NCBI RefSeq assembly: GCF_037101375.1 | Contig: NZ_AP029019.1 | Span: 1,860,001-1,924,000 of the forward strand | From: Acidovorax sp. DW039 | GTDB lineage: Bacteria > Pseudomonadota > Gammaproteobacteria > Burkholderiales > Burkholderiaceae_C | Length of the DNA: 64,000 nt | Direction: 5' to 3' | In this document: in pieces, positions 1 to 64,000 of the stretch | Numbering within the stretch: position 1 is the first letter of the stretch | How the letters are laid out: each line of letters begins with the position of its first letter | Position numbers and translations under genes: made by a program | Notes under the pieces: generated by a model | Told to the model about the DNA's origin: nothing | Database searches by the model: none | The model's input: the letters and a program-made list of their open reading frames with translations, nothing else

Positions 1-617
1 GCCAGCGAGCCAATGAGCAGACCCACATAGGCAAACAGCACGCTGCCCAGCCAGGCGCGCCCCGCCATGGCCAGTGCCCCGGCTTTGGCGCCCAGGTAGC
101 TGGCGATAAAGCGCTGGATTTCAGCCGCTCCTTCTGGAAGGTGCGCCGCCATGTCCGCAGGCAGCTTGAGGCGCAATTCCAGCACCGTGCGCGCCATGTA
201 GTTCAGCAGCTCGCGGTATTGCTGGGGTGCATCGACCAGATAGCCGCGGGAGTGCGTGAGCCCTATGGCCAACAGAGCCAGAGGCATCAGCATCACGATG
301 GCGGCTGCGGTTACCTCGGCGGCGCGTGGGGTGGTGCGCTGCCCTCCTGCGGGTCGCTTCAAGCGGTGCAGCGCCCCGGTGATCCACCCTGTCAGTGCAC
401 GGGTGAGCAAGAAACCCAGGCAAACGCACAACAACCCGGGCAGCAGTCCCCGCCACATCACCAGCAGCAACGTGGCCGCTACCAGCAAATAGCTGGCCAG
501 CACCACCCCTGAGAGCGGTGCCCAGCGAAGCGAAGGGGAGGGGGCCGGTGGTGGCGGGTAGCTGGTGAGTGCCGTCGATGGCTCAGGAGGCAGTGCGGGG
601 GGCTGGTGCTGCGCCAT
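1..617 (-). CDS. AI-2E family (PerM-type) transporter, N-terminal part, cut by window edge
   Basis: Reading leftward from an ATG at 617 the frame stays open to base 1, giving about 205 residues with no stop, so the 3' end lies outside the window. After a proline-rich cytoplasmic start of about 30 residues there are two strongly hydrophobic segments (roughly residues 34-55 and 58-75), a basic stretch, a third hydrophobic segment (about 103-122), then a soluble part and another hydrophobic start near the edge. This pattern, and the position directly downstream of purM on the same strand (18 bp gap), fits the AI-2E/PerM family of eight-helix permeases. Members export varied substrates or act as ion antiporters; the substrate here cannot be told. 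Family assignment is by architecture and neighbourhood. Confidence 0.72.
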   Translation of the reverse strand, partial: MAQHQPPALPPEPSTALTSYPPPPAPSPSLRWAPLSGVVLASYLLVAATLLLVMWRGLLPGLLCVCLGFLLTRALTGWITGALHRLKRPAGGQRTTPRAAEVTAAAIVMLMPLALLAIGLTHSRGYLVDAPQQYRELLNYMARTVLELRLKLPADMAAHLPEGAAEIQRFIASYLGAKAGALAMAGRAWLGSVLFAYVGLLIGSL

Positions 618-635
618 GCGAGGGTGGGCTCAAAC

Positions 636-1688
636 TCAGGCTACGACGACTGCGGCGCCTTCGCCGCGTGGCGCGATCACGCCGATGGTGTAGACCTGCT
701 CGCCTGCAGCGCGCAGGGTGGCGGCTGTCGCTTCAGCGTTGGCTGCGTCCACCACCACCACCATGCCGATGCCGTTGTTGAACGTGCGGTTCATCTCGAT
801 ATCGTCGATGCCTGCGGTTTTCTGCAACCAGGCAAACAGCTCGGTCTGTGGCCAGCTGCCCTTCTTGAGGTGGGCGGCAGTGCCTTCGGGCAGCACGCGG
901 GGAATGTTCTCCAGCAGGCCGCCACCGGTGATGTGTGCCAGTGCCTTGATGGGGTGAGCGGCCAGCGCGGCCAGCACGTTCTTCACATACAGGCGGGTGG
1001 GCTCCATGATGGCTTGCTTGAAAGGCTTGCCGTCCAGTGTGGCGGGCACGGTGCCTGCGGACTCTGCACGTTCGATGCACTTGCGCACCAGACTGAAGCC
1101 GTTGGAATGCACGCCATGGCTGGCCAAGCCCAGCACCACATCGCCGGGTTGTACGTTCTGGCCGGTCAGGATCTTGGATTTTTCGACCGCGCCCACGGCA
1201 AAACCGGCCAGATCGTATTCGCCCGCAGGGTACATGCCGGGCATTTCAGCCGTTTCGCCACCAATCAGGGCGCAGCCGCTCAGCTCGCAGCCCTTGGCGA
1301 TACCGCCCACCACCGCTGCGGCAGTGTCCACGTCCAGCTTGCCGCAGGCAAAGTAGTCGAGGAAGAAGAGGGGCTCGGCACCTTGCACCAGCACATCGTT
1401 CACGCTCATGGCCACCAGGTCGATGCCCACGGTGTCGTGCATGTTCCATTCAAACGCCAGCTTGAGCTTGGTGCCCACGCCGTCGGTGCCGCTCACCAGC
1501 ACGGGTTCCTTGTAGCGCTTGGGCACTTCAAATAGGGCACCAAAGCCGCCAATGCCTGCCAGCACGCCTTCGCGCATGGTTTTCTTGGCCAGGGGCTTGA
1601 TGCGCTCGACGAGTGCGTCGCCAGCGTCGATGTCAACGCCAGCGTCTTTGTAGGACAGGGGGGTAGGGGTAGCGGCAGAGTTGCTCAT
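636..1688 (-). CDS. purM: Phosphoribosylformylglycinamidine cyclo-ligase (AIR synthase)
   Basis: PurM closes FGAM to 5-aminoimidazole ribotide using ATP, the fifth step of de novo purine synthesis. The product is 350 residues, the normal length. It starts [20 protein letters not shown] and carries the family's glycine-rich motif [14 protein letters not shown] (about residues 65-78) and GGETAEMPG further on. An upstream extension of 80 residues is possible in frame but is not conserved in character, so the ATG at 1688 is chosen. It is probably cotranscribed with the permease gene downstream and is divergent from hda. Confidence 0.97.
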
Positions 1689-1884
1689 GGCGGGGATGGC
1701 ACGGACCAGCGTGCGCAGCAGACTAAAATTTGCGCAGATTTTACGGGGTGTGAGCGGCCCGCTCGCTGGCTTCCCTTTCGCACCGTCCTGTTTTCTCCCT
1801 GTTCCCTTTCTGTTCTTCTCTGGAGCCCATGCAGTTCTACGCCCTTTTTCTTCGCTCCAGTGCGTTTGCCGGCAGGCTGCAGCC

Positions 1885-2583
1885 ATGAAGCAGCTGGCGC
1901 TGGATATCGGCCTGGCCACCGGGCCCACGCTGTCGAGTTTTTACGCGGGCCCCAACGAGGCGGCTCTGCAGCATCTGCGCCTGTGGGCCGGTGAAGGCAG
2001 CAGCCAGAGCACCCGCTCGCCTGTGCCCACCTACCTGTGGGGTGAGCCCGGCAGTGGCAAGACCCACTTGCTCAAGGCCGTGTGCGAAGCCTTGCATCAG
2101 CAAGGTGCCAGCGTGGGCTGGATGGACGCTTCCGTTGCCAACCCGCCCGACTTTGATGAGCGCTGGGCGGCTGTTGTGATGGACGAAGTGCATCTTTACA
2201 ACACTGCCCAGCAGGCCAGTGCCTTCAACTGGTTTGTGAATGCGATCAACCCCGCCACGGGCGGACAGCGCTGGGTATTGGCCGCTGGCGACTTGCCACC
2301 CGCTGATCTGCCCCTGCGCGACGACCTGCGTAGCCGCATGGGCTGGGGCCATGTGTTTCAGCTGCAGTTGCTGGACGAAACCGCGCGGCGGGCCGTGCTG
2401 CGGCAAGAGGCCGATGCGCGGGGCGTGTTCCTGGGCGACGAGGTGATGGATTTCATGCTCAAGCGGTTTTCGCGCGATCTGGGCAGCCTGATGCAGCTGC
2501 TGGACCAGCTCGATGCCTTTGCACTGCGCACCCAGCGGGCCATCACCATCCCGCTGCTCAAGGCCATGCTTGAGTCTGAATGA
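1885..2583 (+). CDS. hda: DnaA regulatory inactivator Hda
   Basis: Hda is an AAA+ protein that binds the DNA-loaded sliding clamp and stimulates ATP hydrolysis by DnaA, preventing over-initiation of replication. The 232-residue product starts with QLALDI right after the initiator Met, which matches the N-terminal clamp-binding motif of Hda. A Walker A loop, [10 protein letters not shown], follows at about residues 52-61 and a Walker B, VVMDEVHL, at about 95-102. There is no C-terminal DNA-binding domain IV as in DnaA, so this is Hda rather than DnaA. The ATG at 1885 is chosen because it places the clamp motif at the very N-terminus. Confidence 0.93.
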
Positions 2584-2610
2584 CGGCGACTGATCTTCTG
2601 CATTGCAGCA

Positions 2611-2633
2611 ACGGGCATGTCGCATGCCCGTTT
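2611..2633 (+). terminator. Hairpin after hda, possible terminator
   Basis: A perfect 9-bp stem (ACGGGCATG with CATGCCCGT) and a 3-base loop lies 28 bp after the hda stop, followed only by TTTG. The short T-run makes it a weak terminator; it could equally be an mRNA-end stabiliser before the HAD gene. Confidence 0.45.
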
Positions 2634-2681
2634 GCCATGCCTTGATCCCCATGCCTTGACCCTATTGCATCTTCCTCATCC

Positions 2682-3413
2682 ATGACTGATACCCGCACCC
2701 ATCGCCCCCGGCTGGCCCTGTTCGATCTGGACCACACTCTGCTGCCGCTGGACTCTGACTACGAGTGGGGCGAGTTCACCATTCGCATCGGCTGGAATGA
2801 CCCCGTGGAGTTTGCGCGCCGCAACGACGAGTTCTACGCGCACTACCAGGCGGGCACCCTCAATGTGCAAGACTACGTGCGCTTTGCCACCGAGGCTGTG
2901 CGCCAGCGCGGCCCCGATGCGGCTGCCGCAGCGCACGCGCAGTTCATGCGCGAGGTGATCGAGCCTGCCATTCGCCCCCAGGCGCTGGACCTGATTCGCC
3001 AGCACCAGTTGGCGGGAGACCAGGTGGTCATCGTCACGGCCACCAATGAGTTTGTGACCCGTCCCATTGCCAAGGCACTGGGCGTGCAGGAGCTGCTGGC
3101 TGTGCAGCTGGCCCGCGATGCCAACGGCTGGTACACCGGTGAGATCGATGGCATCCCGACCATGCGCCAGGGCAAGGTGCTGCGCATGGACCAGTGGCTG
3201 GCAGACCGTAAACTCGGCTGGGCGGATGTGGAGAGCACGTTCTACAGCGATTCCATGAACGACGTGCCCTTGCTGGAAAAAGTCAACCATCCAGTGGCCA
3301 CCAACCCCGACGCCCGGCTGCGCGCGCTGGCGCAAGAGCGCGGCTGGCGCATACTGGACCTTTTTGTGGCCGACGCCAGCAGCACCGCCCCTGCGCAAGC
3401 CACCGCACCCTGA
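2682..3413 (+). CDS. HAD-IB family phosphatase (SerB-like)
   Basis: This 243-residue protein has the haloacid dehalogenase fold. Motif I is FDLDHTLL (about residues 14-21) with the nucleophile and acid Asp pair, motif II is the TAT in VIVTATNEF, and motif III/IV is YSDSMNDVPLL near residue 190. The helical cap between motifs I and II is of the IB type, as in phosphoserine phosphatase. Members at this locus are annotated as HAD hydrolases or histidinol-phosphatase/SerB-like enzymes; the substrate is not determinable from sequence. It lies between hda and pcnB on the same strand. Confidence 0.88.
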   Translation: MTDTRTHRPRLALFDLDHTLLPLDSDYEWGEFTIRIGWNDPVEFARRNDEFYAHYQAGTLNVQDYVRFATEAVRQRGPDAAAAAHAQFMREVIEPAIRPQALDLIRQHQLAGDQVVIVTATNEFVTRPIAKALGVQELLAVQLARDANGWYTGEIDGIPTMRQGKVLRMDQWLADRKLGWADVESTFYSDSMNDVPLLEKVNHPVATNPDARLRALAQERGWRILDLFVADASSTAPAQATAP

Positions 3414-3452
3414 GCTGCGCCCCGTGCCAGTCCACCTGTTTACTGCATATCC

Positions 3453-5069
3453 ATGATCAAGAAGTTCATCGACAAATTGCTGGGCAAGTCCACGCCCGGC
3501 ACCTCTGGCGGCAAGCCCCATTTCGGCAAGCGCGAAGAGGTACCCGCATCGGTCCACGGCATCAACCCGGACCTGGTGGACCGGCGGGCGGCCGATGTGG
3601 TGCACACCCTCAAGGACGCGGGGTATGAGGCATACATCGTGGGCGGTGCGGTGCGCGATTTGTTGCTGGGCTTGCGCCCCAAAGACTTTGACGTGGCCAC
3701 CAACGCCACGCCGGAGCAGGTCAAGGCGCTGTTTCGCCGCGCTTTCATCATTGGCAAGCGCTTTCGCATCGTGCATGTGGTGCACGGGCGCGGTCGTGAG
3801 CATGAAGTGATCGAGGTCTCCACCTTCCGTGCCTACCTCGACAACTCGGCGGCAGGGCAGGTGAGTGGCAACGAAAAGACCAGCAAGGCACAGCTGTCGG
3901 GCATGCAGCATGCCGTGGACGCCAGTGGCCGTGTGCTGCGCGACAACGTCTGGGGCCCGCAGGATGAAGACGCCACCCGCCGCGACTTCACTGTCAACGC
4001 CATGTACTACGACCCGGAAACCCAGGTGGTGGTGGACTACCACAAGGGCATTCAGGACGCGAAGAAGAAAACCCTGCGCATGATTGGCGACCCCGCCACG
4101 CGCTACCGCGAAGACCCGGTCCGCATCATCCGCGCCGTGCGCTTTGCTGCCAAGCTGAGCCAGTTGGGCTTTACCCTGGAGGTCAAGACGGCGGCTCCGC
4201 TGGTGCAATCGCAGACATTGCTGGCCGATGTGCCCCAGAGCCGCATGTTTGACGAGATGCTCAAGCTGCTGCAAACAGGCCATGCCATTGCCACCATCGA
4301 GCAGCTGCGCAAGCTGGGCCTGGCCAAAGGCATCTACCCCCTGCTGGATGTGGCGGTGGAACGCGCCGACACCCCCTTTGTGAAGGCCGCCCTGATCGAC
4401 ACCGACCGCCGTGTCCAGGAAGGCAAGCCCGTGGCCCCCAGCTTCCTGCTGGCCTGTGTGCTGTGGGAAGACGTGCGCAAGGGCTGGGAAGACCGCCTGG
4501 CCCGCCGTGACCACCCCCTGCCCGCGCTGCAGGAATCCATTGACGAGGTGTTTGACCGCCGCATTGGCGATGTGTCGGGGCGCGGCAAGCTGGCTGCCGA
4601 CATGCGCGAAATCTGGGTCATGCAGCCCCGCTTTGAAAAGCGCGTGGGCAATACGCCCTTTGGCATGGTGATCCAGCCCCGCTTCCGCGCTGGCTTCGAC
4701 TTTCTGCGCCTGCGTGCCGACATTGGCGAGGTAGAGGAAGCCTTGGCCGAGTGGTGGCAGGACTTTCAGACCGCAGACGATGAGCGCCGCGAAGACCTGC
4801 TGGAACAGGCCCGCGAAGAGCAGCGCGCGCGTCAGAAGGCGCAACAGCAGGCCCAGCAAGCCAACGTGCGTCGTGTTCCCAAAAAGGCCGCTGCAGCGGG
4901 TTCTTCCGCCTCTTCTGCATCCACTGCACCAACGGATTCGGATACCGCCCCAGACGCCGAGCCAGGCATGGACCCCGCAGCCCCCAAAAAGCGTCGCCGC
5001 CGTCGCCGCAAGCCCGCCGGGGCAGGCGGTGCAGGGGGAGAAGCACCGGGTATGGCTTCGGATGCCTGA
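3453..5069 (+). CDS. pcnB: Poly(A) polymerase I
   Basis: PcnB adds 3' poly(A) tails to RNA, promoting decay. The 538-residue protein has the class II nucleotidyltransferase head with GGAVRDLLLG (about residues 64-73) and the catalytic DFDVAT just after it. The arginine-rich RNA-binding region follows (YREDPVRIIRAVRFAAKL, about 217-234). The C-terminus is a long low-complexity tail rich in Ala/Pro with a run of Lys/Arg (KKRRRRRRKP), as in beta- and gammaproteobacterial poly(A) polymerases but absent from CCA-adding enzymes. That tail and the genetic link with folK (8-bp overlap) support PcnB over a tRNA nucleotidyltransferase. Confidence 0.96.
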   Translation: MIKKFIDKLLGKSTPGTSGGKPHFGKREEVPASVHGINPDLVDRRAADVVHTLKDAGYEAYIVGGAVRDLLLGLRPKDFDVATNATPEQVKALFRRAFIIGKRFRIVHVVHGRGREHEVIEVSTFRAYLDNSAAGQVSGNEKTSKAQLSGMQHAVDASGRVLRDNVWGPQDEDATRRDFTVNAMYYDPETQVVVDYHKGIQDAKKKTLRMIGDPATRYREDPVRIIRAVRFAAKLSQLGFTLEVKTAAPLVQSQTLLADVPQSRMFDEMLKLLQTGHAIATIEQLRKLGLAKGIYPLLDVAVERADTPFVKAALIDTDRRVQEGKPVAPSFLLACVLWEDVRKGWEDRLARRDHPLPALQESIDEVFDRRIGDVSGRGKLAADMREIWVMQPRFEKRVGNTPFGMVIQPRFRAGFDFLRLRADIGEVEEALAEWWQDFQTADDERREDLLEQAREEQRARQKAQQQAQQANVRRVPKKAAAAGSSASSASTAPTDSDTAPDAEPGMDPAAPKKRRRRRRKPAGAGGAGGEAPGMASDA

Positions 5070-5565
5070 TTCCGCCATGGCTCCCATGGCAACCCAAGCT
5101 GCACACGTGGCGTATATCGGCCTCGGGGCCAATCTGGGAGACGCCCCCGCTGCCTTACGCGCTGCCCTGCAGGCCTTGGCAGCATTGCCGGGCACCCGGC
5201 TGCAGCAATGCTCCGCGCTGTACCGCAGCGCCCCGGTAGACGCCACCGGCCCTGATTTCTACAACGCCGTGGCAGCGCTGCACACCAGCCTGCCCCCGCA
5301 TGAACTGCTTGCAGCCCTGCAATCCATCGAAGCCGCGGCAGGGCGCGAACGCCCTTACCGTAACGCCCCACGCACGCTGGATCTGGACATCCTGCTCTTC
5401 GATGGCTTTGCCATCGACACCCCTACGCTGACCGTGCCCCACCCCCGCATGCACGAGCGGGCCTTTGTGCTGCTGCCGCTGGCAGAAATTGCACCCGCCG
5501 AAGTGCGCGACGAGTGGCTGCAGGCCGTGCGCGACCAGCGCATTGAGCGTCTGGAAACCGTCTGA
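5062..5565 (+). CDS. folK: 2-amino-4-hydroxy-6-hydroxymethyldihydropteridine pyrophosphokinase
   Basis: FolK transfers pyrophosphate from ATP to hydroxymethyl-dihydropterin in folate synthesis. The 167-residue protein shows the family start VAYIGLGANLGD (about residues 14-25) and the HPPK signature with RTLDLDILLFDG (about 103-114), which holds the metal-binding Asp pair, followed by PHPRMHERAFVL. The ATG at 5062 overlaps the pcnB stop by 8 bp, implying translational coupling; a second in-frame Met five codons on (5077) is also possible. Confidence 0.96.
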   Translation: MPDSAMAPMATQAAHVAYIGLGANLGDAPAALRAALQALAALPGTRLQQCSALYRSAPVDATGPDFYNAVAALHTSLPPHELLAALQSIEAAAGRERPYRNAPRTLDLDILLFDGFAIDTPTLTVPHPRMHERAFVLLPLAEIAPAEVRDEWLQAVRDQRIERLETV

Positions 5566-5996
5566 GGCCATAGCGGGCCCTGTCACCTTGCGGGCGGGTG
5601 AAGACGCTTTCGCGAACTCTCCTGGTTTTGCTATTGAATTAATAGCTGCCTGCGCTTATTCCATAAGCGCCAGGGGTTAAATGTCTTGTTGACTGCGCAC
5701 CTTGCATTCTCATGAGAAGGGCCTGTAGTTCGTTTCTTTCCGTGATGATCTGAGGCTGTGCCTGGGCGGTTGAGGGTGGGGTGATGGCCGTGCGTTGGAT
5801 GGCGCTGTTGCCATGTGCGCCTTGCACAGGGTGCTTCGTGACCACGCGCCGGAGGTTGACAACTTGTCCACTGCAAGAGGGCGAAAGGGCGCGAGGAGGG
5901 CCTTATATTGCGATGGGCGCCAGGCTTGGGGCAGTCATGACTGCGCCACTGAGCTGCTGGATGCTGAGCGAAAACGAATTACGAACAGGAGTGCCG
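5566..5996. other. 431-bp gap between folK and the orphan pair
   Basis: It contains one copy of the dispersed palindromic repeat (5631-5684). The rest shows no convincing gene. A TTGACA hexamer at 5856 has no matching -10 at proper spacing, and TATATT at 5904 is too far downstream. A clear AGGAG at 5987-5991 belongs to the next gene. Confidence 0.6.
5631..5684. repeat. Dispersed palindromic repeat, copy 1
   Basis: Contains TAGCTGCCTGCGCTT, a short centre and AAGCGCCAGGGG. The left arm matches the other copies closely, while the right arm has decayed after AAGCGC. It sits downstream of folK and could act as its terminator or mRNA end. Confidence 0.75.
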
Positions 5997-6782
5997 ATGG
6001 ATTGGACGAGGGAGCAGCTGTGGAACCGCATGGACGCCCTGGATGCATTCGACTGGTGCGAGCCGCAGCAATATGCAGCGCTGCGCGCCCTGTTTTTTGA
6101 TGGTGTGCTGTGGCAGGGACAAGAGGGAGAGTATCCCCCCACCTGGATGACATGCCGAGAACTCTTCTTTCACCCCGTGCAAACGCCTGAGCAATGGGCA
6201 CACATTGTGAATCTGCGTTCGACTTACACCGACGGGGACGGGGTCACCCGCACGAGTGAATCGACGGCGGCAAGTTACCGCGCCGAGGCGTTGTCACATT
6301 TGCTGTGCAGAGACTTCCAGTACTGCGGCATGAACGTTGCCCAGCAGCTGGAGATGCTGGAGTGGCTGGGGTGGATGCAGGAAAGCCCTTCCTGTGTGGC
6401 GTTGGAAGCGTGGGTGAGCGATATCAACTTCTGGTTGAACCCCCAGCCGCGCAACAGTTGGGTACTGGATGAGTGTGACGACAGCCGCCATGCCCACGCA
6501 CTGCCCTGGCTGTACCACATGCTGGAAAAGGCTCCGCTGGTGATGCAGGGTCGCTGGCTGGCCTCTACCGAGAAAGGCTGGTGCTACGAGATCTTTCCGC
6601 GCACCTTTCTCCAATCGCTGCAATCACTGATGCGCAGGGCCGATAAAGGCAAGGTTCCCCATCGGCCAGACCTGAACCGACAGCATCGTCTGGACTTCCT
6701 GCAACAACTGCGCGATGACCTGGTGGCTGGCAAAGGCGGGACGGTGTTGCAGCAGGTCTGGGCGATGACCCGACAGCCCTGA
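5997..6782 (+). CDS. Protein of unknown function, first of an orphan pair
   Basis: This 261-residue protein was not recognised. It is soluble in appearance, with no signal peptide or membrane segment, and unusually rich in Trp (WTREQLW, WLGWMQE, WAMTRQP). It contains several Cys residues without a clear metal-binding spacing, and is mildly acidic in the middle with a basic C-terminal third. The start at 5997 is chosen because AGGAG at 5987-5991 lies 5 bases before it; in-frame Met codons further upstream lack such a site. Only 20 bp separate it from the next gene, so the two are probably cotranscribed. Flanking genes are a folate enzyme and a Bug receptor, neither suggesting a role. Confidence 0.7.
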   Translation: MDWTREQLWNRMDALDAFDWCEPQQYAALRALFFDGVLWQGQEGEYPPTWMTCRELFFHPVQTPEQWAHIVNLRSTYTDGDGVTRTSESTAASYRAEALSHLLCRDFQYCGMNVAQQLEMLEWLGWMQESPSCVALEAWVSDINFWLNPQPRNSWVLDECDDSRHAHALPWLYHMLEKAPLVMQGRWLASTEKGWCYEIFPRTFLQSLQSLMRRADKGKVPHRPDLNRQHRLDFLQQLRDDLVAGKGGTVLQQVWAMTRQP

Positions 6783-6802
6783 TCAGAGGGCAAAGGATTT
6801 CA

Positions 6803-7945
6803 ATGACCACTACGTCCCAAACCGTCGCCGCCATCCTCAAAAAAGCTGGCATCACTTTCCGGCCCCTGCCCAAAGACTGGGGCAACTCCCACCTAGGCCA
6901 GATCTTCCATCACATGATTCCCGAGCGGATCTGCGAGTTCGACCCGAAGTGCATCGCTGAGGCGGCCAACTACGTGGGAGTGCTTCAGGCGTTCGCGCAG
7001 GCCACCCAGGGAGAGTTTGTGCCCGAGAGCCTGCGTGCCGAGGGGAGCGTCGGCGGCAAAGTGGTGCTGGAGTTCATGCATGCCGGAAAGGCCATTCGCT
7101 TCAAGTTCACGCAGCAAGGCCGGTGGGTGGCCGACGACTTTTACGAGCAACTGCGCAAGTTCTGCAGGAAACACCTCAGCGGTAGCTACCTGAGCGTGGG
7201 CACGGATTGGGCCATGGAGGTCTACTTGCCGCACAAGGTCATTGCGCAGATCCAAAAAAAGACGCGCACTTTTGATAGCGTCGAAGCGGTGGTGCAATTC
7301 GTGGTGGAAGGCGCATCCCCGAGCGACATGTTCACAGCATGGGAGAGTCTGCCCTGGCAGTTGAAGGCGGGTTACACCCGGGACGGAGACAGCCTGATGA
7401 CGGCGCTGCTCAAGTCTGAGGCGGACACGGACCGATGCCTGAGTGCCTACGAGACGCATGAGACTCCTTTACTGCCTAGTCGCTATGGCGAATCACCCCT
7501 GGAATTGGCGCAGCGCCTCCGGGGCGTGAATCCGCGACACCTGATTGGAGAGCCCAGCGCTACCCTGGGCTACGCCGAAATCCGCCAGAAGTGGAGCCAG
7601 CGGCTCTGGCATAGCTACCGCCCCGAGTACATGCGCATCGTCGATGCGCTGGAGGCGGACCTGTCATCCATGCGCTTCTCCGAATCTGGCAACTTGTACG
7701 GCATCGTCATGTGCCACGCGCCGCTGCTGGACTGCGGGACGGAAGTCGCGGAAGTGCATTACCACGAATACAACCCCGCGTACACGCTGAATTTGCTCAC
7801 CCTGGGGCCTGGAGGCGGTGCCTTGTATCTGCAACTGCCCCTGGATCAGGTCGAGACGGTGATCGACCTGCTGCGCCGGTATTGCCGCCGCACATTGTGG
7901 ACAACGCCCGGCCAAGATGGCGCATGGCTGGTTGTCCCAAAATAG
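6803..7945 (+). CDS. Protein of unknown function, second of an orphan pair
   Basis: This 380-residue protein was not recognised. The first 190 residues form one soluble, mixed alpha/beta region with a basic segment around FYEQLRKFCRKHL. The centre has a helical stretch ending GESPLELAQRL (about residues 229-239), which loosely resembles an ankyrin-type repeat turn, but one unit is not enough to call it. The C-terminal third is again mixed, with a hydrophobic YTLNLLTLGPGGGALYLQL segment too polar to be a membrane helix. No signal peptide. It follows the previous unknown gene by 20 bp on the same strand, and the pair looks like a small accessory cassette. Confidence 0.7.
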   Translation: MTTTSQTVAAILKKAGITFRPLPKDWGNSHLGQIFHHMIPERICEFDPKCIAEAANYVGVLQAFAQATQGEFVPESLRAEGSVGGKVVLEFMHAGKAIRFKFTQQGRWVADDFYEQLRKFCRKHLSGSYLSVGTDWAMEVYLPHKVIAQIQKKTRTFDSVEAVVQFVVEGASPSDMFTAWESLPWQLKAGYTRDGDSLMTALLKSEADTDRCLSAYETHETPLLPSRYGESPLELAQRLRGVNPRHLIGEPSATLGYAEIRQKWSQRLWHSYRPEYMRIVDALEADLSSMRFSESGNLYGIVMCHAPLLDCGTEVAEVHYHEYNPAYTLNLLTLGPGGGALYLQLPLDQVETVIDLLRRYCRRTLWTTPGQDGAWLVVPK

Positions 7946-8098
7946 CCTGCTGCCCCTGGCGCAAGACCAACGCGTCAAGCGCTGGTGGATGTGGGGCAGC
8001 TGGTCTTGGCGGCTCGTATCCGTCTGATGGTTGCTATACGAAAGATAGCGAAGATCGCTTTCTCTGAATGCGTCAGCGGATGGTGTGGCTTGCGGTTC

Positions 8099-9076
8099 TT
8101 AATCCACTTTCGCGCCAGACAGCTTGACCACCTGCTGGTATTTGGCGCGCTCTGCAGCCATGAAGCTTTCAAACTGCTGGGGCGTGGTGGCCACGGGTTC
8201 GGCCAGCAGCGCCGCAAAACGGGTTTTGGTCTCGGGGGCTTGCAGGGCGGCCACAAAAGCCTTGTTCAGGCGGTCGATCACGGGTTTGGGGGTGCCCTTG
8301 GGCGCCACCAGGCCCCACCATGTGTCGATGGAAAAGCCCTTGAACGTCTGTGCCATGGGAGGCACCCCTGGCAATGCGGGGGATGCTTCCAGCGATGTGA
8401 CTGCCAGTGCCTTGAGCTTGCCTGACCGGATGTTGGGCGCTGCGGCGGCCAGATTGTCGATGTTGAAGTCCACCTCGCCCGCCAGCAGCGCCAGCTGCGC
8501 GGGGTTGGCACCCCGGTAGGGAATGTGCAGCGCAAAGATGCCTGCCTGCTGCTTGAACATTTCGCCCGCCAGATGCCCGGCACTGCCGTTGCCGCCGCTG
8601 CCGTAGTTGAGCTTGGCGGGGTTGGCCTTGGCGTAGGCAATCAGGTCCGCCAGGTTGTGGATCTTGAGCTGCTCAGCCTTGGCTGCGTTCATCACCAGCA
8701 CATTGGGAACACGCACCATCTGCGTGATGGCGGTGAAGTCCTTGGCGGCATCAAAAGGCATGCGGGCGTAAAGCCATGGGTTGACTGCATGCGTGGCCGT
8801 GGCCGCGATACCGATGGTCAGGCCGTCGGGTGCCGCCTTGGCAATGGCGTCAGCACCAATGTTGCCGCCAGCACCGCCCTTGTTGTCGATAATGACCGTG
8901 CCCAGCGAATCGCGCACGCGCTCGGCCAGTGCACGGGCGGTCACGTCGATAGGGCCCCCGGGTGCGTAGGGCACGATGAGGCGGATGGGCTGGCCGGGAT
9001 CCTGTGCTTGCGCTGCGGGATGAAGGAGCGCAGCGGCTGCCGCTGCGCTGGCAAGAAGAAGGTGTCTGCGGTTCAT
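8099..9076 (-). CDS. Bug-family periplasmic substrate-binding protein
   Basis: A 325-residue exported protein of the tripartite tricarboxylate transporter (TctC/Bug) receptor family, very abundant in Burkholderiales. The N-terminus is a signal peptide ending in AAQAQ (about residue 25). Then comes the family hallmark IRLIVPYAPGGPIDVTAR (about 31-48), where the loop binds the carboxylate of the ligand, and later DNKGGAGGNIGADAIAKA. No cognate permease genes (tctAB) are nearby, which is normal for this receptor family. The ligand is unknown. The adjacent gene upstream is a ferredoxin reductase with its own terminator, so this gene is probably expressed separately. Confidence 0.93.
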   Translation of the reverse strand: MNRRHLLLASAAAAAALLHPAAQAQDPGQPIRLIVPYAPGGPIDVTARALAERVRDSLGTVIIDNKGGAGGNIGADAIAKAAPDGLTIGIAATATHAVNPWLYARMPFDAAKDFTAITQMVRVPNVLVMNAAKAEQLKIHNLADLIAYAKANPAKLNYGSGGNGSAGHLAGEMFKQQAGIFALHIPYRGANPAQLALLAGEVDFNIDNLAAAAPNIRSGKLKALAVTSLEASPALPGVPPMAQTFKGFSIDTWWGLVAPKGTPKPVIDRLNKAFVAALQAPETKTRFAALLAEPVATTPQQFESFMAAERAKYQQVVKLSGAKVD

Positions 9077-9092
9077 AGTGCTCCCATTGTGC

Positions 9093-9128
9093 AGAAAAAT
9101 GGCTTGCGCCCTCTGCGCAGGCGCAAGC
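9093..9128 (-). terminator. Rho-independent terminator of the ferredoxin-reductase gene
   Basis: Read on the minus strand, a perfect 9-bp stem (GCTTGCGCC with GGCGCAAGC) is followed by CATTTTTC. It lies 24 bp beyond the stop of the reductase gene and just before the Bug gene start. Confidence 0.75.
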
Positions 9129-9151
9129 GGCAGCTACTCGCTCACAAAGTG

Positions 9152-10213
9152 TTACCCACCGTGCTTGTCCGCCTCAGAGGTAAACGCGTCGGCAAAAAAC
9201 TCCTCGGCAGGCAGCCCTCGCTGCTCGCTGTAGCTGGTGCGGGCAGATTCGACCACGATGGGGGCGCCACAGGCGTACACCTGGTAGCCAGACAGGTCTG
9301 CAAAGTCATCCAGCACGGCTTGGTGCACGTAGCCGGTACGGCCTGCCCAGGCGTCCTGGGGTAGGGCATCCGAAACGACCGGCACGTAGCGCAGGTGGGG
9401 CATCTGGGCCGCCTGCTCCAGTAGCCAGTCGTGCATGTACAGGTCTTCCGGGCGCCGTCCGCCCCAGTACAGGGTGGTAGGGCGCTGAATGCCCTTGAAC
9501 TGCATGTGCTCCAGCAGTGCCTTGATGGGCGCAAAACCGGTGCCTGATGCCAGCAGGATGATGGGCTTGTCTGAGTCTTCGCGCAGGAAGAAGCTGCCAA
9601 AGGGGCCTTCCACCCGCAGGATTTCCTTTTCCTTCATGGCTCCGAACACGTGGTCGGTGAACTTGCCACCGGGAAGGTGCCGGATATGCAGTTCAACCCC
9701 GGGGGCGTCACCTTGGGTGTGCGGAGCGTTGGCCATGGAGTAGGCGCGGCGGGCACCGTCGCGCAAGATGAACTCGATGTACTGCCCCGCATGGTAGCGG
9801 AAGGTATCGGCGGCTGGCAATTGCAGGCGCACCACCATCACATCGTGCGATTTTTTCTGCAGACTCGAAACGCGCACAGGCATCTTCTTGATGGGATACG
9901 CGCTCTCGTCCGTGACTTGGCGGGATTCCAGCACCACGTCTGATGTGGGCTGGGCGCAGCAGGTCAGCACCCAGCCTGCCGACTCCTCTTCTGCGCTCAG
10001 CGCTTTGGATTGATGGTCCGCATGCGTTACCGAGCCACTGACCTTTTTGCACTTGCAGGAGCCACACGCCCCGTCCTTGCAGCCATACGGAAGGCCGACT
10101 CCGCTGCGGATCGCTGCGGCCAGAATGGTTTCATTGCCCTGGCTCTGGAAGGCCCGTCCGCTGGGGTTCACGGTGATCTGAAAACCGCCTTGGGTATCGT
10201 GGGGTTGGGTCAT
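9152..10213 (-). CDS. 2Fe-2S ferredoxin / FAD / NAD(P)H oxidoreductase
   Basis: The 353-residue protein has three modules. An N-terminal plant-type ferredoxin domain carries Cys ligands in CKDGACGSC (about residues 45-53) and a fourth Cys in WVLTCC. An FAD domain follows with RAYSMANAP (the RxYS motif), then an NAD(P) domain with ASGTGFAPIKALLE. This layout is shared by reductases of phenol and benzoate oxygenases and by the AscD-type CDP-6-deoxy-glucoseen reductases, the usual automatic name in Comamonadaceae. No oxygenase partner is adjacent. It probably passes electrons from NAD(P)H to an unidentified acceptor in the cytoplasm. Start at the ATG at 10213, preceded by GAGGA. Confidence 0.9.
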   Translation of the reverse strand: MTQPHDTQGGFQITVNPSGRAFQSQGNETILAAAIRSGVGLPYGCKDGACGSCKCKKVSGSVTHADHQSKALSAEEESAGWVLTCCAQPTSDVVLESRQVTDESAYPIKKMPVRVSSLQKKSHDVMVVRLQLPAADTFRYHAGQYIEFILRDGARRAYSMANAPHTQGDAPGVELHIRHLPGGKFTDHVFGAMKEKEILRVEGPFGSFFLREDSDKPIILLASGTGFAPIKALLEHMQFKGIQRPTTLYWGGRRPEDLYMHDWLLEQAAQMPHLRYVPVVSDALPQDAWAGRTGYVHQAVLDDFADLSGYQVYACGAPIVVESARTSYSEQRGLPAEEFFADAFTSEADKHGG

Positions 10214-10351
10214 GTTGTGGGTATCCTCGGGATCTTTTGCGAATGGCGCCGATTTTGCCCGCAGAAACCGGACGGTACCGCCCAGAGGCCCTTTGCGCAG
10301 GTGAGGGATGCTTGCGCTGCCTGCCCGATCATTTTTCACCAGAAGGAAAGC

Positions 10352-11329
10352 ATGAGTTCCGTAGCCTTGTCCAGCGCACTCGGGGCATTGCCCGCCCGTT
10401 TTCGGCGTGAACGGTTATTGATTGTCGGTTGCGGCGATGTCGGCATGCGTGTGGCCCGTCATTTGGCGACCGGCCCGGGCGCTGGGCGTATGCGGGTTCT
10501 GGCCTTGACCTCTAACCCCACCCGCAAAGCGGAGTTGCGTCGTGCGGGGATAACCCCTTTGGTTGGCAATCTGGACGATGCCGCGTCCCTGCGCCGTCTT
10601 GCGGGGGTTGCCACCCGGGTGCTGCATCTGGCGCCTCCCCCGGGCGAGGGCGCAGGCCCGCACGCGTGGTGGCAGGACCCGCGAACGCGGGCACTGGCAC
10701 GGGTGTTCAGGCTGCGAGGGCAACCTGCCTCACTGGCCTATGCTTCTACAAGCGGTGTCTATGGAGACTGCGGTGGGGCGATTGTTCGCGAAGAGCGAAC
10801 GGTGGCGCCGTCCACCCCCCGGGCGCAGCGGCGGGTGGATGCGGAAGCCGTCATCCGGCACCTGGGCCGCGCTGGCGTGCGCGCATGCATCCTGCGCATA
10901 CCGGGCATTTATGCGCCTGACCGGGAGGGGGGAACCCCACGTGCCCGATTGCTCAAGGGCACTCCCGTGCTGAACCGGGAGGATGACGTTTTTACCAATC
11001 ACATCCATGCCGATGACCTGGCACGGGCATGCTGGGCTGCTTTGTGGAAGGGGCTGCCGCAACGCGCTTACAACGTGAGCGACGGGCACCACATGCGCAT
11101 GGGCGACTACTTTGACTTGGCCGCCGACCTGTATGGCCTGCCTCGGCCCCCTCGCATTGCGAGGGCGGCGGCTCAAGAACAACTGCCCGCGATGCTGCTG
11201 AGCTTCATGAGCGAATCCCGCCGCCTGGACAACCAGCGGATGGTGAAAGAGTTGGGGGTGCGCCTGGCTTTTCCATCGGTAGAGACGGGTTTGGCTGCAA
11301 GTGCGAAAGGGCCTGCTGGGGTTGCGTAA
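10352..11329 (+). CDS. NAD(P)-binding SDR/epimerase-like protein (YeeZ type)
   Basis: A 325-residue Rossmann-fold protein starting at the ATG at 10352 after AGAAGGAAA. The dinucleotide-binding loop is VGCGDVGMRV (about residues 24-33). A strand with YASTSGVYGD (about 130-139) corresponds to the serine/tyrosine active-site region of extended short-chain dehydrogenases, but the normal Tyr-x3-Lys pair is absent, as in atypical SDRs related to E. coli YeeZ. Role unknown. It is divergent from the ferredoxin reductase (138 bp gap) and convergent with the DUF4124 gene. Confidence 0.85.
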   Translation: MSSVALSSALGALPARFRRERLLIVGCGDVGMRVARHLATGPGAGRMRVLALTSNPTRKAELRRAGITPLVGNLDDAASLRRLAGVATRVLHLAPPPGEGAGPHAWWQDPRTRALARVFRLRGQPASLAYASTSGVYGDCGGAIVREERTVAPSTPRAQRRVDAEAVIRHLGRAGVRACILRIPGIYAPDREGGTPRARLLKGTPVLNREDDVFTNHIHADDLARACWAALWKGLPQRAYNVSDGHHMRMGDYFDLAADLYGLPRPPRIARAAAQEQLPAMLLSFMSESRRLDNQRMVKELGVRLAFPSVETGLAASAKGPAGVA

Positions 11330-11366
11330 GCCTCAACGGGGCAAAGCACAGTCAGCTTCTGACCCA

Positions 11367-12089
11367 TCAACAGGGGGCTTGCCCGCCCTTGGACTTGCAT
11401 GCGCTCCCGTTGCCTGGAAACTGGCCTGGGCCAGACCTTGGATACCGTGCCCCAGTGCTGTCGGTGCAGTAAAAAGAACTGCAGCCAGTGATGTAGGGTT
11501 GCTGCGGAGTGGGCGCTGGAGCAGGTGCGGGGTAGTAAGAGTGCCTGGGCGGCGTGACGACGATGCGGGGCTGGGCTGCCCGTGCGCGCTCCAGTTCGGC
11601 ATAGCCTTGGGGGCCCAGGCAGGCCAGGTCCATTTGCCGCTGGGCGGCGTCTGCTCTCACTTCCTGCTCGTAGGTGGTGCGCGAAAGGCTGCTGCTGAGA
11701 AGCTCGTAATTGCGCTTTGCCGTTGCGCATTCGGCGGAATTGGCATAGTCCTTGGGGGCGGCCGCCGCGCGGGCAGCCCGGATGCGTTCCTGGTTTGCAG
11801 CCCGTTGTGCCTCGGCGGCTTCTGCGGCGCTTTCAGCCTGCTGTCTTTGTTGTTTCAACTCCAGGGCACGCTCGGCGCTGCGGCGTTCCTGCTCAATTTC
11901 TTCCGGTGTCTTTTTGGCCTCCACCTCGTGGGTTTGAGTGCCAGAGGGGCACGCACCATCGGTGTAGGACACCTTTCCGGTCTTCGCGTCCGTACAGCGA
12001 ATCACTTGGCTGAGGCTGGGCTGGGCAAAGAGGGCGCATATCGCCAGTGCCGGTAGCAGTTTCCACGGTGTTGCGTTGCGGTGGTTCAT
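11367..12089 (-). CDS. Exported DUF4124-domain protein
   Basis: A 240-residue protein with a signal peptide (charged start, then a hydrophobic stretch ending PSLSQ at about residue 28). The DUF4124 domain follows, recognised by VIRCTDAKTGKVSYTDGACP, in which two Cys probably form a disulfide. A long Ala/Glu/Arg/Gln-rich helix predicted to be coiled coil spans about residues 58-115. The C-terminal part is Pro-rich and then Cys-containing (GCSSFYCTDSTG). DUF4124 proteins are periplasmic proteins of unknown role, common in betaproteobacteria. It is convergent with the preceding SDR gene (37 bp between stops). Confidence 0.88.
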   Translation of the reverse strand: MNHRNATPWKLLPALAICALFAQPSLSQVIRCTDAKTGKVSYTDGACPSGTQTHEVEAKKTPEEIEQERRSAERALELKQQRQQAESAAEAAEAQRAANQERIRAARAAAAPKDYANSAECATAKRNYELLSSSLSRTTYEQEVRADAAQRQMDLACLGPQGYAELERARAAQPRIVVTPPRHSYYPAPAPAPTPQQPYITGCSSFYCTDSTGARYPRSGPGQFPGNGSACKSKGGQAPC

Positions 12090-12253
12090 GGCTTTTGACG
12101 CGGCGGACGGTTGGGAGGAGCTTTGCTGCCAGTCTACGCTGGCTGTCGCAGCTGACTGAGGAGCGAATAAACATGTTCCTCATTCATCCATGACGCGCAG
12201 CTGCTGTGTTTGGTTGACCGCTGGACGCGTGGTTCCCCTGCCAAACCCCCATA

Positions 12254-12286
12254 AAAAAAGCGTCTCCCGTCGGGGAGACGCTTTTC
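12254..12286 (-). terminator. Rho-independent terminator of cheV
   Basis: A strong stem (AAAAGCGTCTCCC with GGGAGACGCTTTT, one unpaired G) with a tiny loop, followed on the minus strand by a run of seven T. It lies 19 bp beyond the cheV stop. Confidence 0.88.
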
Positions 12287-12304
12287 CAAGGGAAATCCCT
12301 GTAA

Positions 12305-13264
12305 TCAACGAGGCAAAACGCGGCGAATGGTCTCTGCCAGATCTTCTGCGACAAACTTTGCCACGTAACCGTCTGCGCCCACGCTGCGCACATGGTCTTC
12401 ATTGGCTGAGCCGGACAGGGATGAATGGATGACCACAGGCAACCCGTTGAAGCGGGCGTCCTGCTTGATGTTGCGGGTCAGTGTGAACCCATCCATTTCA
12501 GGCATTTCCAGATCCGTCAGCACCATGGCTACGCGGTCTGTCACCGATTTGCCTTCAGATTCTGCCGATTTCGCAATGGCGTTGAGGCGGTCCCAAGCTT
12601 CCTTGCCCGACTTGACCATTTCAAACGGGGCCTGGAGAACCTTCAGTTCCTGTTCAATCAGAGACCGCGCCACGAAGGAGTCGTCTGCGGCAAGGATGAT
12701 GGAGCCGGGCTTGAGCTTGAGCTTGGCGCCCACCTTTTCCTCGGTCACTTCGTGGCCGTCTGAAGGCGAAACCATTTGCAGGATGGCTTCCACGTCCAGC
12801 ACCTGAGCCAGACGGGACTCATCCGTGTTGCCGTCCAGGCGGGCAATGCTGGTCACCAGCTTGCCCTTGGCGCCACTGGTTTCGGCAGACAGAACCTGCT
12901 TCCAGTCCAGGCGAACGATGTCTTCCACCGATTCCACCGCAAACGCCTGCGTGGTGCGTGCGTATTCCGTCACCAGCATGATGTTGAGGCCCGTCTGGGG
13001 CTTGCAGCCGACGATGGAGGGGAGGTCCAGCACGGGGATCACCTGGCCGCGCAGGTTGACCACACCGAGGGAGTGGGCCGTGGTTCCCGCAATGGGGGTG
13101 ATGCTGGGCATGGCCACGATCTCACGGATCTTGAACACATTGATACCGAACAGCTCGGACTTGCCCAGCGCGTTGTCAATGCCCAGTCGGAACAGCAGCA
13201 GCTCGAACTTGTTCGTGCTGGTGAGGTTGGTCCGCTCGTCGATTTCCTGCTGTACTGCTTTCAT
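12305..13264 (-). CDS. cheV: Chemotaxis coupling/response protein CheV
   Basis: A 319-residue cytoplasmic protein with an N-terminal CheW-like coupling domain (about residues 20-170, with VVNLRGQVIPVLDLP) and a C-terminal response-regulator receiver (about 185-315). The receiver has the acidic pair after IILAADDS, the phosphorylatable Asp in VLTDLEMPEMDG and the conserved Lys region near the end. CheV links chemoreceptors to CheA and its phosphorylation helps adaptation. The gene stands alone here with its own terminator; a chemoreceptor gene lies 11 kb away. The ATG at 13264 is chosen over an upstream in-frame start as it gives the usual CheV length. Confidence 0.95.
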   Translation of the reverse strand: MKAVQQEIDERTNLTSTNKFELLLFRLGIDNALGKSELFGINVFKIREIVAMPSITPIAGTTAHSLGVVNLRGQVIPVLDLPSIVGCKPQTGLNIMLVTEYARTTQAFAVESVEDIVRLDWKQVLSAETSGAKGKLVTSIARLDGNTDESRLAQVLDVEAILQMVSPSDGHEVTEEKVGAKLKLKPGSIILAADDSFVARSLIEQELKVLQAPFEMVKSGKEAWDRLNAIAKSAESEGKSVTDRVAMVLTDLEMPEMDGFTLTRNIKQDARFNGLPVVIHSSLSGSANEDHVRSVGADGYVAKFVAEDLAETIRRVLPR

Positions 13265-13418
13265 GGTCGTGTCCTTCGCGCTGATACGCACGTTTACAAA
13301 TTCTAGAAGCAGTTAGGGTGGTATTGGGAGGGAAATTTTCAGGCTTAACCCCAATAACTGCGCTTTGGCTGGAGGATACGCCCGGCGCGGCGCCACATAA
13401 CCACCGCAGAGGTAACAG

Positions 13419-13449
13419 CCCGTCGAAAGCAGGTGGTTGCTTTCACGGG
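13419..13449. other. Strong hairpin between the FAH gene and cheV
   Basis: A 12-bp stem (CCCGT + GAAAGCA pairing with TGCTTTC + ACGGG, one bulged C) with a 6-base loop. It lies 40 bp downstream of the FAH-family gene and about 155 bp upstream of cheV. There is no T-run on either strand, so it may be an mRNA-end structure or a factor-binding site rather than a simple terminator. Confidence 0.5.
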
Positions 13450-13488
13450 CGTGGCATTTATGCATCAACCACGCAGGCTTGTCGGGCT

Positions 13489-14352
13489 TCAGCCGTCAAT
13501 AAGGTCCGGGTTCCAGGCAAATACGGTCTGCGTCTGGGTGCCCAGTTTTTCGATTCCCAGGGTCATGATGTCGCCAGGTTTCAGGAACTGAGGCTCCGGC
13601 TTTTTCCCCATACCCACGCCGGGCGGGGTGCCCGTGGTGATCAGATCGCCAGGCTCGAGCGTGACGAAGCGGCTCAGGTAGCTGACCAGTTGAGCCACGC
13701 CAAACACCATGGTGCGGGTATTGCCGGTTTGCTGGCGTACACCGTTCACGTCCAGCCACATGTCCAGATTCTGCGGGTCGCCCACTTCATCGGCCGTCAC
13801 CAGCCAGGGCCCGATGGGGCCGAACGTGTCACAGCCCTTGCCCTTGTCCCAAGTACCGCCACGTTCAAGCTGGTACTCGCGCTCTGAAATGTCGTTGACC
13901 GTGCAGTATCCAGCCACATGGTTCAGAGCCTCGGCTTCGCTCACATAGCGAGCCCGGCTACCGATGACGACACCAAGCTCCACCTCCCAGTCGGTCTTGA
14001 CCGAGCCTTGAGGCAGAACGACTGAATGGTTGCAGCCCACTGCGCAGTCCAGTGTCTTCGTAAACACGATGGGTTCCTTGGGCAGTGGCATGTTGGCCTC
14101 TGCGGCATGGTCTGCATAGTTCAGCCCAATCGCGAGAAATTTGCGCATTCCGCTCCATGGAACAGCCAGACGTTGCTGGGGCACGATGGGCAGTTTTGAC
14201 GCATCCAGTTGCGCCAGCGCTTGTAAACCTTGGGGAGACAAAGTGGCAGACGTGATGTCTGGCAACACGGCGCTCAAGTCACGTACGGTTCCATCCGTGT
14301 GCAGTAGCGCAGGCTTTTCTTGGCCTTTGGGGCCATGGCGCAAGAGTTTCAT
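13489..14352 (-). CDS. Fumarylacetoacetate hydrolase family protein
   Basis: A 287-residue enzyme of the FAH superfamily. It has a short N-terminal domain followed by the catalytic jelly-roll core with LNYADHAAE (about residues 80-88) and DWEVELGVVIG, whose Glu residues bind the metal, plus LEPGDLITTGTPPGVG near residue 240. Members act on 2-oxo or 2,4-dioxo acids as hydrolases, hydratases or decarboxylases; many of this size are labelled ureidoglycolate lyase or 2-keto-4-pentenoate hydratase-like without proof. It lies 181 bp downstream of the TRAP/xylonate operon on the same strand, so it could be a late gene of that pathway. Confidence 0.9.
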   Translation of the reverse strand: MKLLRHGPKGQEKPALLHTDGTVRDLSAVLPDITSATLSPQGLQALAQLDASKLPIVPQQRLAVPWSGMRKFLAIGLNYADHAAEANMPLPKEPIVFTKTLDCAVGCNHSVVLPQGSVKTDWEVELGVVIGSRARYVSEAEALNHVAGYCTVNDISEREYQLERGGTWDKGKGCDTFGPIGPWLVTADEVGDPQNLDMWLDVNGVRQQTGNTRTMVFGVAQLVSYLSRFVTLEPGDLITTGTPPGVGMGKKPEPQFLKPGDIMTLGIEKLGTQTQTVFAWNPDLIDG

Positions 14353-14533
14353 GGTGTGTGTTCTCCGTTCCTGATGGCATGCAAGGGCCGTGTTCACACA
14401 TGCCCATGGCAAGGCTGACGAATGTAACCTTATCGATGCGCCTGATGCGATCTCGCAAGCAATAGGCGCAATGGATGTGAAGCCCAAGTGCCAATGTGGA
14501 TAAGACCTTTTGTTGCAGCGCAGTTGACAGACT

Positions 14534-15814
14534 TCAATTGGCGAACCACCGCATCGGCACCGTCACCAGCGATGGAAACAGCACCATCAGGAACATCACC
14601 GCAAACTGCGCCACCATGAACGGGATCACGCCCCGCGTCACGTCGTCCATGCGCATCTTGCCCACGCCGGCCACCACGTTCAGCACGGTGCCGACCGGCG
14701 GAGTGATGAGCCCGATGGCGTTGTTGATGATGAACAGCACGCCGAAGTAGACCGGGTCGATGCCTGCGGCCTTCACCACCGGCATCAGCACGGGTGTGAG
14801 GATGAGGATGGTGGGGGTCATGTCCATGGCGGTGCCCACGGCCATCACCAGCACCATGATGGCGATGAGCAGCAGCGTGGGGTGCTCCATCAGCGGCTTG
14901 AGCAGGGCCACCAGTTGGCGCGGAATGTCCGCCACGGTGATGAGCCAGGCGCTGACCATGGCGGCGGCCACCAGGAACATGATCACGGCCGTGGTTTTGG
15001 CGGCGCTGGTGAACACCTCGGCCAGCTGGCGCCAGTGCAGCTCGCGGTAAACCACCGTTGCCACAAACAGGGCGTAAACCGCAGCCACCGCCGCCGCCTC
15101 GGTGGGCGTGAACACGCCCATCTTCAAGCCCACGATCACGATGACCGGCAGGAACAGCGCCCAGGTGGATTCCTTGAGCGCCTGCAGCTTCTCGGCGGTG
15201 GAGGCCTTGGGCGGTGGCGTGACGTTTTCGCGCTGCGACACCCAGTACCAGGTGACTGCAATCGCCAGGCCCATCAGCAGCCCCGGCACGATGCCCGCCA
15301 GAAACAGCTTGCTGATCGACACATTGGCCGCCACGCCAAACACCACAAAGCCGATGGAGGGTGGAATGACCGGAGCGATGATGCCGGCCGAGGCAATCAG
15401 CCCGCCCGCACGCGCCTTGTCGTGCCCGGCTTTGACCATCATGGGCAGCAGCAGGGCCGCCAGCGCTGCCGTGTCGGCCACGGCAGAGCCGGACAGCGCC
15501 GCCAGCATGCAGGCCGCGAGGATGGCCACAAAGCCCAGCCCGCCGCGCTTGTGCCCCACCAGCGTGAGCGCGAGCTTGACGATGCGCTGCGACAGCCCGC
15601 CCACGTTCATGATTTCGCCCGCCAGCATGAAGAAGGGCACCGCCAGCAGCGGAAAGCTGTCGGCGCCGTTGACGACGTTCTGCGCCAGGATCTGTGCGTC
15701 AAACAGGTCCAGGTGCCACATGAGGGCGACGCCGGACACCAGCAGCGCGTAGGCAATCGGCACGCCGATGGCCATGGCGGCCAGCAGGGAGCCGAGGAAG
15801 ATAAAAACGGTCAT
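14534..15814 (-). CDS. dctM: TRAP transporter large permease DctM
   Basis: A 426-residue membrane protein with the 12-or-so hydrophobic helices of the DctM family, the channel-forming subunit of TRAP symporters. Typical segments include LLAVPFFMLAGEIMNVGGLSQRIV (about residues 54-77) and IIAPVIPPSIGFVVFG. It is driven by a Na+ or H+ gradient and receives substrate from a periplasmic DctP protein. It is the last gene of the five-gene operon, 33 bp after dctQ. The catabolic genes in the same operon suggest that a sugar acid is transported. Confidence 0.95.
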   Translation of the reverse strand: MTVFIFLGSLLAAMAIGVPIAYALLVSGVALMWHLDLFDAQILAQNVVNGADSFPLLAVPFFMLAGEIMNVGGLSQRIVKLALTLVGHKRGGLGFVAILAACMLAALSGSAVADTAALAALLLPMMVKAGHDKARAGGLIASAGIIAPVIPPSIGFVVFGVAANVSISKLFLAGIVPGLLMGLAIAVTWYWVSQRENVTPPPKASTAEKLQALKESTWALFLPVIVIVGLKMGVFTPTEAAAVAAVYALFVATVVYRELHWRQLAEVFTSAAKTTAVIMFLVAAAMVSAWLITVADIPRQLVALLKPLMEHPTLLLIAIMVLVMAVGTAMDMTPTILILTPVLMPVVKAAGIDPVYFGVLFIINNAIGLITPPVGTVLNVVAGVGKMRMDDVTRGVIPFMVAQFAVMFLMVLFPSLVTVPMRWFAN

Positions 15815-15847
15815 GGAAGAACGCTCCAGGTCATTGCGGTGGGCGGC

Positions 15848-16417
15848 TCACTGGCGCGAGGCCGTGGGCGCGGGGGCTGCGTGGGGCAGTTGGCTGCCCA
15901 CGGCGGCCAGTTCTTCGGACTCGGAGATCTGCACCAGTTCGCTGTCCGGCATCTGCCCTGACACAATGCGCCACAGGTCCAGCGCCAGCAACAGGCCCGC
16001 CGCCACGGCAAACACCACGCCGGACGCATAAAAGATGGCCATGGACGCACCGGTGACCGGCGCATCCACATCCCAGTTGATGCGCGCCTGCGCCAGTGCG
16101 CCGCTGAACAGCAGCCAGGTGCACCAGATCATCAGCGCGTAGCTCAGGGCCAGGCAAATGCGCTGGCCCAGCGGTGGCAGGCGCGCCAGCAAAAAGTCCG
16201 TGCCCAGGTGGCCCCGCTCGCGCACCGCCACGATGGCGCCCAGGAAGGTGATCCACACGAACAGCCAGCGCGAGACCTCCTCGCTGATGGCAATGCCGGA
16301 GTTGAACGCATAGCGCAGCACCACGTTGCCGAACACCATGGCCACCATCACGGCCAGCGCCAGGGCGATGAGCAGGTTGATGGCGCGGCAGCAGCGGTCG
16401 ATGAAGGCATTGAGCAT
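15848..16417 (-). CDS. dctQ: TRAP transporter small permease DctQ
   Basis: A 189-residue protein with four predicted membrane helices (around residues 13-33, 48-66, 85-107 and 127-150), the standard DctQ layout. It holds the motif RYAFNSGIAISEEVSRWLFV typical of the family. It forms a complex with DctM. Residues after about 160 are a polar Ala/Glu-rich tail somewhat longer than usual. It lies 26 bp after xylX and 33 bp before dctM. Confidence 0.94.
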   Translation of the reverse strand: MLNAFIDRCCRAINLLIALALAVMVAMVFGNVVLRYAFNSGIAISEEVSRWLFVWITFLGAIVAVRERGHLGTDFLLARLPPLGQRICLALSYALMIWCTWLLFSGALAQARINWDVDAPVTGASMAIFYASGVVFAVAAGLLLALDLWRIVSGQMPDSELVQISESEELAAVGSQLPHAAPAPTASRQ

Positions 16418-16443
16418 GGGTGTCTCCTGTTTTTCTTTTTGAC

Positions 16444-17673
16444 TCAGAGTGCGGTGTCCTGCAGCAACCCGCGCTGCGCCAGGTTGGCCATGAAGGCGCG
16501 CAGGCCAAAGCGCCAGGGCGGCGCGGCCTCGCTGTGGGTCACGCGGTTGTGCAGGCCGCCCAGCCAGGCGCTCTGGATGGACACCAGGTCGCCCAGGTGG
16601 TGGGTGAAGCCGCCACCCGGCTGGTCGCGGTCTTCGATGGGCGCGAACAGCGTGCCCATGAACAGCATGAACCCATCCGGGTACTGGTGCGCGGCCAGCG
16701 TCTGTGCCACCAGGTCGGTGGGGTCGCGGCTGATGCTGGCCATGGTGTTGATGCCGCGCAGCTCAAAGCCGTCCGTGCCCGCCACGCGCAGGTGCACGGT
16801 TTCATTGCGCACCTGTTCCAGCCCGAAGCTCGCGTCGAACAGGCGGATGAACGGGCCCAGCGCGCACGATGCGTTGTTGTCCTTGGCCTTGCCCAGCAGC
16901 AGGGCGCTGCGGCCCTCGATGTCGCGCAGGTTCACGTCGTTGCCCAGCGTGGCGCCCACGATCTGGCCCCGGCTGTTCACGGCCAGCACCACCTCGGGCT
17001 CGGGGTTGTTCCAGGCCGAGTCGGAGCGGATGCCAATGTCGTCGCCGCAGCCCACCGAGGCCAGCACGGGCGCCTTGGTGAACACCTCGGCATCGGGGCC
17101 AATGCCCACCTCCAGGTACTGCGACCACAGGCCTTTGTCCTGCAGCAGCGCCTTCAGGCGCATGGCCTCGGGCGAGCCGGGGCGGATGTCGGCCAGGTTC
17201 TCACCAATGAGGCCGATGACCTGGCCGCGCAGGCCCTGCGCGCGGGTCGCGTCGCCGCGCGCCTGTTCTTCGATCACGCGCTCGATCAGGCTGGCCGCAA
17301 ACGTCACGCCCGCAGCTTTCACCACCTGCAAATCGCACGGGGCCAGCAGCCAGGGACGGGTGGTGTCGCGCGCGCCGGGTTGGCTGTTGGCCAGCAGGTC
17401 TTGCACGCAGCACAGGTACTGGCCCGTGGCGGTGCGCGCAGCCTCGGCAGGCGCCAGGGTGTCGAGCAGCGTGCTCATGGTGGGGTAGTGCGCGCTGAGG
17501 TCAACAACACCTTCGGGCCGCAGTGCCACTACCGCGGGGCCAGGAACGGCGCCACTGGGCACCCACACGCGGCCGACCAGTGTGCCTTGCAGGCCATCGT
17601 CGGGGAGCACTTGCAACGCGGCTTGGGGCGCACGGGCCCGTTCGGCAACTGCCGCTGCCGTCATGTTGTTCAT
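16444..17673 (-). CDS. xylX: 2-keto-3-deoxyxylonate dehydratase-like FAH-family enzyme (XylX type)
   Basis: The 409-residue protein belongs to the larger FAH-superfamily type that includes Caulobacter XylX, which dehydrates 2-keto-3-deoxy-D-xylonate to alpha-ketoglutarate semialdehyde in the Weimberg pathway. The stretch LQVVKAAGVTFAASLIERVI (about residues 113-132) and NNPEPEVVLAVNSRGQIVGA (about 225-244, metal-binding Glu residues) are characteristic. It sits immediately downstream of the xylD-like gene (54 bp), the same step order as in the pathway. Assignment is from remembered family motifs plus context; an arabinonate-derived substrate is possible. A second start four codons in (ATG at 17664) is equally plausible. 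Confidence 0.82.
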   Translation of the reverse strand: MNNMTAAAVAERARAPQAALQVLPDDGLQGTLVGRVWVPSGAVPGPAVVALRPEGVVDLSAHYPTMSTLLDTLAPAEAARTATGQYLCCVQDLLANSQPGARDTTRPWLLAPCDLQVVKAAGVTFAASLIERVIEEQARGDATRAQGLRGQVIGLIGENLADIRPGSPEAMRLKALLQDKGLWSQYLEVGIGPDAEVFTKAPVLASVGCGDDIGIRSDSAWNNPEPEVVLAVNSRGQIVGATLGNDVNLRDIEGRSALLLGKAKDNNASCALGPFIRLFDASFGLEQVRNETVHLRVAGTDGFELRGINTMASISRDPTDLVAQTLAAHQYPDGFMLFMGTLFAPIEDRDQPGGGFTHHLGDLVSIQSAWLGGLHNRVTHSEAAPPWRFGLRAFMANLAQRGLLQDTAL

Positions 17674-17727
17674 GGAGAGTCCTTTTGAAAAAAGCCGGGT
17701 GAGCGCGAGTGCCTCACCTGGTCGTTG

Positions 17728-19518
17728 TCAGTGGTTGTGGCGTGGCGTTTGTTCGGAAATGCGCTGAAATTTCAGCGCAAAGTCCAGCGTCGCGCCATCC
17801 GCCAGCTGCCCCGTTTTCTCGCGGTACAGCGCCTCCCACGGCGACTGGCTCGCGGGCATGGGCGGGGCGGGCGGGGCGGGCAGCTCGCGCTTGCGGCGCG
17901 CGATTTCTTCCGGTTCGACCAGCGCATCGCAGCGGCCGGTGTTCAGGTCGATGCGGACCGTGTCCCCGCTTTGCAGCCAACTCAGCCCTCCACCCACCGC
18001 GCTCTCCGGCGATGCGTTGAGGATGGACGGGCTGTCCGCCGTGCCCGACTGGCGCCCGTCGCCCAGCGTGGGCAGGGTGTTGATGCCGCGCCGGATCAGC
18101 GCGTCCGGCGGCTGCATGTTCACCACCTCGGCCGAGCCGGGCCAGCCGATGGGGCCCGCGCCGCGCATCACCAGGATGCAGCCTTCGTCGATGTCGAGCT
18201 CCGGATCGTTGATGCGCGCGTGGTAGTCGTCTGCGCCTTCAAAGACCACCGCGCGGGCTTCAAAGATGCCTTCCGCGCCCGGCTTGCTCAGGTATCGCTG
18301 ACGGAAGGCTTCGGAGATGACCGAAGTCTTCATGATCCCGAAGTCGAACAGGTTGCCGCTGAGCACCATGAAGCCGGCCTTTTCCATCAGCGGGTTGCTG
18401 AAGGGGCGGATCACCTCGCGGTCATGGGTTTCGCGGCCTTGCAGGTTCTCGCCCACGGTCTTTCCGGTCACGCTGGCGCAGTCGGCGTGCAGCTTGCCCG
18501 CCTGCTGCAGCTCCCACATCAGGGCGGGAACGCCGCCGGCGCGGAAGAAGCGCTCGCCCAGAAACTGCCCCGCAGGCTGCATGTTCAGCAGCAGCGGCAG
18601 GTCGTAGGCGTGGTCGGTCCAGTCCTGTGCATCGAGCTGCACGCCCGCGTGCCGCGCCATGGCCATGATGTGCACCTGCGCGTTGCTGCTGCCGCCGGCC
18701 ACGCTGACCACTGACAGCGCGTTCAAGAAACTCTCGCGCGTCAGGATGCGCGAGGGGCGCAGGTCTTCGTACGCCATCTCCACGATGCGCCGCCCGGTCT
18801 CGTAGGCCATCTGGCCACGCTCGCGGTACGGCGCCGGGATGGCCGCGCAGCCCGGCAATGACAGGCCCAGCGCCTCAGCCACCGCGTTCATGGTGGAGGC
18901 CGTGCCCATGGTGTTGCAGTGCCCGGCAGATGGGGCGCTGTTGCAGGCGCGCTGCAAGAATTCTTCTTCGTCGATCTCGCCCGCCGCGAGCTGGCGGCGG
19001 CTGCGCCAGATGACGGTGCCCGAGCCCACTAGCTGCCCCTCGTGCCAGCCATCGAGCATCGGCCCGCCCGAGAGCACGATGGCCGGAATGTCCACCGTGG
19101 ACGCGGCCATGACGCCTGCGGGCGTGGTCTTGTCGCAGCCCGTGGTCAGCACCACCGCATCGATGGGGTAGCCGTACAGGATCTCCACGAGGCCCAGGTA
19201 GGCCAGGTTGCGGTCCAGCGCGGCCGTGGGGCGGCGGCAGTTCTCAAAGATGGGGTGGACGGGGAACTCCATCGGGATGCCACCCGCATCGCGGATGCCA
19301 TCGCGCACGCGGCGCGCCAGATCCAGGTGGATGCGGTTGCAGGGCGACAGGTCGCTGCCCGTCTGCGCAATGCCGATGATGGGCCGGCCCGAGCGCAGTT
19401 CTTCGGGCGTGAGCCCGTAGTTCATGAACCGCTCCAGGTACAGCGCGGTCATGTCCGAGCGCTCGGGCGCGGCAAACCATTCGCGGGAGCGGAAGGGGCG
19501 GCGGGGTGTTCTTGTCAT
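17728..19518 (-). CDS. xylD: D-xylonate dehydratase-like IlvD/Edd enzyme (XylD type)
   Basis: A 596-residue IlvD/Edd-family dehydratase that removes water from a sugar acid to give a 2-keto-3-deoxy acid. Iron-sulfur ligands are visible as Cys in SDLSPCNRIHLD (about residue 60), TTGCDKTTPAG (about 128) and SAGHCNTMGTAS (about 200). The start MTRTPRRPFRSREWF and the end PRHNH closely resemble Caulobacter XylD as I recall it, and the length agrees. Related L-arabinonate dehydratases are similar, so substrate choice between xylonate and arabinonate is not certain. It is the second gene of the operon, 66 bp after the TRAP receptor gene. Confidence 0.86.
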   Translation of the reverse strand: MTRTPRRPFRSREWFAAPERSDMTALYLERFMNYGLTPEELRSGRPIIGIAQTGSDLSPCNRIHLDLARRVRDGIRDAGGIPMEFPVHPIFENCRRPTAALDRNLAYLGLVEILYGYPIDAVVLTTGCDKTTPAGVMAASTVDIPAIVLSGGPMLDGWHEGQLVGSGTVIWRSRRQLAAGEIDEEEFLQRACNSAPSAGHCNTMGTASTMNAVAEALGLSLPGCAAIPAPYRERGQMAYETGRRIVEMAYEDLRPSRILTRESFLNALSVVSVAGGSSNAQVHIMAMARHAGVQLDAQDWTDHAYDLPLLLNMQPAGQFLGERFFRAGGVPALMWELQQAGKLHADCASVTGKTVGENLQGRETHDREVIRPFSNPLMEKAGFMVLSGNLFDFGIMKTSVISEAFRQRYLSKPGAEGIFEARAVVFEGADDYHARINDPELDIDEGCILVMRGAGPIGWPGSAEVVNMQPPDALIRRGINTLPTLGDGRQSGTADSPSILNASPESAVGGGLSWLQSGDTVRIDLNTGRCDALVEPEEIARRKRELPAPPAPPMPASQSPWEALYREKTGQLADGATLDFALKFQRISEQTPRHNH

Positions 19519-19584
19519 GGGATCGAAGCGTTGCAAAAGAGGGGACGGGGGCAGCCGTACGCTGCGCCCCGGGAAGCGCACAAG

Positions 19585-20604
19585 TTACTTGCCGCCCCGC
19601 GCCTTGGCCAGTTCGCCCATCAGCTCGTTGGTGGTCTCTTCACCAAACTCCTTGCTGTACTTGGCCAGCACGGGCTGTAGCTTGGTGCGCAGCTTGGCCT
19701 GTTCGGCGGCGGGCAGCTCGGTGATCTGCATGCCAGCCTTTTTCAGCTCGCCCAGTGCGGTTTCGCTGAAGGCGCGGATGGTCTTGCGCTCGAACAGCGT
19801 GGCCTCGCGCGCGGCCTCCTGCACGATCTTCTTCTCGTCGGCCGAGAGGCCGTCCCAGGTCTTCTTGGAGATGAGCAGCACCCACGCGCTGTACATGTGG
19901 CGCGACAGCACCAGGTGCTTTTGCACTTCATAGAACTTGCTGGCCAGAATGGTGGCGGGCGGGTTCTCCTGGCCGTCCACGGCTTTCTGCTCCATGGCGG
20001 TGTACAGCTCGGTGAAGGGCATGGGCGTGGCGTTGGTGCCCAGGGCGTTGAAGGTGTCGAGGAACAAGGGGCTTTGGATCACGCGCAGTTTCAGGCCCGC
20101 CAGATCATCGGCCGTGTTGATGGCTCGGCGCGAATTGGTCACGTGGCGAAAGCCGTTCTCCCAGAAGCCCAGGCCGATCAGGCCTTTGTCCGGCAGCATG
20201 GCCAGCAGCTTCTGGCCGAAGGGTCCGTCCAGCACCGCGTCGGCTTCTACCTCGCTGTTGAAGGTGAGCGGCAGGTTCAGCACGCCAAAGGGCTTGATCA
20301 GCGACATCAGCGTGGACGAATCCGGAATCGTCATCTCCAGCGTGCCGCCGCGCAGGGCCGAGGTCATGCTCACGTCATTGCCCAGCGCGCCGCTGGCAAA
20401 CAGCTTGGCGTTCATCTTGCCGCCGCTCTTGGCCTGCAGGCGCTCGGCAAAGTGGCGCACGGCCTGGGCCTGCGGGTGGTCTTCGCTCAGGCCGATGCCG
20501 ACCTTGAAGGTATGTTCCTTGACTTGCGCGGCGACGGGGGCAGTAAGGGCGGCCAGCAGCGTGGCAGAGAGGGCCAAGGATTTGGCGAGGGTCTTGAATG
20601 GCAT
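19585..20604 (-). CDS. dctP: TRAP transporter substrate-binding protein DctP
   Basis: A 339-residue periplasmic receptor, first gene of the operon. A signal peptide (hydrophobic core around residues 8-24) ends at PVAAQ. The mature part shows the DctP fold, with FKVGIGLSEDHPQAQAVRHF at its start and LKLRVIQSPLFLDTFNALG near residue 170, the latter containing the conserved Arg that pairs with the substrate carboxylate. The linkage to sugar-acid dehydratases suggests xylonate, arabinonate or a similar aldonate as ligand. Start at the ATG at 20604; upstream in-frame sequence has no better site. Confidence 0.94.
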   Translation of the reverse strand: MPFKTLAKSLALSATLLAALTAPVAAQVKEHTFKVGIGLSEDHPQAQAVRHFAERLQAKSGGKMNAKLFASGALGNDVSMTSALRGGTLEMTIPDSSTLMSLIKPFGVLNLPLTFNSEVEADAVLDGPFGQKLLAMLPDKGLIGLGFWENGFRHVTNSRRAINTADDLAGLKLRVIQSPLFLDTFNALGTNATPMPFTELYTAMEQKAVDGQENPPATILASKFYEVQKHLVLSRHMYSAWVLLISKKTWDGLSADEKKIVQEAAREATLFERKTIRAFSETALGELKKAGMQITELPAAEQAKLRTKLQPVLAKYSKEFGEETTNELMGELAKARGGK

Positions 20605-20761
20605 GGTGTCTTGTCTCCGTTGGAATGGCGAGACCCCGCTGGCGAGGCCGTCGGCGCTTGCGGCTTTTTTTGGGCAAGCCGTCATGGACGCAGGGCGAAG
20701 ATTAGGTTGCGTGTTCTGCTGGGTCCACTGAATGTTTTGCGACAATCCATTCCAAACGCTT

Positions 20762-21736
20762 ATGAGTCCAGAAGAATTTCCGGGTAAACCCTTGTCTTTG
20801 GCGCAGGCCTGTGCGCGGCTGCGCTTTCGGCATTTGCAGTTTCTGGACATCCTGGGCCGCACCCGCAACCTGCGGCTCACGGCCGAGCAGATGCACGTCA
20901 CGCAGCCTGCGGCCACCAAGATCCTGATGGACATCGAGGAGATCCTGGAGGCGCGCCTGTTCGACCGCCTCTCGCGCGGCATGCGGCCCAACGAGCTGGG
21001 GCTTTTCACGCTGCGCTACGCCAGTGCGGCGCTGGATGGGCAGCGCAAGTTTGTCGATGAATTCAATGCGCTCAAGCAGGGCGGCCATGGCCACGTGACG
21101 GTGGGCGCCATCACCGGGTCGGCCGCACATGTGCTGGTGGCATCGGTAGTCGAAATCCAGCGCCTGCGGCCCCTCTTGGTCATCAAGATCCTGGAGCAGA
21201 GCAGCGACCAGCTCATCGCCTGGCTGGCCGAGCGCAAGATCGACCTGATGATCGGCCGCTTCACCAGCGAGGACCAGCGCAGCCAGTTTCGCTACGAGCA
21301 GCTGTCGGCCGAGCCCATGTCGGTGGTGGCCGGGCCGCACCACCCGCTGCGCGGCGCGGCCGACCTGTCGCTGACCGAGCTGGCCCACTGGCCTTGGATT
21401 CTGTACCCGCCCTCCACGGCGGTGCGCAAGGTGTCGGACGACCTGTTTGGCGGGGCCGGCCTGTCGCTTACCGCAGGCGTGGTGGAAACGCCCTCGTTCC
21501 TGTTCGCGCTCGAATTGATGAATGCCACGCCCATGCTGTCTCTGCAGCCCTCTGCGCTGGTCGAAAAATATGTGCACCGTGGGCTGCTGGCCCGCATCCC
21601 CGTAGGCTGGCCCGACCGCATGCCGGGCTATGGCCTGATCACCCGCCTGAGTGAGCCGCCTACGCCTGCAGCGCAGGCTTTTATGGCAGTGCTCCGCCAA
21701 GTGGCTGGTGTAGCGCCTGAGCAGCCTGAGAGCTGA
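20762..21736 (+). CDS. LysR-family transcriptional regulator of the sugar-acid operon
   Basis: A 324-residue LysR-type regulator. The winged helix-turn-helix is at about residues 18-75 (LRFRHLQFLDILGRTRNLRL, then AEQMHVTQPAATKILMDIEE), in a variant similar to GbpR, the sugar-binding-protein regulator of Agrobacterium and Azospirillum. The rest is the periplasmic-receptor-like effector domain. It is divergent from the TRAP/xylD/xylX operon with a 157-bp gap, the usual arrangement for a LysR activator and its target. The ATG at 20762 is chosen to place the HTH near the N-terminus; an in-frame Met ten codons upstream is possible. Confidence 0.92.
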   Translation: MSPEEFPGKPLSLAQACARLRFRHLQFLDILGRTRNLRLTAEQMHVTQPAATKILMDIEEILEARLFDRLSRGMRPNELGLFTLRYASAALDGQRKFVDEFNALKQGGHGHVTVGAITGSAAHVLVASVVEIQRLRPLLVIKILEQSSDQLIAWLAERKIDLMIGRFTSEDQRSQFRYEQLSAEPMSVVAGPHHPLRGAADLSLTELAHWPWILYPPSTAVRKVSDDLFGGAGLSLTAGVVETPSFLFALELMNATPMLSLQPSALVEKYVHRGLLARIPVGWPDRMPGYGLITRLSEPPTPAAQAFMAVLRQVAGVAPEQPES

Positions 21737-21820
21737 CATTCCGATAACCGCTGGTTATTGAGGGGCAGGTGGTGAATCCATTGCCGTTATGCTCTGCGCC
21801 CTTTTGCTCCGCCCCTTGCC

Positions 21821-22306
21821 ATGACCGAAATGCACGAAGCTCCAGACACGATTCAGGAACCCCGACTCTGGAGCGATGGCCGCTGGACGGCGAAGGTCAT
21901 CAAGAACGAGGACGACGATGGCTGGGCGGTGGCCATGACGCTGCAGGGGGAGTCTGAACCTGCACTGGTCGGCCCCTGGACCATGGGGCGGGACAAGAAA
22001 AACCCCAAGCCGCTTGACGTGTCGGCCTTCCACACCCTGGTGAAGACAGCGAGCGAGGTGCTGCGCCGCCACGAACAGCAACTGCATGCCCAGTTGAACA
22101 AAAGCGTGACCATCGTGGCTGCAGACGGGCAGCGCCTGCGTGTGGCTTTGAACATCGTTCCCGACGAGGAGGGCGCTACGGCCACCTTGCGCGCAGAAGA
22201 CGCCTTTGGCCAGGAGGTGGCGCGTGTGCCGGTTTCTCCTGCGTTCCGTTTGACTGCAGCGAGTGCTACGGCCTGGGCGGATAGCGGGTTCGAGCGGCCG
22301 CGCTAA
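21821..22306 (+). CDS. Conserved hypothetical protein
   Basis: A 161-residue soluble, acidic protein with no signal peptide or membrane segment. It opens with a Trp-rich stretch (RLWSDGRWTAKVIKNEDDDG, about residues 15-34), has a helical middle (about residues 68-95) and ends with beta-like sequence. I do not recognise a domain. Codon use matches the neighbours, so it is likely a native gene of the lineage. It stands alone between the LysR gene and pagL on the same strand. Confidence 0.75.
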   Translation: MTEMHEAPDTIQEPRLWSDGRWTAKVIKNEDDDGWAVAMTLQGESEPALVGPWTMGRDKKNPKPLDVSAFHTLVKTASEVLRRHEQQLHAQLNKSVTIVAADGQRLRVALNIVPDEEGATATLRAEDAFGQEVARVPVSPAFRLTAASATAWADSGFERPR

Positions 22307-22647
22307 GAGTCGCCAATACAACCCCTCCGGCGTCGTTGTCCGGTCTTGTTGTACCGCTGGTACTGCCTGCTACGGACCACCTGGCCAGAGTCACCTCGCT
22401 GGGTCGCGTTCGCTGTTCCAAGCGCTCTCTCAACCATACGGCAGGTGAGCAGGCTGACGCTTTCTCGGCGTGGAAACCTACAGCGGGTTGCGCTGATGAG
22501 CTGGGGTGGAGTGCGATGAAATGACTAGATTTCATGAGGACGTCGGCGGTGACGCTCATTGTCAAACCTGTTTCATCGGAGCTCTTTGTGCGTTCCTTAC
22601 TTTGCATTACGCCTCGCCCCCTTACCCACGGCGTTAAGTCCTTCGGG
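22307..22647. other. 341-bp gap upstream of pagL, no gene seen
   Basis: No tRNA, strong hairpin or convincing start was found. The pagL reading frame stays open back to about 22534 and could use an earlier start. A minus-strand frame across the region is only the shadow of pagL. Confidence 0.5.
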
Positions 22648-23241
22648 ATGTCTGGAAAATTGGCGCGAACAAGCGTTGCCGGGCTCTGCCTGTGTGTGTG
22701 GCCGTGGATGGCTTTTGCGCAGCAGAACGTTGCTGGCGATGCGGCGCCTGCAACGCTAGAGCAGCGTCGCATGTTTCTGGATGGGGGGCGTGCTGCGGGA
22801 GATGTTGGGCTCGCCTCAGTCGGGTTGCAATGGCCTTGGACATGGCGCCGCTCTTTGATGGGTGGGGCGCTCACAGGGCATTGGGAGGTGCACCTGGCCC
22901 GTTGGCGTGTGCCCGAAGGGACTGCGGAGCCAGGAGTGGGGCGTCTGTGGACGCAGTGGGCGTTGGTGCCTGCGTTGCGTTGGCGTCCGGATGAAGGGCG
23001 ATCTGCCTGGTTTGTGGAGGGTGGCATTGGGGTATCGGTCATGGACGGCCACTACGCCACGCGGCACAAGGCTTTCAGCACCCGCTTCAACTTCACCGAC
23101 CATGTGGGTGTGGGTGTTAGTTTTGGTGCGCAGCGTCAGCACGAACTCATTTTGCTGGCCCGTCACGTCTCCAACGGAGGCATACGCAAACCCAATCCTG
23201 GGGAAAACTTTGTCCAACTGCGGTACAGCCGATCCTTTTGA
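22648..23241 (+). CDS. pagL: Lipid A 3-O-deacylase, PagL type (acyloxyacyl hydrolase)
   Basis: An outer-membrane beta-barrel enzyme that removes the 3-O acyl chain of lipid A. The 197-residue product starts with a good signal peptide (basic start, hydrophobic core, cut after WMAFAQ). The C-terminal signature is RHVSNGGIRKPNPGENFVQL, containing the His and Ser of the PagL triad two residues apart and a Glu 13 residues after the His. It ends with an aromatic residue (YSRSF), as outer-membrane barrels do. The Glu is one position closer to the His than I recall for P. aeruginosa PagL. The start at 22648 was chosen for the signal peptide; the frame is open about 38 codons further upstream. Confidence 0.85.
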   Translation: MSGKLARTSVAGLCLCVWPWMAFAQQNVAGDAAPATLEQRRMFLDGGRAAGDVGLASVGLQWPWTWRRSLMGGALTGHWEVHLARWRVPEGTAEPGVGRLWTQWALVPALRWRPDEGRSAWFVEGGIGVSVMDGHYATRHKAFSTRFNFTDHVGVGVSFGAQRQHELILLARHVSNGGIRKPNPGENFVQLRYSRSF

Positions 23242-23340
23242 TGCGGTTGGCTGATGCCTGCCTTTTGCAAGGCGTCAGTGTGGAGCGCAGGCTCTAGAAT
23301 GACCGGGCTGGCGTTGGATTCATTCCATGCCGGCAGCGTT

Positions 23341-23500
23341 CTCAGGGCGGGGCGGAATTCCCCACCGGCGGTATTTGCAGGCTGAAAAGCCCGCAAGAGC
23401 CCGCGAGCGCCTGGGGTGCCGTTCTTCGGAACAGGCCCGCGGGGTCAGCAGATCTGGTGCGACGCCAGAGCCGACGGTCACAGTCCGGATGAAAGAGATC
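23341..23500 (+). promoter_or_regulatory. FMN riboswitch (RFN element)
   Basis: The conserved pieces of the RFN element appear in order: AGGGCGGGG near the start, TTCCCCACCGGCGGTA, AGCCCGCGAGC, GGTCAGCAGATCTGGTG, CCAGAGCCGACGGT and CAGTCCGGATGAAAGAGA. FMN binding to this mRNA fold represses riboflavin genes by early termination or by hiding the ribosome site. It starts about 290 bp upstream of ribH2. The about 127 bp between them hold GC-rich self-complementary segments near 23539-23575 that could form the expression platform; no T-run follows, which favours control of translation or Rho-dependent termination. Confidence 0.96.
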
Positions 23501-23627
23501 GCGAAACCCACAGCGCGCGTGGCGGCGTGGCTGTGCCTTGGGCGTTTGCGCCTGAGGCGCGGCTGCGCAGCCCGTGTGCTGTGTTCGCGCGCGCCCTGAT
23601 TCTGGTTTGACCTGTTTTGAGAAACCC

Positions 23628-24161
23628 ATGAATCAGTCTTCTTCTGTCTCTCCCCTCGCTCCCGTGGCAGCCCATCGTGGCGCCCGTGTGGCCATCATCA
23701 GTGCCAGCTGGCACCAGGACATCGTGTACCAAGCCCGTGACGCAGCCATTGCCGAACTGGGGCGCCACGGCCTCCCGCCTGAGCAGGTGGCGTTGTTTGA
23801 TGTACCGGGAGCTTTTGAAATTCCATTGCTTGCCCGCAAGCTGGCCCGCAGCGGCCGCTACGACGCCATCGTGGCCTGCGCTTTGGTGGTGAACGGCGGC
23901 ATTTACCGCCATGAGTTTGTGACCACCGCCGTGATTGACGGACTGATGCGGGTGCAGCTGGATACCGAAGTGCCCGTCATGTCCGCAGTGCTGACGCCAC
24001 GTGACTTCCACGACCACGAGGACCACATCCGTTTTTTCCGCGAGCACTTCGTGAAAAAAGGCGTTGAGGTGGCGCAGGCGTGCCTGCAGACTATGGCCTA
24101 TCTGCGCAAGCTTGCGTCCCCACAGCTGGGTTCCAGCAGTTCTGTGGCACAGGCTGCCTGA
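23628..24161 (+). CDS. ribH2: 6,7-dimethyl-8-ribityllumazine synthase, RibH2 type
   Basis: Lumazine synthase joins the ribityl-pyrimidine and dihydroxybutanone phosphate to form the riboflavin precursor. The 177-residue sequence resembles the second, decameric form known from Brucella (RibH2): it begins MNQS and has ISASWHQDIVYQARDAA (about residues 25-41), FDVPGAFEIPLLARKLARSG and NGGIYRHEFVTTAVIDGLM. It stands alone rather than in a rib operon and lies under an FMN riboswitch, again as in Brucella. A housekeeping ribH probably exists elsewhere on the chromosome. Confidence 0.94.
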   Translation: MNQSSSVSPLAPVAAHRGARVAIISASWHQDIVYQARDAAIAELGRHGLPPEQVALFDVPGAFEIPLLARKLARSGRYDAIVACALVVNGGIYRHEFVTTAVIDGLMRVQLDTEVPVMSAVLTPRDFHDHEDHIRFFREHFVKKGVEVAQACLQTMAYLRKLASPQLGSSSSVAQAA

Positions 24162-24168
24162 GCCTGTG
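24148..24168 (+). terminator. Hairpin across the end of ribH2
   Basis: An 8-bp perfect stem (CACAGGCT with AGCCTGTG), 5-base loop, overlapping the ribH2 stop codon. No T-run follows directly, but a palindromic repeat begins 26 bp later. Possible mRNA-end structure. Confidence 0.4.
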
Positions 24169-24193
24169 CGATGGAAAGTAGCTCGCTGCTACT

Positions 24194-24243
24194 TTATTGA
24201 TAGCTGCTTGCGCTTGTACACAGTGCGCTACAGGCTATTTTCT
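24194..24243. repeat. Dispersed palindromic repeat, copy 2
   Basis: Contains TGATAGCTGCTTGCGCTTG, a short centre and GTGCGCTACAGGCTATTTTC. It lies between the convergent genes ribH2 and the chemoreceptor and may terminate one or both. Confidence 0.75.
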
Positions 24244-24351
24244 TGAGTCGTTCCAGTGCAGTGGCTGGCCGATAAGGCAAGGCTGCTGCCTGACCTCGCA
24301 AAGGCACACCGCACAGTCGCTTCTGCCAAGAAGGGCTGGCGCGATGTGTCC

Positions 24352-25932
24352 TCAGCTCCTGGCCAACTGGGCAAGCGGGTGGGCAGGCAGGGCGGGCGGC
24401 TCGCTGCCTGAAAGTCTGAACACCGCAACGGCCTGCACCAGTTGCTGGGCCTGCTGCTTCAGGCTGTCCGCCGCTGCGGCGCTCTGCTCAACGAGCGCCG
24501 CGTTTTGTTGGGTGACCTGGTCCATCTGGGTGATGGCTTCCCCGATCTGCATGACGCCGTTGCTTTGTTCGCCGCTGGCAGCGCTGATTTCGGCCACGAT
24601 GCTGCTCACCCTGCGTATGGACGCGACCACTTCATCCATGGTGGCGCCCGCGCGGTCGACCAGTACGCTGCCTTGTTCCACGCGCTCCACGCTGGTGTGA
24701 ATCAAGTTGCGGATCTCCCTTGCAGCCTCTGCACTGCGCTGTGCCAGGGTGCGGACTTCTCCGGCCACCACGGCAAAGCCGCGTCCTTGCTCGCCTGCGC
24801 GGGCGGCTTCCACGGCAGCATTCAGTGCCAGGATGTTGGTCTGGAAGGCAATGCCGTCGATCACGCTGATGATGTCCGCAATCTTGCGGCTGCTGTCGTT
24901 GATCCCCTGCATGGTGGTAACCACCTCTGCCACCACCTGTCCGCCTTGCGCTGCGACTTTGGTGGCATCCGCAGCCAGCAGGTTGGCTTGCTGGGCGTTT
25001 TCTGCATTGGCCTGCACGGTGGAACTCAGCTCTTCCATCGATGCCGAAGTCTCCTCCAGCGCACTCGCCTGCCGCTCGGTGCGTGCAGACAGGTCGTTGT
25101 TGCCCAAGGCAATCTCTGCACTGGCGTCTGCCACGCTGTCTGCGTTATGGCGCACGCGCTGTACCACCCGTGCCAGGCTGCCCTGCATGTCGTGCAGTGC
25201 GTTGAGCAGTTGGGCAATTTCGTCCCGCCCTGTGGCAGGGTGGGCGGCGGTCAGATCCCCCGACGCTACCGCCTGAGAGACCCGTACCGCACGACCAATG
25301 GGCTGCACCACAGAACGACTGAACAACAGCGCGCCGATGATGCTGGCGGCACACACCACCAACATCACCAGCAAGCTGATGGTGGTGGACTGGCTGGCCC
25401 GGCGTGCCGCATCGGTGGCTACCTCCGCGCTGGCCTTGGCAATCAGGTCGCCCGCCTGGTCGAGCAGCTGCGAGGGTTCGCGGTCCATGCCCTGCACTGC
25501 TTTGTCGCCCGCCTGCGGATCATGGTCTGCGGCCCGAAAGGCCTCGTAGCCCTTGCGATAGGCCAAGCCCATGCGCTCATGCGCCTGAGCGAAGGCGCGC
25601 ACCTTGTCCAGTGCGGGGCCGCTGTGCAGGTCAGTCATCAACTGGGTGGCAGCCTGCGCTACCGCTTGTTCCTGCTTGAGGAAGGCGTTCCAGTAGCGCT
25701 CGCGTTGTGCGCTGTCCTTGCCGCGCAGCAACACGTTCTTCCACTCCTGCACCTGCACCTTGAAGTCCTGCAGCATGGTGGCCGCACGCCGCTCGTGCTC
25801 AAAGTTCTGCGCTACGGTGGTTTCATACACCGCCAGCGCCTGGTTGAGCTGCTGAATCCCGAAGAGCGCTGCCATCATGAGCAGCAGCAGGGCTGCCAGG
25901 AAGGCGAGTGGGAGCTTGACACTGAGCTTCAT
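24352..25932 (-). CDS. Methyl-accepting chemotaxis protein
   Basis: A 526-residue transmembrane chemoreceptor. Transmembrane helix 1 is at about residues 7-29 and helix 2 at about 188-210, enclosing a helical periplasmic sensor of about 160 residues. A HAMP linker follows (about 212-265), then a long cytoplasmic signalling coiled coil with the hairpin tip [20 protein letters not shown] (about residues 366-385). It ends in QLARS, without the NWETF-type tail that tethers CheR/CheB in some receptors. The ligand is unknown. It is convergent with ribH2. Confidence 0.95.
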
Positions 25933-26111
25933 GGAAACCTCCTGCAGTCAACGCGGTATCGGTTACTGGGACGGGAACGCAGCGGTGGCACCACGCATTT
26001 TCCGGGCAACCTCTGGCAGAGGTGCACGCAGGTGCACGGGACACGCAGCCCATTATCAGAATTCAATGGGCTTTGTGAAGCAGAAAGTGAGCCAGCCCGG
26101 ATGGCAGTTCA

Positions 26112-26138
26112 ACAAAAAGCCCCGCGCAGCGGGGTTTG
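26112..26138 (-). terminator. Rho-independent terminator of the glutarate/Bug cluster
   Basis: On the minus strand the stem ACCCCGC/GCGGGGC with a 3-base loop is followed by TTTTTG. It lies about 50 bp beyond the stop of the Bug gene. Confidence 0.8.
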
Positions 26139-26187
26139 AAGAATGGTTGCAGCACCTGCAAAGTGCTGTGGGTTTTAAGTGGACGCC

Positions 26188-27156
26188 TCAGTCCATCGTG
26201 AGCTTTTGCTTTGCCACCACGTCCTTGTACACGGCCAGTTCTTCGCGCATCTGTTTGGCGAAGGCTTCCGGTGTGTCGGCCATGATGATGGAGCCGGTTT
26301 CCTCAATGCGCTTGCGGATGGCCGGGTCTTGCACCACTTTGCGTACCGCGGCGTTGACCTTGTCCACAATGTCCTTGGGCAGGTTTTTTGGACCCACGAT
26401 GCCGTAGTAGGCCATGCGGTTCACCGGCTCCATGCCCACTTCCTTAAAGGTGGGCACGTTGGGCAACGCGGCCACGCGCTGGGGAGCTGCCACCACGATG
26501 GGCACGAGCCTGCCTTCCTTGATGAAGGGCAGGGCGGAGGGCAGGTTGTCAAAGATCAGCGGTACCTGGCCTGCCACCGTGTCCGTCAGCGCCGGGCCAG
26601 AGCCACGGTAGGGCACGTGCACCATGAAGGTCTGGGTGCCCAGCTTGAACATTTCCATCATCAGATGCGTGATGCTGCCGTTGCCGGGCGAAGCGTAGGC
26701 GTATTTGCCGGGTTCCTTCTTCACGGCGGCGAGCATGCCCTTGTAGTCCTGAAAGGGCAGCTTCGGGTAGGCCGCTATCACGTTGGGCGTGGCGGCAATG
26801 TTCACGATGGGTGTGAAATCGGTAGCGACGTTGTACGGAATCTTGGGGTTGATGGCCGGGTTGGTGGCGGTGGTGGAGACGGTGGCCACGCCCAGGTTGT
26901 AGCCGTCGGGGGTGGCGCGGGCGGTTTCCGCCGCGCCAATGCTGCCGCCACCGCCACCCTTGTTTTCCACCACCACCGGCTGCCCCAGCTCACGGCCCAA
27001 GGGTTCGGCAATGGTGCGCGCCACCAGGTCTGTCGTACCACCCGCCGCAAAGGGCACCAGCAGGCGGATGGGCTTGGTGGGCCAAGTTGATTGTGCGTGG
27101 ACTGCCGTGGTAGCCAGTGCGATAGCGCCCAAAGTCAGGGCCGTGCGACGGATCAT
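26188..27156 (-). CDS. Bug-family periplasmic substrate-binding protein next to gcdHG
   Basis: A 322-residue exported receptor of the TctC/Bug family. A signal peptide ends at AVHAQ (about residue 22), followed by the ligand loop IRLLVPFAAGGTTDLVAR (about 30-47) and later ENKGGGGGSIGAAE. It follows the glutaryl-CoA genes on the same strand. A hairpin (27176-27212) between gcdG and this gene may reduce read-through. Bug proteins bind small carboxylates; the context suggests glutarate or a related dicarboxylate, but this is inference. Start at the ATG at 27156, where the signal peptide begins. Confidence 0.93.
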   Translation of the reverse strand: MIRRTALTLGAIALATTAVHAQSTWPTKPIRLLVPFAAGGTTDLVARTIAEPLGRELGQPVVVENKGGGGGSIGAAETARATPDGYNLGVATVSTTATNPAINPKIPYNVATDFTPIVNIAATPNVIAAYPKLPFQDYKGMLAAVKKEPGKYAYASPGNGSITHLMMEMFKLGTQTFMVHVPYRGSGPALTDTVAGQVPLIFDNLPSALPFIKEGRLVPIVVAAPQRVAALPNVPTFKEVGMEPVNRMAYYGIVGPKNLPKDIVDKVNAAVRKVVQDPAIRKRIEETGSIIMADTPEAFAKQMREELAVYKDVVAKQKLTMD

Positions 27157-27175
27157 GTTGTCTCCTTGGTTGTAA

Positions 27176-27212
27176 TAAAAGCAGGGCGTGCCTGTCGCTG
27201 GCACGCCCGAGT
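27176..27212 (-). terminator. Hairpin between gcdG and the Bug gene
   Basis: A perfect 9-bp stem (GGGCGTGCC with GGCACGCCC), 7-base loop, followed on the minus strand by TGCTTTTATT. A probable terminator or attenuator separating gcdG from the receptor gene. Confidence 0.65.
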
Positions 27213-27239
27213 GGGACGGGGCCGTTTTGGGGCCCGGGA

Positions 27240-28514
27240 TCAGATGGCTTTTTGGGCCCGCAATGCGGCAATGCGGGCGTCGTCCAGGCCCAGTTCGCGC
27301 AGCACCTCGTCGGTGTGCTGCCCCAGGGCGGGTGGCGCATTGCGCAGCACAGGAGGCGTGGCTGACAGCCGCAGCGGGCTGGCAACGCCGGTGATGTGCG
27401 TCACGCCATCAGGGGCCTCGCCATCCTTCCATCGGGGTAACGATACGGCCAGGCCACGGGCCTGCACTTGCGCGTCATCAAACGCCTGCGCAATCGTGTT
27501 GATCGGGCCGCAGGGCACGGCCTTGTCTTCCAGCAGCGCAATCCATTCGGCTGTGGTGCGCGTGCGGGTAATGGCCTGCATTGCGGGAATCAGGTCTGCG
27601 CGGTGTTGTACGCGCAGGGTGTTGGTGGCAAAGCGTGGGTCAGTGGCCCACTGAGGCTGGTTTGCGGCTGCGCAAAAGCGCTGGAATTGACCGTCATTGC
27701 CAATGGCCAGCAGCATGTTGCCGTCGGCGGTCGGAAAGTCCTGGTACGGCGCGAGGCTGGGGTGGCTGTTGCCCATGCGGCCAGGCGCTTTGCCGGTGGC
27801 CAGAAAGCCTGCCGCCTGGTTGGCGAGCACGGCCATGCCGACATCGAGCAGCGCCATGTCGATGTGCTGGCCCTGGCCTGTGCCGTTCACGGCGTTGTCG
27901 CGCACATGCAGCGCTGCCAGGATGGCGTTGCTGGCATACAGACCGGTGAACAGGTCGATCACGGCCACACCCACGCGCATGGGACCACCGCCGGGTTCGC
28001 CGTCTGCATGGCCGGTGATGCTCATGAGTCCAGTCATGGCCTGAATCATCAGGTCGTAGCCCGCGCGTTCGGCGTAAGGCCCGTCTTGCCCGAAGCCGGT
28101 GACGGAGCAGTAAATCAGGCGCGGGTTCAGTGCCCGCAGGCTTTCATGGTCCAGCCCGTATTGCTTGAGCCCACCCACCTTGAAGTTCTCCACTACGATG
28201 TCGGCCTGCAGCGCCATCTGCTTGATGAGTGCCTGCCCCTCGGGGGTGGCCATGTCGATGGTGACCGAGCGCTTGTTGCGGTTGCAGGCGGTGAAGTAGC
28301 TGGCCTGATTCGTATCCTTGCCTTCTGCGTCTTTCAGGAAGGGAGGCCCCCACTGGCGGGTGTCGTCGCCCACGCCCGGGCGCTCCACCTTGATGACATC
28401 GGCCCCCAGGTCTGCCAGGACCTGGGTGCACCACGGGCCAGCCAGCACGCGGGAGAGATCCAGTACCTTGATGCCTGCGAGTGCGCCGGCTTGGTGGGGA
28501 AGAGCGGTTGTCAT
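27240..28514 (-). CDS. gcdG: CaiB/BaiF family CoA transferase, likely glutarate CoA-transferase
   Basis: A 424-residue class III CoA transferase with the family opening LAGIKVLDLSRVLAGPWCTQ (about residues 13-32) and the catalytic Asp expected in AGYDLMIQAMTGLMSITG (about 155-172). These enzymes move CoA between carboxylic acids. Its partner gene is gcdH (107 bp upstream) with a divergent LysR gene beyond, the gcdR-gcdH-gcdG layout known from Pseudomonas, where GcdG activates glutarate with succinyl-CoA. The function is therefore inferred from neighbourhood; the family alone is broad. Confidence 0.85.
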   Translation of the reverse strand: MTTALPHQAGALAGIKVLDLSRVLAGPWCTQVLADLGADVIKVERPGVGDDTRQWGPPFLKDAEGKDTNQASYFTACNRNKRSVTIDMATPEGQALIKQMALQADIVVENFKVGGLKQYGLDHESLRALNPRLIYCSVTGFGQDGPYAERAGYDLMIQAMTGLMSITGHADGEPGGGPMRVGVAVIDLFTGLYASNAILAALHVRDNAVNGTGQGQHIDMALLDVGMAVLANQAAGFLATGKAPGRMGNSHPSLAPYQDFPTADGNMLLAIGNDGQFQRFCAAANQPQWATDPRFATNTLRVQHRADLIPAMQAITRTRTTAEWIALLEDKAVPCGPINTIAQAFDDAQVQARGLAVSLPRWKDGEAPDGVTHITGVASPLRLSATPPVLRNAPPALGQHTDEVLRELGLDDARIAALRAQKAI

Positions 28515-28523
28515 GGTCTATGA

Positions 28524-28580
28524 ATAAAAAAGGCCGCTAGCGCTTATTCATCAAGCGCTAGCAGCTATCTTTTTAATAGC
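28524..28580. repeat. Dispersed palindromic repeat, copy 3
   Basis: Contains CGCTAGCGCTTATTC and then TCAAGCGCTAGCAGCTATC, followed by a TTTTTAATAGC tail that other copies share. It fills most of the gap between gcdH and gcdG and so forms the leader of gcdG within the operon. Confidence 0.8.
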
Positions 28581-28621
28581 GATCAAGGATCGCAGAGAAG
28601 GTGGTGGAGGCTGTAGCCGTT

Positions 28622-29821
28622 TCAGTTGGCAAACGCTGCCAGCCCGGTTTGCGCCCGGCCCAGGATCAGCGCATGCACATCGTGCGTGCCTTCATAGGTG
28701 TTCACCACTTCCAGGTTCACCAGGTGGCGTGCCACGCCGAACTCGTCGCTGATGCCGTTTCCGCCCATCATGTCGCGGGCCAGGCGGGCAATGTCCAGCG
28801 CCTTGCCGCAGTTGTTGCGCTTGATGATGGAGGTGCCTTCGAACGAGGCTATACCCTCGTCCTTCATGCGGCCAAAGCGCAGTGCGGCCTGCATGCCCAG
28901 GGCAATTTCGGTCTGCATGTCGGCCAGCTTTTTCTGGATGAGCTGGTTGGCAGCCAGGGGGCGGCCAAACTGCTTGCGGTCCAGCGTGTACTGGCGGGCG
29001 GTGTGCCAGCAGAACTCTGCTGCGCCCATCACGCCCCAGGCAATGCCGTAGCGGGCACTGTTCAGGCAGGTGAAGGGGCCTTTGAGGCCTTGCACTTCAG
29101 GGAAGGCGTTTTCCTCGGGCACGAACACGTCGTCCATCACGATCTCGCCGGTGATCGATGCACGCAGACCCACCTTGCCGTGAATGGCAGGGGCCGTCAG
29201 ACCCTTCCAGCCTTTTTCCAGCACAAAGCCGCGGATGGGGCCGACTGCGCCGCCCTCAGACACTTCCTTGGCCCAGACCACAAACACATCCGCCACGGGG
29301 CTGTTGGTGATCCACATCTTGGTGCCCTTGAGCTTGTAGCCGCCGTCCACCTTGTAGGCGCGGGTGGCCATGCTGCCGGGGTCAGAGCCGTGGTCGGGCT
29401 CGGTCAGGCCAAAGCAGCCAATCCACTCACCGCTGGCCAGCTTGGGCAGGTACTTCTGCTTCTGGGCTTCAGAGCCAAACTCATAAATGGGCACCATCAC
29501 CAGCGAGCTTTGCACGCTGGCCATGGAGCGGTAGCCGGAGTCCACGCGCTCCACCTCACGGGCAATCAGACCGTAGGCCACGTAGTTCAGGCCAGGGCCG
29601 CCGTACTGCTCAGGGATGGTGGGGCCCAGCAGGCCCAGCTCGCCCATCTCGCGGAAGATGGAGAGATCGGTCTTCTCGTGGCGGAACATGTCCAGCACGC
29701 GTGGGGCCAGCTTGTCCTGGCAGTAGGCGGCAGCGGCATCACGGATGGCGCGCTCGTCGTCGGTCAGTTGCTGGTCGATGAGGAAAGGGTCGTCCCATTG
29801 AAAGGCAGCGTGTTGGGCCAT
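28622..29821 (-). CDS. gcdH: Glutaryl-CoA dehydrogenase
   Basis: An acyl-CoA dehydrogenase that oxidises and decarboxylates glutaryl-CoA to crotonyl-CoA, in lysine, tryptophan and glutarate breakdown. The 399-residue product begins [19 protein letters not shown] and has [17 protein letters not shown] (about residues 141-157), typical of the FAD-binding site of GcdH. The catalytic Glu is in [19 protein letters not shown] (about 371-389). The high similarity of these motifs to GcdH separates it from other acyl-CoA dehydrogenases. The ATG at 29821 gives the normal length. First gene of the cluster, divergent from the LysR gene. Confidence 0.95.
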
Positions 29822-30026
29822 GGTGTGTCTCCGTGTTGGATCAGGGTGAGTGGGCAAGCCAGCAGATCGCAGGGCGTTTCATGCAGGCTTGGTGAATCTG
29901 AAGGGCATCCTAGGCGTTGCTGCAGGCGCAGGCAAACGATTTGTTGGCACGCAGATATGAAGATATTGCATGTCTGGGTCTAAACTGTTGCCTTATCTGG
30001 GATTTGCCGAAAACCTGTTCACAGCC

Positions 30027-30953
30027 ATGCGCCGTCATTTGCCATCCACCCAGGCCTTGACCTGTTTTGAAGCCGCAGCACGTCACGAAAGCTACACCCG
30101 TGCTGCGCAAGAGCTGTCGCTCACGCAAAGCGCGGTGTCACGGCAGATTCTGGCGCTGGAAGATCAGTTGGGTGTGCAACTCTTCCGCCGTACGCGCCAT
30201 GGAATGGTGCTCACGCCCGCCGGGCGGCATTACGGACGGCAGGTTGCCCGCTGGCTGCAAGGGCTGGAGCGGGACACATTGGATGTCATGGCCCACCAGG
30301 GCGAAGGCGGTACCCTTTCGCTTGCCGCTGTGCCGACATTTGCCACGCGCTGGCTCATTCCACGCCTGCCGCAACTGGCACGCCAGCACCCGGATATCGT
30401 GGTGCACATCGATACGCAAACCCGCCCGTTTTTGTTTGCAGACACCACTTTCGATGCCGCCTTGTATGCGGGCACACCTGAGCAGGTGGCCAACTGGCCT
30501 GGGGTAAGGGCCCAGTTGCTGATGCATGAGGACGTGGTGCCTGTGTGCAGCCCCCGCCTGCTTGAAGCAGCAGCCCCCCGGGGCCGGGGCCGAGCCCATC
30601 AGCCCGTGCCCCCGGATGCCATTGCCCAGCTGCCGCTGCTACAGCAAAGCACCCGGCCCTACGGGTGGCGGCAGTGGTTTGATGCCATGGAGGTGGACGC
30701 CCCCCGTGCCTTGGATGGGCCTCGCTACGAACTGTTTTCCATGCTCGCCGTGGCCGCCACGCATGGCATGGGGGTGGCTTTGATGCCGCCTCTGCTCATC
30801 GAGGCAGAGCTTGCCAGCGGCGATTTGGTGGTAGCGTGCAATCGCCCGCTGCGCGGGGAGCGGGGGTATTACCTGGTGAGTCCGGCGCTGCCATCCATCT
30901 CGCCCGTGCTGCAAACGTTCAGCGCGTGGTTGCAGGGCATGGCCCAGGGTTGA
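30027..30953 (+). CDS. gcdR: LysR-family regulator, likely of glutarate catabolism
   Basis: A 308-residue LysR-type regulator. The HTH (ALTCFEAAARHESYTRAAQE and LTQSAVSRQILALEDQLG, about residues 9-50) is of the GcvA-like subgroup, and the effector domain follows. It is divergent from gcdH with a 205-bp gap. The same arrangement in Pseudomonas is GcdR, an activator of gcdHG responding to glutarate; the name here is based on that position. The ATG at 30027 is preferred over an in-frame start 19 codons upstream because the HTH normally begins close to the N-terminus. Confidence 0.88.
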   Translation: MRRHLPSTQALTCFEAAARHESYTRAAQELSLTQSAVSRQILALEDQLGVQLFRRTRHGMVLTPAGRHYGRQVARWLQGLERDTLDVMAHQGEGGTLSLAAVPTFATRWLIPRLPQLARQHPDIVVHIDTQTRPFLFADTTFDAALYAGTPEQVANWPGVRAQLLMHEDVVPVCSPRLLEAAAPRGRGRAHQPVPPDAIAQLPLLQQSTRPYGWRQWFDAMEVDAPRALDGPRYELFSMLAVAATHGMGVALMPPLLIEAELASGDLVVACNRPLRGERGYYLVSPALPSISPVLQTFSAWLQGMAQG

Positions 30954-30974
30954 TGCCAGCCGGGCTGCCGTGCG

Positions 30975-31589
30975 TCAGGCCTTGATGAACTCAGGCCGGT
31001 CGTTTTGTTGTGGCTTGAGTGGCGCGGCTGCTTTGCCTTCTGCCTTTTCCTTGCGCCACTGCTCCTTGCGGGCCGTCCACTCCCGCAGGCGGGCGTGTGC
31101 GACGGTGCTGTCTTTGGCCATCTGCTCTTCATCGGCTACCTGGGCCGCCAGCTCCAGCCGAATGCCATTGGGGTCAAAGAAGTAAATGCTTTTGAAGATG
31201 TGGTGATCCGTCACGCCCAGCACTTCCACCCCGTGGGCCAGCAGGCGAGCCTTGGTGTTTTCCAGTTCTTGAACGGTGTTGACGCGAAAGGCGATGTGGT
31301 TCACCCACAGCGGAGTATTGGGCGATGGGTCGGGCTTCACGTCGTCGCCCAGGTCGAAGAAGGCGATGAACGAGCCGTCTTGCAGCCGGAAGAAAAAGTG
31401 CGTGTACGGGCAGTACTCGCCGGTGCTGGGCACGTAGTCGCTCTGAATGATGTGGTATAGCGGCAGGCCCAGGATGTCTTCGTAGAAGTGGCGGGTTTCC
31501 TCGGCATCACGGGCTTTGTAAGCGTAGTGGTGCAGTTGCTGGATGGCCGCTGGCGCGGGCAAAAGGGAGGGCTGTTGGGCTGTAGTCAT
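30975..31589 (-). CDS. VOC (glyoxalase/extradiol dioxygenase) superfamily protein
   Basis: A 204-residue cytoplasmic protein with two beta-alpha-beta-beta-beta half-domains. The metal-ligand candidates are His in IQQLHHYAYKARD (about residues 16-28), His in WVNHIAFRV (about 97) and Glu in DPNGIRLELAAQ (about 146). The C-terminus is a Lys/Glu-rich helix. Members catalyse isomerisation, ring cleavage or detoxification on a divalent metal; the substrate is unknown. It is convergent with gcdR (about 20 bp). Confidence 0.88.
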   Translation of the reverse strand: MTTAQQPSLLPAPAAIQQLHHYAYKARDAEETRHFYEDILGLPLYHIIQSDYVPSTGEYCPYTHFFFRLQDGSFIAFFDLGDDVKPDPSPNTPLWVNHIAFRVNTVQELENTKARLLAHGVEVLGVTDHHIFKSIYFFDPNGIRLELAAQVADEEQMAKDSTVAHARLREWTARKEQWRKEKAEGKAAAPLKPQQNDRPEFIKA

Positions 31590-31682
31590 CGGGTGTCTCC
31601 TGGATTTGAGTCAAATTCTACTATTCATAACTAATTTACTTAAAAATAATTTTATGGGTAGGGGCCAAAGCACGCACCCAAC

Positions 31683-31722
31683 AAAAAAGCCACCGCGGCG
31701 GCAAGCGCAGCGGTGGCTTTTG
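31683..31722 (-). terminator. Terminator of the cytochrome b561-yceI operon
   Basis: A 12-bp perfect stem (AAAAGCCACCGC with GCGGTGGCTTTT), 13-base loop, with a run of T on both strands. It lies about 20 bp beyond the stop of the second yceI gene. Confidence 0.85.
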
Positions 31723-31740
31723 AGAGGGGCAGATGCGTGA

Positions 31741-32316
31741 TTACTGCTTGACGGCTTCAATCTGGACGATCAGGCGCACGTTCTTGGGGAAGCCCCAGTC
31801 CACGCCATAGTTCAGGCCCCATTGGGTGCGGTCAATGGTGGCTTCAAAGTCGCCGCCACACACTTCACGCTTGAGCATGGGGCTTTGGTAGCAGTTGAAC
31901 TGGTTGGCCTTCAGGGTGATGGGAGCAGTTTTGCCCAGCAGAGTGAGCTGGCCCGTCACTTCGCTCACGTTGTCGCCCTGGAAGGTGAACTTGTCAGATA
32001 CGAACTTGATGGTGGGGTATGTGGCGGCGTTGAACAGGTCTGCGCTTTGCAGGTGCTTGTCAAACGCGGGGGTGCCCGAGTTCACCGAAGTCGCGTCGAA
32101 GGCGATTTCCACCTTGCCGGTCTTGCCTGCGCGGTCAAATTGCACAGTACCTTCCTTTTTGTCGAAGCGGGCACGGTTCACTGCTGCGCCAAAGTGGCTG
32201 ATCTCGAACGTCACGAAGGTGTGGGTGGGATCGATGGCGTAGTTGGCAGACTGGGCCTGGGCAGCACCAGCAAACAGAGCGGCCACGGCGGCGAGTGCGA
32301 AAAGAGACTTGCGCAT
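31741..32316 (-). CDS. YceI-family periplasmic protein (second copy)
   Basis: A 191-residue exported protein of the YceI lipocalin-like family. A signal peptide ends AAQAQ (about residue 22), followed by the family start YAIDPTHTFVTFEISHFG (about 26-43) and a beta barrel that in E. coli and Thermus relatives holds an isoprenoid such as a polyprenyl pyrophosphate or quinone. It is encoded 89 bp downstream of another yceI gene and a cytochrome b561 gene, a combination common in proteobacteria and thought to concern quinone-linked electron transfer. Two Cys (in FNCYQSPMLKREVCGG) might form a disulfide. Confidence 0.92.
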   Translation of the reverse strand: MRKSLFALAAVAALFAGAAQAQSANYAIDPTHTFVTFEISHFGAAVNRARFDKKEGTVQFDRAGKTGKVEIAFDATSVNSGTPAFDKHLQSADLFNAATYPTIKFVSDKFTFQGDNVSEVTGQLTLLGKTAPITLKANQFNCYQSPMLKREVCGGDFEATIDRTQWGLNYGVDWGFPKNVRLIVQIEAVKQ

Positions 32317-32405
32317 GAAGGACTCCTGAAAAAGGAAGGGGTTGAAGGAAGGATGCACGTAAAAAGAGAGAGCGTCGTGTGTGGCGGGGCTCGCTGAAAC
32401 AAGCT

Positions 32406-32975
32406 TCAGAGCTTGCCGACGCCGGTGAGGGCGAGCTTGAACTTGACCTGAACGTCGTCTGCCACCATGGAGGTGTCAGCCCACTCGTTCTCGCCAATCT
32501 TGAATGCCAGACGCTTGATCGGCAGGGTGCCCATAGCGGTGGTGATGGCACCCGCTTGTGTGAGCGTGGTGGGCACCACGACATTGACAGAAGTGCCCTT
32601 GATGGTGAGCTTGCCTGCCACTTCGTACTTGCCGGCACCCAAGGCCTTGATGCTGGTGGATTCGAAGACGGCCTGGGGAAACTTGGGCACGTTGAACCAG
32701 ACCGGCTTGGGCAGTTCAGCGTCTGTCTCCTTGGAGCCCAGGGTGGCGCTGCCCGTGTCCACGGTGAAGTTGATCTTGCTGGTCGCCAGCTTGGCGGGGT
32801 CAAAGGCCACTTGCGCATCAAACTTCTTGAACTGGCCTTCCAGCGGCACACCCATCTGGCGGGCGGTGAACTGGAGCTGGCTTTGGGCTGCGTCCAGCTT
32901 CTGCTGCGCCATGGCGGGGGATGCGAGCAGGGTGGCACCAAGGGCCGTGGCGAACGCGATGTGGGTGATCTTCAT
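32406..32975 (-). CDS. YceI-family periplasmic protein (first copy)
   Basis: A 189-residue exported protein. The signal peptide ends SPAMAQQ (about residue 24). The mature part has the YceI features, with LDAAQSQLQFTARQMGVPLE in place of the usual N-terminal strand and FNVPKFPQAVFESTSIKALG (about 93-112). It is only moderately similar to the downstream copy, so it is not a recent duplicate. Probably binds an isoprenoid or quinone in the periplasm and cooperates with the cytochrome b561 encoded 41 bp upstream. Confidence 0.92.
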   Translation of the reverse strand: MKITHIAFATALGATLLASPAMAQQKLDAAQSQLQFTARQMGVPLEGQFKKFDAQVAFDPAKLATSKINFTVDTGSATLGSKETDAELPKPVWFNVPKFPQAVFESTSIKALGAGKYEVAGKLTIKGTSVNVVVPTTLTQAGAITTAMGTLPIKRLAFKIGENEWADTSMVADDVQVKFKLALTGVGKL

Positions 32976-33016
32976 GAAAACTCCTTGAGATGGCGAGATG
33001 CGACTGGTGCTGAGGG

Positions 33017-33583
33017 TCAGCGTGGGCCGGGCAACATGCGTTGCAGCAGGCCGTCGCGGTCGATGATCTGGTGCTTGAGTGCCGCTGCCACATGCAGAAC
33101 CACCAAGGCCGCCATGGCAAATGCAGAGATCTGATGCCAGGGTTTGATGGCCTCGGCCAGTTCTTTGCTGACGGGAACAAAGTCAGGCAGTTGCCACAAG
33201 CCCAGGAACACGATGGGGAATCCTGCCGCGGAGCTGTAGGCCCAGCCGATCAGGGGCACCGCGAAAAAGAGCACGTACAGCAGGTGGTGGGTGGCGTGGT
33301 GGGCCATTTTTTGCCATGCGGGCATCGCTTCTTCCATGGCCCGTGGGAGTGCGGGGGGGCGGTGTGTGATGCGCCAGATCAGCCGCAGCAATGAGAGGGC
33401 CAAGATGGTGACCCCAGCCCACTTGTGCCAGTTGTACAGTTTGAGGCGCTGGGGTGAGAAGGGCAGGTCCGCCATGTAGACGCCCAGGGCAAAAATGGCG
33501 ATCAACCCTAAGCCCAACACCCAATGCAGCAGCATGGCGATGCCGGAGTAGCGGGCAGGACGTTGACGTGTTTCTGAGGTCAT
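33017..33583 (-). CDS. Cytochrome b561 (CybB-like)
   Basis: A 188-residue inner-membrane di-heme cytochrome b. Four hydrophobic helices are visible at about residues 14-36, 50-67, 92-112 and 148-168. The heme-ligand His residues are likely in MLLHWVLGLG (about 15), LYNWHKWAGV (about 53) and the late pair ATHHLLYVL and LVVLHVAAALKHQ. It carries electrons between quinol and an acceptor. It is the first gene of the operon with two YceI genes. The start at 33583 (MTSETRQRP) places helix 1 correctly. Confidence 0.92.
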   Translation of the reverse strand: MTSETRQRPARYSGIAMLLHWVLGLGLIAIFALGVYMADLPFSPQRLKLYNWHKWAGVTILALSLLRLIWRITHRPPALPRAMEEAMPAWQKMAHHATHHLLYVLFFAVPLIGWAYSSAAGFPIVFLGLWQLPDFVPVSKELAEAIKPWHQISAFAMAALVVLHVAAALKHQIIDRDGLLQRMLPGPR

Positions 33584-33975
33584 GGTGGGTTTGGCCGGAT
33601 GTGGGTGGAGGCAGGAATCCACCGCACTCCATGGTTGGCAGTGTAGGAACCGACCCTCGGGCGCGGTTTCAGGTGGATTGATGCCTTAATTCAAAAAAAC
33701 TGAATTGAGAAGGCACTTGCGCTCAAAGTTCCCCAACGCTCGAGTGAGACGTGGGATGCAGTGCCGTGAGCCAAGGGAAAGCCAATTAAGTTACCACCGC
33801 ACCAAGGCCGCGCACGCAGGGCAACCTTGCAGGCCGTTCGCTTCACCATGAGCCTCTCTGAACAGGTGTCGAAAAAGCTGCAAGGTCGTACCCCCCGCGC
33901 TCCTCCGTTCGATCTGAATCTCTGGATGGCGCGTGCAAGGCGTGCACCGCGCCCCAAAGTGCACGTCAGAAGCGT
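33584..33975. other. 392-bp gap between hemY and the cytochrome b561 gene
   Basis: It should hold the promoter of the cytochrome operon. A hairpin at 33682-33715 pairs TGCCTT plus AATTCA with TGAATT plus AAGGCA (3-base bulge) around an A-rich loop. A 46-codon open frame from 33848 (MSLSEQVSKKLQG) has no recognisable similarity and overlaps the hemY end; I do not call it. Confidence 0.5.
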
Positions 33976-35253
33976 TCAGTGCTGCTGAGCAGCGGCCTTC
34001 CAGGCCTGGGCTGCGGTTTCGTGGTCGCCGCGCTGTTCCGCCAGTTCGGCCAGATGTCGCCAGGCACTGGCGCGCAGGCGTTTGTCGTGGAGCTGCCCTG
34101 TGGACTGGTTCAGCAACTGCTGTGCTTTGCCCCACAACTGGCGCTTCAGGCACGCCATACCGGCCAGGTACTGAAGGCGCGCGTCGCGTGGGTTGGCCTG
34201 TTGCGCGGCTTCAATCCTTGCCAACCATGCGGCATCAATCGAATCGAGGCCTTCTTCCAGTGACTGGATGAGCTTGAGGGCGAGCCCTTCAGGTAAGCCA
34301 TCGGGCAGCTCCACCATGCGTTCCCACACAGGCAGGAGCCACGCCCGCACTTGTGCTGCGTCCCCGCCCAGGTGGGCCAGGCGCTGCGCGGCTTGCACCG
34401 CCAGTTCGGGCATGCTGCGTTCCGAGTTTTCCAGCGCCGTCCAGGTCTGCACAAGCTGGGCGGGATCGTGCGCGGACTGGATCAATTCGATAGCCAGCCC
34501 GCGCACGATGCTTTGCGCGGCACCAGCAGAGAAGGCGCGGTGCTTGCCCAGCAGCCGGGCCGTGTCCAGTGCTTCACGGGTCTGGCGGGCTTGTCGCGTG
34601 GCCTTGAGCTTGATGCGCAGGGCCAGTGTGCGGCGGGCAGCCCCTTGGGGCAGGGCCGCCAAGCGCTCCAGCGTGATGCTGGGGTCGCGGTCGTCCAGAC
34701 TCCAGCGGGCCGAGCGGATTTGCACGCCCTCGCGCAGCTCCTGTTCCTGCGAGCTGCCTCGCTGGGGTGCCTCTTCAAGGGCCTGGTGAAGGTGGCTCTC
34801 ACGCGTGGCACGGTCTTGTAGGGCGTGGGATGACTCGGCTGCAATCATGTGCGCCAGGGTGCGCAGTTGCCTGCCATGCGGCACGGGCTCATTCGCTGCC
34901 TGCAAGGCGCTTTCTTGCGACAGCGAGGCCAGGGCCGACTTGCGCGAGCGCAGGAAACGACCCGCCAGCATGTGGGTGAGTGCGTCCAGCAATGCCTGGT
35001 GCATGGCGCGTTCCTTTTGCTGCACACGCCAGCGCCGGGCCTGATGGGGCAGTTCCAGCAAGGCTGCCAGTGCACGCAGGGCGGCATACACGGTGATGAA
35101 CCCGCCCACCAGCAGCAAGATCACGAGGTTGAGCGAGAGGTCGACCCGGTAAGGGGGCCAGTACAGGGTGACCGTGCCCTGGTTGTTACCGGCAAACAGC
35201 GCTGCCGCCACGGCAACGCCAAACAGAGCCAAAAGCCACAATGCAGCGCGCAT
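33976..35253 (-). CDS. hemY: Heme biosynthesis-associated TPR protein HemY
   Basis: A 425-residue inner-membrane protein of the proteobacterial HemY family, not the protoporphyrinogen oxidase that has the same name in Bacillus. Two hydrophobic helices occur at about residues 4-22 and 41-63 with GTVTLYWPPYRVDLSLNLVI between them, the family hallmark. A periplasmic part of tetratricopeptide-like helices follows. Its exact role in heme synthesis is not settled. Last gene of hemCDXY, 13 bp after hemX. Confidence 0.92.
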   Translation of the reverse strand: MRAALWLLALFGVAVAAALFAGNNQGTVTLYWPPYRVDLSLNLVILLLVGGFITVYAALRALAALLELPHQARRWRVQQKERAMHQALLDALTHMLAGRFLRSRKSALASLSQESALQAANEPVPHGRQLRTLAHMIAAESSHALQDRATRESHLHQALEEAPQRGSSQEQELREGVQIRSARWSLDDRDPSITLERLAALPQGAARRTLALRIKLKATRQARQTREALDTARLLGKHRAFSAGAAQSIVRGLAIELIQSAHDPAQLVQTWTALENSERSMPELAVQAAQRLAHLGGDAAQVRAWLLPVWERMVELPDGLPEGLALKLIQSLEEGLDSIDAAWLARIEAAQQANPRDARLQYLAGMACLKRQLWGKAQQLLNQSTGQLHDKRLRASAWRHLAELAEQRGDHETAAQAWKAAAQQH

Positions 35254-35266
35254 GGTTCAGCCCCTC

Positions 35267-36406
35267 TCAGCGGCCTGCAGCGGCCGTGGCCAGCGCAGAA
35301 AGGGTTTCGTCCAGGCGCGGCAGCTCGGCGGCTTTCATGTGCTGCTGGGCTTGCTGCAGCATGCTGGCGGCGTTCTGTGTGCGACGGGATGCGGGGTCGA
35401 AGTACTTGTTGAGCGCCACCGAAGCCGCAGTCAGGTCTGCCCGGGCCGAGTCGTACTGGCGGGCCAAAACCCCCAGGCGGGCGTTGAGCAGTTTGAGCTT
35501 GAGGTTTTCGCGCAGGAAGAAGGTCTGGTCGGGTGCCAGAAGGATGGCTTCGGGCTGGTCAATGCGGCTCACGCGCACCAGGCCTCGGGCCTCGTCGCGC
35601 ACCACCTCCCACCCGCGCTGCAGGGCTGCGCGCCACCAGGGCAGGTCTGCGTTGTCAGTGGCGGGTGCTGCGCCAGAGGCGGGAGCGCCCATTCTGCGTG
35701 TGGCAGCGGCCTGCGCCACGGCGTTGAGCACAGGCAGCTCGTCCACTTGCCTAACCAGTTCATCCAGCCGTCCTAGTAAACCTGCGGTGTCGGTCACCGT
35801 GGCGCGCGTCAGGCGATCCAGATCGCGACCAATGGCGCGTTGCAGGGGTGCCAGGCGTGGCTGGGCGGCCCGCTCGATCCGCTGGTTGGCTGTTTTGAGT
35901 GCCGCAACCAGAGGCTCCAGTCCACCCGTCAACTGGGCCTGTTGCTGGGCAAGGCGAATGGCGGATTCGATGTCCACCACCAAGTTCTCGTCACGAGAGC
36001 GTGACAGGCTCTGCATCAGCTCTTCAAGCTGGCTGCGTTGCAAGGCCACTTCGCTAACGCGGGCCTCTGCCACTGACAGGCGGGCCGCCGTCTCGCGCAC
36101 CTGGTCTTCCGCCTGGCGCGCAATGGTGCGGGCTTCAATGGCCAGTGCGCCGGAGTCTGCAGACTGCCGGGCGAGCTGTTCCTGAATGCCGCTGAGCTTT
36201 TGCCACAGCAGCACGCTGCTGGTGAGCGCCCCCGCTGCCACGATGCCCAGCAGCAGTTGCCCCAGGCCCATACCACCCGAAGCCGTATGGCGGGTGGGCG
36301 ATGGGGCTGGTGCCTCCGCACCCGAAGGCGTGGCGGCAGTCGTAGGGGGTGTTGTAGTAGGGGCGGGGGTTGCTGCAGGTTGCGGCAGATCAGGAGCAGA
36401 ACTCAT
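35267..36406 (-). CDS. hemX: HemX-family membrane protein (uroporphyrinogen-III C-methyltransferase homolog in name)
   Basis: A 379-residue protein with a Pro/Ala/Thr-rich cytoplasmic start, one membrane helix at about residues 52-73 (GLGQLLLGIVAAGALTSSVL) and a long helical periplasmic region with predicted coiled coil (about 75-140). It lacks the SAM-binding motifs of true methyltransferases, so the common database name is misleading. The ATG at 36406 overlaps the hemD stop as ATGA, which fixes the start. Confidence 0.92.
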   Translation of the reverse strand: MSSAPDLPQPAATPAPTTTPPTTAATPSGAEAPAPSPTRHTASGGMGLGQLLLGIVAAGALTSSVLLWQKLSGIQEQLARQSADSGALAIEARTIARQAEDQVRETAARLSVAEARVSEVALQRSQLEELMQSLSRSRDENLVVDIESAIRLAQQQAQLTGGLEPLVAALKTANQRIERAAQPRLAPLQRAIGRDLDRLTRATVTDTAGLLGRLDELVRQVDELPVLNAVAQAAATRRMGAPASGAAPATDNADLPWWRAALQRGWEVVRDEARGLVRVSRIDQPEAILLAPDQTFFLRENLKLKLLNARLGVLARQYDSARADLTAASVALNKYFDPASRRTQNAASMLQQAQQHMKAAELPRLDETLSALATAAAGR

Positions 36407-37212
36407 GCCCCGGATTCTATCGACGCCACCACGTCTGCAAGGGCTGGGCGGCATTCGCGCACCTGACCAAATCCTGCGTCGCGTGCGGTTTTGGCAATGC
36501 GCGGATGGGTGGCCAAGGCGCTGGCGGTGTGCCAGCTTTGCTGGGGCAGTGCCGCACTCAAATGGGCAATGGCCTCGGAGCTGCTGAAAAGCCAGACGGA
36601 CCCATTGCTGGCCGCCTGCCGTGCAAGGGTCAGTTCATCCGTAGTGAAGGCCGGGGCACCCCGTTGGTATGCCACCACAAATTCCACCTGCGCGCCTGCC
36701 GCTTCTATCTGGCGGGCCAGCCAGTCGCGGCCTGTGCCTTCTGATTCATGCACACCTGCAGAGCGCCCGCGCACGATCAGGATGCGGTCTCCCGGCTGCA
36801 CTTGCCCATGCACCTGTTGCCACAGCGTTTCCGAATCAAACTGCGCTGCGTCGGCTGCGGGGCCATCAATGCGGTCTGCCGCAAACCCCTGCTCCTGCAG
36901 CACTCTGGCCGTGCCGGGGCCGGGTGCCCATGCTCTAGTTTTGATAGCTGCTTGCGCTTGATTATCAAGCGCTGGAGCATGATTTGACTCAAAGAAATAC
37001 AGCGCAGCATTGCCGCTGACGAACATGACCGCCCGGTAGTCTTGCAGCCTTTGAAGCGCTTGGGCCACGGCGGTCTGGGATGCAGGGTCTGTGACCGGGC
37101 CGATATGGATCAGTGGCAGGGCCACCGCAGCAATACCCCGCTGCACCAGCTGCTCCACCCACGGCGCTGCCTCGCGTGCAGGGCGGGTGACGATGACTTG
37201 CGGGGGGAACAT
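36403..37212 (-). CDS. hemD: Uroporphyrinogen-III synthase
   Basis: HemD cyclises hydroxymethylbilane with inversion of ring D. The 269-residue protein has the two alternating domains of the family, opening VIVTRPAREAAPWVEQL and including MFVSGNAALYFF (about residues 63-74), AWAPGPGTARVLQEQG (about 93-108) and SSSEAIAHL (about 215). Between the second and third of these is an extra segment, ESNHAPALDNQAQAAIKTRA, encoded by a copy of the dispersed palindromic repeat. It falls in a surface loop between conserved strands, so the enzyme probably still works. It follows hemC by 44 bp and overlaps hemX by 4 bp. Confidence 0.95.
   Translation of the reverse strand: MFPPQVIVTRPAREAAPWVEQLVQRGIAAVALPLIHIGPVTDPASQTAVAQALQRLQDYRAVMFVSGNAALYFFESNHAPALDNQAQAAIKTRAWAPGPGTARVLQEQGFAADRIDGPAADAAQFDSETLWQQVHGQVQPGDRILIVRGRSAGVHESEGTGRDWLARQIEAAGAQVEFVVAYQRGAPAFTTDELTLARQAASNGSVWLFSSSEAIAHLSAALPQQSWHTASALATHPRIAKTARDAGFGQVRECRPALADVVASIESGA
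36936..36992. repeat. Dispersed palindromic repeat, copy 4, inside hemD
   Basis: Contains TTTTGATAGCTGCTTGCGCT and then ATCAAGCGCTGGAGCATG. It keeps the hemD frame open and adds about 18-20 residues. Arms AGCGCTTGAT/ATCAAGCGC are perfectly paired around one base. Confidence 0.85.
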
Positions 37213-37256
37213 GGCGGGGCCCGCGGGTGCTTATGGAGCTGGCGTTCGGTTGGTGC

Positions 37257-38204
37257 TCAGTGCGCTGCCGGGGCGGCTGCCCCTTCTGCCCCCCGCGCTC
37301 CAGCATCGCGCAGGCGCTGGGCAATCGCAAGGCCCAGTGCATCAGCCTCGGCCAGCGTGGTTACATGGGCGCTGGCGCTGGCGCGCACCAGGGGGGCCTG
37401 GCCCTCGGGGTCTCCCCATGCTGCGTCCAGGTGCAGAGTCGTGCCTTCCAGGTGGCCATGGGCGGCCAGAGGCATGGAGCAGCTGCCGCCCATCGCGCGG
37501 CTCACGGCGCGCTCCGCCGTCACGGTCAGCCATGTGGGCATGTGGGCCAATGGGGCCAGGGCGTCGATCAGGTCCTGGCGATCGCTGCGCACTTCGATGC
37601 CCAGAGCACCTTGGCCCGCTGCGGGCAGCATGTCAGAGGGGTCGAAGGTGGTGCGGATGCGGTTGCCCAGCTCCAGGCGCTTGAGGCCTGCCGCTGCCAG
37701 CACGATGGCGTCGTACTGGCCTTCGTCCAGCTTGCGCAGGCGGGTGTCCAGGTTGCCCCGCAAGGGTTCAATCTTGAGGTCGGGTCGCAGGGCCTGCAGC
37801 AGTACCTGACGGCGCAGGCTGGATGTGCCCACCACCGCACCAGCGGGCAGATCCTGCAGGCTGGCGTAGCGGGGGGATACGAAGGCGTCGCGGGGGTCTT
37901 CCCGCTCCATCACGCAGGCCAGCGCAAAACCTGCGGGCAGTTCCATGGGTACATCTTTGAGCGAGTGCACGGCAATGTGCGCCCGGCCTTCTTCCAGTGC
38001 CACCTCCAGCTCCTTGACGAACAGACCCTTGCCGCCGACCTTGGACAGGGATCGGTCCAGGATCTGGTCACCCTTGGTGGTCATGCCGAGCAACTCCACC
38101 TGATGGCCCCGCGCACGCAGCAAGGCTTGCACATGTTCTGCCTGCCAGAGGGCCAGCCGACTCTCGCGGGTGGCGATGACGATGGGGGTGTTTTGCGTGC
38201 TCAA
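37257..38204 (-). CDS. hemC: Porphobilinogen deaminase (hydroxymethylbilane synthase)
   Basis: HemC polymerises four porphobilinogen units. The 315-residue protein opens [20 protein letters not shown], has the catalytic Asp region [16 protein letters not shown] (about residues 75-90), the Arg-rich VGTSSLRRQ (about 124-132) and the Cys that carries the dipyrromethane cofactor in [12 protein letters not shown] (about 238-249). The first codon is TTG at 38204, since no in-frame ATG occurs until residue 41, inside conserved sequence; CAGG lies about 10 bases upstream. First gene of hemCDXY, divergent from ppc. Confidence 0.95.
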
Positions 38205-38346
38205 GTTCGTAACCTGTTTGTAATCATTCGGCGGCGGGCGATGCTAGCATGCGCCCGCATCCGGCTTCGTCAGCGCGAGTCCACATACATCAACAGGACG
38301 GCTGATAGCGGGCCGCCCCTTCCTCACTTCACGGAGACACGCGCGA

Positions 38347-41136
38347 ATGAAACGATCCGACAAGGACCAGCCCCTGATTGACGATATCCGCCTGCTGGGC
38401 CGCATTCTGGGCGATGTCATTCGCGAGCAGGAGGGCGTGGACGCCTACGAGCTGGTGGAGCAGGTCCGCAAGCTGTCGGTGGCTTTTCGCCGGGATGCGG
38501 ACCAGGAGGCCGACCGGGCTCTCAAGAAGCTGCTCAAGTCCCTGACGGGCGACCAGACGGTGAGCGTGATCCGCGCCTTCACCTATTTCAGTCACTTGGC
38601 CAACTTGGCTGAAGACCGCCATCACATCCGCCGTCGTGCCGTGCATGAGCGTGCGGGCGACACCCAGGAAGGCAGCATTGAGGTGGCCCTCTCGCGCCTG
38701 CGCTGGGCTGGCATCCCGCCCAAGACCATTTCACAAACTCTAGCGGGCAGCTACGTGGCCCCGGTGCTGACAGCTCACCCCACTGAAGTGCAGCGCAAGA
38801 GCATTCTGGACGCCGAGCGTGACATTGCCCAGTTGCTGGCGGCGCGTGACGACATTCGCGTGCGTGCCCAGCTCTACAACACCGCCAAAGACGCGCTGAC
38901 CCCGCGCGAGCTGGCTGCCAATGAGGCGCAGCTGCGCGCCCGTGTCACGCAGCTGTGGCAAACACGGCTGCTGCGCTACAGCAAGCTCACCGTGGCGGAT
39001 GAGATTGAAAACGCTCTGAGCTACTACGAGGCAACGTTCCTGCGCGAGATCCCCAAAATCTACGCCGACCTGGAAGCCGAGCTGGGTCAGTACCCCGTGC
39101 ACAGCTTTCTGCGCATGGGCCAGTGGATTGGTGGCGACCGCGACGGCAATCCGAATGTGACGGCGCAGACACTGCAATACGCGCTGGCGCGGCAGGCTGA
39201 AGTGGCGCTACGGCACTACCTGACTGAAGTGCACTACCTGGGGGGCGAGCTGTCCTTGTCTGCCCGCCTGGTCAACGTGTCGCCCGAGATGGAGGCCCTG
39301 GCCCAGAGGTCTCCTGACACCAGCGAGCACCGGGTGGATGAGCCGTACCGCCGTGCCTTGACGGGTATCTACGCACGTCTGGCGGCTTCGTTGAAAGAAC
39401 TGACCGGTGGCGAGGCTGCACGGCATGCGGTGGCTCCGCAAAACCCCTACGCCAGCCCGGACGAGTTCCTCGCAGACCTGCGCGTGATCGAGGCATCGCT
39501 CAAGGCCCACCATGGCGAGGCGCTGGCGGCAGAGCGCCTGCATCCCCTGATCCGCGCCGTGCAGGTGTTTGGCTTCCATCTGGCCACGGTGGACTTGCGC
39601 CAGAGTTCGGACAAGCATGAGGAAGTGGTGGCCGAGCTGCTGGCCAAGGCGCGAATTGAGCTGCATTACGCCGACTTGCAGGAAGCTGCGAAGCGGGCGC
39701 TGCTGATCAAACTGCTCAATGATGCGCGCCCCTTGCGTGTGGTGGGTGCCGAATACTCGGCCCACGCGCAGGGAGAGCTGGCGATTTTTGAGACAGCCCG
39801 CGTGATGCGCGAGCGTTTTGGCCCGGATGCCATTCGCCACTACATCATCAGCCACACCGAAACAGTGAGCGACCTGCTGGAGGTGTTGCTGCTGCAAAAA
39901 GAAGTGGGGCTGATGAATGGCACGCTGGACGCTGAATCGCGCAACCACCTGATCGTGGTGCCGCTGTTTGAAACCATTGAAGACTTGCGCAACGCCGCAC
40001 CCATCATGCGTGAGTTCTATGCGTTGCCTGGCGTTGCAGCCCTGGTGCAGCGCAGCGGTGGCGAGCAGGACATCATGCTGGGCTACAGCGACAGCAACAA
40101 GGACGGTGGCATCTTCACCAGCAACTGGGAGCTGTATCGCGCCGAGATCGCCCTGGTGGAGCTGTTCGACGAGCTGGCTACCTCGCATGGCATCCAGTTG
40201 CGCATGTTCCATGGCCGGGGCGGCACCGTGGGACGCGGCGGTGGCCCCAGCTACCAGGCCATCCTGGCGCAGCCCCCGGGCACCGTGCGCGGGCAGATTC
40301 GCCTCACGGAGCAGGGCGAGGTGATCGCCTCCAAATACGCCAACCCCGAGATCGGGCGACGTAACCTGGAAACCCTGGTGGCCGCCACCCTGGAGGCCAC
40401 GCTGCTGCAGCCCACCAAGCCTGCAACCAAGGCGTTTCTGGAGGCTGCAGCCCAGCTCTCGCTGGCCAGCATGGGGGCCTATCGCGCGCTGGTGTACGAA
40501 ACCCCTGGTTTCACGGACTATTTTTTCAATTCCACCCCCATCCGCGAGATTGCCGAGCTCAACATTGGCTCGCGCCCTGCATCGCGCAAGGCGAGCCAGA
40601 AGATTGAAGACCTGCGCGCCATTCCCTGGGGTTTCAGCTGGGGCCAGTGCCGCCTGACATTGCCCGGCTGGTTCGGCTTTGGCTCGGCGGTGGAAGCCTT
40701 TGTCAACGCCGAAGGCAAGGACCCCAAAACCCAGCTCGCCTTGCTGCAGAAGATGTACCGCCAATGGCCGTTCTTCCGCACCCTGCTGTCCAACATGGAC
40801 ATGGTGCTGGCCAAGAGCGATCTGGCGCTGGCCTCACGCTACAGCGAACTGGTCACCGATGCGCGCCTGCGCAAAAAGGTGTTCACTGCGATTGAAGCCG
40901 AGTGGCAACGTACCACCGATGCGCTGGCCCGCATCACCGGCGACAAGCAGCGTCTGGCACACAACACGGCCTTGGCTCGGTCCATCAAGCACCGCTTTCC
41001 GTACATTGATCCATTGCACCATTTGCAGGTGGAGCTGGTGCGCCGCTGGCGCGCAGGGCAGGGCGATGAGCGGGTCCAGACGGGTATTCATATCTCCATC
41101 AACGGTATTGCTGCGGGTCTGCGCAATACGGGCTGA
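38347..41136 (+). CDS. ppc: Phosphoenolpyruvate carboxylase
   Basis: Ppc fixes bicarbonate onto PEP to give oxaloacetate, refilling the TCA cycle. The 929-residue protein has the two signature regions: [14 protein letters not shown] (about residues 140-153, catalytic His) and the second site with [12 protein letters not shown] (about 577-588) and [14 protein letters not shown] (about 622-635). It ends in RNTG, the conserved C-terminus of the enzyme. It is divergent from hemC with a 142-bp shared upstream region and stands alone. Confidence 0.98.
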
Positions 41137-41236
41137 TGATCTGGCGCATCGGGGATGCTGGAGGCAACGCCAGCGTCCCTCGTGCGTTGGCGTTCGTCTG
41201 AAGCGCGGTGGGCGATAGTCGTCTGCCCCGGCAAGG

Positions 41237-43600
41237 TCACGGGGCCTCGGAGCGCATGGGCACGCGCTCCTCTGCCGTGCCTTGGTCCCATTTGCTGCGC
41301 AGTGCTGCAAAGGCTTCTGCACTGCAGGGGCGCGACCACAGATAACCCTGGGCCTGGGTGGCCCCCATCTCGCACAGCAGGGCGAGTTGCTCCGGAGCTT
41401 CCACCCCTTCGGCCACGGTGCGCATGCCCAGGTCAGAGGCCATGCGCACAATGCTTTTGACGATGGTGTGCCCACATCCGTGCTCACCCGCCTTCTGCAT
41501 GAAGGCCCGGTCGATCTTGAGCGTATGGAAGGGGAACTGGCTCAGGTAGCTGAGCGATGAGTATCCCGTGCCGAAGTCATCCAGGGCGATACGCACCCCC
41601 AGCGCGCGCAGGGCGTGCAGTTGCTGCAGTGCGCGCGCAGGGTCTTCAATGAAGACCGACTCGGTAATTTCCAGCTCCAGCCGGTGGGGGGCGAGCCCGG
41701 TGGTCAGCAAGGTGGCCTGCACCACGGTGACAAAGTCGGCGTCGCGCAGTTGCAGGGCAGAGACGTTGACCGAGACGTCCAGACCGGCCAGTGCTGGCTG
41801 GTGCACGGCGGCTTCGCAGGCCTGTAGCAGCACCCAGGCTCCCAGCGTGTCGATGATGCCCGACTGCTCCGCAATCTGAATGAACTCTGTTGGCGCGATG
41901 GCACCGAGTTCGGGGTGCTGCCAGCGCAACAAACCTTCTGCTCCGCAGAGGCGGCCCGTGCTGACGTCGATCTGCGGTTGCCAGTGCAAGCTCATCTCGC
42001 GCCGCTGGATGGCCTCGCGCAAGTCATTTTCCAGCCGCGCCTTGCGCTGATTGCGTTCACCCATCTCGGGTGTGTAGGCGACGTAGCGCCCACGGCCCGC
42101 GTCCTTGGCGACATAGAGTGCTGTATCGGCCTGCACCAGCAGTCCGTCCACATCGGTGTCACCGGGCTCGAACAGCGCCAGCCCAATGCTGGCACCCATG
42201 CGCAGGCGCCGTCCCTCCATGTGCAGTGGTCGGTTCAGGGCCTCGGCCAATATTTGCGCCTGCCGCTGTGCCAGGGCCAGCGGGTAGCTTCCGTCCCGGC
42301 TTTGGCGCATCAGCACGGCAAATTCATCACCACCCAGGCGGGCCATGAGGTGTGTGGGGGCAGAGGCGGTTTGCAAACGCTTTGCGATCTCTTGCAACAC
42401 GGCATCGCCGACCGAATGCCCGAGCGTGTCATTCACCGTCTTGAAATAGTCCAGGTCAATCAGCAGCAAGGCTCCACCGCGCCCCGCCTGCATTTCTTCG
42501 GCGATCGCCTGGTGGATGAAAAACCGATTGGCCAGTCCGGTGAGAGAGTCGGTATGGGCCAGCCGCTCCAGCTGTTCTTGCGCTTGCACGATGGAGGTTT
42601 TGTCGGCCACCACACCGCGCCATCCCCGGATGTGTCCCCACTCGTCCTTGAAAGGCTTGCCTGTGAAGGCGAGGTGAAAACGCTCTCCATGGATTTCCAG
42701 CGCCATGGGCAGCGAGTGAAAGGGGGCTTGCTGATCCAGAATTTTGGAAAACGCATCGTTTTCCCGTACGGCGTGTTGCGCCAGCCATTCGGGCAGAGAG
42801 GTGGAGGGGGCGTGCGCTGGAGGCAGGCGCAGCAGGGTGCACAGCCGGGCAGAGGCCTGGGCCAGCATGCCGTTGGTGCGGATTTCCCACAGGGCTTCGT
42901 TGGCGCTTTGCTCAAAGTCCCGGAATACCGTGGACAGCAGCTGTTCCTGCCGCACCGCTTCGCTGCGCGAGATGATGAGCGCAGTGGCTTTGCGCCACGA
43001 CGAAATGGCTCCCACCATGTTGATGGGGGCATAAAACACCATGAGGCCCGCTACGCCCGCCATGATGGGTTCTCCCGCATCCCACAAGGCCCACAGTGCT
43101 GCAGCGGTAAAGATGCTGGCATAGCAAAGGCTAGCCCTCGGCAGGGGGCTCAACAGAAAGGTGCCTGCGCTGAGCATGCCTGTGAACAGGGTGGCAATCA
43201 GCAGCTGTTGCCCCGATGTGACCGAGGCAAACCAGAACACCGGCAGGCAGGCCCACAGCACCGCGAGGATGCTTGCATGCCATGTGGCGCGCCGCGCGGC
43301 ACGCCGGGAAGCCGTTTGCAACTGGCGATGTGCGTAATGCCGCCACCGCTGCATGGCCACGCAGGCCGTGGCCAGCATGCAGGTGTACCAGAGGTACAGC
43401 CCGATGCTGCGCAAATCCTGCAGAGCCCACAGCATGAGGGAAGCGCTGCCAATGTTGGCGGCCATGGCGTAAGGCGTGAGCCGGATGACGCTCCCGAGAT
43501 GCTCGCCACGGATCTTGCCTTCCAGCGCCCCTTCGTCCTCATACATGGAACGGATCCCCGCCCAGATCTGCTTGTAGTCCATGAAGATTTCTGAAGTCAT
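41237..43600 (-). CDS. Membrane-bound GGDEF/EAL cyclic-di-GMP protein
   Basis: A 787-residue protein. The N-terminal 200 residues hold about six hydrophobic helices (integral membrane sensor). A PAS-like region follows at about residues 225-335, the GGDEF domain at about 340-505 and the EAL domain at about 520-770. The diguanylate cyclase motif GGDEF is intact. The phosphodiesterase motif reads EGLLRW instead of EALLRW, but the other metal and catalytic positions are present (LEITES, LDDFGTGYSS, LKIDRAF, VAEGVE). Both activities are therefore possible. It probably controls motility or biofilm; flhDC lies 2 kb away. Start at the ATG at 43600, or six codons later. Confidence 0.94.
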   Translation of the reverse strand: MTSEIFMDYKQIWAGIRSMYEDEGALEGKIRGEHLGSVIRLTPYAMAANIGSASLMLWALQDLRSIGLYLWYTCMLATACVAMQRWRHYAHRQLQTASRRAARRATWHASILAVLWACLPVFWFASVTSGQQLLIATLFTGMLSAGTFLLSPLPRASLCYASIFTAAALWALWDAGEPIMAGVAGLMVFYAPINMVGAISSWRKATALIISRSEAVRQEQLLSTVFRDFEQSANEALWEIRTNGMLAQASARLCTLLRLPPAHAPSTSLPEWLAQHAVRENDAFSKILDQQAPFHSLPMALEIHGERFHLAFTGKPFKDEWGHIRGWRGVVADKTSIVQAQEQLERLAHTDSLTGLANRFFIHQAIAEEMQAGRGGALLLIDLDYFKTVNDTLGHSVGDAVLQEIAKRLQTASAPTHLMARLGGDEFAVLMRQSRDGSYPLALAQRQAQILAEALNRPLHMEGRRLRMGASIGLALFEPGDTDVDGLLVQADTALYVAKDAGRGRYVAYTPEMGERNQRKARLENDLREAIQRREMSLHWQPQIDVSTGRLCGAEGLLRWQHPELGAIAPTEFIQIAEQSGIIDTLGAWVLLQACEAAVHQPALAGLDVSVNVSALQLRDADFVTVVQATLLTTGLAPHRLELEITESVFIEDPARALQQLHALRALGVRIALDDFGTGYSSLSYLSQFPFHTLKIDRAFMQKAGEHGCGHTIVKSIVRMASDLGMRTVAEGVEAPEQLALLCEMGATQAQGYLWSRPCSAEAFAALRSKWDQGTAEERVPMRSEAP

Positions 43601-43761
43601 TGTTATTTATAGCATATTTAACAAATTAACCAAAATTGAGATGATCAATTAAGCGGGATGAGCCGTTGAGCTCTCTACTGGTGGTCATATCCCGCGCTTT
43701 TCAGCCAATGGCCCTTGCCGGGCGTGGCTAGGATGAACACACGTCATCCAGTGTTTTGCCC

Positions 43762-44589
43762 ATGCCCACCGTTTTCATGAATGCATCTCCCTTGAAGCTC
43801 CTCCGTGGGCGTGGGCCTGTTTTTCTTGCTGGCCTGATCGCTTCTGTGCTTGCAGTGAGTGGGTGCTCCTCGCTCGACGTGCCGCGGGCTGACAACTACC
43901 CGGCGAGCAATCAGAAAAAAGCCCGCGCTGTGCACCATTGGGATGTGCTGGCCGATGACGTGGCAGGTCGCATTGCCGACAAGATCAGGGAATGGCCGCC
44001 GGGTGAATACCCCATTCACGTCTCGACGGTGAGCGATGCCAGCTTCAACCAGGGTTTTCGCAAACTGCTCATCACGCGGCTGCTAGATCGTGGCGTAGCG
44101 CTTTCCACCCAGCCGGCGGGCGTGCAGTTGGTGGTGGACGCGCAAGTCGTGCAACACCCGGCGCAGACGTTCAACCTCAACCGGGCATCTCTGCCTCTCA
44201 CCCGACTGGCGATAGGGGTGACGGTGGCGCGTGATCTGGTGCATGCGCCCCCCGCTGCAGCTTCTGTGGCCGGGACTTTGGGGGCCGCTGCATTGCTGGC
44301 CGATGCCACCTCGTACCTGACCGAAGGGCCTGCGGCGGGTGGGCCGACACGCACGGAGGTGTTGATTACCACTTCGCTGGAAAACGCAGACCGCTACCTC
44401 GCACGCACTGCCGATGTCTACTACATCGAGGACGCGGACGCGGCCCTGTATCTGCCCAAAGAGCCTGCCCCGCCTTCTCAACCCGCGCCTGCGTTGCCGG
44501 TGAAGCAGTGGCGCGTGGTTGCGCCCACGGGCAACGTGCCCATGCTTCCTGCCGCGCCGAGTGCAGCCAATGCACCTCTGGCTCCCTGA
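43762..44589 (+). CDS. Outer-membrane or periplasmic lipoprotein of unknown function
   Basis: A 275-residue protein with a lipoprotein signal: hydrophobic core FLAGLIASVLAV followed by SGC at about residue 37. The mature part is mixed alpha/beta, with a central hydrophobic, Ala/Gly-rich segment (about 163-187) and a Pro/Ala-rich C-terminus. I cannot name a domain. It lies 30 bp upstream of the FlgO-like gene on the same strand, so the two are likely cotranscribed. Start at 43762 or at the ATG at 43777; neither has a strong ribosome site. Confidence 0.75.
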   Translation: MPTVFMNASPLKLLRGRGPVFLAGLIASVLAVSGCSSLDVPRADNYPASNQKKARAVHHWDVLADDVAGRIADKIREWPPGEYPIHVSTVSDASFNQGFRKLLITRLLDRGVALSTQPAGVQLVVDAQVVQHPAQTFNLNRASLPLTRLAIGVTVARDLVHAPPAAASVAGTLGAAALLADATSYLTEGPAAGGPTRTEVLITTSLENADRYLARTADVYYIEDADAALYLPKEPAPPSQPAPALPVKQWRVVAPTGNVPMLPAAPSAANAPLAP

Positions 44590-44619
44590 AGGGGATGCCT
44601 GTTTTTCGGATCAGTCACC

Positions 44620-45189
44620 ATGCAACGAAGACGTTTCTTGACCCATACCGCCGCGGCCACGACTGCGTTGGGCGCAGGCTTGCTGCAGGGCTGCAGCAGC
44701 TTTTATTACGGTGAGAAGCCTGGGGCCGTGTGGTTTCCCACCAACCTCATCGAAGCCAACCACCGTGCGGCCGATGCGCTGCTGCTGAATGCGCCGCTGG
44801 ATGGTCAGCATCCCATCATGGTGGCGACGCTGGTCAATGTGGACAGGCTCACCGAGTCGTCACGCCTGGGGCGCATTTTTTCGGAGCAGATTGCGGGGCG
44901 CCTGGTTCAGCGCGGTCTCAAGGTGGTTGAGCTGAAACTGCGCGACAGCGTGGCCCTGCAGAGGGACCAAGGGGAGTTGCTGCTTTCACGCGAGGTGCGC
45001 GAAGTCAGCCAGAGCCACGATGCCCAGGCGGTGGTGGTCGGCACCTATGCGGCGTCAGCCACGGCGCTGTACATCAGTCTGAAGCTGGTGACGCCAACGG
45101 GCAATGCCGTGGTGGCAGCACACGACTATTCAGTGCCCATGGAAGACAACGTGCGGGTATTGCTGGCCAACGGCATGCTGCGTTACTGA
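44620..45189 (+). CDS. FlgO-like lipoprotein
   Basis: A 189-residue protein starting MQRRRFLTHTAAATTALGAG with a twin-arginine-like motif and a lipobox ending at Cys (LLQGC, about residue 25). The mature domain, PIMVATLVNVDRLTESSRLG (about 65-84) through EQIAGRLVQRGLKVVELKLR, matches what I recall of the FlgO domain, an outer-membrane protein linked to flagella in Vibrio. The position next to flhDC agrees with this. Family identification from memory of the motif. Confidence 0.8.
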   Translation: MQRRRFLTHTAAATTALGAGLLQGCSSFYYGEKPGAVWFPTNLIEANHRAADALLLNAPLDGQHPIMVATLVNVDRLTESSRLGRIFSEQIAGRLVQRGLKVVELKLRDSVALQRDQGELLLSREVREVSQSHDAQAVVVGTYAASATALYISLKLVTPTGNAVVAAHDYSVPMEDNVRVLLANGMLRY

Positions 45190-45202
45190 CGTTGAAGTTG
45201 AC

Positions 45203-45256
45203 GTGGGCGTGGGCGTGGGCGTGGGCGTGGGCGTGGGCGTGGGCGTGGGCGTGGGC
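45203..45256. repeat. Tandem hexanucleotide repeat (GTGGGC)9
   Basis: Nine perfect units of GTGGGC starting 13 bp after the stop of the FlgO-like gene. Unit number is likely to vary between strains by slippage. It does not lie in a gene, so it would change only the spacing of the 3' untranslated region. Confidence 0.95.
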
Positions 45257-45313
45257 GTGTTGATCCTGATGGTCTAGCTTCCAACCAAGAGCATCGTGGG
45301 TGCGCGTATTGCT

Positions 45314-45370
45314 GCTATCAAAAAATAGCTGCCTGCGCTTGATACATAAGCGCAGGCAGCTATTTTTTAT
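45314..45370. repeat. Dispersed palindromic repeat, copy 5 (perfect), bidirectional terminator
   Basis: Two perfect 21-bp arms (45320-45340 and 45348-45368) surround a 7-base loop. Arm core is TAGCTGCCTGCGCTT and the outer end is a run of A/T, so on either strand the RNA forms a long stem ending in U. It lies between the convergent FlgO-like and flhC genes, 24 bp past the flhC stop, and can terminate both. Confidence 0.92.
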
Positions 45371-45391
45371 CTCATTGATGTCAGTGCAATA

Positions 45392-45940
45392 TCAGTGCAG
45401 CATCAGCGCGCCAGCCGTCTTGCTCTTGCCTGCACGGGCGGGTGGATTGCACAGGCCGCAGGTGAAATGCCGGTTCTCATACAGCTCGGTCACAAACTGA
45501 CCACCGCACTGGCTGCATTTGGTGCGGGTGAGCATGCCTGCGTCCACAAACTTCACCAGACGCCATGCACGGGTGAAAGACAGCAGGGGTTCAATCTCGG
45601 CTGTGGCCACTTGCTCGTTGTACAGACGGTAGGCCTTGGTCAGCAGTTCCACCGAATCCAGATCCACACCTTTGGAGAGGTATTCGTAGATGTTCAGGAA
45701 CAGGGAGCTGTGGATGTTTTCCTGCCAGGTGAGGAACCAGTCGGTAGAAAAGGGCAGTTGGCCCTTGGAGGGCGACTTGCCTGCAATCTCCTTGTACAGG
45801 CGGATGAGGCGCTCGTAGGACAGAGTGGTCTCAGATTCCAGCACCTGCATGCGTGCGCCCATCTGGATGAGCATGGCAGCGCGTTCGATCTGCTTGGATT
45901 CGTTCAGGACGCTTTTGACGGATGCGGCAGGTGTGGACAT
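45392..45940 (-). CDS. flhC: Flagellar transcriptional activator FlhC
   Basis: FlhC and FlhD form the FlhD4C2 master activator of flagellar class II genes. The 182-residue protein has an N-terminal helical region (QIERAAMLIQMGARMQVLES, about residues 16-35) and a C-terminal zinc site with CSQCGG and CGLCNPPARAG (about 142-169). It follows flhD by 48 bp. FlhDC as the motility master regulator is known from enterics and from several betaproteobacteria including Acidovorax. Confidence 0.96.
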   Translation of the reverse strand: MSTPAASVKSVLNESKQIERAAMLIQMGARMQVLESETTLSYERLIRLYKEIAGKSPSKGQLPFSTDWFLTWQENIHSSLFLNIYEYLSKGVDLDSVELLTKAYRLYNEQVATAEIEPLLSFTRAWRLVKFVDAGMLTRTKCSQCGGQFVTELYENRHFTCGLCNPPARAGKSKTAGALMLH

Positions 45941-45988
45941 GGCGGGCTTTCGGGGAATGCAGGGCTGCTGGGGCTGGGCGTGTGAGGC

Positions 45989-46315
45989 TTACAGAACTTC
46001 CGACACGCGGCTGGCCATCAGGATGTTGGCGTGCAAGGTGTTGGTCGCCTCGTTGCCCACCTTCTTGGCGGTGTGGTTGGTCAGCAAGCTCCACACCAGG
46101 TTGTCGTCCACGCGGAAGCTGCAAAGAAGCGTGTTTCTGGAGGCCAGTTTCAGCACTTGGGCGGCTGACAGCGAGGCCAGAATATCGGCAGCCTCTTCGT
46201 TCAATCCCAAGCGGAACACGGCTTCGGCCTTGTCCTGGCGAATCAGGTTCTGGGCCAGCATCAGGTAAGTGAGGTTGGCTTCGCGGATTTCAGCGAGGAT
46301 TTGTTCGTTGGTCAT
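45989..46315 (-). CDS. flhD: Flagellar transcriptional activator FlhD
   Basis: The 108-residue partner of FlhC, matching the usual size. It shows the conserved helical core LTYLMLAQNLIRQDKAEAVF (about residues 15-34) and FRLGLNEEAADILASLSAAQ. FlhD forms the central ring of the complex. First gene of the flhDC operon; about 430 bp of upstream sequence is free of genes, consistent with a heavily regulated promoter. Confidence 0.96.
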   Translation of the reverse strand: MTNEQILAEIREANLTYLMLAQNLIRQDKAEAVFRLGLNEEAADILASLSAAQVLKLASRNTLLCSFRVDDNLVWSLLTNHTAKKVGNEATNTLHANILMASRVSEVL

Positions 46316-46744
46316 GGCGGCTTCCTTTTTCCATTACCGGGTCTTGCGTTGCATGCGGTTGCATGTTTTGCGTGATCCGTTGAAATGGATTGTGAAACCG
46401 GGCCATTCAAAAATTAAGTCCCTGTTTTGCTGTGCTGAATGTCTGGTTTTGACGGGGTGTTTGTAGGAATTTGCCTTACACGCCTACAAGGCTTTGACCT
46501 GCTTTTCCCTGTGTGCAGGTGCTGCAACAAACCGTTTCAACCGTAAAGGCTGTGCAGGAGCCCGACAAATAAATTTTCGGTCGATGGGGCTGCCGGAGAG
46601 TGCAAGTGCAGCCATTTCCACCGTGCCCTTGCGCCATCCGACGTGTTCATGCCGCCTTTTTTGCGGTGTTCTTTGCCATCTTCTTGGGCGATATGCCGCA
46701 AGAGCCTGATCTCAGCACTGTCAGCGCGCTTGGGCTTGCTGGCA
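46316..46744. other. 429-bp upstream region of flhDC
   Basis: No gene seen. It should contain the flhDC promoter on the minus strand and the end of the sulfurtransferase transcript. An inverted repeat at 46461-46489 is listed separately. The AT-rich stretch near 46405-46440 could hold a promoter, but no clear -35/-10 pair was identified. Confidence 0.5.
46461..46489. promoter_or_regulatory. Inverted repeat upstream of flhD, possible operator
   Basis: TTGTAGG and CCTACAA are exact inverted repeats separated by 15 bases, about 146 bp upstream of the flhD start. A second imperfect match (TGTAGG/CCTTACA) lies inside it. Spacing of arms (about two helix turns centre to centre) suits a dimeric regulator, but no regulator can be named. 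Confidence 0.4.
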
Positions 46745-47644
46745 TCAGCCCCGCTCTACCGGGCGGCTAGGGTCGCTGCACCATTCGCTCCAGCTTCCGG
46801 CAAACAGCCCGGTCTGGCCCAGGCCTGCCACTTCCATCGCCAGCACATTGGGCACGGCGCTGACACCGCTTCCGCACTGGTGCACAACGGATTGCGCTGG
46901 GCGGCCTGCGAGCAGCGTTTCAAACTCGGCACGCAGCACCGCCGCAGGCTTGAAGCGTCCATCCGCTCCCAGGTTGTCGCCGAAAGGCCGGTTCAGCGCG
47001 CCGGGGATATGGCCCGCTACGGGGTCAAGGGGCTCCACTTCGCCTCGGTACCGTGGGGCTCCGCGGGCATCCACCACGGTCTGCTGGGGCTGCTGCAGAT
47101 TGCGCAGCACCTCAGTGGCAGTGACCAGACGCCGCAGGGGCGGGTGAAGGGTGAAATTGCTCTGGAAGTGAGAGGGCTCGTCACCCGCAGCGACGGCACC
47201 ACCTGCGGTCTGCCAGGCTTGCAGGCCCCCGTCCAGTACGGCCACGGCCTCGTGTCCTGCCCACTTGAGCATCCACCACAGCCTGCCGCAGTAATTGGCT
47301 CCGTTGCGGTCATACACCACGGCCTGCATGTCGTTGGCAAACCCTACGCTCGACAGCCACATGGCAAACCGTTCGCGGCTGGGCAGGGGGTGTCGGCCTC
47401 CGGATGCGGGCTGGTCAGCCTCTTGCGCGACCAGGGTGCCGTGTGCGCCGGGCGCGCCGTGCTTGGCACTCAGGTTCTTGTCCAGGTCGGCATACACAGC
47501 GCCGGGTATGTGTGCCTGGGCGTAGTGTTGTGCTCCTGCAGAGGGCTGGGTCAGTTCAAAACTGCAGTCGAACACCATGAGCGGTCGGCCGCTTTGCATC
47601 AGCTGCTGCAGTTCTGTCGCTGAAATGAGAGTGGTGTAGGTCAT
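46745..47644 (-). CDS. sseA: Sulfurtransferase (3-mercaptopyruvate type rhodanese)
   Basis: A 299-residue two-domain rhodanese. The N-terminal domain opens with ISATELQQLMQSGRPLMVFD, the C-terminal domain carries the active Cys in HQCGSGVSA (about residue 253). A CGSGV loop is typical of 3-mercaptopyruvate sulfurtransferases (CGSGVT in SseA), while thiosulfate enzymes have CRKGVT; hence the name. It would move sulfur from mercaptopyruvate to a thiol or cyanide acceptor. It lies 69 bp downstream of the EamA transporter gene. Confidence 0.9.
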   Translation of the reverse strand: MTYTTLISATELQQLMQSGRPLMVFDCSFELTQPSAGAQHYAQAHIPGAVYADLDKNLSAKHGAPGAHGTLVAQEADQPASGGRHPLPSRERFAMWLSSVGFANDMQAVVYDRNGANYCGRLWWMLKWAGHEAVAVLDGGLQAWQTAGGAVAAGDEPSHFQSNFTLHPPLRRLVTATEVLRNLQQPQQTVVDARGAPRYRGEVEPLDPVAGHIPGALNRPFGDNLGADGRFKPAAVLRAEFETLLAGRPAQSVVHQCGSGVSAVPNVLAMEVAGLGQTGLFAGSWSEWCSDPSRPVERG

Positions 47645-47713
47645 GTTCAAAACTCCTGCAATGCTGTGTTCGGGCCGCAAACGCTGGGGCAGCCGGGTTT
47701 GTGGGGTGGCAGA

Positions 47714-48625
47714 TCAGTGCTCTTCCGCAGGGCTGTCGGGTGCGGCACGTGCGCGTAGCACCGTGGCCACGATGCCGCTGCCCACAATCAGCACCATGCC
47801 GATCCAGCCCACCCACGGGATCTGGTCGTTGAAGAGCACCACGCTGTAGATCGCTGCGAACACGATGCCTGAGTATTGCAGGTTGGCCACCACCAGCGTG
47901 CCGCGTGAAGTTTTGGCCGTGGCGTAGGCGCGTGTCATGCACAGCTGCCCCCCGGCGGCCAGTATGCCGATGGGCAGCAGCCACAGGGCGGGCCAGCCGG
48001 GCCATTCTGATGCGCCGGTGAACAGCATCGCAATGCCGCCCGCCACTGCAGAGCCCACGGCAAAGTAAAACACGGTGCGCGATTCGGGCTCACCCAGCCG
48101 CGACAGCGCCATCACCTGCATGTAGGCAAACGCAGCCGTCATGCCAGACATCAGCCCGATCAGTCCGGCAAATGCCTGGTTCTGGTCCAGACTGGGGCGC
48201 AGCATCATCACCACGCCTACGAAGCCGGTCAGCACCGTGACCACCAGCGAACCTTGAAACGCAGGTCGGGGCGTTGCCGCGGAGGGACGCCATGCAATCA
48301 GCGCACCACCCACCAAAAAGGCGGCAATCCACACACTGCTCATGTAGTTGAGCGTCATGGCGGTGGCTAGCGGCAGTTGGCCAATGGCGTAGAACCAAGC
48401 CCCCAGCGAGGCTACGCCGACCAGGCTGCGCCATGCATGCATGCCGGGGTAGCGGGTTGCCAGTGAAACACCTTGTGTGCGCGTGAGCAGCCAGAGAATG
48501 GCAATACCGATGAAGCCGCGGTAGCACACCAGCTCGGCCGCATTGAAGTGGGCCGACGCCATCTTGACGCACACCCCCATGCTGGCAAACAGAAAAGCCG
48601 CCAACACCATCCAGAGGGCTTGCAT
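47714..48625 (-). CDS. EamA/DMT-family transporter
   Basis: A 303-residue inner-membrane protein with ten hydrophobic helices in two repeated halves (EamA domains at about residues 4-135 and 150-285), the drug/metabolite transporter layout. YRGFIGIAILWLL (about 35-47) is typical. These proteins export or import metabolites; no substrate is evident. It has a palindromic repeat upstream and the sulfurtransferase gene downstream on the same strand. Confidence 0.92.
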   Translation of the reverse strand: MQALWMVLAAFLFASMGVCVKMASAHFNAAELVCYRGFIGIAILWLLTRTQGVSLATRYPGMHAWRSLVGVASLGAWFYAIGQLPLATAMTLNYMSSVWIAAFLVGGALIAWRPSAATPRPAFQGSLVVTVLTGFVGVVMMLRPSLDQNQAFAGLIGLMSGMTAAFAYMQVMALSRLGEPESRTVFYFAVGSAVAGGIAMLFTGASEWPGWPALWLLPIGILAAGGQLCMTRAYATAKTSRGTLVVANLQYSGIVFAAIYSVVLFNDQIPWVGWIGMVLIVGSGIVATVLRARAAPDSPAEEH

Positions 48626-48656
48626 GGAATGTGAAACCTGTTGAGTAGGGTTGAAA

Positions 48657-48705
48657 TAAAAATAGCTGCCAGCGCAGGAATGACTTGCGCTGGCAGCTAT
48701 TCTAA
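48657..48705. repeat. Dispersed palindromic repeat, copy 6
   Basis: Two perfect 16-bp arms (AATAGCTGCCAGCGCA at 48661-48676 and its complement at 48686-48701) around a 9-base loop. It lies between the Rieske oxygenase gene end and the EamA gene start, both minus strand, and may terminate the oxygenase transcript. Confidence 0.88.
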
Positions 48706-48785
48706 TGAGAGCAAATTTGCAGCGTCTGGTCTATTGGCGCTGTTTTGCCATCGTATTCGGAGCTTTGTAGGCCTGGTCGGCTGTC

Positions 48786-49925
48786 TCAACCCTTGGGGCA
48801 GGCATCGCCCATGGTCTGGCGATACCACTCATGGAAGTGCTGCATGCCGTCTTCCATGGGGCTCTGGTAGGGGCCCACCTCGTTGTCACCACGCTCGAAA
48901 AGGGCTTTGCGGCCCGCATCCATGCGCTCGCCAATCTCGTCGTCTTCGATGCAGGTTTCCATGTAGGCGGCCTTTTGCGCCTCCACGAATTCGCGCTCGA
49001 AGGCCGCGATCTCTTCAGGGTAGTAGAACTCCACCATGTTCAGCGTCTTGGTCGTGCTGATGGGGTGCAGCGTGGACACCGTGAGCACGTGGGGGTACCA
49101 CTCGATCATGATGTGCGGGTACAGCGTGAGCCAGATCGCGCCATGCTTGGGCGGCTCTCCGTTGCGGTAGGCCAGCAAGGCTTCGTGCCAGCGCTCGTAC
49201 ACGGGGCTGCCTGCCTTGCCCAGCCGGTTGGCTACGCCTACGGTCTGCACCGAGTAGTTCTTGCCAAACTCCCAGCGCAGGTCGTCGCAGGTGACAAAGC
49301 TGCCAAGGCCTGGGTGGAAAGGCCCGACGTGGTAGTCCTCGAGATAGACCTCGATGAAGGTCTTCCAGTTGTAGTTGCACTCGTGCAATTCCACATGGTC
49401 CAGCACGTAGCCTTCAAAGTCCAGATCAGCGCGCGGGCCCATCTGTGCCAAGTCTGCTGCCACGTCGTAGCCGTTGTCCTCAAACAGCAGACCATTCCAC
49501 TCGCGCAACTTGTAGTTGTTGAGGTTCAGGCAGGGGTCGTGTGCGAAGTGGGGCGCTCCCAGCAACTCGCCCTTGGGGCTGTAGGTCCACCGGTGCAGCG
49601 GGCAGACGATGTTGCCCCCGGCATGGCCCTTGCCCTGGCCTTGCAGCGAACCCTTGCCCTTGAGCATGATGGCCTGGCGATGCCGGCAGATGTTGGATAC
49701 GAGCTCCACCCCGCCCTGGGCATTGCGTACCAAGGCACGGCCTTCGCCTTCCTGGGGCAGGGCGTAGTAGTCGCCCGCGTTGGGTACAGAGAGTTGGTGC
49801 CCCACATAGCGGGGCCCGCGCTGGAAGATGGTCTCCAGCTCGCGCTGGAACAGCGCTTCGTCAAAGTAGCTTGAAACTGGTAGTTGGCTTGCAGCCTGCT
49901 GCAGTTGAAGACTTAAATCAGACAT
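48786..49925 (-). CDS. Aromatic ring-hydroxylating-type Rieske oxygenase, alpha subunit
   Basis: A 379-residue Rieske non-heme iron oxygenase. The 2Fe-2S ligands are Cys-His in NICRHRQ (about residues 79-85) and Cys-His in IVCPLHRW (about 106-113). The mononuclear iron site is in EVYLEDYHVGPFHPGLGS (about 191-208), with two His four and more residues apart as expected. The proteins most like this size include choline-, carnitine- and ring-hydroxylating oxygenases; no beta subunit or reductase is adjacent (a ferredoxin-reductase fusion lies 39 kb away). Substrate unknown. It is divergent from xseB. Confidence 0.92.
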   Translation of the reverse strand: MSDLSLQLQQAASQLPVSSYFDEALFQRELETIFQRGPRYVGHQLSVPNAGDYYALPQEGEGRALVRNAQGGVELVSNICRHRQAIMLKGKGSLQGQGKGHAGGNIVCPLHRWTYSPKGELLGAPHFAHDPCLNLNNYKLREWNGLLFEDNGYDVAADLAQMGPRADLDFEGYVLDHVELHECNYNWKTFIEVYLEDYHVGPFHPGLGSFVTCDDLRWEFGKNYSVQTVGVANRLGKAGSPVYERWHEALLAYRNGEPPKHGAIWLTLYPHIMIEWYPHVLTVSTLHPISTTKTLNMVEFYYPEEIAAFEREFVEAQKAAYMETCIEDDEIGERMDAGRKALFERGDNEVGPYQSPMEDGMQHFHEWYRQTMGDACPKG

Positions 49926-50230
49926 GGGTGACCTGACCTAAAGACTCCCCACAGGGAGGTGCGCTGGGGCGCATGAAAAAACGAAACCGGCCGAGCAAAG
50001 TACCCACAGCCGGTTCGACGAAAGAATGGGATTATAGATGGTGGGGTTATTCCCGCACCCCCCTTACGTGTATTGAGAATTGATCGAAAGCAGACTTTGT
50101 CCAGTTTGCAAGCTCAAGGGATGGACCCGGTCTGGCCGAGTCAACGTCCGCTGACAGGCAAATGACTTAGCAGATCAAGGGGTGCGCCTAAAATCTCGCG
50201 TTTTAATCTGCGCCCGCCGCTCCTTCGCCC
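49926..50230. other. 305-bp divergent promoter region of the Rieske gene and xseB
   Basis: It should contain both promoters. TAAAAT at 50189-50194, 37 bp before xseB, is a possible -10, but no good -35 stands at 16-18 bp. A short self-complementary stretch (ACCGGC...GCCGGT) lies near 49986-50012. No gene seen. Confidence 0.5.
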
Positions 50231-50473
50231 ATGCCCAAGGCTTCCCCGAAAACAGACACTCCCGATGAACCAGTGAGCTACGAAGCCGCACTGGAAGAGC
50301 TGGAGCAACTGGTTGGCCGCATTGAATCGGGGCAGATGCCCCTGGACCAGATGCTGGCAGGCTACCAGCGTGGCGCGGCGCTGCTCGCCTTTTGCCGCAA
50401 GCGGCTGGATGCCGTACAGGACCAGATCAAGATTCTGGATGAAGGCACTTTGCAGACATGGGGGCAGGAATGA
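50231..50473 (+). CDS. xseB: Exodeoxyribonuclease VII small subunit
   Basis: An 80-residue helical protein that, with XseA, degrades single-stranded DNA. It has the family core [20 protein letters not shown] (about residues 14-33), [12 protein letters not shown] and [15 protein letters not shown]. Its stop overlaps the start of ispA (ATGA), the common xseB-ispA-dxs order in proteobacteria. xseA is not in the window. Confidence 0.96.
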
Positions 50474-51432
50474 ACGCCATTCTGTCTTCGGATACTTCGA
50501 TGAACGGTGCATGGGATCTGTCCGCCTGGAGCCGTGAACACCTCGACCGCGTTGAACAAGCCTTGTCGCGCTGGGTGGGGCTGGACGCCCCCGCCGGTCT
50601 GGGCGATGCCATGCGCTATGCCGTGCTGGATGGCGGCAAGCGCCTTCGCCCCTTGCTCGTCATGGCCGCTTACGGGGCTGCACTGAGCGCCGCTGACCGC
50701 TCCCTTAGCCCCGAGCAGCGTGCCGGTGCAAACGATGCGGCCTTGCGTGCGGCCTGTGCGGTGGAGCTGATCCACGCCTACTCGCTGGTTCACGACGATA
50801 TGCCTTGTATGGACAACGACGTGCTGCGCCGGGGCAAACCCACCGTGCACGTCAAGTTCGGAGAAGCCCAGGCGCTGCTGGCGGGTGATGCCTTGCAGGC
50901 CTTTGCCTTTGAGTTGCTGACGCCCGATTGCGAAAATATTTCCCCACTGGTGCAGGCCACCCTGTGCCGCCAGTTGGCCCACGCAGCGGGCTCTGCGGGC
51001 ATGGCGGGCGGGCAGGCGATTGACCTGGCCAGCGTGGGGTTGGCACTGACCGAAGATCAGCTACGGCAGATGCACCGCCTGAAGACGGGAGCCCTGCTGG
51101 AGGGCAGCGTGCTGATGGGGGCGACCTGCGCTGGCGTGCAGCCTCAGGCGCGCGCGGCCTTGCAGGCCTACGGAGCCACCGTGGGGCTGGCTTTCCAGGT
51201 GGTGGACGATATTCTGGACGTCATTGCCGACTCTGCCACCTTGGGCAAGACGGCGGGCAAGGACGCCGCTTGCGACAAGCCCACCTATGTCTCGCTGCTG
51301 GGGTTGGAGCCTGCACAGGCCTATGCGAAAAGCTTGCTGGCGCAGGCCCATGCAGCCCTGGCCTCCAGCGGTTTGCCTGATACCCGTGCCCTGGCGGGCT
51401 TGGCCGATATGGTGGTCAGCCGTTCGCATTGA
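50470..51432 (+). CDS. ispA: Polyprenyl (farnesyl/geranylgeranyl) diphosphate synthase
   Basis: IspA condenses isopentenyl diphosphate with dimethylallyl and geranyl diphosphate to form farnesyl diphosphate. The 320-residue enzyme has both Asp-rich motifs: [13 protein letters not shown] (about residues 100-112, with DDxxxxD spacing of bacterial FPP synthases) and [10 protein letters not shown] (about 243-252). GGKRLRPLL (about 55-63) binds the substrate diphosphate. The ATG at 50470 overlaps the xseB stop, with GGCAGG just upstream. dxs follows 123 bp later on the same strand. Confidence 0.96.
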
Positions 51433-51500
51433 GGCCGCTTTGCGGTGGGTTGATGTGACGGCGTCGTTCGCTGCGGCCCTTGTTATCGATATATGTGTTG

Positions 51501-51553
51501 AAACAGCCTCCTGCGCTTGACTAGAAAGCGCAGGCAGCTATCAAAAGAATAGT
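51501..51553. repeat. Dispersed palindromic repeat, copy 7, forming the dxs leader
   Basis: Contains CCTGCGCTTGACTAG and AAAGCGCAGGCAGCTATC, then CAAAAGAATAG. It runs to within 3 bp of the dxs start codon, so the ribosome-binding region of dxs is made of repeat sequence; no AGGAG-like site is present. Confidence 0.85.
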
Positions 51554-51555
51554 AA

Positions 51556-53442
51556 ATGGCCACGAATTCCTTTCCCCTGCTGCAAACCATCAACGATCCG
51601 GCAGATGTGCGCAAGCTCTCAAGAGCTGACCTGAAGGTGCTGGCCACTGAGCTGCGTGGCTTCGTGCTGGAAAGCGTTTCCCAAACGGGCGGGCACCTCA
51701 GCTCCAACCTGGGTACCGTGGAACTCACGATTGCCCTGCACCATGTGTTCCACACGCCGGACGACCGCCTGGTGTGGGATGTGGGCCACCAGACTTATCC
51801 GCACAAGATCCTGACGGGTCGGCGTGACCGCATGCCCACCCTGCGCCAGCTCGGCGGGCTCTCGGGGTTTCCTCAGCGTGCTGAAAGCCCTTACGACACT
51901 TTTGGCACTGCGCACTCCAGCACCAGCATCTCTGCGGCACTGGGCATGGCCCTTGCGTCCCAGCGCAAAGGGGAAGACCGCCACGCCGTTGCCATCATTG
52001 GTGACGGAGCCATGACCGCAGGGATGGCGTTTGAGGCGCTGAACAACGCGGGGGTGACTGACACCAACCTGCTGGTGATCCTGAACGACAACGACATGAG
52101 CATCAGCCCGCCCGTGGGTGCGCTGAACCGGTATCTGGCTCAACTGATGAGCGGGCAGTTCTATGCCAAGGCCCGCGATGTGGGCAAGAGTGTGCTCAAA
52201 AACGCGCCCCCGCTGCTGGAGCTGGCCAAGCGCCTGGAGCAGCAGGCCAAGGGCATGGTGGTGCCTGCCACGCTGTTTGAAAAGTTTGGCTTCAACTACA
52301 TCGGCCCCATCGACGGGCATGACCTGGATTCGCTCATCCCGACGCTGGAGAACATCAAGAGCCTCAAGGGCCCGCAGTTCCTGCACGTGGTCACCAAAAA
52401 GGGCCAGGGCTACAAGCTGGCAGAGGCGGACCCCGTGGCCTATCACGGCCCCGGCAAGTTTGATCCGGCCGTGGGGCTGGTCAAGGCTGCGGGCGTGCCC
52501 AAGCAGACCTTCACGCAGGTGTTCGGCCAATGGCTGTGCGACATGGCTGCGCAGGACGAGCGGCTGGTCGGCATCACGCCTGCCATGCGCGAAGGCTCGG
52601 GCATGGTGGAGTTTGAAAAGCGCTTTCCCACCCGGTATTACGACGTGGGTATTGCCGAGCAGCATGCGGTGACGTTCGCGGCGGGCATGGCCTGCGAAGG
52701 CGTGAAGCCGGTGGTGGCCATCTATTCCACCTTTTTGCAGCGCGCCTACGACCAGCTCATCCACGACGTGGCCTTGCAGAACCTGCCCGTGGTCTTCGCC
52801 CTGGACCGTGCCGGGCTGGTGGGGGCAGATGGTGCTACGCACGCGGGTGCCTACGACATTCCGTTTGTACGCTGCATTCCCAATATGAGCATGGCCTGCC
52901 CGGCGGACGAGCGTGAAACACGCCAGCTCCTGTCTACGGCATTTGAGCAGAACCACCCCGTGGCAGTGCGCTACCCACGCGGCAGTGGCGCTGGCGTAAC
53001 ACCCCTGCCCACGCTGGAAGGGTTGCCTTTTGGCAAGGGCGAAATCCGGCGTGAGCGCACAGGTGGGGCCACAGGGCAGGACAACAAGCCCCGCATCGCC
53101 ATCCTCGCGTTTGGCACCTTGCTTTACCCCGCGCTGCAGGCTGCCGAAGTGCTCGACGCCACGGTTGCCAACATGCGCTGGGCCAAGCCGCTGGATGTGG
53201 AACTGCTGCTGGACATCGCGTCTCGCCACGACGCGCTTGTGACGCTGGAAGAGGGAGCCATCATGGGCGGCGCGGGCAGTGCCGTGACTGAGGCGCTGCA
53301 CGCTGCAGGCGTCACTCTGCCCGTGCTTCAGCTCGGGCTGCCCGATGTCTTTATTGAGCATGGTGACCCCGCCAAATTGCTCTCGTTGCAGGGACTGGAT
53401 GCTGAAGGGATTCAGGCCGCTATTTCCAAGCGGTTTCTCTGA
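51556..53442 (+). CDS. dxs: 1-deoxy-D-xylulose-5-phosphate synthase
   Basis: Dxs condenses pyruvate and glyceraldehyde 3-phosphate, the first step of the MEP isoprenoid pathway, using thiamine diphosphate. The 628-residue protein has [16 protein letters not shown] (about residues 76-91), the ThDP motif [16 protein letters not shown] (about 151-166, ending with the Asn-Asp region NDNDMSI) and the transketolase pyrimidine domain with [15 protein letters not shown] (about 417-431). It is functionally linked to ispA upstream. The start at 51556 gives the standard length. Confidence 0.97.
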
Positions 53443-53464
53443 ACCTGAAACTTGCTGTTTGTGA

Positions 53465-53496
53465 TGCCGTGGTGCGTTGAGTGCCACGGCATTTTT
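53465..53496 (+). terminator. Rho-independent terminator of dxs
   Basis: An 8-bp stem (TGCCGTGG with CCACGGCA), 11-base loop, followed by TTTTT, 22 bp after the dxs stop. Confidence 0.85.
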
Positions 53497-53727
53497 CATG
53501 GCGGAACAAGGTGTCTGGCGCGTGCTGTGGGATGCCCTGCATGGTGGATGCGATGCATGCTTGCAGAAGCCTGAATTCGTCATACAACACAGGCTTTTTC
53601 GCGGGAAAACCCCCAAGGGTGGGGGTGGGCATATTCCTACAATGGGTCCGGCTGAAACAAGTCCTCGGCACAGCTGCGTACAACGCAGGGGTGCTGGGTT
53701 TTGCAATCAAATATCGGAGAGAACCTC

Positions 53728-54810
53728 ATGGATCGTCGTTCCATCATCAAGCACGCAGGGATTGCCAGCGTGCTGGCAGCAGGTGTTGCACCCGCCGTCC
53801 ACGCCCAGGCCGCCGTTCGCTGGCGTCTGGCATCCAGCTTTCCCAAGTCGCTGGACACCATCTATGGCGGTGCTGATGTTTTCGCCAAGGCCGTCAAGGC
53901 CATGTCCGGTGGCAAGTTTGAAATCTCCGTGCATGCCGGCGGCGAGCTGATGCCTCCCTTTGGCGTGGTGGATGGCGTGCAGCAAGGCACCGTGGAAATG
54001 TGCCACTCCGTGCCTTACTACTTCTACGGCAAGAACCCCGCATTCGCGCTGGGCTCGGCCATTCCTTTCGGCTTCAATGCCCGTCAGATGGACGCGTGGA
54101 TGCTGCACGGCGGCGGCCGCAAGCTCATGAACGAGTTCTACGGCGGCTACAACATGGTTAGCTTTGCGGGTGGTAACACCGGTACGCAGATGGGTGGCTG
54201 GTTCCGCAAGGAAATCAAGACGCCTGCAGACTTCAAGGGCCTGAAAATGCGCCTGGGCGGCGGCCTGGTGGGTGAAGTGATGCAGAAGCTGGGTGCAGTG
54301 CCACAAAGCATCCCTGGCGGCGAAATCTACCAGTCGCTGGAGAAGGGCACGATCGACGCTGCAGAGTGGATTGGTCCTTACGATGATCAGAAGCTCGGCT
54401 TCAACAAGGTGGCTCCTTTCTACTACTACCCTGGCTGGTGGGAAGGCGGTCCTGAGGTGGACTTCTTCATCAACAAGAAGGCATTTGAAGGCCTGTCGTC
54501 CGAGTTCCAGGCCATCATCGAAGCTGCTGCTGCCGTTGCTCACAACGACATGCTGGCCAAGTACGACGCACTGAACCCCACAGCGCTGAAGCAACTGGTG
54601 GCCGCCAAGACCAAGGTGCTGCCGTTCTCGCAAGCCGTCATGGATGCATCCTTCAAGGCTTCCATGGAAGTGTTCGCAGAGAACGATGCCAAGAGCCCAG
54701 AGTGGAAGAAGATCTACGCCGCCATGCGCTCCTTCCAGCGTGACCAGATCCTCTGGTTCCGCTTTGCGGAAGCACGTTACGACACCTTCATGTCTTCGCA
54801 AAAGATCTGA
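53728..54810 (+). CDS. TRAP transporter substrate-binding protein (TakP-like)
   Basis: A 360-residue periplasmic receptor of the DctP superfamily in the mannitol/chloroaromatic-type group. The signal peptide (MDRRSIIKHAGIASVLAAGV) ends AVHAQ at about residue 29, possibly a twin-arginine-type export signal. The mature protein has WRLASSFPKSLDTIYGGADV (about 32-51), the ligand-site RLGGGLVGEVMQKLG (about 183-197) and EWIGPYDDQKLGF followed by YYYYPGWWEGGPE, as in the 2-oxoacid receptor TakP of Rhodobacter. Start at the ATG at 53728 after GGAGAG. The matching permease genes lie on the other strand, downstream. Confidence 0.92.
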   Translation: MDRRSIIKHAGIASVLAAGVAPAVHAQAAVRWRLASSFPKSLDTIYGGADVFAKAVKAMSGGKFEISVHAGGELMPPFGVVDGVQQGTVEMCHSVPYYFYGKNPAFALGSAIPFGFNARQMDAWMLHGGGRKLMNEFYGGYNMVSFAGGNTGTQMGGWFRKEIKTPADFKGLKMRLGGGLVGEVMQKLGAVPQSIPGGEIYQSLEKGTIDAAEWIGPYDDQKLGFNKVAPFYYYPGWWEGGPEVDFFINKKAFEGLSSEFQAIIEAAAAVAHNDMLAKYDALNPTALKQLVAAKTKVLPFSQAVMDASFKASMEVFAENDAKSPEWKKIYAAMRSFQRDQILWFRFAEARYDTFMSSQKI

Positions 54811-54860
54811 CGGTTTTGCACTGCAGCGGGGCTCAGACTCCGCTGCGTTGCCTCTTTCAA

Positions 54861-54892
54861 CCCACCGGCGTGCTCATGCCGGTGGGTTTTTT
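54861..54892 (+). terminator. Rho-independent terminator of the TRAP receptor gene
   Basis: A perfect 9-bp stem (CCCACCGGC with GCCGGTGGG), 8-base loop and six T, 50 bp after the stop. Confidence 0.92.
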
Positions 54893-54957
54893 CTTGTCTG
54901 CTTACGTCAGTGTGTCCAGCTTTTGAATTGAGCAGGGAGCCGCAGGCTGAGACACTG

Positions 54958-55012
54958 TGCTTTGGGTGCTTTGGGTGCTTTGGGTGCTTTGGGGGCTTTG
55001 GGGGGCCTTGGT
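54958..55012. repeat. Tandem 9-bp repeat (TGCTTTGGG), four perfect plus two degenerate units
   Basis: Perfect units start at 54958, 54967, 54976 and 54985, followed by a GGCTTTGGG unit and a more degenerate GGGGCCTTG end. It lies in the gap between convergent TRAP genes and beyond the terminator of the receptor gene. No coding role seen. Confidence 0.9.
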
Positions 55013-55155
55013 GATGAGGTTTTCTGTGCCCCCAATGTTCAGGGGCCGCAGGTGGGCGCCCGTTGCGCCGTATGTTTCTGGCATAGGTCGGCATCATCTC
55101 CTTTACCTCATCGTCAGACCGCTCTTCCGGGTCTGATATCCCGCTTCGCAGGGGG

Positions 55156-55192
55156 TAAAAAAGAAACCCCAGCAGGTTCACACCTGCTGGGG
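55156..55192 (-). terminator. Rho-independent terminator of the second dctQM genes
   Basis: An 11-bp perfect stem (CCCCAGCAGGT with ACCTGCTGGGG) with a 4-base loop, followed on the minus strand by TTTCTTTTTTACC, 45 bp beyond the dctM stop. Confidence 0.92.
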
Positions 55193-55236
55193 CTGGAAGA
55201 GTTGCTGGGGGGGGCTGCAGGCCCCCTTTTGCTCTC

Positions 55237-57015
55237 TTACTTTTTCTCTTGCTCCAGAGAGTCCTGCAGCGCCTTCAGCGGGTCATCTGCGGGGGCAGAG
55301 GCAGGTTGGTCTGTTCCCGTAGCGCCTTCCATGCCTGCGGTGGGGTCAGGTGTTTCAGGCATCGCATCAGGCATGGCAGCTTCCATTTCCATGCGTACCT
55401 TGTCCAGGTCATACACCTCGGCCTTGTCAAGCCCGCTGGAGACGATGCCGGGGAACGCAATCACCAGGCCCACCATGCTCAGCTGGATGATCAGGAAGGG
55501 AATGGCACCCCAGTAGATTTGCGGTGTGGTCACCGGGGCAATCATCTTCTTGGTGACCTTGTCCATGTATTCCTTGGCTGGTGCGACGCTGCGCAGGTAG
55601 AACAACGCGAAGCCGAAGGGCGGGTGCATGAACGATGTCTGCATGTTGATGGCCAGGAGCACGCCGAACCAGATCAGGTCAATGCCGAGCTTGTTTGCCA
55701 CGGGGGCCAGCAGGGGCACCACGATGAACGACAACTCAAAGAAGTCCAGGAAGAACGCCAGGAAGAACACCATGATGTTCACGACGATCAGGAAGCCCAG
55801 CTGGCCGCCTGGCAGTGCGGACAGCAGATGCTCAACCCACAGCGGGCCATCCACGCCCTGGAAGGTCAGGCCAAAGATGGTGGCGCCCACCAGAATGAAC
55901 ACGACAAAGCACGAAAGCTTGGTGGTGGTGTGCACGGCCTGTGTCAGCAGGCTCATGTTCAGTCGGCCACGCGAGATGGCCATGATCGTTGCACCCAGGG
56001 CTCCCATGGCGCCACCTTCGGTAGGAGTTGCAACACCCAGGAAGATGGTACCCAGCACCAGGAAGATCAGCAGCAGCGGAGGAATCAGCACAAAGGTCAC
56101 GCGCTCAGCCACGCGCGACAGCAGGCCCAGACGTGTGATCTTGTTGATACTGGCAACCACAAAGGCCAATGCCACGCCAAAGCACATGGAGACGACGATG
56201 GTCTCATCCAGGGCCACGGTTTCCACCGTTTCGCCAGACCACCAGGTGTGCAGCGTTGCCATGTTCTTGCCAACGTACACGGAGGCGGCGGTACAGATCG
56301 CTGTGAGCGCCAACAGGGACGGCAATCCATTCTTGCCGTTGTCTTCACGCAGTGTGCGTGCTTCAGGGGGCAGTGCGGGCACCCATTGGGGCTTGAAGAC
56401 GGCCAGCAGGATGACATACAGAGCATAGAAGCCTGTGAGCATCAGGCCGGGCACAAAAGCGCCCTTGTACATGTCACCCACGCTACGGCCCAGCTGGTCG
56501 GCAATGATGATCAGAACCAGGGAAGGCGGAATGATCTGGGCCAGCGTGCCAGAAGCTGCAATCACACCGGCAGCGAGACGGCGGTCATACCCGTACCGCA
56601 ACATGATGGGCAAGGAAATCAGGCCCATCGAAATCACGGAAGCAGCGACCACGCCAGTCGTTGCCGCCAGCAGCGCGCCCACGAAGATCACGGCCAGCGC
56701 CAGACCGCCGCGAATGGGGCCAAACAGCTGGCCGATGGTGTCCAGCAGATCTTCGGCCATGCCGCTGCGCTCCAGGATCAGCCCCATGAGCGTGAAGAAC
56801 GGAATGGCCAGCAGCGTGTCGTTCTGCATGATCCCGAAGATCCGAAGCGGAACGGCTTGTAAAAGGGCTTCAGGCAGTACGTTCAGTTCAATCCCGATAA
56901 AGGCAAAGAATAGGCCGCAGGCACCGAGGCTGAATGCCACCGGGAAACCCACCAGCAAGAAGCAGATGAGCCCCGCAAACATGATGGGGGCGAGGTTGTG
57001 CGCAATGAATTCCAT
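55237..57015 (-). CDS. dctM: TRAP transporter large permease (mannitol/chloroaromatic type)
   Basis: A 592-residue membrane protein, about 160 residues longer than the first DctM of the window. Extra length comes from a large loop plus helices in the middle (about residues 220-300) and a polar, acidic Pro/Ala-rich C-terminal tail (about 535-592), as usual for the mannitol/chloroaromatic subgroup. About 13 hydrophobic helices are visible, with LLAIPFFTLMGLILERSGMA (about 68-87) and ASGTLAQIIPPSLVLIII typical of DctM. It follows dctQ by 17 bp. Confidence 0.94.
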   Translation of the reverse strand: MEFIAHNLAPIMFAGLICFLLVGFPVAFSLGACGLFFAFIGIELNVLPEALLQAVPLRIFGIMQNDTLLAIPFFTLMGLILERSGMAEDLLDTIGQLFGPIRGGLALAVIFVGALLAATTGVVAASVISMGLISLPIMLRYGYDRRLAAGVIAASGTLAQIIPPSLVLIIIADQLGRSVGDMYKGAFVPGLMLTGFYALYVILLAVFKPQWVPALPPEARTLREDNGKNGLPSLLALTAICTAASVYVGKNMATLHTWWSGETVETVALDETIVVSMCFGVALAFVVASINKITRLGLLSRVAERVTFVLIPPLLLIFLVLGTIFLGVATPTEGGAMGALGATIMAISRGRLNMSLLTQAVHTTTKLSCFVVFILVGATIFGLTFQGVDGPLWVEHLLSALPGGQLGFLIVVNIMVFFLAFFLDFFELSFIVVPLLAPVANKLGIDLIWFGVLLAINMQTSFMHPPFGFALFYLRSVAPAKEYMDKVTKKMIAPVTTPQIYWGAIPFLIIQLSMVGLVIAFPGIVSSGLDKAEVYDLDKVRMEMEAAMPDAMPETPDPTAGMEGATGTDQPASAPADDPLKALQDSLEQEKK

Positions 57016-57032
57016 GGTGTGTGTCTCCCCGC

Positions 57033-57647
57033 TCAGTGTGTCTGCGCCTTACCGTTACCCTTGGCCGCCTCGGCCAGGTTGCGGATGGACTCAGCCAGTT
57101 CTTCTTCTGCGGTTTTCTCAGCCTTCTTGGCCGTGGGGTCTTCAATCAAGCCCTTCAAAAACGCGACGCGCTTGATCAGTTCTGACACGCCTTGCAGCCA
57201 CAGCAATGCAAAGCCCAGCGGCATCATGAGATAGACGGGCCAGCGGATCAGGCCACCGGCGTTGCTCGACATTTCACCGGAGACAAAGGCACGTGTGAAG
57301 AACGGAATGCCGTACCACAGCACCGCGAAGCACATGGGGGTCAGAAAGACGATGTAGCCAAACACGTCAATCCAGATCTGGGTGCGCTTGGAAAAGCGGC
57401 TGGACACGACGTCCACCTTGACGTGTTCGCCCTGCAGCAGCGTGTAGCCCGCAGCCAGCAAAAAGGACGCTGCAAACAGGTACCACTGCACTTCCAGAAA
57501 TGCGTTGGAACTGGTGTTGAACACCTTGCGAACCACCGCGTTCAGACCGCTGATGATGGTGGAGGCCAGGATCAGCCAGACCACGTATTTACCGATCTGG
57601 CCACTGAGCCAGTCGATCCCCCTTGATAGCTTCAATAGAGCCTGCAT
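57033..57647 (-). CDS. dctQ: TRAP transporter small permease DctQ
   Basis: A 204-residue protein with four predicted membrane helices (about residues 21-40, 55-73, 91-112 and 133-152) and the family segment VVRKVFNTSSNAFLEVQWYL (about 38-57). The C-terminal 45 residues are a Lys/Glu/Ala-rich helix. Together with the downstream large permease it forms the membrane part of the second TRAP system; the receptor is probably the gene at 53728. Confidence 0.93.
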   Translation of the reverse strand: MQALLKLSRGIDWLSGQIGKYVVWLILASTIISGLNAVVRKVFNTSSNAFLEVQWYLFAASFLLAAGYTLLQGEHVKVDVVSSRFSKRTQIWIDVFGYIVFLTPMCFAVLWYGIPFFTRAFVSGEMSSNAGGLIRWPVYLMMPLGFALLWLQGVSELIKRVAFLKGLIEDPTAKKAEKTAEEELAESIRNLAEAAKGNGKAQTH

Positions 57648-57830
57648 GGTGTCTCCAGTAAAAAGGCTTTTTTCCCCGCATGCGCCAGAGCACGGCCCGG
57701 TGGGGCGTGGTGGCGCACGAACTCTTGTAACGGCGCGATTCTACGGAGCACTCTAAGCCGACCCTGACAGCTGCGTGACGGTGTTATCCCTATGTGTAGA
57801 CTCGATCTTTAGCTATAAAAAATGTAGCAA

Positions 57831-58958
57831 TTAGGGTTTCTTCCTAGGCGCTGAAGCCCGTTTGGGACGGGCAAATTGCCACCATGGCAGCACGCTGCTC
57901 ATGGCCAGCACCTCGCCGCTGTGCATGGGGGTGTAGCCGGGCAATTGGCTCATGTGGTGTTGCCAGGCAGGCGTCAGCAGCAGCTCGCGCAGTGCGCGGG
58001 TGGCGGGCTGGTCCAGGCTCGATTTCAGGCAGGCCAGGTGGTAGCGTTCGTTGACCAGCGGCACAAAATCCAACCCCCGCGCTCGCGCCGCCATTTCAAT
58101 ACCCAGCCCTGCATCTGCCGCACCTGCAGCCACGGCCTGGGCCACTGCCGCGTGGGAGGGTTCATCGCGCTCAAAGCCTGCAATGTGCTGCCCCGTCAAA
58201 CCCGACAGGGCCAGAAGGTCCTCCAGCAGTACACGGGTGCCGCTGCCCAGCGGGCGGTTCACAAACCGGGCACCCGTGCGGGCCACATCAGCCAGGGTAT
58301 GCAGCTCCAGCGGGTTGCCCTTGGCCACGATCAGGCCCTGGGTGCGCTGGGCAAATCCAATGATCTTGTGCAGACCGGGCTGCAGCAGCGGCTTGTAGGT
58401 GCGCGCTGCCAGAGAGCTGGATGCGGGTTGCTCCAGTGTGTGAAAGCCCGCCAGCGTGCAGCGGCCCTCGTTCAGTGCGCGAATGGCGTCCACGCTGCCT
58501 GTGAAGCGGATGTCCAGGTGCAATGCCCCGGATGCGCCCGGGGTGGCCGCGTGCGCCCGCAGCGTGGCGAGCGCGTCATCGTGGCTGGCGTACAGGGTCA
58601 GCACATGGGCGCTGTCATCAAAGGCCACGGCAAAGGCACGCTCCAGGTCGGCATGCAGGGCGGCAATTTGTGGAGCAAGACGGGCCTGCGCCTGGCGTTC
58701 GGCCCACAGCAGCTTGGTGCCGAATTCACTGAGCTGGGCGGACTGCCCTTTGCCCCAGATGATCAGCTCGCCACCCAGCTGCTCTTCCCAGCGCTTGAGT
58801 GCGCCCCACACGTGGCGGTAAGACAGGTCCAGCACCCGGGCTGCTCCGGAGATGGAGCCTTGCTGGACGATGGCTTCCAGCATTTCGGGCAAGGGGTTGC
58901 GGATTTTGGCGTCGCCAGCATCGCGGCTGAGCGTGTAGTGAAGTTGGATCCTATGCAC
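57831..58958 (-). CDS. ModE-like HTH / substrate-binding-domain regulator of the tungstate operon
   Basis: A 375-residue protein. The N-terminal third is a winged helix of the ModE/LysR type (LEAIVQQGSISGAARVLDLS and YRHVWGALKRWEEQLGGELI, about residues 27-66). The rest (about 90-345) is a periplasmic-binding-protein-like domain with FTGSVDAIRALNEG and GSGTRVLLEDLLALSG, related to the PBP-like domain fused to ModE-type HTH in molybdate regulators. It probably senses tungstate or molybdate and represses tupBCA, from which it is divergent. The start is GTG at 58958, as no in-frame ATG precedes the HTH. The stop lies at a degenerate remnant of the palindromic repeat. Confidence 0.85.
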   Translation of the reverse strand: MHRIQLHYTLSRDAGDAKIRNPLPEMLEAIVQQGSISGAARVLDLSYRHVWGALKRWEEQLGGELIIWGKGQSAQLSEFGTKLLWAERQAQARLAPQIAALHADLERAFAVAFDDSAHVLTLYASHDDALATLRAHAATPGASGALHLDIRFTGSVDAIRALNEGRCTLAGFHTLEQPASSSLAARTYKPLLQPGLHKIIGFAQRTQGLIVAKGNPLELHTLADVARTGARFVNRPLGSGTRVLLEDLLALSGLTGQHIAGFERDEPSHAAVAQAVAAGAADAGLGIEMAARARGLDFVPLVNERYHLACLKSSLDQPATRALRELLLTPAWQHHMSQLPGYTPMHSGEVLAMSSVLPWWQFARPKRASAPRKKP

Positions 58959-58994
58959 AGGATTTCATATCGCTGGAGATTGTCTGGGTGCATA
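58952..58994. promoter_or_regulatory. Candidate operator between the regulator and tupB
   Basis: TATGCAC at 58952-58958 and GTGCATA at 58988-58994 are exact inverted repeats. The two divergent genes are only 29-50 bp apart, so overlapping promoters and a shared control site are expected. The arms coincide with the regulator's first codons and with the tupB start region, so they may also reflect the two start codons. Confidence 0.4.
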
Positions 58995-59746
58995 CGATAG
59001 TCGAATCCATGTCTACCCTCACCGAAAGCGCGAGTACAGCGCTGCAACTCACTTTCTCCGCCGATCCTGCTCTCTGGACCATCGTTGGCCGCTCCCTCTC
59101 TGTCAGTGCCACGGCCTGCGCACTCGCCTGTGGCGCGGGGCTGATGCTGGGTGCTTGGCTGGGCGTAGCCCGCTTTGCGGGGCGTGGGGCGGTGCTGGCG
59201 GTGCTCAATACCCTGCTGGCTGTCCCCTCGGTCGTGGTGGGGCTGGTGGTGTACCTGCTGCTCTCGCGCAGCGGCCCGCTGGGTAGCTGGGGCTGGCTCT
59301 TCAGCTTCAAGGCCATGGTGCTGGCCCAGGCGATTCTGGTGTTGCCCGTGGCCACGGCTCTGACGCGGCAGGTGGTGGAGGATGCCGATCGGGCCCACGG
59401 CGAGCAGCTGCAGTCCTTGGGGGCATCGCCCCTGTTGCTCAGCCTGATGCTGGCCTGGGACGAGCGCTATGCCTTGCTCACCGTGCTGCTGGCGTCTTTT
59501 GGCCGCGCCATCTCCGAGGTGGGGGCGGTGATGATCGTGGGCGGCAACATCGATGGATTCACCCGTGTGATGACCACTGCCATTGCGCTGGAGACCAGCA
59601 AGGGCGACCTGCCCCTCGCGCTGGCGCTGGGCATGGTGCTGCTGGCGGTGGTGCTGGCGCTGAATGTGGTGATTGCGCTGCTGCGGCGCTGGCGGGAGAA
59701 GGTGGACGGAGCGGCTGCAGGCCTGCCTGTTGGGGTGGCCGCATGA
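58988..59746 (+). CDS. tupB: Tungstate ABC transporter permease
   Basis: A 252-residue inner-membrane permease with about five or six hydrophobic helices and the EAA-type loop DADRAHGEQLQSLGASPLLL (about residues 136-155) that contacts the ATPase. It belongs to the TupB family of tungstate importers. The GTG at 58988 has GGAG nine bases before it; an ATG seven codons later (59009, MSTLTES) is the alternative start but lacks a ribosome site. The end overlaps tupC as ATGA. Confidence 0.93.
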   Translation: MHTIVESMSTLTESASTALQLTFSADPALWTIVGRSLSVSATACALACGAGLMLGAWLGVARFAGRGAVLAVLNTLLAVPSVVVGLVVYLLLSRSGPLGSWGWLFSFKAMVLAQAILVLPVATALTRQVVEDADRAHGEQLQSLGASPLLLSLMLAWDERYALLTVLLASFGRAISEVGAVMIVGGNIDGFTRVMTTAIALETSKGDLPLALALGMVLLAVVLALNVVIALLRRWREKVDGAAAGLPVGVAA

Positions 59747-60495
59747 CTGCGTTGCAAAAGGCTGCTGGTGCGGCTGGCGTGGCCCCGATCATGGATTTGC
59801 AGGATGTAGATGTGCGCTTTGGGCGCGTGCACGCACTGGCCGGGGTGAGCTTGCGCATCCATCCGGGCGAGCGTGTGGCCCTGGTGGGCGCCAACGGCAG
59901 CGGCAAAAGCACCTTGCTGCGGGTGTTGAATGGCTTGGTGGCTCCCAGCGCAGGTCGTCATGTGACGGCACCCACCGCGCGGCAGGCCATGCTTTTCCAG
60001 CGCCCGCACATGCTGCGCACCAGTGCTCAGAACAATGTGGCCCTCGGGTTGTGGTTGCGGGGGCATCGTTGGTCGCAGGCCCGCATGCTGGCCCTCGATG
60101 CTTTGCAACGGGTGGGGCTGGAGGCTGTGGCCCAGCAAAACGCGCGCACCTTGTCTGGCGGCCAGCAGCAGCGGGTGGCCCTTGCCCGGGCCTGGGCCCT
60201 GCAGCCCGCTGCCCTTTTGCTGGATGAGCCCACCTCCAGCCTGGACCCCCACGCCAAGCGCGAGGTGGAGGCGCTGATGGCGGAGTTTGCGGGCCACCGC
60301 GCAGGTGAGGGTGATGGCGCTCAGCCCGTGACCATGGTGTTCAGCAGCCACAACCTGGGTCAGGTCAAGCGGCTGGCCAGTCGCGTCGTGTACCTCGAAC
60401 ACGGCCGTCTGGTGGCGGATTTGCCGGTGCACGATTTTTTCAACGGTCCCCTGCCGGAGGCCGCACGTTTGTTTGTCAAAGGAGAACTGGTATGA
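59743..60495 (+). CDS. tupC: Tungstate ABC transporter ATP-binding protein
   Basis: A 250-residue ABC ATPase with Walker A GANGSGKSTLL (about residues 49-59), the signature LSGGQQQRVALARA (about 141-154) and Walker B LLLDEPTSSLD (about 164-174). It energises tungstate uptake. It overlaps both neighbours by ATGA (59743-59746 and 60492-60495), so tupB, tupC and tupA are translationally coupled. Confidence 0.94.
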   Translation: MTALQKAAGAAGVAPIMDLQDVDVRFGRVHALAGVSLRIHPGERVALVGANGSGKSTLLRVLNGLVAPSAGRHVTAPTARQAMLFQRPHMLRTSAQNNVALGLWLRGHRWSQARMLALDALQRVGLEAVAQQNARTLSGGQQQRVALARAWALQPAALLLDEPTSSLDPHAKREVEALMAEFAGHRAGEGDGAQPVTMVFSSHNLGQVKRLASRVVYLEHGRLVADLPVHDFFNGPLPEAARLFVKGELV

Positions 60496-61319
60496 ACGGT
60501 TTGGAACAATTTTGGGCTCTAAAGCCCGTCCATAAAGCGGTGGCAGCTATTATTTTGATAGCTTCTGGCGCGGCTTCTGCCCAGTCCATCACGATGGCCT
60601 CGACCACTTCTACCGAGCAGTCCGGGCTGTTTTCGTATCTGCTGCCAGAGTTCAAGAAGGCCAGTGGTCTGGATGTCAAGGTGGTGGCCTTGGGCACTGG
60701 GCAGGCGCTCGACACGGCTCGTCGTGGTGATGCGGATGTGCTCTTTGTGCACGACCAGGCGGCTGAAGAGAAGTTTGTGGCCGACGGCTGGGCCGTGAAG
60801 CGCTATCCGGTCATGTACAACGACTTCATTCTGGTCGGCCCCAAGGCCGACCCCGCTGGAACCAAGGGCAAAGACATTGTGGAGGCCTTGAAGAAGCTCG
60901 CTGCATCGAACACCGAGTTCGTGTCGCGCGGAGACAAGTCTGGCACACATGCCGCCGAGCTGCGTTACTGGAAGCTGGCTGGTGCTGACTCTGCCAAGGG
61001 CAGCGGCTACAAGGAATGTGGCTGCGGCATGGGGCCTGCGCTCAACATCGCTGCGTCCAGCGGTGCCTATGTGCTGGCAGACCGTGGTACCTGGCTCAAC
61101 TTCAAGAACCGCGCAGACTTGGCCATCTTGGTGGAAGGAGACACACGTCTCTTCAACCAGTACGGTGTGATGGTGGTCAATCCTGCCAAGCATCCTCACG
61201 TGAAGGCGCAGGACGCGCAGAAGTTCGTGGACTGGGTGGTGTCGCCTGCGGGGCAGAACGTGATTGCGTCTTACAAGATCGGCGGCGAGCAGCTTTTCTT
61301 CCCGAACGCTGGCAAGTAA
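60492..61319 (+). CDS. tupA: Tungstate-binding periplasmic protein
   Basis: TupA captures tungstate in the periplasm. The 275-residue protein has the family's oxyanion motif with TTS at the start of the mature part (ITMASTTSTEQSGLFSYLLP, about residues 33-52), then DADVLFVHDQAAEEKFV (about 80-96) and SRGDKSGTHAAELRYWK. The signal peptide is odd: WALKPVHKAVAAIILIASGA, its charged end and hydrophobic core, is encoded by a copy of the dispersed palindromic repeat. Cleavage is expected after AASAQ, around residue 30. Last gene of tupBCA. Confidence 0.95.
   Translation: MNGLEQFWALKPVHKAVAAIILIASGAASAQSITMASTTSTEQSGLFSYLLPEFKKASGLDVKVVALGTGQALDTARRGDADVLFVHDQAAEEKFVADGWAVKRYPVMYNDFILVGPKADPAGTKGKDIVEALKKLAASNTEFVSRGDKSGTHAAELRYWKLAGADSAKGSGYKECGCGMGPALNIAASSGAYVLADRGTWLNFKNRADLAILVEGDTRLFNQYGVMVVNPAKHPHVKAQDAQKFVDWVVSPAGQNVIASYKIGGEQLFFPNAGK
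60513..60563. repeat. Dispersed palindromic repeat, copy 8, inside tupA
   Basis: Contains CATAAAGCGGTGGCAGCTAT followed by TATTTTGATAGC, the same right arm and tail as copy 3; the left arm (GGCTCTAAAGCCCGTC) has drifted. It encodes residues 8-24 of the TupA signal peptide. Confidence 0.8.
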
Positions 61320-61424
61320 GGCCCTTGCGTGTACAAGCCACGGCCCGCATTGCTGCATCATCCCGGGTGCTGGGTATGTGAACCGTCCTGTCAGGGGCGC
61401 TTCGCTGAGTTGTGAGAGCTGCTC

Positions 61425-63122
61425 TCAATCATCGTCTCGGTGGTGGCTGCTGCGCCAGATGGCACGCACCAGCCACAGCCCGCACACCACTGCGCCGCTG
61501 AAGCCCAGAAAGCCGAAAGCAGGCAGCCCGAACAGCGTGGGGCCGCCTTGCACTGTCATCACTATCGATGAGCCAATGATGAGCGCGGCAATCACCAGCG
61601 CCATGGCCAACCGGTTGGCCGATCGGTCAATCTGGTCGCCCACCCGCTTGAGGTGGGCCAGTTCGATGCCCACCTGCAGATGCCCCCGGCGCGCGTTGCG
61701 CATCAGGCGCGAGAGGTCGTCCGGCAACTGCTCCATAGCCGCCCAGGCACGGCGCAAGGTTTGCCAGCTGCGCGAGGCCACGGCGTGAGGCTGGTAGCGG
61801 GCTTTGACCACCTGCTGCAGCAAGGGCAGGGCTTCGGAGGCCATGTGAAAGCCGGGGTCCAGGTTGCGGCCCATGCCTTCCAGCGAGATGAAGGCTTTGA
61901 TGAGCAGGGCTAGGTCGGAAGGCAAAGCCAGGCGGTGCTCCCGCAAAATGGCGGTGACATCCGCCAGCATCTGCCCCAGGCTGAGCTGCGCAAGGGGAAT
62001 GCCGTGGTACTGGTCCACAAAGGCCTCAATCTCCGTTTCCAGCTGTCCCAGGTCTGTGCCTTGAAAGCTGCCTGTCCAGTCCAGCAGCACGTCTGCCACG
62101 GCTTGAGGGCGCTGTTCCACCAAACCCAGCAGCAACTGCAAAAGCTCGTCCCGGCGGCGCTGTGACAGGCGTCCCACCATTCCAAAGTCGATGAACGCGA
62201 TGCGGTTGTCAGGCAGGTAGAAAACGTTGCCTGGATGAGGATCTGCATGGAACAGACCGTCTTGCACAATCATTTTGAGCACCGCATGCGCGCCCCGTTG
62301 GGCCAGCAGGGTGCGGTCAAAACCTGCCTCGGGGGTCAGGTCCGTCAGCGCCCCGCCTGGTGTCCCTGCAATAAAGTCTTGCACGTTGATGCGTTCGCGC
62401 GTGTGTGCCCAGTGCACACGCGGAACCACAATCCAGGGCAGTGACTGCAGGTTGGCCGCAATGCGCTCCGCGTGGCGACATTCGCTGGCCAGGTCCAGCT
62501 CGCGCTGCAGGGAGCGTGCAAACTCTCTGACCAGTTGCTGGGGCTGGTAGGGCTTGAGCGAAGGCAATTCTGCTTCGGCCAGGGCGGCCAGACGTTTGAG
62601 CAGGCGCAGGTCTGCGGCAATGGTGTCCGATATGCCGGGGCGGCGTATTTTGACAATGACCTCGGTGCCATCGTGCAGCCGTGCGCGGTGCACTTGGGCA
62701 ATGGATGCTGCGGCCAGCGGCTCGGTGTCAAACCATGCAAACACTTCTTCGGGCTCTGCGCCCAGGTCCTCACGCAACTGGGGGCGCAGTTGTGCGAGTG
62801 GCAGGGTGGGCACATGGCTGTGCAGCTTCTCCAGCTCCGTGATGTATTCGGGGCCGAACAGATCGGCACGGCCGGCAAGGATCTGGCCAAATTTGACGAA
62901 GGTGGGGCCCAGTTCTTCCAGAGCCAGGCGGATCTGCACGGGCGGCTCGATGCGGGCAAGGTCTGCTGCATGGCTCCAGTTCAGCACCTGCCCCGCGCGC
63001 TCCAGCTTGTCTGCCAGCCCCAGCCTGCGCACGGTGTCCCCAAACCCATGGCGCACCATGACGCCCAGAATTTCCTTGAGTCGCCCCAGGTCGCGCGCGG
63101 TGTCCAGTGTCTCGATCAGCAT
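61425..63122 (-). CDS. ABC1/AarF/UbiB-family atypical kinase
   Basis: A 565-residue member of the ABC1/UbiB family. The KxGQ motif appears in LGPTFVKFGQILAGRADLFG (about residues 71-90). The Ala-rich nucleotide loop PLAAASIAQVHRA (about 133-145), HADPHPGN (about 293-300) and DFGMVGRL follow. Two membrane helices close the protein (about 505-525 and 530-552). UbiB proteins support ubiquinone synthesis; whether this is the ubiB orthologue is uncertain since no other ubi genes are adjacent. The ATG at 63122 begins MLIETLDTARDL. Confidence 0.9.
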   Translation of the reverse strand: MLIETLDTARDLGRLKEILGVMVRHGFGDTVRRLGLADKLERAGQVLNWSHAADLARIEPPVQIRLALEELGPTFVKFGQILAGRADLFGPEYITELEKLHSHVPTLPLAQLRPQLREDLGAEPEEVFAWFDTEPLAAASIAQVHRARLHDGTEVIVKIRRPGISDTIAADLRLLKRLAALAEAELPSLKPYQPQQLVREFARSLQRELDLASECRHAERIAANLQSLPWIVVPRVHWAHTRERINVQDFIAGTPGGALTDLTPEAGFDRTLLAQRGAHAVLKMIVQDGLFHADPHPGNVFYLPDNRIAFIDFGMVGRLSQRRRDELLQLLLGLVEQRPQAVADVLLDWTGSFQGTDLGQLETEIEAFVDQYHGIPLAQLSLGQMLADVTAILREHRLALPSDLALLIKAFISLEGMGRNLDPGFHMASEALPLLQQVVKARYQPHAVASRSWQTLRRAWAAMEQLPDDLSRLMRNARRGHLQVGIELAHLKRVGDQIDRSANRLAMALVIAALIIGSSIVMTVQGGPTLFGLPAFGFLGFSGAVVCGLWLVRAIWRSSHHRDDD

Positions 63123-63159
63123 TCAAGGATATTAGCCGCCCTGCGCCAGGGGCATCACC

Positions 63160-64000
63160 TCATGCGGAGGAGGCCTGAAGGCTTGGTCCAAAAACCGGCG
63201 TGTCTGTCTCTGCCTCGGCCAATGGAACCGTGGTCGGCCTGGATGCCTGCACCGAGCGGGGCTGGATATGCACTTCGGCGGGCCTGTAGGCCTGATGCCA
63301 GGCAGGGACCTCGTCTTGCGGCATGGCCTTGCTGAAGAAATAGCCCTGGATATTGGCAATGCCACTTTCGATCACGCACTGCAATTCCTCGGGTGTCTCC
63401 ACCCCCTCCACCACGACGTTCAACTGAAGCTCTCTTGCCAGTCGCACGACATGGCGCAGCAGAGACTGTCTGCGTGGATCGGTCGGCAGCTGGCGCAGGA
63501 ACAGGCGGTCGCACTTGATGCCCGCAATGGGCAGATCGGCCAGAACCCCGAGTGAGGAGTAGCCCGCTCCGAAATCGTCCATGAAGACCGGGACCCCGAT
63601 GACCCGCAAATCGTGAATGGCCTGCACCATGGGAGCGCCGCAGGCTATCAGGGCGTGTTCTGTCAGCTCCAGCTGCAATGCACCCCAGGGCAGGGAACGC
63701 TGGGCCAGTTCATCACAAATCCACTGGGCAAAACCGGGCTCCAGCAGGGTGCCGGGGGCCACGTTGACGCACACGGTGCTGGCTGCCATGCCCTGGGCGG
63801 TCCATTGGTGCGCAGCGTCCAGGGCATTCAGCAAGATCATCCGGTCGGCCACATGGGTTTTGCCCTGTAGCTCACAGACCAGGAAGAACGCGTCCGGGCT
63901 CAACGGTCCCAGCAGGGGATCGTTCAGCCGTAGCAAGGCCTCATAGTGGACTTGGGGGCTGCGCAGGTTGATGATGGGTTGAAAGTGCAGCGCAAGGGTC
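63160..64000 (-). CDS. EAL-domain cyclic-di-GMP phosphodiesterase, 5' end cut by window edge
   Basis: The frame is open to the right edge (base 64000), so the N-terminus is missing; about 279 codons are visible. The EAL motif is present as YEALLRLNDP in the first 30 visible residues, preceded by LHFQPIINLRS. The other catalytic positions follow: VNVAPGTLLEP (Asn), LQLELTEHAL (Glu), MDDFGAGYSSLGVL (Asp pair), IKCDRLFL (Lys) and VVEGVET (Glu). All key residues are intact, so hydrolysis of cyclic-di-GMP is likely. The C-terminal 35 residues after YRPAEVH are low complexity. Any upstream sensor or GGDEF domain lies outside. Confidence 0.92.
   Translation of the reverse strand, partial: TLALHFQPIINLRSPQVHYEALLRLNDPLLGPLSPDAFFLVCELQGKTHVADRMILLNALDAAHQWTAQGMAASTVCVNVAPGTLLEPGFAQWICDELAQRSLPWGALQLELTEHALIACGAPMVQAIHDLRVIGVPVFMDDFGAGYSSLGVLADLPIAGIKCDRLFLRQLPTDPRRQSLLRHVVRLARELQLNVVVEGVETPEELQCVIESGIANIQGYFFSKAMPQDEVPAWHQAYRPAEVHIQPRSVQASRPTTVPLAEAETDTPVFGPSLQASSA

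Follow-up and report, generated by a model that had tools for sequence, protein, structure and literature searches.

The window analysed here, a stretch of 64,000 nucleotides from the genome of Acidovorax sp. DW039 (G000), carries three plus-strand genes that encode the permease, ATPase and binding protein of an anion importer, probably for tungstate. By TupA, the closest relatives with a name belong to Acidovorax. The first, a tupB-like permease gene (58988–59746), scores above the cut-off of the ABC_perm1 model NF038017 and below that of the TupB model. It is followed by a gene for a tupC-like ATP-binding subunit (59743–60495), which overlaps by 4 nt the start of a tupA-like gene (60492–61319) encoding the periplasmic anion-binding protein of an ABC importer, 275 amino acids long. 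The tupA product matches PBP_like_2 (PF12849) with 147.6 bits, above the gathering cut-off of 27, and the NCBIfam TupA model NF041772 with 238 bits, below the curated cut-off of 400. The name TupA follows the gene order and the names of close homologues, some of which are called tungstate transport substrate-binding protein. A search of 59700–61400 against Rfam gave no match at E values up to 1.

The ATG of tupA at 60492 overlaps the tupC stop codon and lies 7 nt downstream of a Shine-Dalgarno sequence, AGGAG (60480–60484, plus strand); a CAARGGAGA site precedes tupA in 18 of the 23 own and same-genus loci. An in-frame ATG is also present at 60594, and if translation truly started there the repeat described below would be untranslated. 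This second ATG has no Shine-Dalgarno sequence, and a start there would cut the conserved motif ITMASTTST, so that we give a downstream start virtually no chance. The earlier note on this DNA had named a start beyond the repeat as an objection to be checked; the check placed the start upstream. In five of the 23 loci (L011, L015, L017, L020 and L027) the usual CAARGGAGA is absent and the upstream DNA is different, with the element retained, and the operon join may have changed there.

The tupA leader contains a member of a dispersed repeat family

At 60543–60562 we found GCAGCTATTATTTTGATAGC, which reads A-A-I-I-L-I-A in the frame of ATG 60492, its last codon being completed by T60563. This stretch is the right arm, a predicted hairpin, of a 56-nt member of a dispersed palindromic repeat family that spans 60507–60562 on the plus strand, and its translation is the predicted hydrophobic core of a signal peptide. 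Searching the 5.2-Mb genome with the 20-nt arm and up to three mismatches gave 95 places, and the reversed pattern, used as control, gave none. The family consensus, tcAAAAagGCCtCTAGCGCTTaTtaAtcAAGCGCAGGCAGCTATTaTTTTGATAGC, consists of two tandem hairpins and has a GC content of 41%, against 63% in the window. Evenly spaced samples of 400 kb from four genomes held 47–70 sites each, corresponding to an estimated 570–830 sites per Acidovorax genome, and this dispersal suggests that the family is mobile.

A weight matrix of 56 positions was trained on 86 other own-genome copies of the 95 places; tupA and eight copies lying in likely genes in the same frame were left out. The tupA element scored 60.9 with this matrix (family median 65.1). 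Across the 127,888 window positions scored on both strands, ten matches exceeded 26, at eight places including tupA, and the background reached at most 7.7. The earlier note had claimed that a repeat copy lies within the first 30 codons of tupA and that its arm is translated as AAIILIA, and the DNA, the position and the frame are hereby confirmed. The left 36 nt of the tupA element alone scored 22.8, a value reached at 12 of the 127,888 positions, itself and other family members counted.

The other places in the window are 28525–28580 (score 80.4), 45320–45375 (46.8), 48657–48712 (38.2) and 51498–51553 (45.8) on the plus strand and 5630–5685 (63.7), 24188–24243 (49.6) and 36932–36987 (52.9) on the minus strand. 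The copy at 45320 also matches the minus strand at the same palindromic place (45313–45368), as does the one at 48657 (48650–48705). The copy at 36932–36987 is embedded, in frame, in the gene for a HemD-like uroporphyrinogen-III synthase (36406–37212, minus strand; PF02602, 100.6 bits).

Elsewhere in the own genome, in-frame copies were seen within soluble proteins, at L377:366–1241, L363:1187–2647 (minus strand), L197 and L204. The hosts include a diaminopimelate epimerase and an RNA uracil methyltransferase-like protein by Pfam, and two further ones that, by their motifs, are probably an ABC ATPase and a CoaBC-like protein. Two copies in the tupA frame, L159:1491–1546 and L200:1477–1532, lie in apolipoprotein N-acyltransferase-like and MatE-family genes (Pfam) and read as hydrophobic stretches resembling membrane helices. 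Candidates were found by a rough sorting of the copies by codon usage, based on seven training genes. Because the frame survey lists other frames, N-termini with no signal-like leader and interiors of soluble proteins as well, we do not claim an enrichment in signal peptides over chance.

The codon before the core is hydrophobic in all seven signal and membrane copies of G000 and in 15 of 86 other copies. Those 86 had been chosen by similarity to the tupA arm, and the comparison was therefore redone on evenly spaced samples, in which the codon is hydrophobic in 10 of 43 copies in G000; for three other species the counts were 30 of 53, 29 of 69 and 20 of 45. The contrast thus holds for G000 only and is weak evidence.

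The element encodes a predicted signal peptide

The tupA leader comprises 30 residues, MNGLEQFWALKPVHKAVAAIILIASGAASA, and the element covers codons 6–23 (QFWALKPVHKAVAAIILI) and two bases of codon 24. The cleavage region SGAASA (60564–60581, plus strand) lies outside the repeat, and a similar one is found in TupA proteins that have no repeat. Signal peptides cleaved by SPase I carry small residues at positions −3 and −1 (the A-x-A rule). The leader has ASA at its end, which places the predicted cut before Q31 (60582).

The best nine-residue hydropathy of the leader, that of the uncharged core AVAAIILIA, is 3.19 and falls to 0.37 when the element's residues are removed; no hydrophobic core would remain, in line with the earlier note's statement that TupA would have no signal peptide without the repeat. 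The net charge before the core is +1 in TupA and +1 to +6 in four other G000 leaders that carry the element (see below). Among relatives, the best nine-residue hydropathy in the 30 residues before the mature anchor has a median of 2.94 in 73 loci with the element versus 2.58 in 51 loci without it. On hydropathy, charge and the A-x-A rule, the element is predicted to act as a Sec signal peptide. The earlier note had the repeat supplying the hydrophobic core, and this part stood, but its extent was drawn too narrowly: the basic residues beside the core also come from the element, which contributes residues 6–24 of the 30.

Both the cleavage region and the tupA start, along with the ribosome-binding site, are common to relatives with and without the element. 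Where a Shine-Dalgarno sequence supports the start, the median leader length is 32 codons in loci that carry the element (62 of 73) and 28 in loci that lack it (47 of 51), and the element itself makes up about 19 codons. Because start and cleavage region are shared and the leaders are only about four codons longer, the element probably replaced an older hydrophobic core rather than being plainly added. The earlier note had left it open whether the repeat displaced part of an existing signal or created a new one, and these comparisons favour the former.

Distribution of the element among tupA loci

We collected 140 tupA loci, of which 137 were anchored and scored, some genomes being counted twice; L037, L038 and L085 had no anchor and were dropped. 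The leader scored at least 15 in 73 loci, between −10 and 15 in 11, and lower in 53. Scanning the mature parts of the same 137 loci on both strands gave no position that reached 15 (maximum −0.2). In nearly all carriers 25 nt separate the element from the mature anchor (22, 28 or 37 nt in a few), and the frame is one and the same in all.

The element is present in 21 of the 23 own and same-genus tupA loci; of the two exceptions, L026, with its GC-rich wobble bases, looks like a relic, and the leader of L031 (genome G005) is unrelated. Outside the genus name, it was found in tupA loci named Paracidovorax, Diaphorobacter, Ottowia, Rhodoferax and Curvibacter, and other Curvibacter loci are without it. 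A close relative of a Polaromonas carries the element, and the copy of that Polaromonas itself is weak. Neither the tupA of the Limnohabitans clade nor the five other-family loci that were scored have it, and the loci labelled Azoarcus and Pigmentiphaga lack it too. The earlier note had asked whether distant TupA genes from genomes lacking the repeat family carry the same DNA. The five other-family loci (L032–L036) lack it, with scores of −26 to −61 (L037 and L038 could not be anchored), and in four of the five other-family genomes (G025, G026, G028 and G033) the patterns used detected no family copies.

A tree was built from 113 mature TupA proteins, all distinct, of which 55 have the element, 10 have a weak one and 48 lack it; the carriers are spread over the Comamonadaceae, with none in the outgroup families. 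The labels change at least 14 times on this tree, versus 37.9 times when shuffled, and nine of the changes are forced by well-supported branches, so that a single origin requires many losses. This pattern is consistent with an early gain in tupA followed by losses, and more than one gain is also possible. The element is in any case older in tupA, and used in more genes, than the earlier note saw.

The same repeat frame in other genes for exported proteins

Copies in the tupA frame are found at the beginning of four further genes for exported proteins in the own genome, encoding a DUF2147 protein (PF09917), an M48 peptidase (PF01435), an amidohydrolase (PF04909) and a TctC-type binding protein (PF03401). 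The element is present in 16 of 17 genus loci for DUF2147, in 14 of 15 for the amidohydrolase and in 9 of 10 close orthologues of TctC. In the M48 gene it is found in 9 of 18 anchored genus loci, and seven more loci score −7.1 to 15 at the same place; together with the carriers, these seven form a decay series. None of the scored other-family loci has the element (10 of 10 anchored loci for M48, 2 of 2 for the amidohydrolase and 2 of 2 for DUF2147), TctC being represented by zero scored other-family loci. With the element's residues removed, the M48 leader still has a hydropathy of 2.02, a small loss, and the other three fall to 0.99, 0.57 and −0.50. The DUF2147 element also carries GGAG and the ATG, and thus holds ribosome-binding site, start and signal within one repeat.

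In genome G005 the element is missing at all five loci tested by orthology (scores −20.8 to −52.1), and G002 has no tupA match and an M48 gene without the element. Counted by one pattern, G005 has three family copies and G002 has five, and the remaining 22 of the 24 same-genus genomes, the own genome included, have 32–412. The family is thus nearly absent from these two genomes, where it was lost or never expanded.

Read in reverse, the element gives A-I-K-x-I-A-A-C-A-L-L. Reverse-oriented copies were found in own-genome leaders of an SCO1 protein, a cupredoxin, an M16 peptidase, an ABC auxiliary lipoprotein and LolA (Pfam), and these five are candidate export signals. Genome G022 likewise has reverse copies in LolA and, by similarity of the leader, in M16. 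Many leaders among the SCO1 homologues of L166:1509–2117 (P0121–P0240) share a KRNAxKxIAxxAL-like start that resembles the reverse reading of the repeat, a likeness that may reflect either an ancient recruitment or chance.

Wobble bases and the hairpin

At the six wobble positions of the right arm in tupA, 283 of 330 bases are A or T (86%), versus 14% in the mature part, and within the genus A/T wobble bases are kept in 95% of same-residue codon comparisons in the right arm versus 34% in the mature part; the loci behind these figures were picked by a score of at least 15, which favours conserved copies and inflates the numbers, and 2 of the 23 own and same-genus loci fall outside. Of 50 element loci, 48 have ATA or GTA at the sixth codon of the arm, whereas in the mature parts ATA makes up 2 of 408 Ile codons and GTA 18 of 1,067 Val codons. 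At the same wobble place, 42 leaders without the repeat have only 20% A/T, like their mature parts.

These figures bear on convergence, in which an ordinary Ala/Ile-rich signal peptide would resemble the repeat in its DNA by chance. Any core needs Ala, Ile, Leu and Val, and the M48 series shows leaders that lose the DNA of the element yet keep a hydrophobic core. The likeness of tupA to the family, however, extends to the wobble positions and spans 56 nt, so that it takes in the stretch ahead of the core, which scores on its own. As an account of the leader convergence is very improbable, and at the DNA level it is refuted.

The A/T-rich wobble bases of the right arm remain an odd feature, at odds with the mature part. 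One possibility is that tupA retains the element for its role as DNA or RNA, such as a hairpin after the start codon, with the signal peptide incidental. Beside the retention of A/T wobble bases within the genus, hardly any variation is seen at the mutually paired positions 5 and 17 (52 of 54 each). By itself the element folds better than shuffled sequences (z −2.41; 6 of 200 shuffles did equally well), and the same holds for a 101-nt stretch of L017 (z −3.10). The pairing of the family's left hairpin is broken, however, in the tupA copy of G000, and the 101 nt around the start there fold no better than shuffles (z −0.58). Pair 7–15 varies on both sides with no covariation (Fisher p 0.75), and covariation at this pair thus gave no sign of selection on the hairpin in tupA. 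The residue before the core is hydrophobic in 48 of 54 tupA sequences, and the M48 leaders keep the hydrophobic core rather than the DNA; both observations also count against this reading. We regard retention as a nucleic acid element with an incidental signal peptide as unlikely and prefer retention of the element as a signal peptide.

A broader reading would take the repeat family as a portable export-signal cassette, recruited about ten times and in both orientations, in one case (DUF2147) bringing along both ribosome-binding site and start codon, and also in the lipoprotein carrier LolA, with the tupA copies under selection at the nucleotide level, the same bases serving as DNA or RNA element and as signal peptide. 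We put this forward tentatively, as a possibility that on balance is rather doubtful.

Inheritance of the copies at their loci

Copies in genes could also be kept similar to the repeat by concerted evolution, through gene conversion or re-insertion from the active family of the genome. In several genomes poor in the family (G005, G125, G226, G183, G251 and G207) the leader copy is either absent or decayed, the A/T wobble content of the tupA copies (0.86) equals that of the family (0.83–0.87), and in some cases one own-genome family copy is closer than the same locus elsewhere. Against this, G126 and G331 have only three copies each by a strict pattern, yet their tupA copies are well kept (59.6 and 39.7), and position 15 is G in 39 of 54 tupA sequences versus 18 of 43, 13 of 53, 34 of 69 and 24 of 45 family sites in four samples.

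We compared 14 signal-peptide copies from four species with their own-genome families and with the same locus in other species. The own-genome family fitted best in 5 copies (3.5 expected by chance), and the same locus in other species was closer than the mean of the own-genome family in 14 of 14, in a test where each family sample covers about 8% of its genome, the 14 copies are non-independent and one sample includes the M48 site under test. Concerted evolution with the genome's family thus found no support here, and we consider it quite unlikely. Because the own family was best in only 5 of 14 copies and the same locus closer in all 14, the copies in genes most likely descend with their genes.

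Discussion

The recruitment of a repeat into a predicted signal sequence has a published precedent. According to PMC2759123 and PMC2229807 (Delihas), the RU-2 or Yersinia palindromic sequence lies in YPO1552, and the signal sequences predicted for the relatives of this protein in other genera are unrelated; the main case there is a single putative exported protein of 144 amino acids, conserved in two Yersinia species. In contrast, the Acidovorax repeat was followed through the orthologues of five genes from known families, in one case across several genera, and its conservation was measured at the DNA level.

The Rickettsia palindromic elements are likewise short palindromic repeats found in frame, and tolerated, in many unrelated genes, but PMC10969869 and PMC2229807 describe them as neutral or slightly harmful additions of about 150 bp. 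By these descriptions the Acidovorax element, AT-rich, 56 nt long and a predicted targeting part at N-termini, is set apart from them. The beta-proteobacterial repeat element BRE is dispersed in Bordetella and Comamonadaceae, with some copies in coding sequences; according to PMC3110155, it differs in being about 90 bp long, with 69% GC in Bordetella and 1–29 copies per listed genome. With 56 nt, a consensus of 41% GC and hundreds of sites, the Acidovorax element does not fit that description and is probably not a BRE.

The GTAG/CGTC REPs with their RAYTs also are short palindromes of high copy number, mostly intergenic, some within genes and some N-terminal, and N-terminal REPs are treated in PMC3733652 as often misannotation or neutral. 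The words Acidovorax, Polaromonas, Rhodoferax, Comamon and signal peptide do not occur in the main text of that paper. We found no RAYT gene with adjacent family copies: the best scores within about 1.5 kb of two Y1_Tnp genes were −16.2 and 2.5, and one weak match to the 20-nt arm lies near the second. By this search the repeat shows no linkage to a RAYT. In an unsystematic look for the GTAG/CGTC tag, many family copies were seen to end in ATAGC or GTAGC, within the right hairpin. Our survey of the literature, largely outside subscription papers, gave no description of the Acidovorax repeat family or of its use in tupA.

The identity of the DNA, its frame, its conservation, its recurrence in other genes and its inheritance at the locus can be read directly from the data. 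Building on them, we propose the following course of events, in which entry by insertion rather than by another route, a single early gain and the working of the leader as a signal peptide are the conditional steps. An early ancestor shared by much of the Comamonadaceae would have acquired a double-hairpin repeat of about 56 nt at the 5' end of its tupA. Its left part, read in one frame, would have supplied basic and aromatic residues (e.g. FWxLxLxHK), and the right hairpin arm a helix-forming A-L/V-A-A-I-x-L/F-I/V-A stretch. The repeat would have displaced the earlier hydrophobic core, flanked by the original start and the original cleavage region. The repeat-derived leader would then have been passed on as TupA's Sec signal peptide and lost again in some lineages, and the same frame of the same family would have been recruited separately in several other Acidovorax exported proteins. 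We consider this account, that the repeat became part of the 5' end of tupA, replaced the old core, was inherited as signal peptide and was recruited in the same frame elsewhere, to be highly probable.

The idea itself is not new; what is new here, judging from the sequences compared, is the recurrent and long-kept recruitment of one repeat family as predicted signal peptides. The origin of new signal peptides is rarely traceable, though they look interchangeable in sequence space. In this family the donor DNA is still visible at the wobble positions, so that recruitment, frame, age and decay can be traced over many species and several genes. The retention of A/T wobble codons poses a concrete puzzle, and the case offers a natural series for testing the freedom of a signal-peptide core. 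Repeats labelled extragenic can turn into long-lived parts of conserved proteins.
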